Below, piece by piece: positions 1 through 64,000 of a stretch of DNA of 64,000 bases. The stretch spans positions 96,150,935-96,214,934 of the forward strand of contig OX421962.1 of the NCBI GenBank assembly GCA_949128115.1, written 5' to 3'. Position numbers and translations under genes: made by a program. Position 1 is the first letter of the stretch. Every line of letters begins with the position of its first letter. The stretch is from Anaspis maculata. Lineage: Eukaryota; Arthropoda; Insecta; Coleoptera; Scraptiidae. Below the pieces are notes generated by a model. The model saw nothing but the letters and a program-made list of their open reading frames with translations. It did not search any database and was not told the origin of the DNA.

Positions 1-2162
1 CTAGAAACGTTGGTAAGCAGAGTTTGGTCACGTTTCTAAGGCCGAGTCCTCCTTGTTTTACTGGTAAAGTGGCTTGAGTCCAAATTTTTTCGTTGTTCAA
101 ATCCAGGTTACAAATGAGCGAAACTGATTGTCGGAATACATTATCGTACTGTTGGAGTTTCTCCTGCGAATGCCAGCATGGTGTACATCTAAGAAGGTGA
201 ATCATTTTTGGAATTGAAAAGGCAAATCTCAGTAGGTAAAAAGCCATATGTGAAGGAAGGTGGAACATGCGGGTGACCATACTGCTTAATTCTGAGGTGC
301 GTTTTTCTAGTGCATCTGAGATTCCTGAATCAAACAATGGACAGCCCAGAATATTTGTATTCTTTGGTTCTAAAACCTTGATACCAGGTGCTATACAGTT
401 GAAATTCTTAATGATTTCTAGACGCTCTTCGTTTTTGTCAGAAATTACTGCAATTTCACATTTTGTGAAATTAAGCTCTAAACCAATATCTTTGGATTTA
501 CTTATGACGATTTCTAAATCATTGAAAACTGTTTCTGGGTCTGCAATTAATGTTCCATCATCCATATACCAAATATTCATCTCAGAATTAAGGGATTCTA
601 TCAACGATTGTATTCCAAGGCAAAATAGAGGAGGACCCAAAGGATCCCCTTGTTGAACTCCCCGTTGTGAAAGAATAATGGATGTACCATAATATAAATT
701 GGAGGTTTCTCTATAGCATTGGCTCAAGAAATTGTAAAAAGTCGGGATTTCCTCACCAATTTTCTGCAGGATTGTTTCCCGATCTAACATATTAAATGCA
801 TTCAAGAAATCTATCTTCAGTAAAACTTTTGGTGACTGATGAGGGATTTGTAGAAAACGTCTTGCAGAATGTATAGCTGTTTCCATTCCTCCTTTCGTCC
901 CGAAACCAAATTGGTATGGTCTGAAGTTAAGTCCAAGCTCCTCAGCAATCCTGCGACATAATTATAACTTTAGCTATTAACCTTCTAATAGTAGAGCCAA
1001 TAGCGATGGGTCGAATACCGCCATCTTTTTTCTTTAGCGCGCAAAGGTTAGCCCCATATAGAATAGGACAAATTGAAGAAGGTACTTTACCATCTAGTAA
1101 TAAAGTTCCTAGTTTGGATAAAGCGGAGATGAGATTAAGAGCGTTCTGCCCAAGCTCGTTGTTGGTTAAATCTTTTAGATGTTGCGGGCGTATAGCATCA
1201 ATTCCTCCTGCAGAACCATTTTGAAAGGAAGCTATTGCTTTGATAATTTCTTCATTGGTGACAGATTGTACAACATTATTTTCGATTTGTTTAGGATGTA
1301 ATGAATTGACTGTTTTTGGTAATGGATGTTTTTTCCGCAATGCCTGAAGTGTGTTTTCGTCTTTTGGTGCGAACGAATCTTGTGAGTTCAGTATGTTCAG
1401 GGCACCACGAATATCACCGTCTGATATCTTCGATTGAGCTTTTTGGCAGATTTGAATGTCCAGTTCTTTGTATTTTTTATTGTCTTTCTTAGGATTCCTC
1501 TTGAAATCTTGTATAATTTTGCTGTATATTTCGGGTAAATCTGCTTGTTTGATGTTCTTCCAGAAGGTTAATTTTTCTTTAACAAAGGTTGTAAGACTTT
1601 TCTTCCTGAATTTTCCATGCTTGGGCGGTAGCTGTAAAACGGCGTAGGTGAATAGAAATAATTTTAACCATGATGTATCAGTGTTATCTTCGACACAGTC
1701 ACTGATAACATTAGTTAGTTCTTCAGAAACTAATAGACGAGTAGCTTTCGGGACTCTTTTAAGAACAGGTACATTGGATTTTAGCTCGGCTAAGCATGTC
1801 TCTGGGAGTGTTCCTTCATGTGCTGGCATTCCATCAATACGGTCTGAATTGTTTTGACTTTGGTGTATTCTGCTGCTGTGGATTTTCACCCCTTTCAAGT
1901 TCTTGAAGGTCTTCATACAAATATTACATTGGGCATCGTTGGAGTCATAGGAAGGAATTGATTTGTATTTGCTTCTTGTCAAATTTGACGTATTTGCTAG
2001 TTTGAAGACATTGGAAGGTCCTGCATCTCTGCTATCAGGGCTGCTTATATTCCAAGCCTGTAGCTTTGTTTCAAACTCTTTACTTGGTTTATAGTCGGTG
2101 AGTTCAGAAGGAATATACTCATCTTCTGAAGATTCACTAGTAGGTGACAGTGACATTTTCAT
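1..2162 (-). pseudogene. Non-LTR retrotransposon ORF, C2H2 finger plus reverse transcriptase, frameshifted, 3' end outside the window
   Basis: Read on the minus strand from ATG at 2162. The first 406 codons carry a C2H2 finger (C79, C82, H95, H100) and then the start of a reverse transcriptase (about residue 302 on, ending in an RPIAIGS-type motif). A stop at 942-944 ends this frame, but the RT continues in another frame from about position 955 to position 1 without a stop: TKGGMETAIHSARRF near 890-850, GVQQGDPLGPPLF near 655-615, the catalytic YMDD near 570, and a GGLGLRNVTKLCLPTF motif at the window edge. One small indel near 945-960 therefore breaks an otherwise complete RT. An N-terminal C2H2 finger before RT suits R2-like or NeSL-like non-LTR elements, but I do not assign a clade. 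The endonuclease that should follow lies beyond the left edge. The ATG is 3 bp from a direct repeat, which makes it the likely ORF start. Confidence 0.85.
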
Positions 2163-2164
2163 AT

Positions 2165-2439
2165 TTCAGAGATCTCGTGATCAGTGGAACCTCACTCAAA
2201 AAGAGGTGCACCTTCGAATAGTTTCGTGAGTTGTGTTGAGGTTCGAGTGCCTTACAGTGACAGGACGTGAATGAAACCTACTTCTCCTCAACAACTTAGG
2301 TAGAAGCGTCGCCATTCAAGAAGGTGGGAAGACCTCAACGGACAGTGGGTTGATGGGTTCATGTCCAGAGACGACGGATGATAATGACAGAAAATCCACG
2401 ATTACAGATTGAATGTATTGAGATTCAAGTGAACCAGGA
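2165..2439. repeat. Direct repeat copy A, next to the 5' end of the RT ORF
   Basis: This stretch begins TTCAGAGATCTCGTGATCAG and matches 3343-3610 base for base through the first 252 positions, apart from anything a by-eye comparison would miss. The two then differ by a 7-base gap and rejoin in TTCAAGTGAACCAGGA. It starts 3 bp upstream of the minus-strand ATG, so it may be the element's 5' UTR or promoter. Confidence 0.85.
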
Positions 2440-3342
2440 TGTTAATTACTCAGACCCAGAGAAGTTTTTGAATGAGTTAGGAACTGTTATGAATAGTCTT
2501 CCTTGGGGGTGTTGAAGATGATTAACTTGGTAGAAGAGCAAAGAATTTCTGGCGTGTCACAGGAAGTTGGTGGTAGTTCAGCAGTACGAGACAATATCAT
2601 CTAGACGATGGACGTACCTATGAGCCGCTTGGAAAAATTGAATGGTTCAAGCGCAAGAACTGACCATTATTGTGTAAGTGCTAGTCCGGAGTTCCTCAAC
2701 ACCTCTGAACTCTGAAGTAGAATTTTGGCATAAAAATCTGGCTGTATAAGAAAGCCATTTAGAGGGAAGAAAGAAGGAAACTGCGGTGTGGTCTTTTTCT
2801 CAAGATGGAGAGACAATTGAAGTCAGCAGCGGAAGGAATCCGTCTACTACTTGAGACAACGGAGTGGCGACGGTGGACAGAAACCGTGGTCCACTGATGG
2901 GAAGCAAGAAGAAGACTGCAATCAGTCTGTGAACTATATCAAGATGTTAGGATGGACGGAAAGATAGAATCGCTCCTTACTACTATACCAGATCAGTTGT
3001 CTGACGTACATAAAGAGGCGTTCCTGGTGAATCTCTCGAAACTCCACTGTCACAAGAAGTAGCGTATGCTTACGTGAGTAAAGCCTGATTTATGGTCGAC
3101 CAAAACGTAAACAGAGACGCAAGTGTGTGGGAATAGACCCCTCACTGTTGACCAGGAGAAAGGAACCAAGGTTGGATCCTTGAATTAGGACAGTGATGGG
3201 TCCATTTCACTTATAATCTCAGCTTTGAATAATTTTGCCTATTGGTCGATGATACGAAGATGCGATTTGTTTATTCTCTTACCTCGTCTCTTACGTTTCT
3301 GTGTCTGTGCCTGTAGTGTTTGACTACAGGCAAAAAATGTTC
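2440..3342. other. Non-coding stretch between the two direct repeats
   Basis: About 900 bases with no convincing ORF on either strand. It is bounded by the 270-bp direct repeats, so the block could be a 5' leader with duplicated promoter units or a small terminal-repeat element. I see no TG...CA ends, primer-binding site or polypurine tract that would make it an LTR element. Confidence 0.4.
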
Positions 3343-3610
3343 TTCAGAGATCTCGTGATCAGTGGAACCTCACTCAAAAAGAGGTGCACCTTCGAATAGT
3401 TTCGTGAGTTGTGTTGAGGTTCGAGTGCCTTACAGTGACAGGACGTGAATGAAACCTACTTCTCCTCAACAACTTAGGTAGAAGCGTCGCCATTCAAGAA
3501 GGTGGGAAGACCTCAACGGACAGTGGGTTGATGGGTTCATGTCCAGAGACGACGGATGATAATGACAGAAAATCCACGATTACAGATTGAATGTTTCAAG
3601 TGAACCAGGA
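3343..3610. repeat. Direct repeat copy B
   Basis: Second copy of the repeat at 2165, offset by 1178 bases, lacking seven bases (3594/3595 junction). The near-perfect identity over 270 bp implies a recent duplication. Confidence 0.85.
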
Positions 3611-4529
3611 CAGATCCCTGGAGCCTCTGTCAAGATATCATCAAGAACGGTGTGGCAAAAGACACGATAATATGTGAAATTGAGGATGAAATATATACAT
3701 GAAAAGAGCGAGGTTCTTGGAAATGTGTAAGAGGTTGATCATATGTTGAGGATATAGTCGAGTGACAGATTCATTATACTCATAATACTCATTATCAGCA
3801 CATGAAGTACAAGACAAAGAAAGAAACGTGTTTCTTTCCGAGGAAGTGATATTATAACTATCTACTACTACGACATCAGGACAAGTCTCAATTTCCCGGC
3901 TGACTGGAGACAGCATGAAGTTACAGCCGAAATATCGAGGATCTTCTGGTGGTCATAGACAGATCCTGTAATAAAAAATACCTCCAGAATATCAGGCATT
4001 GAGGGAACGAAAGGAATGCTAATACAACAGTGGTTGTGTGTCGACTAAAGTGATTTGACTTTCAGAGCAAAGGGAAAGCAACAACAAGGAAGAGTTGACT
4101 GCTGAGCGGCGAAAATGAAGATTGAACCTCGGATATTGAACTGCCGGGATAAGCAAGACCAGAAGTTTCCGCGAAAAGTCAGTAAATTCACATTAAATTC
4201 ACATCAAACTCACATACGAGTAGAGGTATCAACTTATACCAAACATCAGCAGGTCAATTATTCCGACGCCTAAATATTCACAATGGTCGCGACCAAAAAG
4301 TACCTGGTATTGATCAAAAATTTCTATGCCTACTACGTTGAAGGTGGTCAGTTCACGAGAACACTTCACCCTCAAATGGTTCCATATTTCCAAGGACGCC
4401 AACGGCAGAAGTCAGTGTACGTCTCCAGCGTTACATAAGTTGGTAGGTAGGTGGGTACGTACATCACGCTAGAAGAGGCATTGGTTCCGGACTCGTCAAG
4501 TCAATCGGTTCCGGTATGTGATAGACTAC
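3611..4529. other. Unassigned non-coding sequence
   Basis: No ORF with recognisable motifs, no tandem repeat and no clear inverted repeat. It may be the 5' leader of the RT element to its left or unique DNA. Confidence 0.3.
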
Positions 4530-5102
4530 ATCCCATACACTTTCTATTTTCAGTGGAATGAATTTTTAGAGCAAGAATAAAGCGACAAACTGGGCGGCTA
4601 CAACTTTGGCTAATAGCACCTGCATAGTTTTGTAGCGAAACCACAGAATATCAAACCAGAAGCGACACTCTATTGCTGTAGCATTGTTGTTGCTATGACC
4701 AGATTCTATGACCTTTGAACTGCCAGGTGTTTCGGGACTAGTATTCCTGTCAAGAGATTTGAAATGTTCCAGAGAAAAATACACCAACTACCTACTTGAT
4801 ATTTGGTGAGAAAGTCTTCCCTCAGTGGAATCTATAGTCAGATCTGTGGTCAGATGGCAGATTCACCATCCTTTCCTTTGGAATCCTGGTGATTCCTTTT
4901 TGGCGCATGCGGGAATATTGTAGGGTCATAATTGGAACAAAGCCTGTTCTTTTAATCATTCGAAAACAGTAAGTACATATCACAAAAATGAGCCGCACGT
5001 ATTTTGATTTTCCGGAAGAGACGCTCCAATCTAATTCGTCAAATCTTCGCGGCTGCAAGCTTCTAGCCGAGCTTCTAGCAATATTGTCGCTCTGAAGAAT
5101 AA

Positions 5103-5263
5103 AGCCTAGTCTACAATATGGTCTCTAGTTTCAAGTTGCAAGTCTCTAGTCGCAAGAGTTGGTCTAGAACCAACTTTCACTGCGACTAGCGACTGCAATT
5201 CCAACCTCACTTCCACCTTGCGACTTGCAATTTGCAACTAAAGACCATATTGAAGACTAGGCT
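5103..5263. repeat. Palindromic MITE, about 161 bp
   Basis: The arms AGCCTAGTCTACAATATGGT and its imperfect complement form TIRs of about 45 bp around a short centre (CTAGTCGCAAG and related words). TAA lies on both sides and may be the target duplication. It is non-coding. Confidence 0.65.
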
Positions 5264-5536
5264 TAAGATATATTATGTAGAAGTGGGTAGATAAGACAAT
5301 TTTGCTGAACAAAACAGCTACCTTTATTCACTTTCTTCTTTCACTTTCTTGGAAATTAGGTATATATCACACCTTTCCGCTTCCTTTGGGAACTTGAAAA
5401 AGGTCTTTTTGAAGGACGAATTATCCACACATCCACGTACCGCACAAGAAAAGTCCCGTACCGCACTTATTTTTTGTTGTTCAAAACCTAGTCGAATTTG
5501 GCACTGACAGAAAACGTCAAGATTACCTATCATTTT

Positions 5537-5676
5537 TCTTGCAGAGTGCCTTTTTGAGTCGCAAAAACAACGTGTCAACGGTGTCAACTAAAGTTTTTTA
5601 TTCGTCTATAACAATCGTCACGTCAACAATTATATCTAATAATGAAACAGGTGAACTGAAGTATTCAATCCCAATA
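5537..5676 (-). repeat. copia 3' LTR
   Basis: In element sense the LTR begins TATTGGGATTGAATACTTC and ends CTGCAAGA. It matches the other LTR with no difference seen. The usual TG start appears as TA. Confidence 0.93.
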
Positions 5677-5685
5677 CTCCCCCTA
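5677..5685 (-). other. Polypurine tract of the copia element
   Basis: The minus strand reads AGGGGGAG directly against the 3' LTR, where a plus-strand primer is expected. Confidence 0.85.
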
Positions 5686-5690
5686 AAACT

Positions 5691-8600
5691 TCAGGGTGTT
5701 GTAGGCTTCACTCCTAATTCTTGAGTGATCCTCTGATGTGCAGTTCTGGGTAACGCTTTCGTGTTGATATCCGAGATATTACTTTCGGAACCAACGTGCT
5801 TCAGCGCGATTATTCCACCATCGATTTTTTCGCGCAGGAAGTGGTGTTTTATATCGATGTGTTTCGTGCGGGAACGGTATCCGCCGTTGTTTCCCAAGTG
5901 TATTGCTCCTTTGTTGTCGCTGTAGATGGTTGTTGGATGGTTGATAACGTCTTCTGGTAGGATGTCGGTTATCAAGTTTCTCAACCATACAGCTTCTTGG
6001 ACTGCTGCTGACAAGGACATATACTCGGCTTCTGTTGTCGATATTGCAATGGTCGGTTGTTTCTTACAGTTCCATGCGATCAAGTTGCCGAATAACTTGA
6101 AGAGGTACCCTGTCGTCGAGCGCCTATCTTCAGAATCGCTGGCCCAGTCTGCATCGCAGAATCCTTCGAGTTCGTTTCCTTTATCACCGAATTCCAGTCG
6201 ATGATCAACGGTGCCTTTCATGTAGCGTAGTACTCGTTTCACGGCTGTCCAATGTGGACGACCCGGATTATTGTTGAATCTGCTTAGTAGACCCACGGCA
6301 AAGGCTAAATCTGGTCGTGTCAGTTGACTGGCGTAAATTATTGATCCAACAACTTCTTGGTAAGGAATTCGTTGCATTTCGATTTTTTCTTCTTGACTGA
6401 TTGGTGCCATATCTTTGGTCAACTTCTGGTTGCAATCAACTGGTGTTGAGCAAGGATTACAGTCGTTCATATTGTAGCGTGCCAAAACATCAAGAATATA
6501 TTTGGATTGGTCGATCCATATTTTCCTTGTTTTTCTGTCTCGGGTGATGGTCATTCCGAGACAATATTTAGCTTCGCCCAAATCTTTCATCGTGAAATTT
6601 GATTCCAGATTTCTCTTCATTTTCTTCGTTTTTTCGTGATTGTCGCTAAAGATCAAAAGATCATCCACGTAAACTGCTACTATCAAACTTCTTGGATTCT
6701 TCTCATCAAAGTAGATGCATTGGTCGGAGTTTGATTGTTTGAGGCCGAATTTCTTGAGCACCTTACTTAGTTTCATATTCCAAGCTCTACTTCCTTGTTT
6801 CAATCCGTAAATCGCTTTTTGCAGTTTGCATACTTTCGTTTCTTGACCTTCAACTTCAAATCCTTTAGGCTGTGTCATATATATCTCTTCTTCAATGTCG
6901 CCGTGCAGGAAGGCCGTTGTTACATCCATGTGAGTGATGTCTAAATCGAATTTGGCGGCCATTGCTAGCAACATTCGAAGGGATGTATGTCGAATCACAG
7001 GTGCGTATGTTTCGTTATAATCTATTCCATGTTTTTGTGAGCAACCCCTGATTACTAAACGAGCCTTGTGTTTATGACTGTTACCATCTGGGTTTTTCTT
7101 GAGTTTGAATACCCATTTACAGTTCAAAACTTTACGATTTTTTGGCTGATCAGTCAATATCCACGTTTCGTTGCTCATCAGAGAACCGTATTCGGCTACC
7201 ATAGCTTCTTTCCATTTTGTTGCGTTTTCACTGTTCTGTGCTTCTTCGAATGTTGATGGTTCTTCCTCGGATATTTTCGTATTGTACGTTACATAATCGT
7301 TCCATTTTTTTGGTTTGCGGAGTCGCGATGATCGTCTTGCTTTGTCTTTATTTGCATTTGTGTCTTCGTTTGAATTTTTTACGTCTTCGATGTCTTTGAT
7401 CACGTTTTCTAATTCGCTGGTGTTGTCTTCTCCGCTGGTATTTTCTTCTTCGGTGATATTATCATCTTCCGTGATGTTTTCTTCGATGACGACATCTTCT
7501 TCGCTCAAAGGTATAAACGTGTCTTCCTTTTTCGATTCTTCTTTGTTTTTCAGTTCGTTGAATTCCTTTTCCAGGAAAATAACGTCGCGTTTCACGATTA
7601 CTTGGCGTGTTCTTCTGTTGAATAGTCGATAACCTTTGGTACCTTCTGAGTAGCCAACGAAAATACACTCTTCTGACTTTGAGTCCCATTTTTTGCGTTT
7701 TTCTTTCGGTATGTGGGCCATGGCTTTACATCCAAAGATCTTCAAATGTGAAACGTTTGGTTTTCTTCCAGTCCAGGCTTCTTCCGGTGTCGTATTTTCC
7801 AATGACTTTGTTGGGGAAATGTTGATTAAAAACACAGCAGTATTTGCGGCTTCCGCCCAAAATCTGGTGTCCAACCCTGCCTCGAACATCATGCAGCGTC
7901 CTTTCTCAACGATCGTACGGTTATATCTTTCGGCGACTGCATTTTGTTCCGGTGTGTAGACAACTGTTGTCTGATGCTGAATACCGGACTTCTTCAGAAA
8001 ATTCTTGAATGCTTCGTTTACGTATTCACGTCCATTGTCCGTTCGTAGAATTTTGATTTTTTTGTTCGTTTGATTTTCGACAAAATTCTTGAAATCTTTG
8101 AACCGCTGAAGTACTTCGTCTTTGGTATTCAAAAAATATATGAATACTTTTCTCGTGAAATCGTCGATAAAAGTTAAGAAATACCGCGATCCTCCAAATG
8201 ACTTTTCTTGCATAGGGCCGCAGAGATCTGAATGTATCAGTTGTAACGGTTGCGTCGTTTGATGTTTGCTTGTTTGAAACGGTGTACGGTGTTGCTTGCC
8301 TTGTATGCAAGGGATGCAAGTTGATTTTCGTTTCGAATTCAACCCCATTCCGTCGACAAGTCTATCCATTTTCGTTAGGATTTCATCGCTCGGATGTCCC
8401 AATCTTCGATGCCAAATTTCGTGGTTTTCTTTCGTAGTCGTGAAATTCGCTTGATTTTTAGCCCGATCAAGTTTGTACATGCCGTCGATTTCGCTTGCAG
8501 TAGCAACTAAATTATCGTGATGATCGTAAATTGCGCATTTCTTATCGTTGAAAATGACCGTATGTCCACGTTTGGTTATTTTGCTAACAGACAATAAATT

Positions 8601-9596
8601 CGTGGACAATTCCGGTACGTAAAGAACGTCTTTGATTTCAATCGTTTCAGATTTTTCGTTATTTCCGATCTCGAATTTAATGTCACCAATTGATTCAATT
8701 TTCAATTTCTGATTATCAGCTACGGTGCAAGTTCCGTTCGGTTTTTCTTTTTGATCCGAAATTAAACTTCCGTCGTTTGTGAAATGTGCTGTAGCTCCTG
8801 AATCTATATACCAATCATCTTGATCGACATTGTTTACAGAAAAAACTGTATAAAAAGTTCGATGAGAGTTTCTGTCACTTTGCGTATTATTTTTTGAAGA
8901 ATTTTCACGCTCTCGTTTCAAGCGCTCCTTTCTTTTGAAGCAATTTCTACCGTAGTGACCAGGTTTTGAACATTCATAGCAAATTGGAGCTTTCTTATCA
9001 TTTCCGCGATTTGATGCATGCTTATTCAGGAGTACTGACTCACTCTTGTGATCCTTGTCGCTCATCTTGACGTCTTGCAGTAGCTTCGTTTTGATTGCAT
9101 CGGCCGTGATTTTTATTCCACTCGATTCGATGCCCATTATCATCGGTTTATATTCTTCTGGAAGTCCTGCTAGCAGCAAGGTGCCAATCCAGTCGTCTTT
9201 TACTTCTAGTCCGATGTTCGTTAATTTGTGAGCCGTTGTGATGATCTCATTCACATATTCATCGACGGAGTCGCAATTCTCCAAGTGAGTGGTTATCAAT
9301 TTTCGTAAAAGACCCACCTTCCGAGTCAAGCCGGAGTCATCAAATGCCTTCTCGAGGTTATCCCATGCTTCTTTGGCGGTTGTGGTCGTTTGCACGTGGA
9401 CGTAATTCACGGATTCTAAAGAAAGGATGATTTTCGCTCTTGCTCTTGTTATCTTCTTGGCGTCGGTTTCCGTTCCTAAAACACAATTCCAAAGGTCTTC
9501 GTGCTGAAGATATGTTTCCATGGCGAATTTCCATGTTGAGAAGTTTTCTCGTCCTTTCAATTTTTCGAGTCCCGGCAGCGTCGATTGTGCAGCCAT
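5691..9596 (-). CDS. copia Gag-Pol polyprotein, intact, 1301 aa
   Basis: A single ORF encodes every enzyme needed for copia-type retrotransposition. In order: Gag with a UBN2-like N-terminal region; zinc knuckle CYECSKPGHYGRNC (206-219); aspartic protease DSG (265-267); GAG-pre-integrase region with HRRLGHPS and CIPC (about 392-430); integrase catalytic triad D457, D520, E556; reverse transcriptase with YVDD (976-979); RNase H with D1148, E1189 and D1227. The order protease-integrase-RT-RNase H identifies the copia rather than the gypsy group. Length and motif completeness are normal, with no internal stop. The ATG lies about 90 bp inside the 5' LTR, the usual position, and the stop falls only about 5 bases before the polypurine tract. 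A Glu/Asn-rich stretch at about 690-750 is low-complexity linker. Gag and Pol are probably balanced by splicing or processing, but nothing in the sequence shows this. Confidence 0.96.
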   Translation of the reverse strand: MAAQSTLPGLEKLKGRENFSTWKFAMETYLQHEDLWNCVLGTETDAKKITRARAKIILSLESVNYVHVQTTTTAKEAWDNLEKAFDDSGLTRKVGLLRKLITTHLENCDSVDEYVNEIITTAHKLTNIGLEVKDDWIGTLLLAGLPEEYKPMIMGIESSGIKITADAIKTKLLQDVKMSDKDHKSESVLLNKHASNRGNDKKAPICYECSKPGHYGRNCFKRKERLKRERENSSKNNTQSDRNSHRTFYTVFSVNNVDQDDWYIDSGATAHFTNDGSLISDQKEKPNGTCTVADNQKLKIESIGDIKFEIGNNEKSETIEIKDVLYVPELSTNLLSVSKITKRGHTVIFNDKKCAIYDHHDNLVATASEIDGMYKLDRAKNQANFTTTKENHEIWHRRLGHPSDEILTKMDRLVDGMGLNSKRKSTCIPCIQGKQHRTPFQTSKHQTTQPLQLIHSDLCGPMQEKSFGGSRYFLTFIDDFTRKVFIYFLNTKDEVLQRFKDFKNFVENQTNKKIKILRTDNGREYVNEAFKNFLKKSGIQHQTTVVYTPEQNAVAERYNRTIVEKGRCMMFEAGLDTRFWAEAANTAVFLINISPTKSLENTTPEEAWTGRKPNVSHLKIFGCKAMAHIPKEKRKKWDSKSEECIFVGYSEGTKGYRLFNRRTRQVIVKRDVIFLEKEFNELKNKEESKKEDTFIPLSEEDVVIEENITEDDNITEEENTSGEDNTSELENVIKDIEDVKNSNEDTNANKDKARRSSRLRKPKKWNDYVTYNTKISEEEPSTFEEAQNSENATKWKEAMVAEYGSLMSNETWILTDQPKNRKVLNCKWVFKLKKNPDGNSHKHKARLVIRGCSQKHGIDYNETYAPVIRHTSLRMLLAMAAKFDLDITHMDVTTAFLHGDIEEEIYMTQPKGFEVEGQETKVCKLQKAIYGLKQGSRAWNMKLSKVLKKFGLKQSNSDQCIYFDEKNPRSLIVAVYVDDLLIFSDNHEKTKKMKRNLESNFTMKDLGEAKYCLGMTITRDRKTRKIWIDQSKYILDVLARYNMNDCNPCSTPVDCNQKLTKDMAPISQEEKIEMQRIPYQEVVGSIIYASQLTRPDLAFAVGLLSRFNNNPGRPHWTAVKRVLRYMKGTVDHRLEFGDKGNELEGFCDADWASDSEDRRSTTGYLFKLFGNLIAWNCKKQPTIAISTTEAEYMSLSAAVQEAVWLRNLITDILPEDVINHPTTIYSDNKGAIHLGNNGGYRSRTKHIDIKHHFLREKIDGGIIALKHVGSESNISDINTKALPRTAHQRITQELGVKPTTP

Positions 9597-9673
9597 TTCT
9601 CCGTTTTGTATCTCGTTTTCAACGTTGACCGTTTTATTGTGGGATTAAACTTTTGGTTTTTTAGCAATTTGAA

Positions 9674-9684
9674 GGCCCATAACC
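9674..9684 (-). other. copia primer-binding site, tRNA-iMet internal-fragment type
   Basis: Next to the 5' LTR the minus strand reads GGTTATGGGCC. Drosophila copia is primed by an internal fragment of initiator tRNA-Met rather than by a tRNA 3' end, and its site has this word; the match suggests the same half-tRNA priming. Confidence 0.7.
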
Positions 9685-9824
9685 TCTTGCAGAGTGCCTT
9701 TTTGAGTCGCAAAAACAACGTGTCAACGGTGTCAACTAAAGTTTTTTATTCGTCTATAACAATCGTCACGTCAACAATTATATCTAATAATGAAACAGGT
9801 GAACTGAAGTATTCAATCCCAATA
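9685..9824 (-). repeat. copia 5' LTR
   Basis: 140 bp, indistinguishable by eye from the LTR at 5537-5676, and followed on the plus strand by the target duplication ATTTT. Confidence 0.93.
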
Positions 9825-10023
9825 ATTTTGAAGTTGATGGAAATACTAAATTCGGGGTAGGCAACTAGATGAAACCGATTTTTCTGGTCAGTGTCGCTTC
9901 TGTATTATTATTGCGAAACTATCAGAGGCCATCGGCCGTATTCTCTCAACGCCACCGCTCCAGCTTGTCACTCTATTTTTGCTCCAAAAAATCATTCTTT
10001 TGAAAATAGAAAGTGTATGGGAT

Positions 10024-11237
10024 ATAGGCACGGATATCCATGAGGACTTCCATTGTATTGGGCTGTCTGCTCAAGCAAAAGCGTTTGCTAAAGTCGTCAT
10101 TGGAAAAACCGAGATGTCGCCTGCTACAAGGGAGCTACCACAATGGGCTAAAGAGTGAAACCCAAGAACCGGATAGGTATATACTGAACAATGTTTCAAA
10201 CCCCCATGCTAGACGACTCCTGAATGATCACACATCTTTCGCGTGCCTCCGTGTGTTCCGGATTGTCGCACCTCCGCCAAAATGGACGGATGTGTCTTGA
10301 TCGAGCGTTGAAGGTTCCATGTATTTCAATTACCAAGCCATCACGTATAATATGCTGGAAACGTCCAGAGCTCTGCACTTGTATCTTCACCGTGATCTAT
10401 TGGATGTAAGAATGTAGAAAGATCGCGTGTTCACCAGAATGCACAGAATCGCCGCTCGTAACAATATAATCAAATAAAGCCTGATGTGATCGCATTTTTA
10501 AAGGCATTTTCAATTCTGAGAGCCTGTAATTTTGCACGCTTGTTGCTTGAACAGTTATAAACTGCTGCGCCATCAGGAACTTCCACTTTACTTTCCCGGT
10601 TCGCGTTCTCAAATGGGCAGGGAAATATTGTGAACGCGCAAAAAATTTGTTTCCAGATTTCGGTTGATAATTTCATTTCAAGGTCCATCTGGACGATCTT
10701 TTGAACCATTTCCAAATCAAAGTCTGCCTGTCTGCCTGTCTGTGTGTCTGCCGGTCTGTGTGTCTGTCTCTGTGTAATTGTCCATGATAACTTCCTATCG
10801 GAACATCCAATTCAGCTGAAATTTGGTAGGGATACAGACATGGTTTAGGCGTCCAATAAACCTAAGAGATTTTGGTTGAATCCGTCATCAGAGGGCGCAC
10901 TAACTTATTGCATCGTATCAATGTCGGGATTTTTGACGTATGGACCTCAAATTGAATATGCTGCCGTGTTAATTCAAAGGGGCGTATCTGCAATTCTTTA
11001 AATTAGAAATGTAGGAAGGTAGGTATATAAGTCGATTTTCTCATCACATTTCTGAATTTTCAAAGATGTCTGAGATGCAACTTTCACAAAAAAAGTAGGT
11101 ATGATCATTGTTGAACTTCTGATTTAAAAAATTCAGAAACCGTTTCGATGTAAGACATCAGGCTTCATGATTACGAGCCGCGTCCCACATCAGAGCTGGC
11201 CCAAATGCGGAAACTCCACTTTTCTTATCCAAATAAA
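10024..11237. other. Non-coding stretch with a microsatellite
   Basis: No coding motifs on either strand. It contains the GTCT-rich microsatellite at 10722-10780. The sequence after it (AGCTGAAATTTGGTA near 10813) looks like old dispersed-repeat sequence. Confidence 0.4.
10722..10780. repeat. GTCTGCCT/GTGTCT microsatellite
   Basis: Degenerate tandem runs of GTCT, GCCT and GTGT. Confidence 0.8.
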
Positions 11238-11754
11238 TACAGGGTGCCCAGGAGTTGAGGTGCGGGAACTTGTCAGTCGATAAAGAATACAAAAATAAGT
11301 GAGCTGATAAAAGCAAAGATACACTTCTAGAACCTACTACAAATAGAACCTCGGAGATATAGCCTAGCCCTTCGAATTTGGGTCAGAAAATTGATTTATT
11401 ATCATAATCTTGATCGTAACCGTCTGACCGATTTTGCTTATTTCAAGAAGAGACATTTTTGACATAACCTACTATGCCTAGAAACGGAGTTAGCCAAGAA
11501 AAACCATTTAGGAAGGGAGGCTCCATTTTATCACCTGACTCTTTACTTTGCTAGCAATATGCTCAAAGATACTAACACGATGTAGTGAACATAAAAAAAG
11601 CATCATCAGTTTTCTAGAAAATGCATTTTTACTGATGGGTAAACTGATTTGGGACGGGGCTTTTATATAATTGGAATGTGAACAAACTTATCCGCAAAAA
11701 CGGCGATCTACTGACCTAAGCACAATTTTGCAATGTTTTACATTCCACCCTGTA
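11238..11754. mobile_element. Putative TACAGGGTG-ended MITE
   Basis: Starts TACAGGGTGCCC and ends CCACCCTGTA, giving 9-bp inverted termini that include a TA typical of Tc1/mariner-group targets. The interior is non-coding and not strongly self-complementary, so the call rests on the ends and on similar ends elsewhere in the window. Confidence 0.4.
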
Positions 11755-12039
11755 ACTAATGTAATTAATATAAATCAAGAAATCTCGCCAACGGAGTAGA
11801 TTGCCGAAAGATGTATCTAAACAACCATGAAGACAAAATCAGAATTGGTTGAGAGAATCCAAACTTATACCATTTTAAAAAAGGGTGAAATTTTTGATAC
11901 CGACATTCCAAATGTTGAGCAGTTCACTTGAACGTTAAACTCTTGAAATATCATGACATATTCCTCGTTGAGAATTGATACTAGACTCCTCTTCGTCGTT
12001 TTCCTTCGTTTTCAGAAGAAAAGAGATGGGAAATACTGA

Positions 12040-12354
12040 ATGGGAGACGAGGAGGGAGAATATACATATGCCACAGGGAGGGTGGCAACAACAATAGATT
12101 ACGCAATGGAGAACGAAAGAGCACTAGAAAAAATACTAACGTTCAAGGTTGGAGGAAGAGTGGAGTCAGACCACCTACCATTGGAAATAGAAATCGAACG
12201 GGAGGAAGAAATAGAGAGAGTCGAAGAAGAGAGAAATCGGAAAGTAATAGAAAAGTGCTGCTGGAAGGAGGAAGAAATTTTACAATACAGAAGCAGAACA
12301 AACAGTATATTGAGTGGAAGGCGGAAACAGTACAAGAAAAAACGGGAGAACTGA
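12040..12354 (+). pseudogene. LINE endonuclease C-terminal fragment
   Basis: The translation has GEYTYATGR, then TTIDYAM, then GGRVESDHLPLEIEI. These match the last blocks of the exonuclease-endonuclease-phosphatase domain of APE-type LINEs, where the SDHLPL histidine is catalytic. The N-terminal catalytic parts are missing, so the element was 5'-truncated near 12000. The remaining frame becomes a Glu/Arg/Lys-rich linker that leads to the RT. Confidence 0.75.
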
Positions 12355-12695
12355 GCAAGATCATGAACAAGGCAGTAGAACGGAGAACCATAGTGATACG
12401 GAAGAGAGAGAACGAGAGGTGGAACGTGGAGTGTACAAAAAGGAAAATAGAAGCACGAGAACGACTGAGAGAGTGGAGAAAAAATACAGAGACGAGAGAA
12501 GAATACACCGAAGCAAGGAAGAAATACCAAGACTACTACTGTAAAAGGAGAAAATTGAAGAGGAGGGAAGAAGAAGAATTGAAAATAAGAAAAAGAAAAC
12601 ACGAACACGAAATATAGGCATACATCAATAGAGAAAGAAAAAATAGAGAGAAAGTCCGCAACAAAATAAAAATGGAGCAGTGAAAGGATCACTTC

Positions 12696-13987
12696 ATGGA
12701 ACTACTTGGAGGAACGGATGAAAGAGACACAGCAGATATAACAGAAGACAAGAAAACGAGACATCCGAGTTTAGAGAAAGAAGAAAGATTGAAACAGCTT
12801 CAGAAGCTCAAGAAAAGAAAAACTCCAGGTAAAGACGGAATCGAGAATGAAGCGTGGATATATGGCTCAGAAGAAATACTAGAAAAACGGAACGAAATAC
12901 TGAATGAAATAAGGCAAGAAAGAGGGTTTCCTGAACAATGGAGGGAAAGCATTATCTGCTCCATCTACAAGAAGGGAGAGGAGGAGGAGGTGACCAACTA
13001 CAGGGGAATAACGCTGCTGAACACCGCTTACAAGGTATATGCAATGGTGATAGAAGAAAGACTGACAAAAGAGATAGAGGAAAAGAATATACTACCGGAT
13101 GAACAAGCCGGCTTTCGAGAAGGAAGAGGCACCGTGGACAACATATACATCCTCCACCATCTCATTGAAAAAGAAATAAACAAAAAAGCAGGACGGGTGT
13201 ATGCGCTGTTCGTAGACTTGAAGGCAGCCTTTGATAGAATAGAAAGAGAGGAATTATTGAAGAATTTGAAAGAAAGAGGGATAAACGAGAAACTAGTTAA
13301 CAAAATAGAAAATATATACAAAGAGACAAGGAACAGAGTGAGAGTTGATGGGAAAGAGAGTGATTGTTTTTATCCAAAAAAAGTTGTGAGACAGGGATGC
13401 CCCATGGGTCCCATGGGCCCCACATGATTTGCAGCATACTTGGGAGATATAGACGAAATGTTCCGGAAGGCGCAGGCGGGATGACTTGTGGTGGAAAACA
13501 AAAAAGTATGGACACTGACGTATACGGATGACTTGGTGGTGCTAGCTAAAGATGAAAGAAATATTAGAGAAATGATTAAAAACTTGGAAAGATATTTGTG
13601 GAGGAAAAAGTTGGAACTGAATGTGAAGAAAACAAAACTAATGATTTTTGGGAAGGTAAGAAGGAGGAAACCGGAAATGGAATGGAAATGGCAAGAAAAA
13701 TCCAAGATCAAAGAAGTGGACGAGTTTAGATACCTCGAATATGTGTTAAACAGAGCTGACACCTCAGGAAGCCATGTTAAAGAAATGATAAAGAATAAAA
13801 TTCTGGGGAGCACGTGGTGAATAGGAGAAAGAAAATTCAGACATGACATAGGAAGAAGAATGATGATGTTTGACAGTCTAGTGGGCAGCATATTGATGTA
13901 CGGAGCTGAAATATGGGGATGGAAAGAGTACGAAGAGATGGAAAGAGTGTAAGAGAGATATCTAAAATGGCTACTAGGATTAGACAA
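12696..13987 (+). pseudogene. LINE reverse transcriptase, broken
   Basis: The first frame (12696-13427) carries RT blocks: KRKTPGKDGIENEAW, NYRGITLLNTAYKVYA, LPDEQAGFREGRGTVDNI and ALFVDLKAAFDRIERE, which includes the motif A aspartate. At motif B the expected GCPMSP-type sequence is distorted: 13396-13427 has a short duplication of CCCATGGG followed by a stop. RT then continues in 13488-13820 with the catalytic TYTDDLVVLA (motif C) and LELNVKKTKLMIF (motif D). Further stops lie at about 13818 and 13950. The motifs suit jockey/CR1-like LINEs; I give no clade. Confidence 0.87.
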
Positions 13988-14004
13988 GGAAACACCGGGA
14001 TATA

Positions 14005-15053
14005 CAGGGTGGTCCGACTTTTATGTCATTAAATTTGAGGATTGATAGAGAATGACAAATGAAGGGAACTTTCTCCAGAAAACATATTTGAGAAATGCCC
14101 AATAACAGAGATACAGTCCTTCAAAGTTGAAAATAAATAATCGTTTTTTCCGCTTAACTTTTGAACCGCTCAACCGATTTTATTCAAAATAGAACCAAAA
14201 GCTCACTGAAATTATCCTCTGTCGAACAATCATAACATGTTCTATGAAAAAAATTCAGGGGCGAAGACATTGAGGGGTGTCCCTACTTCCCCCCCCCCCC
14301 CCCTATTTTCAACTCTCTTAGTTATTTTTGGAAACTGTTCATAATTTTTAATTCTACCTTCAGTTTTGAAGAAAAAATCACTCTTGCAAAATTTTATTTA
14401 AAGGCTTTGTTTGGGAGATATTCAAGATTGAAGGTTTGGAAAACATCTCAAAAGCACAAACTTTCAAAGGTGTAAAAATTAAAATCCAAAAAAACTCATG
14501 ATTTCTCAGCTGAAATAGGTTTTCTAGAATTTCTAAGTTGATAAACCACCATTTTCCCAAAACACGGGAAATTTTCAGGGCAAAAACAATTTGGGCTCGG
14601 GAAAGTGGCGATTTCGGGATGTTTTTCAAAGTTTCAAACTCAAATATCTCCTAAACGAAGCCTCTGATAGAAATTTTGGAATTGTGACTTTTTCTTCTAA
14701 ATTGAACGTAAATTCCAAAATTATGAATAGTTTCCAAAAATAACCAGGGGGTGGAAAATGGGAGGGAAAAAGTAGGGACACCCCCTAATGCCTACACCCC
14801 TGGAACTTTTTTATGGAACATGTTATGATTGTTCGACAGGGAATGATTTCAGTGAACTTTTGGTTCTATTTTGAATCAAATCGGTTGAACGATTCAAAAG
14901 TTATGCGGAAAAAACGATTATTTATTTCCAACTTTGAAGGGCTGTATCTCTGTTATTAGGCATATCTCAAATATGTTTTTTGGAGAAAGTCCCTTTAATT
15001 TTTCATTCTCTATCGATTGTTGAATTCAATGACATAAAAGTCGGTCCACCCTG
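14005..15053. mobile_element. Foldback element with TA target duplication inside the LINE
   Basis: The ends read CAGGGTGGTCCGACTTTTAT and the near-complement of it. Long arms pair almost to the centre: about 330 bp from each end, including the words AACATGTTATGATTGTTCGA and GTGTCCCTACTT. TA flanks both sides (14003-14004 and 15054-15055), and excision restores the LINE reading frame. It has no ORF, so it must depend on a transposase in trans. The left arm has a run of about 14 C near 14290. Confidence 0.85.
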
Positions 15054-15370
15054 TATAGTGATAGAAGAAACAAAGAAATGGAATATAAGAATTGAAACAG
15101 GAAGAAAAGCGGCCAAGTAAGAAGAGAAAATGAAAGACAGAGAAAACTGCAAAATTTTACAAGAATGCTGGAAAGAGAAACTGAAGGATGCAGAAAGAGA
15201 AACATCGAAAGACAGAGAGAATTTCTATAGAAGAAGCGGTTACTCGAGCGAAGAGGTCAGAAAAATAAGATAAAGTGAAGGACGGATAGCAGAAGAGCTG
15301 AGAATAGAAGTAGCGATGTTGAAAGCCAGGAGAGGACAGAGCGAATAAGAAATTCAAGATATAATAAATC
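15054..15370 (+). pseudogene. LINE RT connector segment between two insertions
   Basis: After the foldback the LINE frame resumes with residues such as VIEETKKWNIRIETGRKAAK and a charged stretch, and ends in SRYNKS across the next insertion point. The ORF at 15157-15555 on the minus strand is a shadow of this region and of the repeat array. Confidence 0.6.
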
Positions 15371-15377
15371 GGTGCTA

Positions 15378-15515
15378 GGACAATTCGTCCCGCGGACAAT
15401 TCGTAGCGGACAATTCGTCGCGGACAATTCGTCCCGCGGACAATTCGTCCCGCGGACAGTTCGTCCCGCGGACAATTCGTCTCACGGACAATTCGTCCCG
15501 CGGACAATTCGTCGC
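15378..15515. repeat. Left terminal array, nine 14-16 bp units
   Basis: Units of GGACAATTCGTCCCGC with shorter variants (GTAGC, GTCGC) in positions 2, 3 and 9. Each unit holds the near-palindrome GGACAATTCGTCC. Confidence 0.92.
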
Positions 15516-15529
15516 AAGTGAAGGCTTCG

Positions 15530-18500
15530 GAAGGTAAGGGGGTTATATTACACATGAAGACACAAGGGAGCTCAATGAAAAGATCTAAAAATCATGAGCA
15601 AACACAAGGGACTCCGACAGAGATCCGAAAGCCACGAAAAAATGCAACGGGGCTCAGCAAGGCTTCAAACGATATTGAAAACATAAGGGGGCCTTATGGA
15701 GCTTCGAGAGGGCTCCGAATATCACATAGAGGCACAAGGTGCTTACTACTGCTTAGAAAGCCACGGAAAGATGTAAGAAGGCTTAGCATGCCGGGCTCAA
15801 AAGACGTAGAAGAAACAAGGGGGCCCACGGCAGCTACGGATGACACAAGAAGGCAACAGGAGGCTCACTGGAATTCTGATAGTCGCATTGAAGAACATAA
15901 GGGGGCTCACTAGGGTTCCAAGCTACACGTATGGACACAAGGGGGCTCACTAGGGCTCCAAACTACTTTTGCGGGCACAAGGGGGCCCGATAAAGCTCCG
16001 TATATCACATGAAGGCACAAGGGACTTACACTAGGGCTTCCAGCAATGTAAAAGCGCACAAGATGGCTCACTGGAATTCTGAAAGCCACGAAAACACATA
16101 ATGGGGCTCATTAGGGCTCTCAACGACACATAGGGCACAAGGGGCTCAACAAGAATCTGGAAATCACGGGAAAATGCAAGGGGGCTCCGTAGAACTTCAT
16201 ATAATATTGGTTACACAAGGGGGCCCGAGGGGCTCTTCACAACAAGAAAAGGCAAAAGGGGGCTCACTGTATGATACTCGGAAAGCCAACACAAGTGGAC
16301 TGATTTGGGCTCCAAACTACACATAAGGGTACAAAGGGGACCTGATAGAGCTCCAAAAACCATGGAAATACAACAAGGGGGCCCAATGGAATTCTGTATA
16401 ATAAAAAAAGGCAAAAGGAGGGTGACTGGGTTTCTGGAAGCCATTAAAAAACCAAAGGGGCTCACTATGACTCCAAACTACACTAACCGGCACAAGGGGG
16501 TCCGATAGGGCTCCGCATATCACATAAAGGCACAAGGGAGCCCAAAGAGCTTTATATAACAACAGAAGGCAAAAGGGGCTCACTGGAATTCCGGAAGCTA
16601 CGAAAAAGCGCAAGGGGGCTCATTAGGGCTCCATACTACACTTGAAGACACAAGGGGGCTCGATAGGGCTCTGAATATCACATGAAGGCACAAGGTGCTT
16701 ACTGCTGCTCCGGAAGCCACGAAAAGATGTAAGGGGGCTCAGCACGGCTTCAAAAGACGTGTGAAGAAACAAGGGGACCCACTGACGCTCCGGATGACAT
16801 AAGACGGCAACAGGGGGCTTACTGGAATTCTGATAGTCATGGAAAAATACAAGGGGGCTCACTAGGGCTCCAAGCTATACTTATGGACACAAGGGGGCTT
16901 ACTAGGGCTCCAAGCTATACTTATGGACCCAAGGGGGCTCACTAGGGCTCCAAACTACAGTTGCGGACACAAGAGGGTCCGATAGGGCTCCTTATATCAC
17001 ATGGAGGCACAAGGGACTTACACTAATGCTTCCAGAAATGCAAAAGCGCACAAGATGGCTTACTGGAATTCTGAAAGCCACGAAAACACATGAGGGGGCT
17101 CGTTAGGGCTCCAATGGACACATAGGGCAGAAGGGGCCTATGGAAAATCCAGAAATCACGGGAAAGTGCAAGGGAGCTCCGTAGAACTTCATCTGATATT
17201 GGTGACACAAAGGGCTCTTTATAACAAGAAAAGGCAAAAGGGGACTTACTGCATAGTGCTGAAAGCCAATAAAAACAAAAATGGACTGCTTAGGGCTCCA
17301 AACTACACATAAGGGTACAAGGAGACCCGATAGAGCTCCGAAAGCCACGGAAATACGACAAGGGGGCCCAATGAAGCTCTTTATAATCAAGCTTATCTGC
17401 TTGCACAATGGGGCCCGATAGGGCTCCGAATATCACCTGAAGGCAGAAGGTGCTTGCTACTGCTCCGAAAGTCGCGGAAAGATGTGAGGGGGCTCAGCAG
17501 GGCTTCAAAAAACGTTGAGGAAATAAGGGGGCCCAATGGAGCTCCGAATAACACAAGAAGGCAACAGGGGCTTACTGAAATTCTGATAGCCAGACAAAAA
17601 ACAAGAGGGCTCACTAGGCGCCAAACTATACACTTGCGGACACAAGGGGGTCCGATAGGGCTCCGTATATCACATGAAGGCACAAGAGACCCAGGTACAC
17701 TGGGGCTTCCAGCAATGCAAGAACGCACAAGCCACGAAAACACACAAGGGGGCTCCTTAGGGCTCTAAATGACGCAGGGCTCAATAAAAATCAGAAAGTC
17801 ACGGAAAATGCAAGGGGGCTCAGTAGGGCTTCAAATGATATTGGTGACACAAGGGGGCTCAAGGGGCTCTAAGGGGGTTCATTAGGGCTCCAAATTATAT
17901 TTATATAAGAAACAAGGGATAAGGGGTCGAATATAACATAAAGGCACAAGGGACTTACTACTGCTCCAAAAGCCTATAGGAAAAGTGCAAGGAGGCCCAA
18001 CAGAACTTTAAACGGTATTGAAGAGACAAGGGGGCCCCATGGAGCTCTGTATAACAAAATAACGCGAAATGGGGCTTACTGGTACCTACTCCGAAAGTCA
18101 TGAAAAAACATAAGGAGGCTCAACGGGCCTCCAACTACACCTGAAGGCACAATGGGGCCCGATAGGGCTTCAACATGCCATGGCGGCATAACGCTGCTTG
18201 CTGCTCCGGAATTCATGGAAAATTCGAGGGGGCTCAGCAGGGCTTCAAGTTACGTTGAATATAGAATAAGGGGGCCCAGTGAAGCTCTTGATAACAAAAG
18301 ACTGCAGAAGGGGCCCGGCCGTATGGAAATCTGAAAGCAATGAAAAACATAAGAGAACTCATTAGAGCACAAAAATTACACTAGAGAAGATAAGGGGCTC
18401 GATAGGGGCCAAATATCTCATGAAAGTATAAGGGGGCTTACTGGTGCTCCCGTCAGTGGGTGCTCCCAAAGCTTGGTGTACTAGCAAAAATTCTCGGAAT

Positions 18501-18640
18501 GATGCAAGGGGACTAAGCAGAGCTCCAAAGACATGAAGAAACCAGGGTGCGCAGTAGGGCTCCAAATACTACAAAAAGGAATAAGGGGGCTTACTAAAGT
18601 TCGAAAAGCAACGAGGAAAGACAAAGGGACTTGTTAAAGT
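15530..18640. repeat. Satellite-like core: degenerate CAAGGGGGCTC units
   Basis: About 3.1 kb of units of roughly 50-65 bp, each built like CACAAGGGGGCTCACTAGGG followed by a variable part such as CTCCAAACTACAC or TATCACATGAAGGCA. A longer pattern returns: the block at about 15988-16216 recurs at 16978-17216 and again near 17648-17857 with the same unit order. There is no sustained ORF. The base composition is clearly more G-rich on the plus strand than in the neighbours. Confidence 0.88.
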
Positions 18641-18655
18641 GCAAAACATTATTTT

Positions 18656-18793
18656 GCGACGAATTGTCCGTGAGACGAATTGTCCGCGGGACGAATTGTC
18701 CGCGAGACGAATTGTCCGCGGGACGAATTGTCCGCGGGACGAATTGTCCGCGACGAATTGTCCGCTACGAATGGTCCGCGGGACGAATTGTCC
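18656..18793. repeat. Right terminal array, nine 14-16 bp units, inverted
   Basis: Units of GCGGGACGAATTGTCC. Read from the outer end, the unit lengths (16, 14, 14, 16, 16, 16, 16, 16, 14) mirror those of the left array, and the odd GCTACG unit faces the GTAGC unit. Confidence 0.92.
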
Positions 18794-18801
18794 GGTCACG
18801 A

Positions 18802-19225
18802 ATAAATCATACGAGAATATAATAACCTCGCTCATAACAGTAGAAAAACTAAGATACTTCAAGGGAGAAAACATGAAGGAAAGAAACATGATAGCGAGAT
18901 TCAGATGCGGAAATGAGGAGAGAGATAATAAATACTGGATGCAGGAAAAAGAAAGAACATGCAGAATGTGTGAAAATGAAAGTGAGACAATGGAGCACAT
19001 GTTGAAGAAATGCACAGAAATGCGAGAAAGTGAAGAAGGAATCATGAACACACCAAAAGAAGACGAAAGAGGGTTGAAATGGATGAAGGAGGTCATAAGA
19101 ACAAGAGAAAGAGTTTAATTTTCTTTTCATGAATATGTAATAAGTAACCAATAACTTGAATTTATTGTAGCAATGTGAGACGAGAATTGTGAAACTGTAT
19201 GGTTAATAAAGCTTACTACTACTAC
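18802..19225 (+). pseudogene. LINE C-terminus with CCHC-like motif, 3' UTR and TAC tail
   Basis: Frame SYENIITSLITVEKLRYF leads to CRMCENESETMEHMLKKC, the cysteine-histidine motif found after RT in many LINEs (C-x2-C ... H-x4-C). The stop is at 19116-19118. The 3' UTR is about 85 bp and ends in TTAATAAAGC and TACTACTAC, a short-repeat tail in place of poly-A. Confidence 0.8.
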
Positions 19226-20769
19226 CATAATCCATTCCAAGCAAAACCACAGCTGTCCATGAAAAATTCGAGTTTTGTTGGTGTCCCTGATTTTTGATGT
19301 TCAATGTCATCTTGATACAAGGGAGGTTACGTTAAAATTTGTGTCCATATGACATGGAATCTTCACCTGAACTACGCTGTGTTGTCAAATTGTCATCCTG
19401 GGGACTTTGTCGCCCGCAGGCCGCAGGTTTGCTCACTGACCTCAGCCGCTTTTTTTCGGCCAGGATCACAGATCATGATCCTGGAACAGAGAGTGAATCA
19501 ACGTACCTAAGTTCTTACAGGGCGCGACAAGCTCAGGTCACGAGAACACTTGCGACGGAATCACACTACAGCGCTAGAACTGGGTTCGCCTCGATCATTT
19601 TTTAAACTGTATATTCTTACTATTGCACCTCTCAACACTTCACTATTGGAATAACGTGCTTAATGGCGTTTTTGAGGCAATAACTAACGAAAATATTGTG
19701 TCAGTGTCAAAATCTGACTCAACAATCAAATTAAAACGGCAATGTAGCTGAGCAAACATCAATTTAACAAATTTTATCAAATCATCTTGACTTTTTCAAT
19801 CCATCAACTTAACAGATTGTCCAACTTGAAAAAAAAAATCAAAGGCAAATGTGGTTTCATTAAGCTTGGAATGGATAATACTACTCCTCGTTCATCGTTT
19901 GTGATAACGGCAACCAGTTTGTCAGCCCCGAGGTCAAGGTCAGCCCTGATTTTTGACCGTCAAAAATGTCAAAGTTGTGCTTGTACAGTATGACTTGTTA
20001 TTTTTTTATTTGCTACCAACATCATGCGTGTCATCCTTTGTAATCAGATATGGCGAACAGTGAACAAATTACTGGAATGTGCTTTGGAAGATGTTGCATG
20101 GGATTTCACAAATTAGTTTTGTATCGCCTCATCGTCTTGCAAATGGCACCTTGCTGCATTCCATTGTAGTAAATAATCGCTATGGTAGGTACTCATAAAT
20201 TTCGTGCCAATCAACATTGAAAAATTAAAAAAAAAGTAAAATAATCGCTTGATATTCTGTATAGTAGCTCTACATTGTCAAAACTTTACTGTTTGCTCGA
20301 CTGCTCAACCAGCCAACCGCTTATATGCCGCTGTGTTGCTCTCTATCAAAATATCAGTGACTATTGCGAATAGCACCTATTTACACACGCGTGTGTTTTG
20401 TTGTGTTGTTTTGTTTAACGGTAACATTTAAGCTGTGTTTTGTGTGCCACTATACCGCCGTGTTTGATCACATTCGAGGTTCCATCACATTCAGCGAATG
20501 CTATTTATTGCGAATAGGAAGATGTTCCTGAATGGCGCGCCTATAGTTTATCACGAAATCACGATGTCTCGTAACTCTCGCACATTTACTCGCACACAGC
20601 AACGTACACACACGGAGAGAGAAATAAACTTCGAGTTTATCGATGTCGGCAAGAGGCTGGCGTTTCGTTCATTTCATTATCGAAAATGACTTTCCGTGCC
20701 GCCGTGGACGAACGAAGAAGATCTTGAGGATGTTTTTTCGCTACCACCCGCACACGAGATTCCAATAGG
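19226..20769. other. Non-coding region upstream of the host gene
   Basis: No ORF with recognisable motifs and no repeat that I could define. It probably includes the upstream regulatory region of the chitin-binding gene, but I see no specific binding site that I can support. Confidence 0.35.
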
Positions 20770-20776
20770 TATATAA
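20770..20776 (+). promoter_or_regulatory. Probable TATA box of the chitin-binding gene
   Basis: TATATAA lies 71 bp before the ATG at 20841. An initiator-like CATCATAGT near 20800-20808 is at the right distance (about 30 bp) for transcription start, giving a 5' UTR of about 38 bases. Confidence 0.55.
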
Positions 20777-20840
20777 CGGAAAGCGAGATGCAACCATTTG
20801 CATCATAGTTCGAGGCCTGTCTAGTGCTGATGTGTTGAAA

Positions 20841-20927
20841 ATGAAAGTTGCTGTTGGGATTGGAATAATGCCGGCGATGCTGGTGCTGTTTGTGATGCGG
20901 ATGGTTAAAGACGCCGTCGCCGAAATT
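20841..20927 (+). CDS. Exon 1 of the chitin-binding gene: signal peptide, 29 codons
   Basis: Begins MKVAVGIGIMPAMLVLFVM and ends in DAVAEI directly before a strong donor GTGAGT at 20928. The hydrophobic core and the AVA end suit signal peptidase cleavage after about residue 27. It is too short for a standard ORF scan; it was chosen because the phase-0 donor matches the phase-0 acceptor at 21159. Confidence 0.8.
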
Positions 20928-23900
20928 GTGAGTACAAAAAGCGGAGTTGGAGCTGCGTTGAGTTGAATAAAGCTCGAAGCGAACTTTTGAGACTCTGAAG
21001 CTCAAACTTGTTGAATCCATCTTTTTTGTCCACTCTCCGCGTCCAATAAAAGCTCATACATATGCAAAAGTTCATACAGTAGGAAACTTGCATCGTTTTA
21101 TATACCTAGATGCGCCGTTTCGAACGTGAAACTTAATGCATTCGTTTTGGAATTTCAGCCAAAGTTGGGCGAATTCAATGAGGGCGAGAACATCAGGCGG
21201 TACGTGCGGCAGCAGGACGAAGATGCCGGTTCGTCTCCTGGATCATCGAGGGACAGCCGAGATTCCGCCAATCACTTCGACGATACCCTGTCGGACGATC
21301 CAGCACCGTTGGATTATCCGACTTACACGAAAATTCCTCAGACCGGCTTTTCCTGCAGGGGAAAAGTTAATTGGCATTACTATGCCGACGTTGAGGCGGA
21401 CTGCCAGGTAGGAAGAAAGTGGATGGTTCACGAGTCCAATTTTGATCCAGGCCTTTTAATTAATTCACCTGCCGTCCTGGTATGCCCTGCATAGAACAGT
21501 GATTGCTGTGTTTTCCTCAAAGTTCCCGTCAGGTTTCCCAATATCACTCAATTAAAAAAAAATGCCTATACATAGATACCTACTCAATGTACGCTCTGAA
21601 ATTCCTATCGAAGGCAATCAGCTTCGGTTTTTCTTGACATTATACGTACGCTATCCTAGTTGGAAAGGTTACAGAAATTGCGCGGAATACATGATTATCC
21701 GTGATATTATCAGAAAGACAATCGTGAACAATCATCTGAAACTATCCCAGCACAATTTTTTGTATTTGATTGATAACCAAGATCCTGGAGAATTTATCTC
21801 TCGTGAATCCTATAGTAATCAGGACACATTCAGTGTGGTAGCTCAATATTTGAAGGACGCTTTTTGTCCTATGCCAAGCCTCTAGAGCGTAATATTGTTT
21901 TTGCCGTTTGCTTGCTTGCTTGCCTGCCTGCCTGATCCCCCCAACCTCAGTGACAGCTTCGAAGTCTGGATAATATGTCGCCTATGACATATTTTACCAA
22001 GCAATTAGCTTTCCTGCTGTATACCAAATTCACTGATTGGAACAATTGTAATGGCTGCTCCAAAGAAACTCTAAATTCATATTAGTTCATCCGACGAGTA
22101 CTTTGCTTTGATAACTTGTGTAGAAATGGGACTAGACTATGCAGAAACGACTCGGTTTCAAAGTTGGTCTTTGGCCTCGTCTTTGGCTGTGCCATAATCG
22201 ACTTTTCGTTCATTATTATTTCACAAAAACTGCAGCTGCCGTCTGCGCCATGCATCAAGAATTAGAGCTTTGCATTCAACTAGACGCATTAACTTTTTAC
22301 CGGTGGTGCGGTCGTAAAAACTCTATATTAGTTTAGACTTTGGAGTAGAGTTCTGTAATTCCATTATCCATCAAAAGGAACAGGGTGACCGCGAGACAGT
22401 TGAATAGGATTCCAGACTTGAAGTTGTGTTCCAAATAAGCTTTGAATGTTTCCATCTCGGTTTCCACATACTTAGGTGCTTAGTTACTGTTCAAGTTATT
22501 TGTTCCGATTTGTTACACAGGTAGAGTATCTTCTATACCGAACGTGAATTAGTGAATAGGTATCTACTTATGTTCCCGTTCTCAGGACAGTCAATTATGA
22601 TCAACTTCACGTACAAGTATATTCTAGTTTTGGTTTGCAATGAGCTCATGCATCGTCAGCCATCGATGTATTTTCCCGAAAGCGTGAAAACAGAACAAAC
22701 CTACCATTTTATAGCACGATTATGCCTCGGATTATGCCAATAGCAACACTAGGGTTGTGCCTGGTCAATTGACCGCGGTCAATTGACCGAGATTTTGACC
22801 GATTTTGACCGAAGAGATTTTGACCAGGTCAAAATCGGCCAAAATCTTTTACTTCACCCCTTACCTAAACCGTGGCGCTACCTAGCGGATTGCGTTTCAA
22901 CATTCAAGCTCTAAGCGACGGACAAGTCTGAACATGTTGGTTAGCTTAGTTCAGCTCAGTCGAATGTTGTCAGTGATACTGCAGTGACACAAGGCGAAAG
23001 TTCTAGGTGTGTAATTCAACAAAAATACATAAAGTCTACATAAAAGTATAACTTGAAGTTGTTAAGTGGAAACAAAAACCGCCGTGGAAATGCGGAGTTC
23101 AATTTTAGTAGTGAGGACGAAATTGATAACTCTGATGACCATGACGATGATGGTGATAATGTGTATGACGACGAAGATGAAGTGCCGTTGTATATTTTGT
23201 TCAGTGACGTCAGTGACGTGTAGAATTTATGTTTTGATTGTTTTTGTTTTTTTTTCTTGTACCTCAGAATGGTTAATTTATGTTTTGATTGTTTTTGTTT
23301 GTTTTTTCTACCTCAGAATATTTTATTTACTTTTTTTTACGTTTTTTCTAATAAATATACATTTCTATGTTATTTCTTATGTCTCTTTTACCCTGGGTAA
23401 AATTGAAGAATTTGACCGGCTCTTGGTCAATTGACCGGTCAATTGACCACAAAAGATTTTGACTGCTCAAAATCCCAACCCTAAGCAACACTATGAACAC
23501 AAAGCCTGAGTTCACGTAACTTGATGAACTTGTTAGTATCTACTCACAGTCTAAATAGGTACCTACCTCGTATAGCACATAATTACATTTTCATCATCAC
23601 CAAGAGTGATTCCAAGAATCACAGTATGAATAATAGGCTGATGGACACTGGTGCTATTTTGAGATTTTATCATGATCGACCTATCAAGTACACATCAGTT
23701 AACCTGTTTTGAGAAAAAAAACTTGGCTTTTTCCACGCGTCTCTTTGTTACAGCGATTTTAAAAATTTGCGTGACGTCATAGCTGCTTCCATAAGCACTG
23801 CTAGTGGAACGAACACAGCATGCGAGTGTCGCGGTAAGAAGACAGGGATGGAGATAGCTCAGTTGCAGCAGAAATAGCACTTAGAATTGAGATATCGCGC

Positions 23901-26900
23901 TGCGGTTTCCACCATAAATCATATAAAAAATTGTAGTTTAGTTTGAAGAAATAAAAAAAATGAAGTCCAGTAGCCTATTGCATAATATCTATCATTATTT
24001 TCAAAACTTCGAGTAGAAGACAAAATTATTTATTGTACTGTAAATTCAGTGGCTTTGATGATTTTTTTTATACTCTTGCGCCAAGGACGCACTGGAGCTA
24101 ATTCATCGAACAGACGGACTGATAGTGAACTATTGATATGCATATCAATGAATGAGGTTTTGTCGGTTGGAGCTGATTAGAGAACGAGACAATTGGATAC
24201 TGGTCACAAAGGTGTTTTTCCTGGTGTTTGGAACAAAATTATCCCCCCGATGCAATATGCACAAATTAATGCTGAGACCGCAAATGACATTAACAACCAA
24301 TTATTCTCCAAAAATCGAGCCAAAAATTGAAGTAATTTTTTGAAATGAATACTGCATCGTTTGATGCTTCTGACTTGATGAAAAAATATGTTGGTATCAT
24401 TTGGATTGCGGATTGCGTAGCTTAACCAGGCAGGTTATACACAGGTGCAATTCTTACTTCCGTTCCAACCGTTCCCCAAAATGATTGGAGGACTTACCTA
24501 CTCACAGGCTTCTTATTGTTCTTATTGATTTCTACTAAAAAAAAAAATGAAATTATTCTGTGTTTTTTTTTATCCAAATGCACGTGAAGTTAATATCTTT
24601 AGTATTTACTAAACGGCATAGCCAATCACAGGCCCATGAAAAAATAACTGCAGATATTTTTGTTGATTAAATGATGTCTTTTGACATACATACTTGTGGA
24701 TAGGTAGGGGGAGTGCGGGACACTTGAACCACTTTTTCTTTATTATTTTTTTGTTAGGTCTGGAGCTCTATCAGATAACTACCGAAAAGCCCTACGGAAT
24801 GTGTAGACATCCTAGAATCAGTGTGTACTTTTTGTTTTGGAATGATTCTCAAATCCAAAGAATGGAACCACATTTGAAAATTTTTTGCATCTGGATCATG
24901 TCTCCTCAACCACTGGGAGATTTGAACATACTACATTTTGTGACTAATTGTATAATTTAATCGAAAAATATCAGGAATTTTGTCACAAGAATGTTACCAG
25001 GTAACCGGAGGTAGCAATGCATAACATTATATCGGTAAAATTCGTGAATATCAAAACAAATGAACCTATCAATGAAGTTTCAGATTCCGATATGTGTCAA
25101 ACAATAGTTATAGCACTCTGCCAAACAAATCAAAAAACAATTCGAGAATAAGATAGCCATAAAGCAAAACAAGGATTATGGTAAGTATAGCACCTGTAGT
25201 AATACTAATTATTACATACAACGCCCTTATTGATTATAAGAGCTACAAGAATATTATCCACTTATCTATTTCTTACTGGGTAGTATTAATAAAAAATTAG
25301 CATAAGCATTTGCTTAGACTTTTGAGAAATTGCTAAGCAGACTTTCCCTAGCAACACCTATGAAATCCAAGCAAATGCTTATGCTTATTTTCTATTAATA
25401 CTGCCCACTGTCAAGGGCAACCGAATATAGTGGATATGAACAACAAGATCTGACAACTGTCATTTTGGACTTTTTTCTTGCAATAATCAGCCAAATTTAA
25501 CCCGTGTTCGAGATTTTTTCATATAATTTAGACCAAGCGTTTCCCCCGGGCTAGTTTTCCCTAGATAATGCCCTCTAGGCCAAAATTATCGTGAAAATCT
25601 AAGCACTTGTGATATTACTGTTAATAATATCAGTTCCAATCAACTTATAACAAGTTTTATCACAACAAAAACCACGGTTCAACTGTTCCCAAAACAAGTG
25701 GTTCAAGTCTCCCTTTCTGCGTTCCTATTACTTAAACACACACTTACTCAGGAAAGTTTAAAATAAAATGAAAATTGATGATCACAGAGACGAAAAGAAG
25801 AATTATTGTGCTAAACGATGAGCCAGAATAACATTACTTACCTTGTTTGTGTTTCAAGATATTTAGATTTCACACGGTTCGAGTACTTTGCGGTTTGGAG
25901 CTTCAAAAACTCCAACTGTCTGCTGTAACAAAGCTATGACATGTTACACGACCGGTCTTCGTGGGCTGATGGCGGGACCGATAGGGAGTTCAACTTACCG
26001 CACTGTCGTCATATTGGCGCTAATTTTGAATTCAAAAAAGCTACTGGTTTATGTCTCTCGTATGGTCAAGTGTCCTGCATTCCCCCTACCTTATTTATGC
26101 GAGAATGTTTTCTAAATACTTGAACATGACCATCATCCAACAAAGCAAATTACATCTACTATGGCTTGTTATAGCTAACTCTCGTTTGTCCTACGGCATA
26201 ATCTTTTGGGGTAGAGCTAGGGATTCCATCCGTGTTTTCAGGCTGCAAAAGAGATGTCTCAGAAATGTGCTCCAGCTTCACTTTCAAGAAAGCTGCAAAC
26301 AGCATTTTATCAACAATCGTATACTTACCCTTCCAGGCATGTATATCTTGGAGTGCATAATTTTCGCTAAAAAAAAATGCTGACCTGAATGTGAGCATGA
26401 CTGTAAATCACATTCATGACACACGCGGAAAACACAATTTAACGTGTGATAAATAAAATCGCTCTTTTCTACAAAAAAACGCCGAATTCATGGTCGTGGA
26501 AATCTATAACAGAATACAAAGGGCAACACGCTGTATCCCTTTAAATAAAATGAAAACAATAATGAAAAATGCTTTGATCGAGAAGGCGTACTACAGCCTC
26601 GAGGAATTTTTGACAGATCGGGAATTTGAGCGTTGCCTGTTGCTGTAATGGTTCTGACACCAATATTTGCTTTTATCTATATTTTCATCCTTGTATATAT
26701 TTTAACTGTGTTTTATTTTGTTTATACCTATTTTGTCATATTTTATTTATCTTATTAATTTATTGTATTGTGACACGTTCTACACCTTAAAGGTATCAAT
26801 GTACGGAACAAATGAAATATTGATTGATTGATTGATGATATCAACTGTCATAGCTACGTGTCATCAGTTCTTCCTGATAAATGAAGAAAAAGTTTTAAAT

Positions 26901-29900
26901 AAATAGTTTTGTCGACAATTTTATGTTTATACAGACTGTCGCAAAATAAGCGCATTCCAAGTCCGAAGTAGTTTGAGAGAAGTTTCCAAATGGACCATAA
27001 AGAAAACATCTAGGTTCTTTAATTTTTGGAAATAAGGATGGGTGGGGCTTGGTAAAGGAGCTCCACTCAATACTTTTTGTCTGACGGTTCCAGTAAGTTC
27101 TTAACCTTAGGCTGGAGCAATTTTCCAGCTCTAAGGATATAGGTAGACAACATTTTTGTAGATAGGAAAGTGTTAAAACATTACCAAATCCAGAATCTTC
27201 ATTCAACCTACACTCGCACTTAATTCTCACTCAATTTGACACAACACAATGGTTTCAGGTAAAAATCACATTGTGTTACGGTAAACGGAGTTAGTGAAAA
27301 ATTAAGAATAAGTGAGGGTGTAGGACGAGTGGCGTCTCTGAATTTGGCCCTAAAAGGCTCTGTCATTTGCTCACGCAATCCTCAAAGCAACAGCATTGGT
27401 AAGCATAAATTCTGATTGTTGTTTTGAAATGGTTCGCCCGGGGGCTCGCCTATGAAATTGACCCAATTTGATAGCTTCTGAGTTTCGGACGGATAGATGT
27501 ATCTTGAAATGGAAATCTTGAGGAGCCGTTGAAGGGCCTCCCAGATCACCGCACTTAACTCCATCAGACTTTTTTCTGTAGGATCACTTGAAGTCTGTTG
27601 TTTTCAAAACTCAGCCGGAGTTGATTGAAGGCCTGCGTCGTAGAATTACTGAAAAAGGACGCGCCTTTTCAAGAGAAACCTCCGAAAACGTTCGACAAGA
27701 GTTCAAGAACAGGCTTTATTATTGCCTCAAAAACAACGGCGATCATTTTGAACACTTATTGTGAACATTAGGTCTTTGTTTCTGATTTGAAGTAGTCGAG
27801 GAAGTAAATTGAATTTAATTTATTGTGGAGTGAATTCGTTTAAATCAATATAAACTTATTGAACAGTTTTTCCAAATTATTCGAAAACTATCCTGACAGA
27901 ATATACAAGGTGTTCCAGGGATGATAGAGGAAAAAACTCAACTGTGGGTAGATCTTGTCAAAATACTAAGAAAACCTATATACCATTTTGCAAAGTTCGG
28001 CCTAATGACGAAGATACAGCTCTCCAAAGTTCACTTTTTTTCGAATTTCAAAAATTTGTAACTCAAGAACGTTTCGACAAATTCAGCTTCAATTCAGCAT
28101 TAGTTGGTTTGTCATGATTATCTATCAACCTGACAGATTCGGAAAGAATCAAATCAGTGGCGTAGAAGTTATGAGGGGTCACCTTAAGTCAACTTTTCTT
28201 CGGATGCTTCTAAATTATTGACCCTCATAACTCCCACATCACTTGTTGGATTCTTCCCAAATCTGGAAGGTTGATAGATAATTATGACGAACCAGCTTCT
28301 GCTGATTTAAAGCTAGATTTGTCGAAACGTTCCTTAGTTGCGAATCTTTGAAATCCGAAAAAAGTGAACTTTGGAGGGTTGCATCATCAGGCCGAACTTT
28401 GCAAAATGGTATATAGGTTTCCATCATATTTTGACGAGATCTACCCACAGTTGAATTTTTTGCTATCATCCCCGAAACATCCTGTAGAATAATTGGTACC
28501 ACTGGAAAGCATTTTTCACGGGCTTACCAATGATGTATCACAAATTGGGAGTTGCCATTTGAAAAAAAGTAATGTAGGAAGCTGGGGCTCAGACACTGAG
28601 TGGGAGTGAGTCACTGATTCCACTATTATGGTTCCCCCTCCATTCTGTCGAAACGGTTTTGGGCGACTTTTGATATCTGCTTTTGTTTCAAACTTACAGG
28701 CAATTGTATGTTTTGAATTTGACACCCTGTATGTACGATAAGGCAAGATCGTATCGAGCCAACATAGCGAATGAGTTCTTCCTACGAAAAAATATAATGG
28801 AATGACCGGCGTTTATGGTGGACCTCAACCCTATAGAGAACGTGTGGCATGCGCTCCAAAGAAGTATGTTGGGTTGCGGAATGGAAGCACAAGGGATTGA
28901 AGAAGTACCTTTCAATGAAAATGAGATCATCCTGCGAGTAATCTCATGGAAAACATCATCAAAAGCATTATGTCTCAGTGATATTAGGTGCTGATCAGTA
29001 GTAAAGTTGGCTCTACCCATTCATCAATTATTGGTGTCTCTAACTTCATTCTCCATTGCTAATAACTTATTACGTTGAAAAATAAGTTCCTCACGTTTTC
29101 AGTTTCACTTTTTTTGTGTAGATATGTTCAAGAAAACATATCTTTCGACGCAAATGAGGTAGGACCAGAATCCAAAAACGTATGAAGAGCTTAGACTCGG
29201 TTAGTCATGGCCTGAAAACGAAATAACTGGTTGAATCGTTTGCTTTATGTTAGTACATCAACGAATTTGATATAAAAATCATAGCTTCTCAAGTCACCCT
29301 GTAAAATCAATATTGATGATGAAAAATTAATGCAATAGCCGCGTTCGGCATGTCTTACTCCGTTTACTCTTTTCACTCCAACTACCACGTGATCATGGTT
29401 TCAGGAGTCCTGATTTGCTGAACCAATGTAGTAGAGTGAAAAGAGTTGAAGGAGTGAAATAAGTGAGCATGCCGAACGCAGCTTATTATGCACACTTATT
29501 GCTGAAGAAATACCCTTTCAGGCATAAAAATATTTTCGAAATTAATGATCGCCTTCATGAATCATGAGCTATCACTTTTCACTGTATCACTGGTCAAGTT
29601 TTCAGGCGAACTACTTCAGAAAGAGATCAGTTGACGACGAGAGAATCCTGAATATTGGATTTGACTGAGATAGTAATGGAGACGGACGCGGTTTTAGTAC
29701 CCCTATCGAGTTATGTGTAGAGACTATCATCTATGTATCGAGAAAATATGTGTAAATATAATATTCACCTGCCTAAGTAAATCCTGCCGGAAAATTGTAA
29801 AATAGAACCTTCAAAATTCTTGATAACAAATGTCAGTCACATTGTTGATGGCACACAACAATCACCCCTTTCACGGGCCACTGCCAGAAACTCATCTATA

Positions 29901-31341
29901 GTTTTGCGAATGCGTAACGATAGTTGCTTAGCAGCACCATGGAGGCTCTGGCAGTGGCGCGTCAAAGAGGTGATTGTTGTGTGCCATCAACAATGTGACT
30001 GACATTTGTTGACAAAAATTTTGAAGGTTGCATTCTACAATTTTTAAATTATTTAATTGATTGCATTCCCGGCAGGATTTACTCAGGCAGGATTGCCATT
30101 CCATGGTTGCACATACTTCTCGATACAAAGATGATAGTCTCTACACATAACTCGGTAGGGGTACTAAACATGCGTCCGTCTCCCGGACCAAGAGGAATAC
30201 AGATAAAGACAGATAGAAATAAGATACCTAGGTAATAAGTCTGATTTGCTTGGATATTGGGTCAATTTCCTGCCATCAAATAAATTAGAACTGTTTAGAA
30301 AAACAGTCATGTAGGTATGTACATTTAACCCTTGTGTGATTCGAGTGAGCTGTGATTCATCAAATTCCTCCTCTTCAATGGCGTCGCGTGGCGAGACAAC
30401 CAGCCAACTCGAATCCCACTAGGGATGAACGTACTTCACTTGAGTTGATAATTAATTTCGCAGTTATCGTTATTCGTAATAACATTGGTGGGTGAAACCT
30501 AGCGTAATGCAATCTTTTGGAGCTCACAAACAAAATGAAAATTCGGGCCAGAAAGCACCTCTTTTTTTGTTCATCGCTAGATACGGCAGCCTCGACAGCA
30601 GCCTCAAGCAATTCATTAAACGGATCACTTTTTTCGAAGCACACCTGATGGCCGACCGACCAAACCTCATTTCCCAGCGCGACACGACACGAAACCTAAT
30701 GAATTTATTTATGGCACACATTTTATTACCACCTACCATCACCGCCATCACCACCACCACCGGCGGTCGCAATTTTGTGGCCTCTGGCAGAAATTATCCC
30801 GGCGCCTGAATTTTTACGCCCCGGCTTGATAATTTCAAACGTCAGCTTTAATGTCCCTCCATACCATTTAACGCCGCTTTAAAGGAAGCTCGAAACTCCC
30901 CTTTATTATCGAATCATATTAATCTCGTCTTTTTTTTTGCGCCATCAGGTCTTCCACGTCTGCGAGACCCAGTACTCGAAGATATCCTTCCTGTGCCCGG
31001 AAGGAAGCGTGTTCAATCAGCGTCACCTCGTATGCGATTGGTGGTACAACTTCGACTGCCTGGATGCCGAAAGTCTGTACGCATTGAGGGACGGCGATTA
31101 TAATAATGACCCGTTCCTGGCGGTTCAACACCTCGATAATGGGGATGAGCATCAGCAGGAGGATGAAGATCGAAGGGGATTTGATTTGAGCCCGGCTCAG
31201 TCCGGCGGGAATACGGACCCTTCAAAATCAAAAAAGGCATCGCCGGAAAGGCCGGCGGGAAACGCGACCGGCAGCGACTCCACCACCACAACCACTCCCG
31301 CCTCCAAGGACGAGAGGCGGAGGAGCAGGGTCAGGAATTAG
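20841..31341 (+). CDS. Secreted chitin-binding type-2 (peritrophin-A) protein, CPAP1-like; join(20841-20927, 21159-21407, 30949-31341)
   Basis: This is the one host gene in the window: three coding exons and 242 codons. Exon 1 gives a hydrophobic signal peptide, exon 2 an acidic Ser/Asp-rich spacer and the first half of the domain, exon 3 the rest and a low-complexity tail. The domain has six cysteines in peritrophin-A spacing (FSC, DCQ, HVC, FLC, LVC, FDC) and the aromatic residues typical of chitin contact (WHYY, WWYNF). A single domain with long flanks matches the cuticular proteins analogous to peritrophins 1 (CPAP1), which bind chitin in cuticle outside epithelial cells. All exon junctions are phase 0 with GT/AG borders. 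The tail has a Thr run and a basic end (RRRSRVRN). Intron 2 is 9.5 kb and packed with mobile elements. I cannot name the ortholog. An unseen extra exon in intron 2 is unlikely because the split domain joins perfectly. Confidence 0.88.
21159..21407 (+). CDS. Exon 2 of the chitin-binding gene, 83 codons
   Basis: Acceptor GGAATTTCAG at 21149-21158, donor GTAGGAAG at 21408. It encodes an acidic Ser/Asp-rich spacer, then YPTYTKIPQTGFSC and the second cysteine in DCQ at the exon's end. Confidence 0.9.
22750..23483. mobile_element. Non-autonomous hAT element, 734 bp, in intron 2
   Basis: Ends TAGGGTTG and CAACCCTA with a perfect 8-bp target duplication AGCAACAC (22742-22749 and 23484-23491). Both ends carry repeated GGTCAATTGACC palindromes and GATTTTGACC words, probable transposase-binding subterminal repeats. 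The interior around 23080-23220 encodes a short acidic stretch (SSEDEIDNSDDHDDDGD) that ends in a stop. This may be a remnant of a transposase N-terminus, but I cannot confirm it. Confidence 0.88.
23492..24700. other. Intronic DNA without recognised features
   Basis: No coding motif or repeat structure beyond short A/T runs. Confidence 0.3.
24707..25720. mobile_element. Possible TIR element, GGGGGAGTGCGGGACACTTG end
   Basis: The left end has GACACTTGAACCACTT. The right end near 25695-25713 has AAGTGGTTCAAGTCTCCC, its close complement. The opening purine-rich phrase resembles the end of the 38495 element. Outer limits are uncertain and there is no ORF. A smaller MITE (25278-25406) lies inside. 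Confidence 0.35.
25278..25406. repeat. Palindromic MITE, about 129 bp
   Basis: Arms of about 38 bp, from GGGTAGTATTAAT and AGCATAAGCATTTGCTT, pair with AAGCAAATGCTTATGCT and ATTAATACTGCCC. Confidence 0.7.
25880..26837 (+). pseudogene. LINE (jockey-like) RT C-terminal relic with ATTG tail
   Basis: The clearest part (26051-26383) reads SRLSYGIIFWGRARDSIRVF, RLQKRCLRNV and RILTLPGMYILECIIFAKK, the conserved post-RT region of jockey-type LINEs. Frameshifts follow; words such as HDTRGKHNL, VEIYNRIQRATR and AYYSLEEFLTD continue the family order to about 26645. A short 3' UTR ends in an ATTGATTGATTGATTG tail at 26820-26837. The 5' part is missing. Confidence 0.78.
27520..27765 (+). pseudogene. mariner-like transposase C-terminal relic
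   Basis: Shifted frames give SPD/TPSDFFL, then HLKSVVF, ELIEGLRRRITEKGRAFS and ending NGDHFEHLL. This is the C-terminal pattern of mariner-type transposases around the last catalytic aspartate (DFFLW-like). The gap in the first part and the missing N-terminus show an old relic. Confidence 0.65.
27904..28486. mobile_element. Foldback MITE, about 583 bp, TACAAGGTGTTCC end
   Basis: Arms of about 280 bp pair with each other: ACTGTGGGTAGATCT at about 27940 with its complement near 28440, and ACCATTTTGCAAAGTTCGG near 27985 with its complement near 28395. The ends are TACAAGGTGTTCC and its variant ATCCTGTA. There is no ORF. Confidence 0.8.
28740..29010 (+). pseudogene. Tc1-like transposase C-terminal relic
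   Basis: The frame near 28795-28865 reads WP-like then VDLNPIENVWHALQR, the Tc1 catalytic block (SPDLNPIE-VW). It continues about 45 codons with weak similarity to the family end. Upstream parts are absent. Confidence 0.65.
29341..29479. repeat. Palindromic MITE, GCGTTCGGCATG end
   Basis: GCGTTCGGCATG pairs with GCATGCCGAACGC, and the inner TACTCTTTTCACTCC pairs with the mirrored AGTGAAAAGAGT. A similar GCCGAACGCAGCT occurs near 50812 inside another element. Confidence 0.7.
29678..30183. mobile_element. Foldback MITE, about 506 bp, GGAGACGGACGC end
   Basis: Arms of about 230 bp share TTATGTGTAGAGACTATCAT, AGTAAATCCTGCCGG, ACATTGTTGATGGCACACAA and GCCACTGCCAG in inverted order. The loop is short (about 60 bp). 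No ORF and no clear target duplication. Confidence 0.8.
30949..31341 (+). CDS. Exon 3 of the chitin-binding gene, 130 codons plus stop
   Basis: Acceptor TTTTTTTTGCGCCATCAG ends at 30948. It supplies cysteines three to six of the chitin-binding domain (HVC, FLC, LVC, FDC), an Asp/Glu-rich stretch, and a Ser/Thr-rich tail with TTTTT that may carry O-glycans. Confidence 0.92.
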   Translation, partial: VFHVCETQYSKISFLCPEGSVFNQRHLVCDWWYNFDCLDAESLYALRDGDYNNDPFLAVQHLDNGDEHQQEDEDRRGFDLSPAQSGGNTDPSKSKKASPERPAGNATGSDSTTTTTPASKDERRRSRVRN

Positions 31342-31408
31342 CCGGGCCGCTATATATACCTCAATTTTACAACGATAAATTGTTGTGTTCTCCGCCTAAT
31401 TTGTGAAA

Positions 31409-31414
31409 ATAAAT
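31409..31414 (+). terminator. Polyadenylation signal AATAAA of the chitin-binding gene
   Basis: AATAAA lies 68 bases after the stop codon, in an A/T-rich 3' UTR. Confidence 0.65.
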
Positions 31415-31553
31415 AATAATTATTGCTTGGGTCCCTTTTTGTAACGGCTAATTAATTTTAATGGACTTAAACGCAGAGCGTATAACGCAGCTTTAAATCA
31501 AGCGCACCGTGTAATAACAATTTTTCATTAATTTCACTTCCCCAACAACGTAT

Positions 31554-31871
31554 TACAGAGGGTGTTTCAGAAAGTATGTGCCATAGCTCACTGGCAGATA
31601 TAGAATATCAAGATAAGTCTAGATCAACAAAAAAAATCGGTTGTGTCACCCCAAAACTTCCCCGACGAGTAGCAAAGAACGAATGGAAATTCCATTATGA
31701 GACGTCCTTTCGGGTGGGAAGTTATGATTGGAGAAAAAGATTGAAGAATTGAGATATTTTCTCTAATAAGGGCTTCATCATTTGAAATCCGTGATCTGGA
31801 GTCTAGACCCACCTTGATGTCCTCCACTCGACGTCAATCTATATGGCACATACTTTTTGAAACAGCCTGTA
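31554..31871. mobile_element. MITE, TACAGAGGGTGTTTC end
   Basis: The left end TACAGAGGGTGTTTCAGAA and AGTATGTGCCATA match the right end in inverted order (TATGGCACATACTTTTTGAA, ACAGCCTGTA). Inner similarity is weaker but includes AAGTCTAGA and TCTAGAC. Non-coding. Confidence 0.65.
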
Positions 31872-34109
31872 TACACAGTGTTCAAAGAAAAACTCTTCAA
31901 ATGTGACTCCGATGAAAGGGTGCCGATAAATAAGACACTAAAACGAGGGAGTGACGTGACATGTTATTAGAGCACCTAAATTAAGTCTCGAATTACACTG
32001 AATCATATGACTGTAAGTATGTATACCTAACCAGAAAATGTATAAAAATGCTTCCTGTTTGCGAGTAAATAGGCACAGCTCTTTTAGTGCGTGGCGGAAG
32101 ACTCGAATAATTGAATTTTTATCTGAGGATCAAGATGTTTCCCTCTACGCACGCGGCAGCCTGAGTCTTGAGCACACAGCGCCCGCGACGTCAGAATTTC
32201 CACCGAAAACCACCCTCTCATTCTGAAAAAATTTACAACTTTAATATAAATGAGGAGTGGTTTTCCCATAAATTTTTGCATTCAGCGAGAGTCTACTCTC
32301 TCTGTGTATGTGTGTGACGAGAGAAACTCGTAATATATTACACGAATTCCAACGGATTCTCACACCATGGGCGCGCATTCACGTTGATTTATTATATTTA
32401 TTATGAAGCAGTTATGATATACAGATTTCCTCTGAGCCCCCTGAGCTGTATATGTACAGGAATAGTAGTATACGTATATATACCTACTGCAGCCCAGAGC
32501 CGGAGAGCGAGAGCCCGGGAAGAGGAATGAGGGCTTATTCTAAACAGCGCGCGATATTATTGAGTGAAATAAAGGTAAATGTACTATAAATTTGGCTTAA
32601 GCACCCCCCGTACGACTGTCATGTACTTTCTATTATTTAAGCTCCGTGAACAAAGGGCTCACAGTGTGCCCTCGATGAATGCATGGATGCTGACTGCTGT
32701 GCGTGTTCATGCGTCGAAATCTGGAGTGCATGTGTTTCGGAAATAAAGATTGGAGCGACATGTGAAACGTGAACAACTGAAGCTTCAAAAAGCCGCAGGA
32801 AGTAGATACCTAGGTCATTCTTCTTGAACTTTCGGTGAAATATAACATTTTTATAACACTTTATGTTCATAAAGGTTCTTTTGGAGATTATGGAAGCATC
32901 CTGCCTTGCATAAGTTACAAGAACAAACAAAAAAAATAGAGAAATACAAATTGATGGAGTCCTGCGAGGGTCAAAAAATCAAAACTAGTGTGATGGAACG
33001 CACTTTTTAGCTAATTTTTAAGACTTAAGGCTGTATTCTAAGTAGGTCAAGACTATTTTAAGGATTTCTCCCTCAAAAATGGAGATCAAAACCTAATTTG
33101 TTTTATACGGTGTACTAAGTGTATAACAAAATTGAATACAGAGCGTTTTTTTATTGAAGTGAAAAAAAAATTCTTCTTTGTCGACACCTTTTTCTAAAAA
33201 ACGGTTCTGTACTCAATTTTCTACGTCTCTCAAAATTATAAAACCGTTGATAATTTTTTCGTTTGTCCAAAAATGTTCCAGTAATACATCATATGTACAT
33301 CATGTACATGGTATACAGACATCCTTATTTTCCTGTCATCCCGTTCCAAAGTCTGGAGATTTTGCCAGCAAGCCGTCAACGTCACAGTCGTCGACATTGT
33401 CGCATTTACGCAACAGGGAATTTCCCAAGCCCGCCTTTGGCTTGAGTGCAAGATTTCTCAAACCGCCCGGCGAATCCTGTCGCACTAGCGTGAACCCCAG
33501 CTTCTAAGACACCAAGTCTAGCCATCGCCCGCACTCTGGAAGTTTCAGCGTACGACAAATTGTCGATCGCGGCCGTCAGGAGGCCGTCACCGTGTGTACA
33601 GCTGCTTTGTGTTTTGGTCAAGTAAGCCGGCGATATTTCGCCTATTGTGTTGCTCCATTCTCTCTCTATTACTTGTGTTTCATTGTAAAAAATGTGCAAA
33701 AAAGATGATCATTTCTCACGTTGATATTTGGCTGAGCACTACTCGAGTACCGTTCTAGAAAAAGACGCAAGAAAAATAGATTGATAGTTTTCAGGGGACA
33801 ATAGAGGGTAAAATTGAAATTCAGTCTGCTCGCAATCAAATTGTTGCGATTCTCAACCATTCGCGGAGTGTATATGCGCTTTGTTAAAATCAACATCGTT
33901 CTTTATCTTTTGAAATCCGTACACAAATTCTGTAGTTTTGCCACCGACAGTCTCGTGGTACCTTATTGTTGGTTATTTTGAAATCAACGTAATATTATAG
34001 GGCGTAAGGTCCTAGTTTGACTTGTAATCAGTAATCATTATTTCGAAAAGAAAATCTCTGAATTGAATTCACAAGGTTCCATGTATGAAGTTATTATTGT
34101 TTTTAAAAC

Positions 34110-34560
34110 ATTGTTACGTGTGGAAAAGAGGCCGATTACACTCTCTGTAGTGGCTTATCAACTTGGGTCCCTACCGTGCCGTTTTGGATCCACCTCGACT
34201 TGAACTGTTATCGAGTATTGTTAAAAACCGGACGACAGGTACCTACGCTTTGAAACAGATAACGTCCACTTTAATTCCGGCTTGAAGCCGAGCTTTTTTT
34301 CCGAACGTAACATAAATTTTGTTGTGGCATTACTCGACAGCACGTTTCGACAATATTATTCGTCATATCAACCTCTTTTATTCTCTTTATTGTAGAATTA
34401 GCCAACCGGCACCTGTTCATCTTGAATACCTTTTGTGAATGAACTTTGTATTTGAAATCCAATCATTGCTTTATCTTCAGTATTGTTTTAGTCATTGCTT
34501 GGTGCTAGAGTTTGTTTTTTTGGGAACTCGGTCAACAATACTGTGGCGCCCCGGATCATC
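34110..34560 (+). repeat. Possible gypsy-group solo LTR with primer-binding-site remnant
   Basis: Starts TGTTACGTGTGG, the same start type as the errantivirus LTR at 42586. It runs to CAACAATACTG followed by TGGCGCCCC, a plausible tRNA-complementary site. No second LTR or Gag/Pol was seen, so this is tentative. Confidence 0.3.
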
Positions 34561-36534
34561 CAAAAAAAAACGGCCTGTCTCTTCTGATCAGCTGGCGGGC
34601 CGTGTTTTTAAATAAGACAGACCGATGGTTGGTCGCACCGAAAAGGCACGAGGTCTTTTTGACATGTAACAAAGCAGCCCTTTAACATTTTAACATTTTC
34701 GACGACCCTGGAAGTCGTGTGAAGAACAACACTCCCTGGCTGCTTCAGGCTTGTCCCAATTTCATTATTGTGTGTTTGTGAGTCTTGTGTGTGCGCGAGT
34801 GTTTTTGAGGTTCGTTTTGGGATTTGACCGAGTCCTGAGAGGACGGGATTCAGGGACCAGTGCCGTCTTCAGGCATGGGCCCGATGGTTTCCGAAGTTAT
34901 AAACCATTTTTGTGAAAAATATTGTTCTCATATCCCGTTCACGACATTTATTCAATTATTTCACTTTTTGAGCTGATCGTGCGCCTCCCTCACCTCTCAA
35001 GCGTTCACGACGCTCCATCACACTAAACTAATCCAGAAAAGACCGGTTTTCTGACAATTTCTGACAAGACAATCCATACAAGAAGCGCAAAGTTTTTGTG
35101 AAAAAAGTTTGTTTATCAAGTAATGTGCTGAAACATTGAATAAATCAAATCGCAAAACGCTTGAAATACGTCAATTTTTATTATTATGTCGATAAAAATT
35201 CGCGTGCGGCGCTACCACTCCTTAACTTGCGTCATCATCTCTACCTTTATCCCCTCCGCCCTCCCGCATATTTTTATAAGAGGGCTCCTTATTGCTTTGT
35301 GCCCGGGGCCCCATTCGTTCAAAAGACGGCAATGTCAGCTGTTTCCTGTGAAGACGGGATTCAGGAGGGTCGGTAAGGAAAGAAGCAGTTTCAGGTAGGT
35401 ACTTAATAGATCGGCTTCAACTTTAGGAGGACAATGTCAGTGCTGTGGTGTAGGGTTTTTCAACGTCCTCTGAGCTTTTGCACGCCAAATACTTTGTGGA
35501 AGCCCAGAGCCTTGATTTAAATAGTTGAGTCACATGTGTCTACTTACCGCCATTCGGTTTTGAGATATTGCTTTTGCTTTTGAAGAAGTGCGTGCGTGCA
35601 CTTTTGAGAGCTTTGTTGAAAGCGCAAAGATGGAATCTGAGTGATCAGTTCACACTGGTTTGATGAGCCATTCTCACTCAAGGCAATTTTGTAACATATT
35701 TCAGCGCACAGTCAGGCAATACGCAGGGGTTTCTTTGGCGTGTTCTCCCCATGTGTGCCGGTTGGCGAATACGTCACTTTTTTACTTCTCTTTTGTTTTT
35801 TATACTGACAGTTCGATATGTTTCATGAGTTCTTGTTGTGTTTCAAATATCCTTTTGTGCTTTTTTATCTATTTGTGTTGTTTTTGTTGTTATTGTCTCG
35901 TTTTTTCACATCATTTTGAACACTTCTACTCTGATTATTTGTGTTTTGCCTTTGATGTTTCATTCGTTAGATGTTATTTCATTGATCTGTTCTATGTGTT
36001 GCTCTGTCAGTGTGTATCACTAGAGGTGAGATGTAGTTTACTATATTTGTGAAATACCACATTTGGGCAGTTTCTAATTCAAATAAGGAACAATAATTTT
36101 GATCTGCAATGATTATCCATGGAACATTATGTAATTTCTGTTTGTTACAATTGCCTCAATATAATTATTTTTGACACAACGGCACCGTACGTCGCTGTAG
36201 GTTAGGCAGCCTAGGCCACCCTCCTGCATAGTTGACACATTGACAATGAATGACATCCGCAATCCGCGCGGGGCACAAAATCTCAGATTCAGCCACAAAG
36301 AGGACCAGTTCATCACTTCTGTGAGGTTATGGTAATAGTTTGTGGCCAATGTGGTTTGGTTTTTTGAAAGGCAAAGCTTTGGAAGACGTTTTCACGTTGT
36401 AGAGCACAATAATAATTGGAATATTAGCTGTTCGTTAGATTGTAAGTGGACTTGATTTCCAAAGCAACTTGAATTAATTAGCATGACCGCATGACGGTGT
36501 CACAACGCCAAAAAACAATTTCTTTTTTGAATAT

Positions 36535-36727
36535 GGGGTGGAATTGGGATCGAGACGTTTTTATATTTCAATGAATTTTACGTTTTGTGGAATATTCTCC
36601 GCAAATACCACTCGAGCTAATACGAGTTTTATCAAAATTTTTGAACTGTTTCTCAAGCTTTGTTTTAATGAAACAATTCAACTCGTGCAAATGGTCACTT
36701 CATTATCAAAGACAAAAACCCTCCAGC
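36535..36727. repeat. Diverged tandem duplicate, copy 1
   Basis: About 190 bp sharing ACGTTTTGTGGAATATTC, GCAAATACCACTCGAGCT and TCAACTCGTGCAAATGG with the block at 36925-37119, in the same orientation. Confidence 0.75.
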
Positions 36728-36924
36728 TACGCTGTCGAGTTTTGTTCAGATAATAAAGTGACCATTTCACACTCGGTGAATTTCTTGAAAACCGAGCTTC
36801 CGAGATAGTTAGAAAATTTTATCGATAAAACTCATAGCTCTTGTGGTACCTATTACATACGATAAAATACGACCTTCACTGTAAAACTGCGCCTTCCTTA
36901 AAAAAAAATTTTTGGACTTATTTG

Positions 36925-37119
36925 AGGTGGATTTGAGTCTGAAACGTTTTTTATATTTTGATGAATTCACGTTTTGTGGAATATTCTTCGCAAATACCAC
37001 TCGAGCTGATGAGGTTTCATCAACATTTTCGAATTGTTTCTTAATCTTTGTTTTCAGGAAGCAATTCAACTCATGCAAATGGTTACTCCATTATCAATGA
37101 TAAAAACCTTCCAGCTCGA
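36925..37119. repeat. Diverged tandem duplicate, copy 2
   Basis: Second copy, about 390 bp downstream, with many substitutions and small indels relative to copy 1. Confidence 0.75.
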
Positions 37120-37774
37120 ATAGGGTCCTTGCACGATTTTTTTTTATTGCCTCCAATGATGCTTTGATAGCCAAATAGCACCATAGACTGAACGGTTTCT
37201 CGAAAATCTTAATATATTATTTTATTTTGTAAATTTAAAACACAGAAACTGTTGGGCATGCAGCTTCCATGCACCAATGTGTCAGCTGCGGGATGACGTC
37301 AGCCGTGCCCCGGGCTGACTTGATTCTACACTAACAGATTGCGGCTACGAATTTAAAATGTTTGACATATCTCATGTCACCGTCTCAGACGTCTGTGGGG
37401 CTGACGCTTAATCCAGGTTGAAGAACACGCAGCACGAGCTTGGGGATGGCCCTACACGTAAGCAAGGGCGACGGCGCTGTTGGCGGCTCCAAAATTGAAA
37501 AAAGTATGTAAAATAATAAAGATTCAGGGCGCAGGGCAAAAAAAAAAATTGTAAACGAAAAATAGAACTTTCGGGTTTACGTCATCGTAGTCTTACAAGA
37601 TCATTGTAAAAGCGACCGCGTTTTTGGCGCGAAAAAAAAAATTCAAACTTTGATCTTCATTGAAAGGTGGACCAATGTTTTCAATTTTTTTTTTGGCGGA
37701 AATAACTGTGCATAATGTTTTTATGATTTTATGAAGTGATCGTCCCGATATAAAATTCATGCAAGGACCCTATT
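37120..37774. mobile_element. Putative MITE, TAGGGTCCTTGCA end
   Basis: TAGGGTCCTTGCACGATTTT at the left and the complement of TAGGGTCCTTGCATGAATTT at the right give TIRs of about 18 bp. There is no ORF and the target duplication is not clear. Confidence 0.5.
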
Positions 37775-38603
37775 GCTATGTTTTGAGATGCCTAATGGTA
37801 GAATCACCCTGTATTATTGCATGGAATCTATCAATGCAAACTCCAATATAACTTTGATCGATGTTTGCCACATTACGACTACGTAACTCATTAATCTCAT
37901 CGTCTTAGTCTTGTATTGTATTATTCAGGAAGTTCACTAAGCAACTGCCACGCTAAAGGAAGGATTTGGGATTAGGTACAGAATTTACGTTTCCCATATT
38001 GTACAGGTAGGTATAGGTACCTATTTTTTGTACGAAACGATGCTTCATCTTGCGCGAGCTACGAGCTTTATCTTCGATTTTCAAATAATAGCTATCGATT
38101 TAAAGTTAATGTAAATATTTTGTGTGCTCTCGAGAAAATTGTGAAAAGGAGCAATAAATGATGGTATCTTGTCGATACTCTTGATGTTATTGGATAACAC
38201 GACGGAGAAAAAATTGCGAAGCGCAAAAAGCCATTCCCGGCGAAGACAGAATGAGTCATCGAGATTCCGCACATTTTCTGATAGTAGGTACAGGCCTTTC
38301 CCGAAAAACACGCGCAAGAAATGGAACCTATTGAATCCGGCCAAGACGCTTCTCCCGCCCGCTCTTAGAAAAACTTCGAGATTCCACGTGGGACGAAAGT
38401 GAATTTTTTCAACTAGTGCGCATACCTACTTCTTTAATAAGCTCAGATGTATAAAATTCTTTGTTTCGAGTTTTTTTTTACCTATGAAAGAATAGGGGAG
38501 ACCGGGGCTAGTTGGCACACTTTTCGAATTCGTTTTTTTTGCGACCTGACGGCACCATGATATGTTTTGTTTCGAATCTCGCGTACGGGTTCGAATATAA
38601 AGT

Positions 38604-40553
38604 GCTCAACAATGAAAGTGTTACAAAGCAAAAATTCACCCAATTTTGAACCGCTGTAACTTTTGATCGGCACAAACGATTCTGATTCTGTTTTAAGTAC
38701 TGAAAAGCCCAATCTTTTGGCCATCTTTCCTGTCAATATGGAATCCATAGAGCCCCTCATAAAATTTCTACAGGGTGATGAACAAAGCAGTGCAAAATTG
38801 ATGAAAGTTCAACATACCCCCGTTTTCGTTAAAAATTTTTTTCGGGAGTATCAACACCAAATTTATGAAGAATGATGTGTTTCCTCGAAACGGTTTTTGA
38901 ATTTTCGGGATTCCAGTCAAAACAGCCAAAATGTGATTTTTTATTGTGAATACTGTATATTATTCCTGTAGCAACGCAAAAACATTAGAACTTTTCATAT
39001 CAAGATGACGCCACTTGGTAGGCTTGTTCAGTGAACAATTCTGAGCAATTTGACTTGCGAAACGTTCCTATTGTCTAGTGTAGGGGTGGAGAAAAGCCCA
39101 ATTGGCAGTGTACTTTTTGATACTACTCCTAAAATTCGAGTTTTTAGCATTGAAAAACGGTTAATTTTTACTCTCTTTCGTCAACATGGGACTACGTCAT
39201 TGGAATTAGATTAACAACATTTCCGCCATTTTGGAATTTTTTGCCTTTACCCTAAATTTCAAAACATAGGCATGTTTGGCATCATATCTTGAAATGTTGG
39301 TCCCCTAAATGGGATTCTGTCAATAAGATCTGTCTATCTCTTTTCGAAAAAATATTGATAGAATTTTTAACCCCATCCCCCTTCTTCCTGAAATTCTCTG
39401 TGTGTCCAATTTGATCTTCTTGAGCTCTCAATCTTTTCAATGCAGTCAACCTCATCCTGCATAGCATCGGGAGAGATAATTTTCTGTGGAAAAAATGCCA
39501 CCCAAATTTCACCCTTTCGCTCCCCCCCACCTCATCTCAAAAATCTAAAATGGCAATACCTACTTTGTGATACATCAAATTGAAGGAAACTAAATTCTCT
39601 CAATGAAAAACATTTTTTTCAAACTTTTTAAAACCCCCATTTTCCTCACAAAACACCCCAAATGTCTAATTTATTTGGAGAGGGGTTGAAAATTTCGAAA
39701 AAATTGTTTTCGGAAGGAGAATTCAATTCCCTCCAATTTGATGTATCACAAAGTAGGTGGTGTTTCGTAAAATTTTGAAGCTGAAGTGGGGGAGAGCAAA
39801 AGGGTCAATTTGGGTAGCAGTTTTTCCACCGAAAATTCTTTTCTTCGATGTTTTCTATGATGACACTGACTGAATTAAAAACTATTGAGAGATCCAGAAT
39901 TAAAAATAGGACATTCAGAGAATTTTTAGGGCGAAAAAAGGTGGGGTTAATGTTTTTGTAAATATTTTTTTCAGAAAGAAAATTTAAATCTCTTCAATTT
40001 GATGTATCGCAAGGTAGGTCATCTCATTTGGAATTTCAAAGTTGGGGTGAGTGGGGGCGAGGGAGCTCAAGATAGAAATTTGCCAATTCATGTTTTAGAT
40101 GTCTCCTTTGAAATGAAAATCGACCTGTTTTTGCTCGAAGAAATATTCACTAGGAATCGGGAGTTATTGCAGGTGGATAGTTTTCAAATGGTCACCCGGT
40201 GCAGTATTCATAATAAAAAATCACATTTTGGCTGTTTCAACTGGAATCCCGAAAACTCAAAAATCGTTTCGAGGGAACACATCATTCTTCATAAATTTGG
40301 TGTTAATACTCCCGAAAAGATTTTTTTGCGAAAACGGGGGTATGTTGAACTTTCATCAATTTTGCACTGCTCTGTTCATCACCCTGTAGAAAATTTATAA
40401 AAAGATCTATGCATTTTATATTGCCAAGGAAGATGGCCAAAAGATTGGGCTATTCAGTACTTAAAACAAAATCAAAATCATATATGCCATTCAAAAGTTA
40501 TAACGGTTCAAGATTGAGTGAATTTTTGCTTTGTAACACTTTCATTGTTGAGC
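38604..40553. repeat. Large foldback, about 350-bp arms
   Basis: Arm 38604-38955 is the inverted copy of 40202-40553 (shared GTTCAACATACCCCCGTTTT, AAAGTGTTACAAAGCAAAAA, CCAATCTTTTGGCCATCTT). Both arms contain TACAGGGTGATGAACA. The 1.25-kb loop holds a smaller inverted pair: TACTTTGTGATACATCAAAT near 39560 and its complement near 39740, with a third copy near 40000. Confidence 0.8.
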
Positions 40554-41508
40554 AGTTTAATTGGGACGATCGATTTAAAACACACACTGTTTATTTCTGC
40601 GTACTACAATGAATACACGCCAAGAATTATCTACTTGGAATATATCGCAGGTACCTCGGTTTTATTCGCTCGCTACCTCTTCGCATTCCAATTCAATACT
40701 GGCTGCCGCACTGTTGGACGGTGCTTTTATATGCCTCCGATCAGAGTTCCCAAGCTTTCTATCATCTTCCAGCAATTTCCATAGTAGCCCGGCATATGCG
40801 GTTTCTAGACCACTCCTGAATACACTGAGAGAAAAGTTTCATTTATAGGTAATAAATACTGTTCGTGCTACATTATCTATTGATAAAGTTGAACTTGGCC
40901 TTTTTTTTTTTTTCAACTTTTGTGTTCCTTAATTCTTATCCCTAACCAAGGTACTCATGCCAAATGACCCCAACCCAGGGGCAGATTGGCACACATTCAG
41001 GAGTAGATCGGCATATGGGTGATTCTTCATAAACGACAAAATAACATGTTCCAAAAAAAATTATAAAATTCTCAGAGAAATCTAACCATCTTTTGATAGG
41101 CCTTCGGTAACCTAATTTGCAACTCCAAACCGAAAGGAACCAGCTTGCTCATGAAAAAATGTCGATTTTTTTTTCAAAAATTGATGGCACCAAGTTGAGC
41201 CGAGCACTTTCACCGAGCATGAAATGTATGTAATGTAATGTGAATGTATTAAAAAAATAGCTTTGAATGCAAAAACGTTAAAGACAAGCACTGTCTCGCT
41301 TCTTCCTACCTGACTGAATGATTAGAGCTTCGCGTAGCCTTCTCATTACAAGTTTTCTCTTCTCTCTATTCCTTTCCACACTACATTCAAATTCTTGGTT
41401 TTCCCTTTTTTGACTGAAAAATACGTGATAATTTTGTAAAATTCAAGATATTTTGAAGACGCTCATGGGTCTCTGATGATTTATTGGAAGAAAAATAGGC
41501 GAAACCTC

Positions 41509-42135
41509 AATTCCGTGACTATTCCTCAACTCCGTGACATCAAATGGTAACGGAGTTGAGAATAACGGAGTTAAGAATTTCCAAACTTTGCGGGGCTCCA
41601 ACCGTTTGAATTTGAAGTTGGAGCTTCATGAAGCACACATGGCTTTTGTAGATGCAATAAGCTAATACGTACGTGTTAGTTGGCCCAAAAGTGGTATTCC
41701 ATCAACCGGAGATGAATGTCACGGAGTTGAGAACGTGATGTGGTTGATAACAAGGTTCCCTAGCTTTAGAAAAATATCTGAGAAAATCAGACATGATTAT
41801 ATTCATGCCGGTTTACCTATCGAGCTTTGTGCTCCTGTTTGACATACCTGCAGGTAAGTTAGATTTCCACCGCTGCGCCAGCCATCTATTTTTTTATTGT
41901 TTCAAATTACAAAATGAGTAACGGAGTTGAGAATGAGAACCGGGACCAAACTTCTGCAAATAATTTAATGGGTAACTTTGATACCTACAATCATTTGGCA
42001 TGATTTCTCTTTCCATTGGGTTTTAGTGAATCATAAATACAAATTATAACTCATAAACATTCTTCCACAAACCCTAATAATGAAAAGTCTCGTTCAAGAT
42101 TCGATCGCGGGACATGTCATGGGGTTGAGATTTCA
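41509..42135. repeat. Dispersed ACGGAGTTGAGAA motif cluster
   Basis: ACGGAGTTGAGAA or a close variant occurs near 41512, 41525 (both inverted), 41549, 41565, 41721, 41920 and 42118 within about 620 bp, separated by unrelated sequence. Confidence 0.7.
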
Positions 42136-42585
42136 TCTAATGTTATAACAATATTTCCCATAAACAGGAATGAATCGATTCAATATACGGCTATTCAACT
42201 AAAGAGTTTTGTACTATTTATCATAGTAGTAAAAAAGATTTCAATGGAACATTATTTTTCAAAAAATTAAGATAATCATTTTGCACAATCTCGGAGAATG
42301 ACCTATATGAGAAAAATAGGATCCGAGAATGAAAAACTGAACAAAATGGAACATGCTTATTATGACTGAGATATATTGAGTCCAGTACATATCCCACTAG
42401 ACTACACAAGAATACAAAAACAAAAACGAAACCAAATTTATTTTTTCTCCTCCAGTAGATGACAGCACACTTCTACCTTTATAACCAAATTTCCGCGATC
42501 ATTTTTTAAATTCAGGTGTCCAATCTACCCTTGATATCAACTAGACCCGGTTTCCCCTACATTTTTCTTCACATTTGGGTAATGT

Positions 42586-42822
42586 TGTTACGACCCCGTC
42601 ATGAATAAGATTAGTTTTGCTTACTTAGCACCTGCTGTTTATATATACGACTTCATGCAGTTAGCACGCATCACAATTTTCTGTATCATGACCGAGTGCA
42701 CGTCGCACGCATAAATTGTCGATCCGTTATTACGTTCTAAACTTGTACGAATTAAATTATTTTCACAGTTTAATAAAATTGATATTTTTTAAAAAGGCTT
42801 TTTCAAAAACAAACACGTAAAA
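42586..42822 (+). repeat. Errantivirus 5' LTR
   Basis: Starts TGTTACGACCCCGTC and ends CACGTAAAA. It contains a TATA box, TATATATA at 42640-42647, and an AATAAA further downstream, the promoter and polyadenylation parts of an LTR. Confidence 0.95.
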
Positions 42823-42823
42823 A

Positions 42824-42841
42824 TGGCGCAGTCGGTAGGAT
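42824..42841 (+). other. Primer-binding site, tRNA-Ser type
   Basis: TGGCGCAGTCGGTAGGAT follows the LTR by one base. The same site type is known for the 17.6/297 group, which is primed by tRNA-Ser. Confidence 0.85.
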
Positions 42842-43008
42842 GTTAGGCCCATTTGGCACAAATAATTTTTGAAAATTTTATACGTAAAAAAGTGTTAAGT
42901 GGTGTGCTCCAGCACTTCAGCCTAGCAGCCTACATCTGTAATCAAACCAAGGAAGCTCCAGCGGAACCTGTCCTGAAGTTCTCCGACGGCAACGATTTCC
43001 ATCAAGTA

Positions 43009-43014
43009 GTAAGT
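43009..43014 (+). promoter_or_regulatory. Possible leader splice donor for env mRNA
   Basis: GTAAGT lies in the leader 121 bases before the gag ATG. With the acceptor at 52739 it would give a subgenomic env message, as errantiviruses use. Only the motif and position support this. Confidence 0.45.
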
Positions 43015-43129
43015 CTACTTATTTTTATAATCATCATTGTTTGTTTCGGGGTATTCCCCTTTCCATTTTATATCCTTTTTATCTTGTTTAGTGTATTGAT
43101 ATTATATTATTTACCTGTAATAATTCGAA

Positions 43130-44095
43130 ATGGCTGAAGGTGATAACGAAATTCAACTCTCTTTGAGAGATCTTAGAGATTTAATTCCCTCATTCGATGG
43201 CGAACAAGCCTTACTGAATGATTTTATAGAAGCATGTAATTTTGCAACGGAAAACATCGAAGAAGGACAAGAAAATGTCCTTGTTTTCCTAATTAAATCC
43301 AAACTAACTGGAAAAGCTAAAACTTTCATATCCTCGAGGAATCTAACAACCTGGGAAGCAATAAGGCCCCTTTTAATAGGCCACTTTGGCGATTGTAGGG
43401 ATACCGAAGCTCTCGTCAGAGACCTCACAAATTCTTTCCAAAAAACGACTGAAACAGCGCGAAGCTTCGTAACAAAAATAGAAAACTTATTAACAAAATT
43501 AAGGTCGAGTGTTCGACTCGACGACGAAATTGACCCATTACATAAAAACACTTTAATCGAGTCACACGAAAAGATCGGACTGAAAACTTTATTAGCCGGA
43601 TTGAATGACCCCTTAGGTCAATTAATAAGAGCACAAAAACCATTATCCATTAGCGAAGCCGCCCAACTAATACTTGAGGAAGAAAATATTGCATACCTAA
43701 GATCAACGCGCAGCAGTCAAAACAATACGAAAACATTTAAAAGCTTTCCACGACAAAATTACCATAACCAACATGTTTCACCTCAAGCAGGACCGAGCAA
43801 TTATGCTCATAATCCAAATCCACGACCAGACGCGAAATTCTGCAATTACTGCAAAAAACCTGGTCATTTAATAGTAAATTGCTTCAGAAGAATAAATAAT
43901 TCGAGTCACAATAATGCAAATCCTCAAAATAGAAATTTTTCAGGTCAAAGTAATTTTCAAAATCGACCAAACAATAATTTCTCAAACAATCCCGCTCCTC
44001 GCGTAAATTATTTAAAAAACGAAGATGCGGAGCTGGATTCCCCGGACGTCCAGTCCCCTGCAACCAAGACGCACGTGAGCGAGTCCGAAATGTAA
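43130..44095 (+). CDS. Errantivirus Gag, 321 aa, intact
   Basis: This is the structural capsid protein that assembles the particle and packages RNA. The first 200 residues have the helical retrotransposon-gag pattern (WEAIRPLLIGHFGD; LLAGLNDPLGQLI). A zinc knuckle CNYCKKPGHLIVNC follows (C238, C241, H246, C251) and then an Asn-rich basic tail. The length is normal for the family. The ATG at 43130 begins the longest frame after the leader. The gag frame ends at 44095, while the pol frame, one base back, is open from before 44017. A slippery site lies in the overlap. Confidence 0.93.
   Translation: MAEGDNEIQLSLRDLRDLIPSFDGEQALLNDFIEACNFATENIEEGQENVLVFLIKSKLTGKAKTFISSRNLTTWEAIRPLLIGHFGDCRDTEALVRDLTNSFQKTTETARSFVTKIENLLTKLRSSVRLDDEIDPLHKNTLIESHEKIGLKTLLAGLNDPLGQLIRAQKPLSISEAAQLILEEENIAYLRSTRSSQNNTKTFKSFPRQNYHNQHVSPQAGPSNYAHNPNPRPDAKFCNYCKKPGHLIVNCFRRINNSSHNNANPQNRNFSGQSNFQNRPNNNFSNNPAPRVNYLKNEDAELDSPDVQSPATKTHVSESEM
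44011..44020 (+). promoter_or_regulatory. Probable -1 frameshift site between gag and pol
   Basis: TTTAAAAAAC in the gag frame reads as T TTA AAA and A AAA AAC, two overlapping canonical slippery heptamers. A -1 slip moves ribosomes into the pol frame, which is open from here to the protease. I did not model a downstream pseudoknot. Confidence 0.75.
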
Positions 44096-44685
44096 TTTTA
44101 AATGCAAAGTCCAATGATAGCCAACACAAAATGTTTTATATTCTAGACACAAAAAATAATTTTAAACTTCTTTTAGACAGTGGTGCCTCTATCAGTTTGA
44201 TTCACCCAAATATTATTTCACCCGAAAGTAAAATCCAAAGCAAAGATATTCATATAACCGGGATTGAAAATATTCCCGTACTTTCCAGTCATGTTTACGA
44301 ATACCAAGTCGGTAAATTCAATTCGCACACAATGCATGTTGCACCTATCGACTTTGGATTATTCGACGGAATTTTGGGTATGGATTTTATTTTAAATTTC
44401 AATTGTGTTATCGATTTTCCTAAAAGAAAACTATTTTGTTCAATTCAAGACTATCCTGAAATTCAATTATTTTCCTATGCAAGGAACGGTGATACTTCTC
44501 TCACTACTTTAAATCATTGTGAATCCATTAATAAAAATAATACAAGAAACCCGGTACATAAACCGCGTATAATCAACGAAGAAAATCGACAATTTCATAC
44601 TCCCTCTGTGGATCTTAGAATTGCTAAAAAAGCAATAGAACCAAAGTGTTCAATTCAAGTCGATACTAATTCATTTAAAAAATCA

Positions 44686-45093
44686 AATACTTCCTTCGGG
44701 AACCATTCGAGCTCCGCCGTGAGTCTCTCTAATAATAATAATCCTATAAATGGATCTTCTAATAAAAATACTTCTCTCAAAGTAGAGAATCAAAGAATAA
44801 ATATTTCCGAGGCAAATAATAGCCTTAGGGTCGATTCAGATAAGAATCATTTAAATACTTCCTTCGGGAATTCTTCGAGCTCCGCCGTGAGTCTCTCTAA
44901 TAATAATAATCCTATAAATGGATCTTCTAATAAAAATACTTCTCTCAAAGTAGAGAATCAAAGAATAAATATTTCCGAGGCAAATAATAGCCTTAGGGTC
45001 GATTCAGATAAGAATCATTTAAATACTTCCTTCGGGAATTCTTCGAGCTCCGCCGTGAGTCTCTCTAATAATAATAATCCAATAAATGGATTT
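44686..45093 (+). repeat. In-frame 168-bp tandem repeat, about 2.4 copies
   Basis: Units of 56 codons start at 44686, 44854 and 45022. Each begins NTSFGN then SSSAVSLSNNNNPING. Units 1 and 2 differ mainly at a His/Ser. The repeats are Ser/Asn-rich and likely form a disordered linker between the protease and the macrodomain. Confidence 0.95.
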
Positions 45094-45102
45094 TCTAATC
45101 AA

Positions 45103-45546
45103 TTTTCAATCGAATTCATAAGAGGTGACATTTTAGATGCACCCAATAACATTCCAATTGGGCACGCAGTGTCTCAAGATTTTAAAATGGGCCAAGGCTT
45201 AGCAAGAAAAATTGCAATAAAATATCCACACAATACCGACGAGCTGCTAGCTCAGCAAAAGATAGTAGGACAAGTTGCTTATTCCTTTTTCTCGAGCGTA
45301 AATGAAACGCGAGAAATTTTTCACCTTATCACGAAGGAACGCTTTCAAGATAAGCCCACGTACAATTCTATCAACACAGCATTAATGAACTTGCGGGTTA
45401 TATGCGAAGAAAATCAAATCGCTGAATTAGCACTGCCAAAGCTCGGATGCGGTCTTGATAACTTAAACTGGAAGCACGTTCTTTCTATGATAAAAGAAAT
45501 TTTCAATAATATCCGGATTAAAATTTATATCTATGAGTTCGAAGAA
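45103..45546 (+). other. Macrodomain of TARG1/OARD1 type within Pol
   Basis: Residues 325-472 of Pol. Order of motifs: GDILDAP (332-338), GHAVSQDFKMGQGLARK (ADP-ribose pocket), LLAQQKIVGQVAY, FHLITKERFQDKPTYNSI, LPKLGCGLDNLNW and a C-terminal strand IKIYIYEF. Macrodomains bind ADP-ribose. The TARG1/OARD1 class removes it from glutamate/aspartate through a catalytic Lys in the ITK motif and an Asp in the GCGLD motif (Lys84 and Asp125 in human TARG1). Both are present here as K402 and D443. There is no stop or frameshift, so the domain has been kept coding. ADP-ribosyl hydrolase activity is inferred. A role against host PARP-type defence or in DNA repair at integration is a hypothesis. Confidence 0.88.
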
Positions 45547-48289
45547 CCAAATACTACTTTGAAGAAAATTTTTCATATATCGCCTAGAACGATCGAGGTA
45601 GTTCAACTACCAGTAAAAATAAATTCATTTTCAAATAATAATGCTGATTCAACCTTTATATGTCCTGAACTAGAGATCAATGGAGTAAAGATTCCTAATT
45701 CCATCGTAAAGATAAATGATAACCAAATTATTACTACAATGTTGAACTCAAGCAATGAAACCAAGGAAGTTGAACTTCCTGAAATAATTCTTGAACCTTT
45801 CGAAACCTTTAACGTGAATAACTACAACGTCACTACTAATCACTCAAATAATATTGATCGAGAACAAAATATTTTAAACCAATTAAGGCTCGATCATCTT
45901 AATTTAGAAGAAAAAGAGAACATCGAAGACTTGTGTTTAAATTTCAAAGATATTTTTCACCTAGAAGGTGATAAACTATCCTTTACTAATCAGATCAAAC
46001 ATGAAATCAATACAAACGGGGCTAAGCCATCGTTTACCAAAACATATCGGTACCCTCAAATACATAAAGAGGAAGTCAAAAGTCAACTAAATCAGATGCT
46101 TCAGCAAAATATTATTCAACCTTCGGTGAGCCCTTGGAGTAGCCCGGTCTGGGTTGTTCCGAAAAAATTAGATGCTTCTGGAAAACAGAAGTGGAGGGTC
46201 GTGATAGATTTTCGGAAACTTAATGATGTCACTGTTGGTGACAAATATCCTTTGCCAAACATAGAGAACGTTCTAGATCAACTCGGTAAGTCTAAATATT
46301 TCACAACCCTCGACCTTGCTTCCGGTTTCCACCAAATTGAAGTAAACAAAGCAGACATCCCCAAAACCGCCTTTTCAGTTGAAAACGGCCATTTTGAGTT
46401 CTTGCGCATGCCTTTCGGGCTTCGAAACGCCCCAAGTACGTTCCAGCGTGTAATGGACAATATAATGGTCGGACTGCAAGGTGAGCTTTGCATGGTATAT
46501 ATGGATGATATAATAATCCACTCTGAAACATTAGAAACTCATATACAAAACGTTTCAAAAGTATTCGAACGTTTGCGGAAGTACAACTTCAAGATACAGC
46601 CCGACAAATGTGAATTCTTAAGACGAGAAGTTGCGTACTTAGGACACATTGTGACAGACGAAGGTCTCAAACCAAATCCCGAGAAAATCAAAGCTGTCCT
46701 AAATTTTCCACAACCAAGAAGTGTAAAAGACATCCAGTCATTTTTAGGCCTTACGGGGTACTACAGACGTTTTATAAAGAACTATTCAAAGGTCACTAAA
46801 CCTTTAACCAAACTCTTGAAAAAGAACGAGTCATTCGAGTTCAATGAAACATGCCAGTCGGCATTCAGTCAATTAAAACATTTACTGACTTCAACTCCTA
46901 TTTTACAATATCCAAATTTTGAAAAGGAGTTTATCCTCACCACGGACGCTAGTGATTTCGCAATCGGCTCAGTGCTCTCGCAAGGCGAAATAGGAAAAGA
47001 TCTTCCAATCGCATACGCATCTAGAACATTGAATCCAGCTGAAACCAGATATTCGACAATTGAAAAAGAATTATTGTCAATCGTTTGGAGTTGTAAACAC
47101 TTCAGACCTTATCTTTTCGGTCGTAGTTTCAAAATTGTCACTGACCATAAGCCCCTTTTGTGGCTCTTTTCCATCAAAGACCCAGGTTCACGCCTTTCAA
47201 GATGGCGGCTGAAATTAGAAGAATATACATATGAAATCATTCACAAAGCTGGGAAATTAAATAAAAATGCTGATGCACTTTCGCGTATCAGAATAAATCC
47301 AATCACAGCAAATCCATCTCCACCTCCAGATGAAGAAGACGAGTCAATAATCAATCGTAACGAGACACCAGACTTAATTGATTTCAACGCAAATCCAGAC
47401 TACGAATTCGAAATCGAATATGACAGATTTATTAACGAACAACCTTCAATAAATTTTGATTTAATAAAAGAGACAAACGACTATGTGACACTTGCTTACC
47501 ACAAAAATATAATAGCATTCATTCCCAATAATGAAAATGAGGATACACCCCATATTGCAACCTATGTCGCAGATACATGTACTACAGAAAGAAATTTGAA
47601 TCTAACTGAAACATTAACTATCAAAAACAGCTTAAAGGTCACTAATCGAAAATACTATTTCATCAAATTGCCCGTAGACAATTTATCAAGACTTTCTCAA
47701 AAAGATTTATTCAGACTTCTCTACGAGATCAAAGAAAATTTAGAACCTAAAGAATATCATTTGAACAAGGTCAATCACCTACCATTGAAAAGAATTTTGA
47801 GTCATTTATTCAACGCTGATACTTTCAAATTCCATATTTGCCATGATATAATCAAATTGCAAAAAGACCTAACGCCTGAAGAAAAGAACGAAATAATGTC
47901 GAAATGGCATTCCTCAAAGAATAATTTACATAAAGGTATCAATGAAACATTTCGAAGAATACGTGAACAACATTTATGGCCCAATATGAAAACAGATATA
48001 GAAGAATTTGTAAAACGGTGTCAGACTTGTAATCAATCGAAGATTAATAGGCAAAACACAGATTTTCCCCTCGTAATTACAAAAACACCAGAACGACCAT
48101 TTCAACACATAAACATGGACACACTAGACGTACATCCCCAGTTACATCTTCTGACAATTGTTGATAACTTTTCAAAATATGCACAGGCTTATCCAATTCC
48201 TAACAAACAAGCAAGAAGCGTTACTGATAAATTATTATTGTACTTCCAACACTACCCTGTACCACAACGAATTCATGTAGTAGTCCGGA

Positions 48290-50478
48290 TGCTAGTTGAA
48301 AGTACCTTGCATTTTTTGATGAGAAGATGCCACTTGGTGGAAATGTTCTTTGCATTGTACTCTTCCGATTCAGAAAGGTAGCCATCAGCGCCATCCAAGC
48401 CCGCGGCGTATACAGGGTGATACAGAAAAAAAAAGTTGAAGAATTATATTTAATTACCCGAAGCATGTGGAGACGTGTACTTCACCACATATAATAACTG
48501 TTTTATGCTTATGAAGTCACAGCAAACTGTTCTTGATTACCTTGAACCGTCTTTGAAATGTAGGGGAAAACCTGAAAAAAAAACAAGAACACTCTTTTTT
48601 CCATAAATAAGTAATTCTTCGAGATATTGACACAATACTTGGTATTTCTACGAAAAGTAATATTAGAAATGATATGAGCTGGGTAGCCAATTTCTAAGCC
48701 AACTATTTCCAGAAATACGATTGTCAACTTTTTTTTTCTCTTGAGCACCATCTTGAATCTGCCCTGTAAGGCATCGTTGAAAAAGTGATTGGTTATCATA
48801 ATAATGGTAATATGTGATCATTGCATCGTAAAAACAACCTCCTCATCATAACTTAGTGACCTCTTCGGCGGGAAAGAATTGTCATTTACGTGTTTTTTGG
48901 CTCTTCAAAGCTTTAGTGCCCATGATAGCATTTGCAACATCTGGAATGGTGAAATATGTTACGCATTATGAACCTTGATGTACTTTGAGGTAGCCTACCA
49001 AGTTTCGCCATCGTCAATTGGAAGGTTTGGTCTTAAAAGCTGTTTGAACAAAATTTGTTTAATTTTTTTATGGAAAATACAAAATTTTGGATCTATCACC
49101 CTTATTTGATCCCTCGTTGCGGGAAGCCTGAAACCGAAAGTCTCCGAAATTTTTATGATAATGGTTCAGTGGGAAGTGTTCTTCAATGTTTAGTTGTCAA
49201 AAATTGCATAGTTGCGTTCAGATTCCACACAGAGAGCGACAAAGAAGTTCATGCAGTAAAAAAAGACATAAATTACAGTCGAGAAAAAACAAGTCCAGGG
49301 CTAGACTGAAAGCTGTCTGGAGACCTTGCTTTTTATAACATAAATGTACAATTTGGTACACTGTTAGAGCCTTAAGTTAGTAATATTTCATGCCTTTCAC
49401 CCATGCCTAAGAGTCTCCCAGAAGCTGTGTATTGCGGGAAGCCTATCTGAAAGGGACATTTCCGGGATTTCTCCGTTGCACTGAAAGTTGTGTCTTTTTT
49501 CACTGCATGAACTTCTTTGACGCTCTCTGTCTGGAATCTGAACGCAACTATGCAGATTCCGACAACTACACATTGAAGAGCAGTTCTCAGTGAACCATTA
49601 GCATAAAATTTTTGGAAACTTTCGGTTTCAGGCTTTCCTCAACAAGGGATCAAATAAGGCTGAAAGATCCAATATTCTGCATTTTCCATAAAAAAATTTA
49701 ACAAGTTTTGTTCAAACAGCTTTTGAGAACAAACCTTTCAATTGATGTTTGCAAAACTTTGTAAGCTACCTCAAAGTACATCAAGGTTCATAATGCGTAA
49801 CATATTTTACCATTCCAGATGTTGCAAATGCCATCATGGGCACTAAAGCTTTGAAGAGCCAGAAAATACGTTAATGGCAATTCTTTGCCGCAGAAGAAGT
49901 CACTAAATTATGATGAGGAGGTTGTTTTTACGATGCAATGATCACATATTACCATTATTATGATAACCAATCACTTTTTCAACGATGCCTTACGGGGCAG
50001 ATTCAAGATGGTGCTCAAGAGGAAAAAAAGTTGACAATCGTATTTCTGGAAATAGTTGGCTTAGAAATTGGCTACCCAGCTCATATCATTTCTAATATTA
50101 CTTTTCGTAGAAATACCAAGTATTGTGTCAATATCTCGAAGAATTACTTATTTATGGAAAAAAGAGTGTTCTTGTTTTTTTTTCAGGTTTTCCCCTACAT
50201 TTCAAAGACGGTTCAAGGTAATCAAGAACAGTTTGCTGTGACTTCATAAGCATAAAACAGTTATTATATGTGGTGAAATACACGTCTCCACATGCTTCGG
50301 TTAATTAAATATAATTCTTCAACTTTTTTTTTCTGTATCACCCTGTATACGCCGCGGGCTTGGATGGCGCTGATGGCTACCTTTCTGGATCGGAAAAGTA
50401 CAATGCAAAGAACATTTCCACCAAGTAGCATCTTCTCATCATAAAATGCAAGGTTCATTCCATTTTATGCAACTAGCA
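48290..50478. mobile_element. 2.2-kb foldback inserted in the integrase region
   Basis: TCCGGA flanks both ends (48284-48289 and 50479-50484). The ends TGCTAGTTGAAAGTACCTTG and its near-complement form arms of about 1 kb (48290 to about 49285, about 49495 to 50478). The word TACAGGGTGATACAG occurs inside each arm (48413 and about 50350). Mirror ORFs at 48509-48799 and 49938-50249 are the same sequence read from the two arms and do not look like genes. No transposase. Confidence 0.88.
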
Positions 50479-50486
50479 TCCGGACT

Positions 50487-51556
50487 CAGTGGCGCAGCCA
50501 GGATTTAGCCATGGGGGGGGCTAACGAACGCAAGCGAAGCAAGCTGCGCTAAAGGCGAACCCCTCCCCCCCCCCGGAAAAAGGGCCTTGGTCATCATATT
50601 TTCAAGTATAACTATTGTGGTACCAATGTTACCTACCTTAAATTGAAGTAGGTATTAAATTCAGTATTCCCCATAGGTATTCCCTGAGTTTGCGGGGGAA
50701 ATGACAGTAATAAATGGTAGTAATGACACTTGCAAACTGACAGCCGCGTCGCGCGCACGTAGAAATGTCATACACGATCGTTCGGCACATACAAACGATA
50801 CGGCCGAACGCAGCTGTTCACGAAATACGGTTTTTCGTGCTTTTGTTAGATCTATCGATAGTGGTAATCTGAACGATAATCGTTCGCTAACGAGTCGTTG
50901 GTTGGCAGTCTGAATGATAATCGTTCGCTAACGAGTCGTTAGTGAACGAGAAGTTACAAAATAAGCCTGATAAGTGGGTGAGTATACTGGCTTAAGGACG
51001 AAGTTATATTTGTGAAATAAGCGTTGTGGAATCAATAATCTCTGTTGGTTCATTCCTTGACAGAATCTTACCATTTAGGTCTCTCTCGAAAGCTACAAGG
51101 ATGCAGTTTGGTTTGAACCCATTGGCATTTTCAAAATCTGAAATCATTTTTTTTCCTTTTTTGATGATTGATTGATTTTTGGATTTTGAAAATGCCAATG
51201 GGCTCAAGCCAAAGTGCATCCTTGTAGCTTTCGGTAGAAACCTAAATAATGAGATTCTGTCAAGAAATAAACCCACCAGGATTGATTCCGCAACGCTTAT
51301 CTTACCAATTCAACTCCGTCCTTGAACCGGAAGAGCTTCTCTCTCCGCACCAAATGAAAAAAAAAACGCGCAATCCAATCGCAGTGCAACTCTTACACAG
51401 AGAGATCAATGATCCATTTTCTAAATGATAAAGAAGGTAACAGTCGAACACAATAAATTTTTTATTTTGTTCAAAATTTTTCATTGCTTCGGTGAAAAAG
51501 CGAGACTGTCTGGGGGGGGCTATAGCCCCCTAGCCCCCCCCTTGGCTGCGCCACTG
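50487..51556. mobile_element. Non-autonomous hAT-type element, 1,070 bp
   Basis: Ends CAGTGGCGCAGCCAGG and TTGGCTGCGCCACTG, with G/C runs next to them. The 8-bp target duplication TCCGGACT (50479-50486 and 51557-51564) overlaps the foldback's duplication. There is no transposase ORF. The interior has a 31-bp tandem duplication around GATAATCGTTCGCTAACGAG (about 50867 and 50914) and a hairpin at 51017. Confidence 0.9.
51017..51300. repeat. Hairpin MITE nested in the hAT-type element
   Basis: ATAAGCGTTGTGGAATCAAT pairs with its near-complement ending at 51300. Arms of about 125 bp share TTTTGAAAATGCCAATGGG and TACAAGGATGCA in inverted order. Confidence 0.75.
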
Positions 51557-52227
51557 TCCGGACTATAGATGCCGGAAGCGAATTTATGAACCAATCGTTC
51601 AAAAATCTAATCGAATTGTACGACATTAGACTAACTGTCAGTCCCACTGATCATCCCCAATCTAATGGGCAAGTGGAACGTTTTCACGCCACATTGATGG
51701 ATTCTATTAGAAGTTTCCACATCGATTATCCTCATAAACCTGTAGTTGACGCACTACCTTTCGCTATAAAAACATATAACCTTAGCAAGTCAGCTTCAAC
51801 CAAATTCACCCCTCAGGAAATTGTTTTTGGACATATTGATCCATCTAGAGATAATATTTTTACCAATGAAGCAGAACTTCAAGATGATTACCAGAGACTC
51901 ATGAGAAATTACGCACAATATGTTAACAAAAAAGTCATTTCCAATATCGATAGTTCCAAACAAAAATCAAAGGAACGTTTTGACAAACATGTAAAAGAAA
52001 ATAGACCTCAGTACAAACTTGGTCAATCAGTGTTTTAAAGAAAACCATCAAGACAATCCAAATTGTTTCCCACATATCTTGGTCCCTACAAAATAACCAG
52101 ACTCTTACCTCCGAATTGCGTAGAGCTACTAACTTCCAATAATAAATATATGACTGTCAACTTTGACCGGATAAAACCGTCAAATATAGAATTAGACGAA
52201 GACCAAGACCCAAATACCTCAGACTAG
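51557..52227 (+). pseudogene. Errantivirus Pol, 3' part: rest of integrase, with in-frame stop
   Basis: After the hAT-type element the frame reads DAGSEFMNQSFKNLI and then SPTDHPQSNGQVERFHATLM, the second catalytic Asp and the Glu region of integrase, followed by the C-terminal domain. TAA at 52036-52038 falls inside the coding region: the same frame goes on with YLGPYKITRLL (a GPY/F-type motif) to a second stop at 52225-52227. The insertions and this stop make Pol non-functional. Confidence 0.88.
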
Positions 52228-52739
52228 GTATTTAACAAATAATCCCTGCTGTTTTGGGACCTTTAAGAATAAAGCAGACGTAAATCCAAATGCGTGTCGT
52301 AAAAGGCGACTAAATAGGACTTAATACAAGAATTTTTGAAAAACTCTGACGACGTTTGGCAGACGTCAACCATTATGTTCAAAGAACACCTTTTTCCCCA
52401 TAATTATGATTATATACACATAATTCTATTCCCTGTAAAACTGCTGGGTTTATTAACCGCCAAACCCCCGCCTCACGGAAAACATTTTAATTTTTTATTG
52501 CGGTCAAATTCAGATTTGCCCTGATATACAATTTTGGAAGTCACCAAATTGTCCCTGTCATCTGAATAACATCTTAGGATTCAGACTGTAAAATCCTTCG
52601 GCTTTACCGAAAATTCAATTATAGTACGAATTTAGTAGTGTTAGCGATAATTCCTAGGTTGGTTTATCGTATCAGCTAATTTCATAATTAAGAACTTTAT
52701 TGTTTTATCTAGTCATCTGTGAACAAATAATTGTTACAG

Positions 52740-52746
52740 ATCCATC
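52740..52746 (+). promoter_or_regulatory. Possible env splice acceptor junction
   Basis: AATAATTGTTACAG ends at 52739, only seven bases before the env ATG, so an exon beginning at 52740 would start almost at the env ORF. Confidence 0.45.
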
Positions 52747-54699
52747 ATGGACAAGACTCCATCTAAAATCTTTATTTTCCTATTCCTCATTAATTTTTCT
52801 TATTCCAATATCCAAATCAAAGACCTAAACAATACCATAGGACTATTTTACGAAAAAGAGAGAGAAATAAAAATAACTTCAGATATTTGGAAACTAGTAG
52901 TGTATAAAGACATTAATCACTTACAAGAAACGTACGAACATAATTTGCAAATTTTAAATACCCTAACAACTGTACTTTTGAAAGATGAACACGATGAAAA
53001 TGTAAGATTTCGAACTTTTTCCCTTACGATAAAACCCCATCTTGATATTCTAAAAGCGATTTCAAATAAAATCGATAATATGTTAACAGAAATTAAATTC
53101 GAAACAATCCGAGTAAGACGAGGACTTGCAAACGGTGTTGGAACCGTATGGAAATTTATAACAGGAAATCTAGATGCCTCCGACGGAGAATATTTTAGCA
53201 AATGTATAGACAAATTAGAAAGAGACGATTCAGAAATTCAAAACTTGATCAAAGACCAAATTAAAGTCACAACAAGTACCATTCGAAATTTTAACGAAAC
53301 GATTAGAAAATTACAAATTGACGAACAAACATTCAACGAAGATATGAAAGTAATAGAAAACGAAATTAAAACCCTTTTTGGGAGTCAAAAATATTTTGAG
53401 CATCAATTAAAATTGATGAATAATTGTGAACAACTTCTAGAATCATTCACATTAATTTCAGAAGAACTTACTGATATAGTCAATAGTTTAACCTTTGCGA
53501 AATTAAAAATAATCCACCCATCGATAATTAAACCTAGAAATTTACTCAGCGAATTGATAGACATCAATAGACATCTAACGCGAAATAACTTACCATTCAA
53601 ACCCACTTTGGAAAATCTTCCCCAGTTATTAAATCTTTTTAAACTTCAAGCATTTCAGACAAAAAACAGGTTAATATTTGTAATAATAATACCTTTAATA
53701 AATCAGGATACCTTCGACCTTTACCATCTCTACTCTGTACCAACCAAAGATCCTTCTACAAACCTTTTCCATACTATCATCCCCGAATCAAAGATGATAG
53801 CATTATCAAAAGATAAGAGAACTTACATCAAGATCCATGACCTCGACACTTGCCAAGAAATGGACGACAGAACCGCCATGTGTCAAGATTTAATTCCTCT
53901 TGACTCGACCCAAGGACCATGTGAGGTCATCCTCATCACGACACTCCAAAACTCCGACAAATGCAAGCCACTAATTATGAATGTAATCAACCATAACATT
54001 CAGTACATCGGCAAGAACCAATGGTTACTAGTCCTACCATCAAAGTTGGCAATTACCTACACCTGCCCTAATCAAGGTACAACCACCAAACTTCTGGAGG
54101 GCAACAAACTCATCACGTTACAAAAACGGTGTAATGCATATACTGGCATTTATCAACTATATGCTAAAGAAGAACAAACTTCCAACTATACAGAAGAGAA
54201 CTTCATCCCTCAAATTCCATTCGAATGCTGCGAGGAACAAACATCAAAAGAAGAGTTCCATTTAAAACCACTTAAAATCAACCAGTTCAACTTGGACGAC
54301 TTAAATGTCGCCGCTCACAAACTTGGCGAGCTTGAAGAAGAACTCAAAACGTTAAATCAAGAGCCCTTCGCAACAAAGTACCTCAGCGCATCCACCATCT
54401 GGACCCTGACCATCTTTGTTATAATAATTGTAACAGTCATCTGCTGTAAATGTGGCTGTTGCCGCCACTTCATTGGCTACATGAAAAGTTCACCTTCTAA
54501 CAACCCCAGACCTGACGACAGGGGTTGCTGTGCAAAAATCTATAACTTTTGCAATATCAATCCAAAACCACACCGTAGAACATCTATTCACCAGTGGAAT
54601 ATCGAGTTGCAACCGACACTCGAACTACAAACTGAAGAGACGCCTCTGGAAGCAGCAGCCGTCTCAAGAAATACGAGGCAGCAAAGAAAAGCCTTGTGA
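52747..54699 (+). CDS. Errantivirus Env, 650 aa, baculovirus F-like fusion glycoprotein, intact
   Basis: This is the membrane fusion protein that lets errantiviruses leave and enter cells. Visible parts: signal peptide (residues 1-20, FIFLFLINFSYS); furin-type site RVRR (122-125) followed by a Gly-rich hydrophobic fusion peptide (GLANGVGTVWKFITGNLD), the hallmark of insect errantivirus Env and baculovirus F proteins; helical heptad-like stretch (about 150-270); paired cysteines in the ectodomain; transmembrane helix (about 551-566); Cys-rich cytoplasmic face (CCKCGCC) and a 78-residue tail. No stop or frameshift. It follows pol after about 500 bases of spacer and is probably expressed from a spliced message. 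Unlike pol in this copy, env is complete. Confidence 0.93.
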   Translation: MDKTPSKIFIFLFLINFSYSNIQIKDLNNTIGLFYEKEREIKITSDIWKLVVYKDINHLQETYEHNLQILNTLTTVLLKDEHDENVRFRTFSLTIKPHLDILKAISNKIDNMLTEIKFETIRVRRGLANGVGTVWKFITGNLDASDGEYFSKCIDKLERDDSEIQNLIKDQIKVTTSTIRNFNETIRKLQIDEQTFNEDMKVIENEIKTLFGSQKYFEHQLKLMNNCEQLLESFTLISEELTDIVNSLTFAKLKIIHPSIIKPRNLLSELIDINRHLTRNNLPFKPTLENLPQLLNLFKLQAFQTKNRLIFVIIIPLINQDTFDLYHLYSVPTKDPSTNLFHTIIPESKMIALSKDKRTYIKIHDLDTCQEMDDRTAMCQDLIPLDSTQGPCEVILITTLQNSDKCKPLIMNVINHNIQYIGKNQWLLVLPSKLAITYTCPNQGTTTKLLEGNKLITLQKRCNAYTGIYQLYAKEEQTSNYTEENFIPQIPFECCEEQTSKEEFHLKPLKINQFNLDDLNVAAHKLGELEEELKTLNQEPFATKYLSASTIWTLTIFVIIIVTVICCKCGCCRHFIGYMKSSPSNNPRPDDRGCCAKIYNFCNINPKPHRRTSIHQWNIELQPTLELQTEETPLEAAAVSRNTRQQRKAL

Positions 54700-54940
54700 A
54701 CAAACTTTGCAGTGCGCGAAGTGTTTAAAAGCAGAGCTTATACGAAGTGAAAAGTGCTCGTGACCCTAAAAGACACTTTCTTTTAAATTGTAATCTTTTA
54801 ATTCTAAGTCTTTAGTACTTAACGATTTTGTTATTTCAGTTTTTAGCTTACTTACCTTTTATGTCAATAATTTTATATTTTTAGAATTTTAAAAAATTTA
54901 CCTCTATTTTTATTTTCAGTTAATTTTATAAAATTCTATC

Positions 54941-54953
54941 AAAAAGGGGGAGG
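54941..54953 (+). other. Errantivirus polypurine tract
   Basis: AAAAAGGGGGAGG lies directly before the 3' LTR. Confidence 0.9.
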
Positions 54954-55190
54954 TGTTACGACCCCGTCATGAATAAGATTAGTTTTGCTTACTTAGCACC
55001 TGCTGTTTATATATACGACTTCATGCAGTTAGCACGCATCACAATTTTCTGTATCATGACCGAGTGCACGTCGCACGCATAAATTGTCGATCCGTTATTA
55101 CGTTCTAAACTTGTACGAATTAAATTATTTTCACAGTTTAATAAAATTAATATTTTTTAAAAAGGCTTTTTCAAAAACAAACACGTAAAA
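54954..55190 (+). repeat. Errantivirus 3' LTR
   Basis: Same as the 5' LTR but for one base (G to A near 55150). ATGT follows. Confidence 0.95.
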
Positions 55191-55194
55191 ATGT

Positions 55195-57690
55195 TTGCGC
55201 ATATCTAGTTGGGTACCCACCTACCTACATATAGGTAAAAACTATACATACGAAAGTACATAATAAAAGTGCCGAGTAAAATTTGACGGCACCGGCATGT
55301 AGGAACGGGAACGCGCATTAGGCATGTCCTCTCTTTGCCAGTGCTTATGGTGCGCCATCGTGGAATCGAAGGAGATTTTGATTTCCACAATGCGAAAGGG
55401 TGATGGGATCTGATCAAAATGCATTGAATTCGTGATTTTGAGCCGTCGACAGATGCAGCTCGCGTTTTTATTGCAATATTTCTCCATCCCCGTACCCACT
55501 GATGCCAGGCTGCCATTCCGTTCAGACAAAAGTTTAGCTCGAAAGTGTGGTGATTTCATTTCAAAATCTCGTTATCTTTTCGCTTCCTGTGTAAATCCAG
55601 TCAAAAATGTCGTTTCGTAGTATATGAAAAGCACCGGCGGGGTAGAATTTGCGGTCAGTCTATCACAGCAGAACAAAAATTTTGTAATTACTAAAGACGT
55701 GTTTTTTTTGCTTTATTGTCCGGATGTTACGTGCTAAACTATGGGTGGGGACTGCATTGTGTGATTTAAACATGCCACTTGGCATAGCTTTTGTGTAGAC
55801 TATACTTTTGTCTATCGATTTAGAAGTGCAGTCAGTCATCGGCAACAACCGTGCGGCTGTGTCAGGTCGTGAACGAAAACAAAAGAAAGAAAAGTTGCAT
55901 CTCATGGACCAGAAGAGATGAAGTCCTGTAAATAACCACATAGTCTAAATTATGATGTTTGTGATTAAACCTAACCCATATAAGTTTGATTCGCCGGAGA
56001 CTCCGACACGAGGATAGGCCACAAGCTCTCACAATTGGTGGAGGAGCCGTTTATCGGTATCGAATATTCACGAAGCACCGAAGTTGCTAGATTTCTCTAT
56101 ACAGCTTTTGAGACTACAGTTAACAGATACTGGAACATTCTGTTCAGCTTCAGCGGGTATAAATGAAGCATTTTCCCGACCAAGAACAATTGGACGTGAA
56201 AATATGATGGTAATATGATAGTCATTTGCTTCTGTTTGCTTTTCATTATTCATTATAGCGTACGATGTGCTTGCATTTACGTTATTCGTGCACGTCAACA
56301 ACGCAGCACAAATGAAAATTTCAAATAAACTGCTGAAGTACCCACACTCGCAGGTAGGTCGAGGCACCTGCTCTAGTCTGACTCTTGACTTCAGACATAA
56401 ATAATGCCATAAGTATATTATATAGAGTTCAGATCTCGGTGACTCGGCCCGTTTATTGCATACGCAGACCACTTAATTTGATTCAGGTGTTTGAAATTTG
56501 CAGCAATGCCCATAAAAATGCGGCCCAAAAGTAAAAAGCCGTTAAGCTCCGAAGCGATCCATCCGTACAACTTTGACGATTTTTATGATAAATGATTCAT
56601 CATAACTTTATCAGTATGGTTCCATGCTTCAGTGATTAATGATCGGAATTTTAAAGAGATAGATAGAAGTTCCGGAGGTGTGCAGCATACACACACACCA
56701 ACGCAACGTGCGAAAAAAAATCGATGCCAGAATAACCTTGAAAAAGAAGCTCGTTATAATAAAACAAAATGATCCAGCGATTCGCATCAGCAGCATCAAC
56801 ATGCAACATGCGCCCACATGATCTCATGTAATATCTAGGTATTTCTCGTATTACACATGAATGTCTATTTTTGTTGGCCATCTAGCTCACTGGGAAAAAC
56901 GAAATTAAAAAAGTACGGGGGATAAAATCGACAAAAAATAGTATCGTAAACCCGAAAAACACTAAAGCCCTCGCGGAAAAGCGCAGGCACACCAGAGGGC
57001 TTTGATGACCCCAAAGCACCTAAGTATCCATAAAAACAATATTAAAATTTATGCGGGTCGTATGGAATAGTGAGAGACATAAAAAAAACAATTTAATCGT
57101 TTATAAATCCAGACATCATCCGGTTCGCCGGCGGTTTTCTCTCCATGGAATGGATTCTCACCCCGTTCTGTTGTTGTCTTTTGTCGAGGAATCGCGGAGC
57201 TGTTACGGGTGCCACTAAAAAGGAAATAAGTATAGTTGACTAGTCGCAGAGAATTTATCACCTCTACTACGCCTTTTCTGTTGATACCCCATTTCAGGTT
57301 GATTGCAGTATCAGTCCAGGGTAAAATGAAAATGAAATTGATTATTAGAAATAAAATATAGGTATAGACGTACATATAACTGGAAATTTAATAGCTTTTG
57401 GTGCCTACAAGTTCATTAGACTGGCACTAAAAGCGTGCTCCATTTAGTTATAAACACATGGAAAATATCTAGGGTAGGGATAACTATTTGGAGAAATGAA
57501 AATTCCTGCAGAGTTCTTTAAGCAATTATTCTCCCAAATCAATATTCTATAAGCTTGATGATAAGAGTAGACACCTAGCTGGCTATACATCGAGCTAGAA
57601 GCAGATTACAGAAATTTGTGAATATTGTCATTCGGGTAAAGATGAATTTCTATTTCTACGTAACATTTTTGTCTTAAATCTACCCCAACA
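55195..57690. other. Non-coding stretch without recognised features
   Basis: Several short ORFs (55205-55516, 55663-55941, 56068-56472, 57049-57375, all minus strand) have no motif, signal or repeat structure that I can defend. No inverted repeats were seen. Confidence 0.35.
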
Positions 57691-57699
57691 GACAGGAAG

Positions 57700-58640
57700 A
57701 ATGGCCAGGCGTCATTTGACTGCAGATGACATGCTCAGAGCCGTCGGGATGCTGAAGATGGGCCAAAACCAAGTGCTATAGCGGGAGCCTTGAGGACGAC
57801 CCAAAACGTTATTTCGCGGCTCTGGTCACGTTTTCGACAAACCAAAATGTTGCTGAAAGACACCAGATGGCGGCCCCGTTCAACTACCCCATCACAAGAT
57901 CACTATTTGCAATTAACTGCCCGAATATTAATTTTGACTGCCTCCTCAACCACGAAGTTAGCTCTATTAAGAGCACGGGCTGCCCATTACCTCCCGTACT
58001 GTTCTAAGCAGGTTGCACGATGTTCATTCAAGAGCCTGACGACCTTTTCGTGTCAGCCTTTATAGCAAGAAGCAATCGAGCCCACCGGTTATAAAGTGAA
58101 TGCGAGAACATCAAAACTGGCAAAATCACGAATGGGGTCAGGTCCTTTCCACGGGGGAATCTTGCTCAGGGATCCGTCCAGATATCAGAAGAATCCGTGT
58201 ATGGAAGCTACTTGGAAACAATAATTGGCTCAGGAATGTCCAAAAAGTTTATCCCTATCATGGTGGTATCATCATGGTTTGGGCCGGAATATCCATTGGC
58301 AGGAGAACACTCCTTGTTTTGGTAGAAGGCAACCTAGCTGCAATGCAGTATACCAGGGATGAAAAAGTCGAAGGCTATGTCTTCCCAGAAGAAGATGTAT
58401 TTGGAGAAAATTACACTCTCCAACAAGATGTTGCGCGAACCCATACTGCGCGAATTGTTCTGGAGCTCCCTGCAAGAGCATGAGATTCCTGTTTTATCAT
58501 GCCCACCGCTCGCAGAGCCCTGACACGAATCCCATTGGAAACCTAAGACCAAAGGATATGCTTCAAAAAGAAAAATTGCGGGAAGGTGGTGAATTTCACA
58601 CTAATTGGGATCTTTATGCAGCATTGCAGTGAGCTTGTGA
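57700..58640 (+). pseudogene. Tc1-like transposase pseudogene
   Basis: Begins MARRHLTADDMLRAVGMLKM, a Tc1-type N-terminal helix-turn-helix. The middle part has REHQNWQNHEWGQVLSTGES (the first catalytic Asp position changed within TDES), IRPDIRRIRVW, GGIIMVWAGISIGRRTLLV and TLQQDVARTHTARIV (second catalytic Asp). After a stop at 58481 a weak NPIGN-like trace of the last block remains near 58530. Several stops and frameshifts occur in the first half. It is a dead copy of a 340-residue family protein. Terminal repeats were not identified. Confidence 0.88.
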
Positions 58641-58649
58641 CGGGATCCG

Positions 58650-60340
58650 TTGATCCATCAGTGTGGAAGGCCATCTCCAGTTTTTATTTTTATCTGATCA
58701 AGTGAAAACTGTTGAATGTTGAAATTTTGACTATTCATTTCAAAATTGTTTTGACCCAAATTCACACACAAAATGTGAACAACCGGGTATGTGAAATACC
58801 CGGAGAACTTTTTTTCTTGACAATTTCGTGAAACTCCACAAAAATCCCAATATCCCCATAGACATTTTCCATATACTTATGTATATTGAAGAAGTTAAGT
58901 TTGACATTGGCTCCTTAAACTACTAAATTCTGGATGGGAGCGAAAGAGTAGGTATCATCTGGTTTTTGAATTTTGTTACGAGTCGCGAGTCGATTCGTCC
59001 CCGTGCGTTCCCGTTCCAAGAACAGTCATCGCGAATGGTTACTGGTAAGGTCAAGGCGATATGGACCAGGAACCGTATTCTCTATCGGTAGCCAGGCAAG
59101 CAGTATTGTGATTGGCTTTTGCCTGACTACCGATAGGAATATCTGTCGGTTCGAGTGCATAGCGAGTTAGAGAATACGGCTCCTGGTTGTCCCGACATTC
59201 ACCCTGATAATTTTATGAGTGAAAAAAAAATTAAAATGAGGCTGACTTGACCATAAAAACATGCCTCTCAAACGCTTAATAACGGAGACACAGCCTTCCA
59301 AAATTTGACTAATTTATCCATTAAAAACATGATGACACCACGTTCAGGCAAATGTGGGCCCTATTTAAAGAGGCTTCGGAACATACGAGTCTAAAATGAG
59401 TCGTTACTTAAGCCGTAACGACCCAAAATAGGTAATACGTGTAATGAACAAGAGTATTCATTTCTATTGAAGGAAATAACAGCCTCATCGATATACCAGG
59501 GGTATTACAGGTAACAAAAGATTCCACACCGATTTTCAATCTTTGGATGATTACCAGTGGTTTACAAATGACATCCAATGATTCCCAGTAATGGTTCCCA
59601 AATATTTCTAATGAAATTCACAATGATTTCCACGGATGAAGTAAGCCCCAGATCTCCAAAGCGGCTTAGCCCTTGAAGCCCAGCTATACCCAACAAATGT
59701 GAAAACGGATGTTTTTACCAACATCATCAGTCATTTTTACCGAAAAATAGGGAACAGAATATTTACATAACGAGACCTGAAACGGCAACAGAAGCCTGGA
59801 GGTTCTCTTTGTCCTCAGCAGTAATGATGCGTTTACCGTCGAGCGTATGTACACCATCTTACTCACAACCATGCACCTTACAGACAAAAGCTCACAGGAT
59901 TACAGGCGTTCAGAAGTGGAATTTGATAACCAACTTTTTGTTATAACTCCCAGATCGACTGTTCGATTTTGCGTAACTTGTTTCAGGGACTAGTTATACC
60001 GATTGCCCACTTTTACTTTGGCTGGATGAATTATTAACCTATTTCCTGCCCCCTTACATGGTTTGTTATTAAGCAATTACCATAATAGTGGCAGTGGCTG
60101 TGGGTGGAGCTTATTGTAAAAGAGCCCTATTAGTTAATCAAGGAAATCTGATTGTCGCCAGTTTCAGATATTAAGTCAAAAACAAGAGTTTTTTTTTCAA
60201 TAAAAAATTTTATATTCAATTTTGCTGTAGGTATTCTTACCAAATTGAAGGGACAGAGAGGGAGAATGACGACGTTTTAGAATGATTGGACGGGAAACAT
60301 CAATACGAAGGTTATCGGCAGTAAAACACCTACATGAGAA
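58650..60340. other. Non-coding stretch with one MITE
   Basis: Nothing coding is recognisable. It holds the hairpin MITE at 59065 and a short perfect hairpin (CCGGGTATGTGAAATACCCGG) near 58784. Confidence 0.4.
59065..59187. repeat. Hairpin MITE, ACCAGGAACCGTATTCTCTA end
   Basis: The left end pairs with TAGAGAATACGGCTCCTGGT at the right, and TCGGTAGCCAGGCAA pairs with TTGCCTGACTACCGA within. A related word, GGCCGTATTCTCTCAACG, occurs at about 9938. Confidence 0.7.
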
Positions 60341-60354
60341 CTATTGGGGAAGAG

Positions 60355-60558
60355 AAGAAACGGCCCCGTGACACAGGCGGTCGAGTGGCTGCCTGCGACG
60401 CGGAAGTCCCGGGTTTAATTCCCGGTGAAAAGTCTGGGTGTTGTGTCGTCCAATATTTGCACTTTTCCGAGTTTGTATAATTGATAAATAAACGGGCAAA
60501 CTCCTATGGCAAGAAAAAGCCGATAAGGAGAAAAACATTTATTAAGAAACATTTATTA
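60355..60558 (+). mobile_element. tRNA-derived SINE, 204 bp
   Basis: The head has a tRNA-like A-box region (GCGGTCGAGTGGCTGCC) and a B-box (GGGTTTAATTCCC at 60411-60423), the internal RNA polymerase III promoter. The body is unrelated. The target duplication GGGAAGAG flanks it (60347-60354 and 60559-60566). The tail is an imperfect AACATTTATTA repeat rather than poly-A. Confidence 0.8.
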
Positions 60559-60710
60559 GGGAAGAGGGAACAAACACCTCAGTTCTGGAGTCTATACTAT
60601 TGGACCGAATTGGGTTAAATTCTAACTTGCTCTTGTTTAGCTCAACATTTCTTGTATGAGTGTCATCTTCTATACTTAAGTGGAACACGGTATTTTGTTT
60701 TTTTTTTAAA

Positions 60711-63265
60711 TAGTCCAGTGAAATAAGAATTTAACTTGGAGCAAATTAGATGCCAGATGAAAAAAATATGGCGATGTAGATAATGAAAAACTGAATGAGA
60801 AAAATCAAAGCATCATTTCCAGTCATCCCGGGAACCATGGAAAAAAATGGAGGAGATGGAAAAACATGCGCCGCGATCTTTCTTTTGAAACGGTGAGAGA
60901 ACGGTGAGAGATGTGTGAAAACTGTCAGAGACAAAGTTGTAGGTAATTCAATAATCTACAAAAAAGTCTCTGGGGGGGGCATATGTCCAACTTCTTCAGT
61001 TTAGCCGTTTATCGCAGTCAAAGTTGCGCGCCGGTCTAGTGCAGTGGAAAAACTGTCCGCGTGACCTTCCCTCTTGGATGCTGTAAGAACGACAAGAGAT
61101 ATCGAAAAATTGTGAGCAACAAAACTGTAGAGAATTAAATGCTTCACTAGACAATTTTCAAGGCCAATTTATATCTCTTTTAGTTTAGCCGTGAACCACA
61201 TTCTAAGTTGCGCGACAATCCTGTTGATAAACTGGTTCTTCTGGAAAACTTACAAAAACCCTAGACTCGATGAGAAAACTATGACAATGTAGAGGATGAA
61301 AAGCTGGATATTGGAAACCAAAGTTTCATTCCACACCGTTTCGGGGAACCTGAGAAAAGAAAACTTGGAAAATAGTGATTTTCACTCGCAGCTTCCTCAT
61401 TGAATACTGAAATAAACGTGATAAATATGGAAAATATGAACAAACTAGCTTGTAGAGGATTAAATGATCTATAGAAAACCCCGTGATGTCATGTATGCAT
61501 CTTTGTCGACTTAGCTGCGGAGCGCTATCAAAGTTGGGGTACATGACTCGTGACGCGTCGCATATGTGGTGAAACGGGCACGATGTTGCGGTCATTGTTT
61601 AATTGATTAATAAACATGATCAAACGATTTGAAAACAATGCGTGCGTTGTTTAACGTCTGGGTAGCTACTTATTGTTAGAATTATCATTGTAGTCATCAT
61701 CATCGTCTTCCGAAACGACAATGCAGGAAGCGTCAGAACAGGTGGCTCCACGGCAGTGGTGGCAAAACTTGGTACACAAGAGGTCAGCTTTTCTGCATTC
61801 ACAAAGCTTCTCGCAGTTTTTCAAGCATCTGCAGGAAATCAGCCGTAGCTGATTTTCGAGAGCTACGTTATCCTGGGTTCTAATAGGCATCAACAGAGAA
61901 ATGTTCAATTTCCAACCACATTGTTCAGGTGGACAGTTGTTTATTATCTCCGAGCTGTTGTTGAATGATCATTGTTTATCAGAAATCAGTTGAAAAACAT
62001 CACATTATCTAACGTGAATCACGTTTCTCAGTTATTATACATATTGTACGTGCTACAAAATACGAGTACTTTCTCAGTTTTAAGCCTGAGTGTCACGATA
62101 CTATTTTCTTACTATTTTGATGCTATAAATATATGATTAGAAACGATAAATTCAGAAACTCCCTAGCGACCTAGTCTCTCGTCCTAGATTTCTAGAATGA
62201 AAATATGACAAAAATAGTACAGTGACACTCACGACTTTAATTTTGCCAAACAAGAAACTTTATACATAACAAAGCGTTCATCTGCAGAGTTAAATTTCCA
62301 ACAATAGTTACCAGACGTTCAACAAAATGTAACTCTTTAAAATCATTCAATCGTGTTTTATAATCAATTGAACAATGACCGCAACGTCGTGCGAGTTTGA
62401 ACACATATCACATATGCGACGCGTCACTAGTCATGTATTCCAACTTTGATAGCGCTCCGCAGCTAAGTCGACAAAAATGCATACATGTCATCACGGCATT
62501 TTCTATAGATGATTCAATCCTCTACAAGCTAGTTTGTTCCGATTTTCCATGTTCATTACGTTTATTCCAGTATTCAATGAGAAAGCTGGGAGTGCAAATC
62601 GCTATTTTCCAACTTTTTTTTTCTCAAATTTCTCAAAACGGTGTGAAATAAAACTTTAGTTTTTTGAATCCAGTTTTTCATCCTCCACATTGTCATAGTT
62701 TTTTCATCAAGTCTAGGGTTTTTGTAAGCTTTCCAGAAGAGCCACTTCATCAACAGGACTATCGCGCAAATTCGAACGTGGTTCACGGCTGAACCAGAAG
62801 TGATCATAATTGGCCTTGAAGATTTTCTAGTGAAGCGTTCAATTCTCTACAACTTTGTTACTCACAATTTTTTGATATCTCTTGTCGTTCTCACAGCATC
62901 CAAAAAGGAAGGTCACGCGGACAGTTTTTCCACTTCACTAGACCGGCGCACAACTTTGACTGCGATAATCGGCTAAACTGAAGAAGTTAGACATATGCCT
63001 CCTCAGAGACTTTTTTGTAGATTATTGAATTACCGACAACTTTGTCTCGGACAGTTTTCACACATCTCTCACCGTTTCAAAAGAAAGATCGCGGCGCATG
63101 TTTTTCCATCTCCTCCATTTTTTTTCCATGGTTCCCGGGATGACTGGGAATGAAACTTTGGTTTTTCTTATTCAGTTTTTCATTCTCTACATCGCCACAT
63201 TTTTTTCATCCTGCCCCTAATTTGTTCCAACTTTGGCCTAAGAATCGCCTCATTTTACTGGACTA
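60711..63265. mobile_element. 2.56-kb foldback around a Cys-rich ORF
   Basis: TAGTCCAGTGAAAT and ATTTTACTGGACTA form the ends, with arms of about 880 bp (60711-61610 and about 62370-63265). Each arm is itself made of about four degenerate units of roughly 215-230 bp, each with a GTAGAGGAT/GTAGAGAAT word and a TTTAGCCGT...CAAAGTTGCGC phrase. The centre holds a cysteine-rich ORF. No typical transposase was found. Confidence 0.82.
61666..61908 (-). CDS. Cys-rich (CXC/tesmin-like) ORF, 80 aa, possibly a remnant
   Basis: After about 20 residues the protein reads LRLISCRCLKNCEKLCECRK and then LLCTKFCHHCRGATCSDASC: eleven or so cysteines in the C-x-C-x3-C pattern of TSO1/tesmin CXC zinc-binding motifs, followed by an acidic tail (EDDDDDYNDNSN). 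Similar cysteine tails occur at the C-termini of some transposon-encoded proteins. It sits exactly in the loop of the foldback, so it may be the last exon of a lost autonomous parent. The ATG at 61908 is the first in the frame and may not be a real start. Confidence 0.5.
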   Translation of the reverse strand: MNISLLMPIRTQDNVALENQLRLISCRCLKNCEKLCECRKADLLCTKFCHHCRGATCSDASCIVVSEDDDDDYNDNSNNK

Positions 63266-64000
63266 AAAGCTAAACAGCAATGGGTCGTATGATAAGAAAC
63301 ATATTTTATTTGTTCCTTATTTGTGAACACGAACTTATCAAGTGACTATATTCACCTTGGAAACACCTCATAACTGGCTAGCCAGTTATATACGTCATTC
63401 AACTGGCTAGCCAGTTATAGACGTCACAGTTCTTTTGCCTGAAAACTAGTGCTGAAAAACGATCAGAAATACACAAAAATTTTGTTGAATCACTTTATTA
63501 GAATTGAGGTATCAATCATTATAAATTATTATTAACACAGTAATGATTCCAAAGGTAACGAGAAATTAAAAAAAAAATGAAAGAACGCAGGAAATTTTTG
63601 TTTCATATGAGTATTTGGCTCGCCTAACAGCTCGCCGGTCATCCTCATAAGAACCAGAACTGTTTTACCTGGCTTGTAATGTAAAATACTATTATTCACA
63701 ACCACTATAGTAGGTGATAGACTCATTACTGACTTTTAAAAAGTTGGAAAAAGACGCTTTGTTTATGATTTTGTTTTCCGCCTCCGAGATCACTTTTTGC
63801 CCCGGTTAGAGGGCGGAAAGTGCATGGCCTCCTTGACTGATTGACAATTGACAGATGGATGACGGAATGACAGGTGTAGAGGGGCTCGAATCGAAGAGTC
63901 AAACGCAGTTTTGTGAGGTTAAGGGTGCCAGCGAGGGTGCCAGTTATTATTATGGTATGGTGTTTATGACTTAATTGATGATTCTAATAGCCTAATTCAC
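63266..64000. other. Right-edge region without recognised gene
   Basis: Apart from two palindromes at 63370-63426 I see no coding or repeat structure. Confidence 0.35.
63370..63426. repeat. Two tandem copies of a palindrome, AACTGGCTAGCCAGTT
   Basis: Each copy is a perfect palindrome followed by ATATACGTCA or ATAGACGTCA, about 29 bp apart. Confidence 0.85.

What the first reader, a model, noticed from the sequence alone, without database searches (positions are those of the whole stretch)
45103..45546. A TARG1/OARD1-type macrodomain embedded in the Pol of an insect errantivirus
Pol contains a full macrodomain between protease and reverse transcriptase, in frame and without stops, with the Lys (K402, in ITK) and Asp (D443, in GCGLD) used for catalysis by TARG1-class ADP-ribosyl hydrolases. 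Typical gypsy/17.6-group Pol proteins have no such domain there, to my knowledge. Positive-strand RNA viruses use macrodomains against PARP-mediated defence; a retroelement carrying a host-type ADP-ribosylation eraser would be a parallel solution. It may also act on PARP at integration breaks.
Basis: partly seen in the sequence, partly recalled or inferred. Interest (0 to 1): 0.95.

Follow-up and report, generated by a model that had tools for sequence, protein, structure and literature searches.

The report
Macrodomains inside insect retrovirus-like Pol
A retrovirus-like mobile element of a probable insect carries, inside its replication polyprotein, a host-type enzyme domain that strips ADP-ribose tags, and several other element families in the same genome carry such a domain at other places in the same protein, which suggests a shared answer to an unknown host defence or DNA lesion.

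The parts
42586..42825 (+). 5' LTR (240-nt part found as direct repeat)
   Evidence: 100% identical to 54954-55193
43130..44095 (+). gag ORF, 321 aa, CCHC-like knuckle
   Evidence: weak Pfam Retrotrans_gag 18.5 bits and zf-CCHC 13.3 bits, both under cut-off
44131..48381 (+). pol ORF, 1416 aa, runs into the insertion
44155..44391 (+). protease
   Evidence: gag-asp_proteas 21.4 bits, under cut-off 28.2; DSG motif read in the ORF
44685..45099 (+). 168-nt tandem repeats, linker between protease and macrodomain; alignments to other copies differ in repeat number
45103..45546 (+). TARG1/OARD1-type macrodomain
45334..45336 (+). codon of Lys 402 (TARG1 Lys 84)
   Evidence: role of Lys 84 from passages of PMC8501950
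45457..45459 (+). codon of Asp 443 (TARG1 Asp 125)
   Evidence: catalytic role of Asp 125 recalled
46159..46653 (+). reverse transcriptase
   Evidence: RVT_1 140 bits
46915..47226 (+). RNase H
   Evidence: RT_RNaseH 136.9 bits
47875..48276 (+). integrase zinc and core domains, first part
   Evidence: Integrase_H2C2 58.5 bits; rve 26.2 bits, under cut-off 32.6
48281..51565 (.). insertion with long inverted repeats that splits integrase in this copy; absent from the family A copies that align across this place
   Evidence: inverted repeats within 48298-50460 and 51037-51283; absence in L035, L036, L037, L038, L041, L042
51586..52038 (+). rest of integrase
   Evidence: ORF; directly follows the integrase core in other copies
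52747..54699 (+). env ORF, baculovirus F protein type, 650 aa
   Evidence: Baculo_F 164.9 bits
54954..55193 (+). 3' LTR (240-nt part)

Best explanation
A catalytically competent TARG1-type ADP-ribosylhydrolase domain was captured from an animal, probably arthropod, OARD1-type gene into the Pol of an errantivirus. It is made as part of Gag-Pol, goes into the particle beside RT and integrase, and removes ADP-ribose from particle proteins, from reverse-transcribed DNA or from host proteins around the integration complex, so that host ADP-ribosylation does not stop reverse transcription or integration. Shown: fold (model), family, position, conserved Lys/Asp, many copies, purifying selection, recurrence in several families. 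Inferred: activity, packaging, substrate, benefit, and the donor.
For: Closest solved structure by sequence and fold is human TARG1. Lys and Asp kept in 72 of 72 copies of seven families, 7 of which carry a stop, although families are only 35-58% alike. Shared in-family variants of A, B and D: 14 nonsynonymous of 35 where 79% is expected, P 6e-7. Between families C and C' (RT 86%, macro 58%) synonymous sites are saturated (pS 0.80) while pN is 0.27. Three positions, all in Pol, in the families whose order I read. [quoted passage not shown] Viral structure matches include several viruses of arthropods.
Against: No activity, expression or packaging data. RT relatives without a listed macrodomain exist: 33 of the 37 rows checked near E, and 12 of the 37 rows checked near C, of which 9 have RT 81-93%; so the domain is dispensable in some lineages, or the capped lists missed it. 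Family D alone shows no significant constraint (P 0.11), and the macrodomain is less constrained than RT in A and B. Family C's domain scores under the Pfam cut-off (15.1 of 22 bits). Fewer family A rows have RT (33) than macrodomain (70); in RT-less copies the domain may ride along passively, and selection was not tested on them apart.
Confidence: 0.62

Rival explanations
1. ADP-ribose reader, not eraser: the domain binds poly- or mono-ADP-ribose at DNA breaks or on chromatin and steers the integration complex there; catalysis is incidental.
For: [quoted passage not shown] positions next to integrase in B, D, E.
Against: Catalytic Lys and Asp are kept in 72 of 72 copies; in A, F and C the domain lies far from integrase.
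Confidence: 0.15
2. cDNA or nucleotide hygiene without any host attack: like retroviral dUTPase, the enzyme clears spontaneous or metabolic ADP-ribose adducts from nucleic acid ends or single-stranded cDNA.
For: TARG1 and DarG act on thymidine-linked ADP-ribose in DNA and DarG is the next structural class after TARG1. Retroviral dUTPases also sit at different places in Pro-Pol (recalled).
Against: No evidence here of such adducts on retroelement cDNA in insects.
Confidence: 0.15
3. Passenger: a captured domain that is inert and copied along with the element.
For: Young families have few differences; family D is not significantly constrained; presence is patchy.
Against: Purifying selection within A and B (P 6e-4, 4e-4) and between C and C'; presence in several lineages at several positions.
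Confidence: 0.06
4. On origin, not function: one old capture in a common ancestor, then loss in many lineages and shifts of position, rather than several captures.
For: AU tests do not reject one clade of all element macrodomains (p 0.132), nor A+B+D (p 0.104), nor B+D+E (p 0.127).
Against: Three positions; A-D macro path 3.52 against RT path 0.63, while B-D is 1.12 against 0.47; human TARG1 is nearer to B, D, E (49-51%) than A is (36-40%).
Confidence: 0.3

Closest known systems
TARG1/OARD1/C6orf130 (human 4j5r, 4j5s)
   Same: Whole-domain fold, catalytic Lys and Asp, 37-38% identity.
   Different: OARD1 is a free-standing host protein of about 150 aa; here it is a domain inside a retroelement polyprotein.
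Macro-domain ORFs of fish epsilon-like endogenous retroviruses (Basta et al. 2009, doi 10.1128/JVI.02546-08; seen only as a sentence and a reference in PMC4977317; the paper itself is not held)
   Same: A reverse-transcribing virus with a macrodomain.
   Different: The review calls them additional open reading frames of epsilon-like fish sequences; here the domain lies inside Pol of Ty3/gypsy-type elements. Which macro class the fish ones belong to I could not read.
Macrodomains of RNA and DNA viruses (alphavirus nsP3, coronavirus nsp3; BFVD matches such as Kadipiro virus VP8, thrips flavi-, virga- and negev-like viruses, iridescent viruses)
   Same: Virus-borne macrodomain; Kadipiro and thrips virus models match with query TM about 0.8-0.9, iridescent virus models with 0.6-0.7.
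DarG antitoxin macrodomain
   Different: Bacterial toxin-antitoxin context, 22-24% identity.
Retroviral dUTPase in Pro-Pol (recalled)
   Same: Accessory host-type enzyme carried at different places in Pol.
   Different: Different enzyme and substrate; analogy only, not tested.

Membership tests
TARG1/OARD1 macrodomain | Sequence nearer to TARG1 than to other macro classes | tested here: met
   phmmer 4j5r E 4.3e-27, next class (5m31, DarG) 1.5e-8
TARG1/OARD1 macrodomain | Macro fold with TARG1 as closest structure | tested here: met
TARG1/OARD1 macrodomain | Lys 84 and Asp 125 | tested here: met
   Aligned and invariant in 7 rows; 72 of 72 copies
TARG1/OARD1 macrodomain | ADP-ribosylhydrolase activity | not testable with these tools
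   No bench data
Errantivirus (Metaviridae) | LTRs flanking gag, pol, env | tested here: met
Errantivirus (Metaviridae) | Pol order protease, RT, RNase H, integrase of Ty3/gypsy type | tested here: met
   integrase split by an insertion in this copy; extra macrodomain between protease and RT
Errantivirus (Metaviridae) | Env of baculovirus F protein type | tested here: met
   Baculo_F 164.9 bits
Errantivirus (Metaviridae) | tRNA primer site, target-site duplication at the LTR ends, RT placed within the genus by a tree with reference elements | not tested
   No reference RT set was used
MacroD-type viral macrodomain of positive-strand RNA viruses | Closest relatives are MacroD-type | tested here: not met
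   TARG1 is closer by sequence and by about 8 Z units than the alphavirus chains

The most novel reading that the evidence does not exclude
Several lineages of insect Ty3/gypsy elements independently built a host-derived ADP-ribose eraser into Pol, at three different places, because insects have an ADP-ribosylation-based restriction that acts on the particle, the cDNA or the integration complex and has not been described; the retroelement macrodomain is the counter-defence, a retroviral parallel to the macrodomains of RNA viruses.
Probability: 0.35. Interest if true: 0.93.

Novelty: new variant of a known kind. Interest (0 to 1): 0.84.

Why it matters
Macrodomains mark ADP-ribosylation as a battlefield between hosts and RNA viruses. 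Finding a conserved TARG1-type domain with its catalytic residues built into Pol of several retroelement lineages of one probable insect points to a step of reverse transcription or integration at which ADP-ribose matters, in animals with few PARPs and no interferon (recalled). It makes a concrete question testable: what does insect ADP-ribosylation do to retroelements, and is the substrate protein, DNA or RNA?

Tried and rejected
Assembly join: rejected, 58 full-length family copies on many contigs. Chance match: rejected. Domain unique to this element: rejected. One family with one position: rejected.

Led nowhere: protein search with the macro region of a Pol piece (109 candidates, none at E 0.001) and with the domain alone (19 candidates, none); these need shared exact words, so they do not show absence from other genomes. 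The profile search gave 1675 proteins of OARD1-like length, 120 listed, and cannot show Pol-length relatives because of its length filter. So no other species was searched effectively for macro-bearing Pol. IMG/VR: 83 relatives, 80 kept, none of the 80 with a hit to the element RTs. Trees do not settle the number of captures. The host OARD1-like exon is 27-38% alike to everything compared and is no clear donor. The RT ratio of family D (0.70) is not to be used: one of 16 rows was dropped for length, five rows carry stops and some are frame-shifted. The D copies were chosen by Pfam score, a bias. The macro lists are capped (150 scored of 416, 241, 473 and 468 candidates), so counts are lower bounds and 'without macro' means not listed.

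Literature: ten searches in an open-licence library; in the listings shown (up to 20 rows; searches had more hits than shown) the only lead on a macrodomain in a retroelement was the fish sentence. Term searches in PMC9503650 and PMC7729036 brought up no passage on one. Subscription journals, Repbase and preprints were not searched.

Full report
What is in the window. The element spans at least 42586-55193. Two 240-nt stretches at its ends are identical. Gag (43130-44095), pol (44131-48381) and env (52747-54699) follow in order. Env is of the baculovirus F protein type, 164.9 bits, which with the Ty3/gypsy-type Pol marks an errantivirus. Pol holds protease, a linker of 168-nt tandem repeats, the macrodomain, RT, RNase H and the start of integrase. 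Integrase is split by an insertion of about 3.3 kb with long inverted repeats (48281-51565), absent from the six family loci that align across that place (L035-L038, L041, L042). So this copy is broken, although its LTR stretches are identical.

Copies. A search of the window's own genome (757.8 Mb, unnamed) scored 150 of 416 candidates and all 150 matched. Of these, 70 rows are 85-100% identical; 58 of the 70 are full length, and 54 of the 58 have no stop. The other 80 rows are 38-42% identical and are other families. With the lists, 229 distinct places result after leaving out two host-like rows; these lists are capped, so this is a lower bound, and some places may be host genes or fragments.

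Families and positions. By tblastn of window domains and Pfam: A (the window) protease-macro-RT-RNase H-integrase-env. B protease-RT-RNase H-macro-integrase-env (Baculo_F). D RT-RNase H-macro-integrase (the stretch upstream of RT was not fetched). E protease-RT-RNase H-macro-integrase. F protease-macro-RT-RNase H-integrase zinc domain (one locus, with a stop between two ORFs). C macro-protease-RT-RNase H-integrase (its macrodomain is under the Pfam cut-off, 15.1 bits, but 40% identical to A's over 143 residues). C' (frame 1571; macro 58% identical to C, RT 86% identical) has its macrodomain upstream of RT; placed by coordinates only, and only its macrodomain was fetched. So three positions, all within Pol. 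RT identity to A: D 67%, B 64%, E 51%, F 43%, C 33%.

RT-less family A copies. Seven of twelve distinct family A loci with downstream sequence (L002, L003, L004/L038, L007, L008, L036, L037) share one in-frame deletion of 1317 nt that removes RT and RNase H; where I read the whole frame (L036, L037, L038) protease, macrodomain and integrase stay in one frame. Four loci (L001, L005/L035, L041, L042) have RT; L006 leaves the alignment at 45720. They look like a non-autonomous derivative amplified with the help of full copies (inference).

Selection. In-family comparisons (71 loci after dropping 9 duplicates of the same place; F has one): ratios of nonsynonymous to synonymous change per site for the macrodomain are A 0.20, B 0.36, C 0.08, D 0.41, E 0.17. 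Variants shared by two or more copies, which mostly arose before the last insertions: A 10 synonymous and 7 nonsynonymous, B 7 and 2, D 4 and 5; pooled 14 nonsynonymous of 35 against 79% expected, P 6e-7; D alone P 0.11. RT ratios are A 0.05, B 0.05, C 0.06, E 0.21 (D 0.70, unusable), so in A and B the macrodomain is less constrained than RT. For C against C' synonymous sites are saturated (pS 0.80) and pN is 0.27, which shows constraint kept over a long time within the elements, if the two share descent as 58% identity suggests. Lys and Asp are present in 72 of 72 copies, 7 of which carry a stop.

Patchy presence. With the window's RT-RNase H as query (114 scored of 10195 candidates) all 33 family A rows and 72 of 81 further rows (61-66%) have a listed macrodomain within 4.5 kb. 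With C's RT, 25 of the 37 rows that I checked (of 114) have one and 12 do not, among them nine with RT 81-93%; one type has a frame 155 aa shorter (1186 against 1341). With E's RT, 4 of the 37 rows that I checked (of 114) have one; the 33 others, RT 51-55%, do not. 'Not' means not listed, and some rows are fragments. Gains, losses or both have occurred.

How many captures. The RT tree is (C,(F,(E,(A,(B,D))))), A+B+D 100/99. In the macro tree A pairs with P0107, an unnamed free-standing 141-aa protein, at only 66/74, and A and C have long branches. One clade of all element domains is not rejected (p 0.132), nor A+B+D (p 0.104), nor B+D+E (p 0.127). Against a single origin: different positions; A-D distance 3.52 in macro against 0.63 in RT, B-D 1.12 against 0.47; and human TARG1 is 49-51% identical to B, D, E while A is 36-40% to them. 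I think several captures more likely than one but it is not shown. I found one host OARD1-like exon pair with MPRIGCGLD at C1:19395151; it is not a near donor.

Mechanism. Because the domain lies in Pol wherever I read the order, it would be made at the level of RT and integrase and enter the particle (inference from retroelement biology). Human TARG1 removes ADP-ribose from Asp/Glu and, as DarG does, from thymidine in DNA. Reverse transcription makes single-stranded cDNA and free ends, and integration makes nicks that activate PARPs (recalled). Structure matches among viral proteins include several arthropod viruses (Kadipiro virus VP8, thrips flavi-, virga- and negev-like viruses, an isopod iridescent virus), which fits repeated use of such domains against arthropod ADP-ribosylation. 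Eraser is favoured over reader because the catalytic pair is invariant.

Novelty. Macrodomain ORFs in fish epsilon-like ERVs are in print (one sentence in PMC4977317; original not held). In the listings of my ten searches I saw nothing on macrodomains in Pol of insect LTR elements, and term searches in two reviews of viral macrodomains brought up no such passage. The library lacks most subscription papers, so novelty is likely but not proven.

Noticed in passing
L036, L037, L002, L003, L004/L038, L007, L008: One in-frame 1317-nt deletion of RT and RNase H is shared by seven distinct family A loci; a probable non-autonomous derivative that keeps protease, macrodomain and integrase.
   Followed up: partly
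window 48281-51565: Insertion with long inverted repeats (arms of 438 and 550 nt) inside integrase, absent from other family copies aligned there; a 3-nt overlap at its borders suggests a 3-bp target duplication.
   Followed up: partly
G000:C1:115110792, C2:16050390, C5:89928851: RT 82% relatives of family C with frames of 1180-1186 aa, about 155 aa shorter than family C, and no listed macrodomain: a possible before-or-after pair for gain or loss.
   Followed up: partly
G000:C1:17676109 and 18 further rows: RT 51-52% relatives of family E with very long single frames (1795 to 2526 aa) and no listed macrodomain; what fills the frame was not read.
   Followed up: no
L163 (G000:C1:19394950-19395550): Host OARD1-like exon with LITK and MPRIGCGLD, preceded by a near-identical second copy whose frame breaks off.
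   Followed up: partly
L043 (G000:C1:32501709-32502089): Best Pfam Macro match listed for the genome (124 bits) with three stops inside; nature not studied.
   Followed up: no
window 15378-15513 and 18658-18794: Tandem arrays of a 16-bp unit (GGACAATTCGTCCCGC, and its reverse complement in the second array), 8.8 copies each.
   Followed up: no
window 5691-9596 (-): Open 1301-aa frame that reads like an intact Copia-type gag-pol, judged by eye from the ORF list.
   Followed up: no
window 12000-14000: Strong strand asymmetry (GC skew 0.37, AT skew 0.44) over an ORF that reads like a non-LTR reverse transcriptase, judged by eye.
   Followed up: no
L083-L162: 80 IMG/VR contig stretches encode TARG1-like macrodomains, without a hit to the element RTs nearby.
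   Followed up: no
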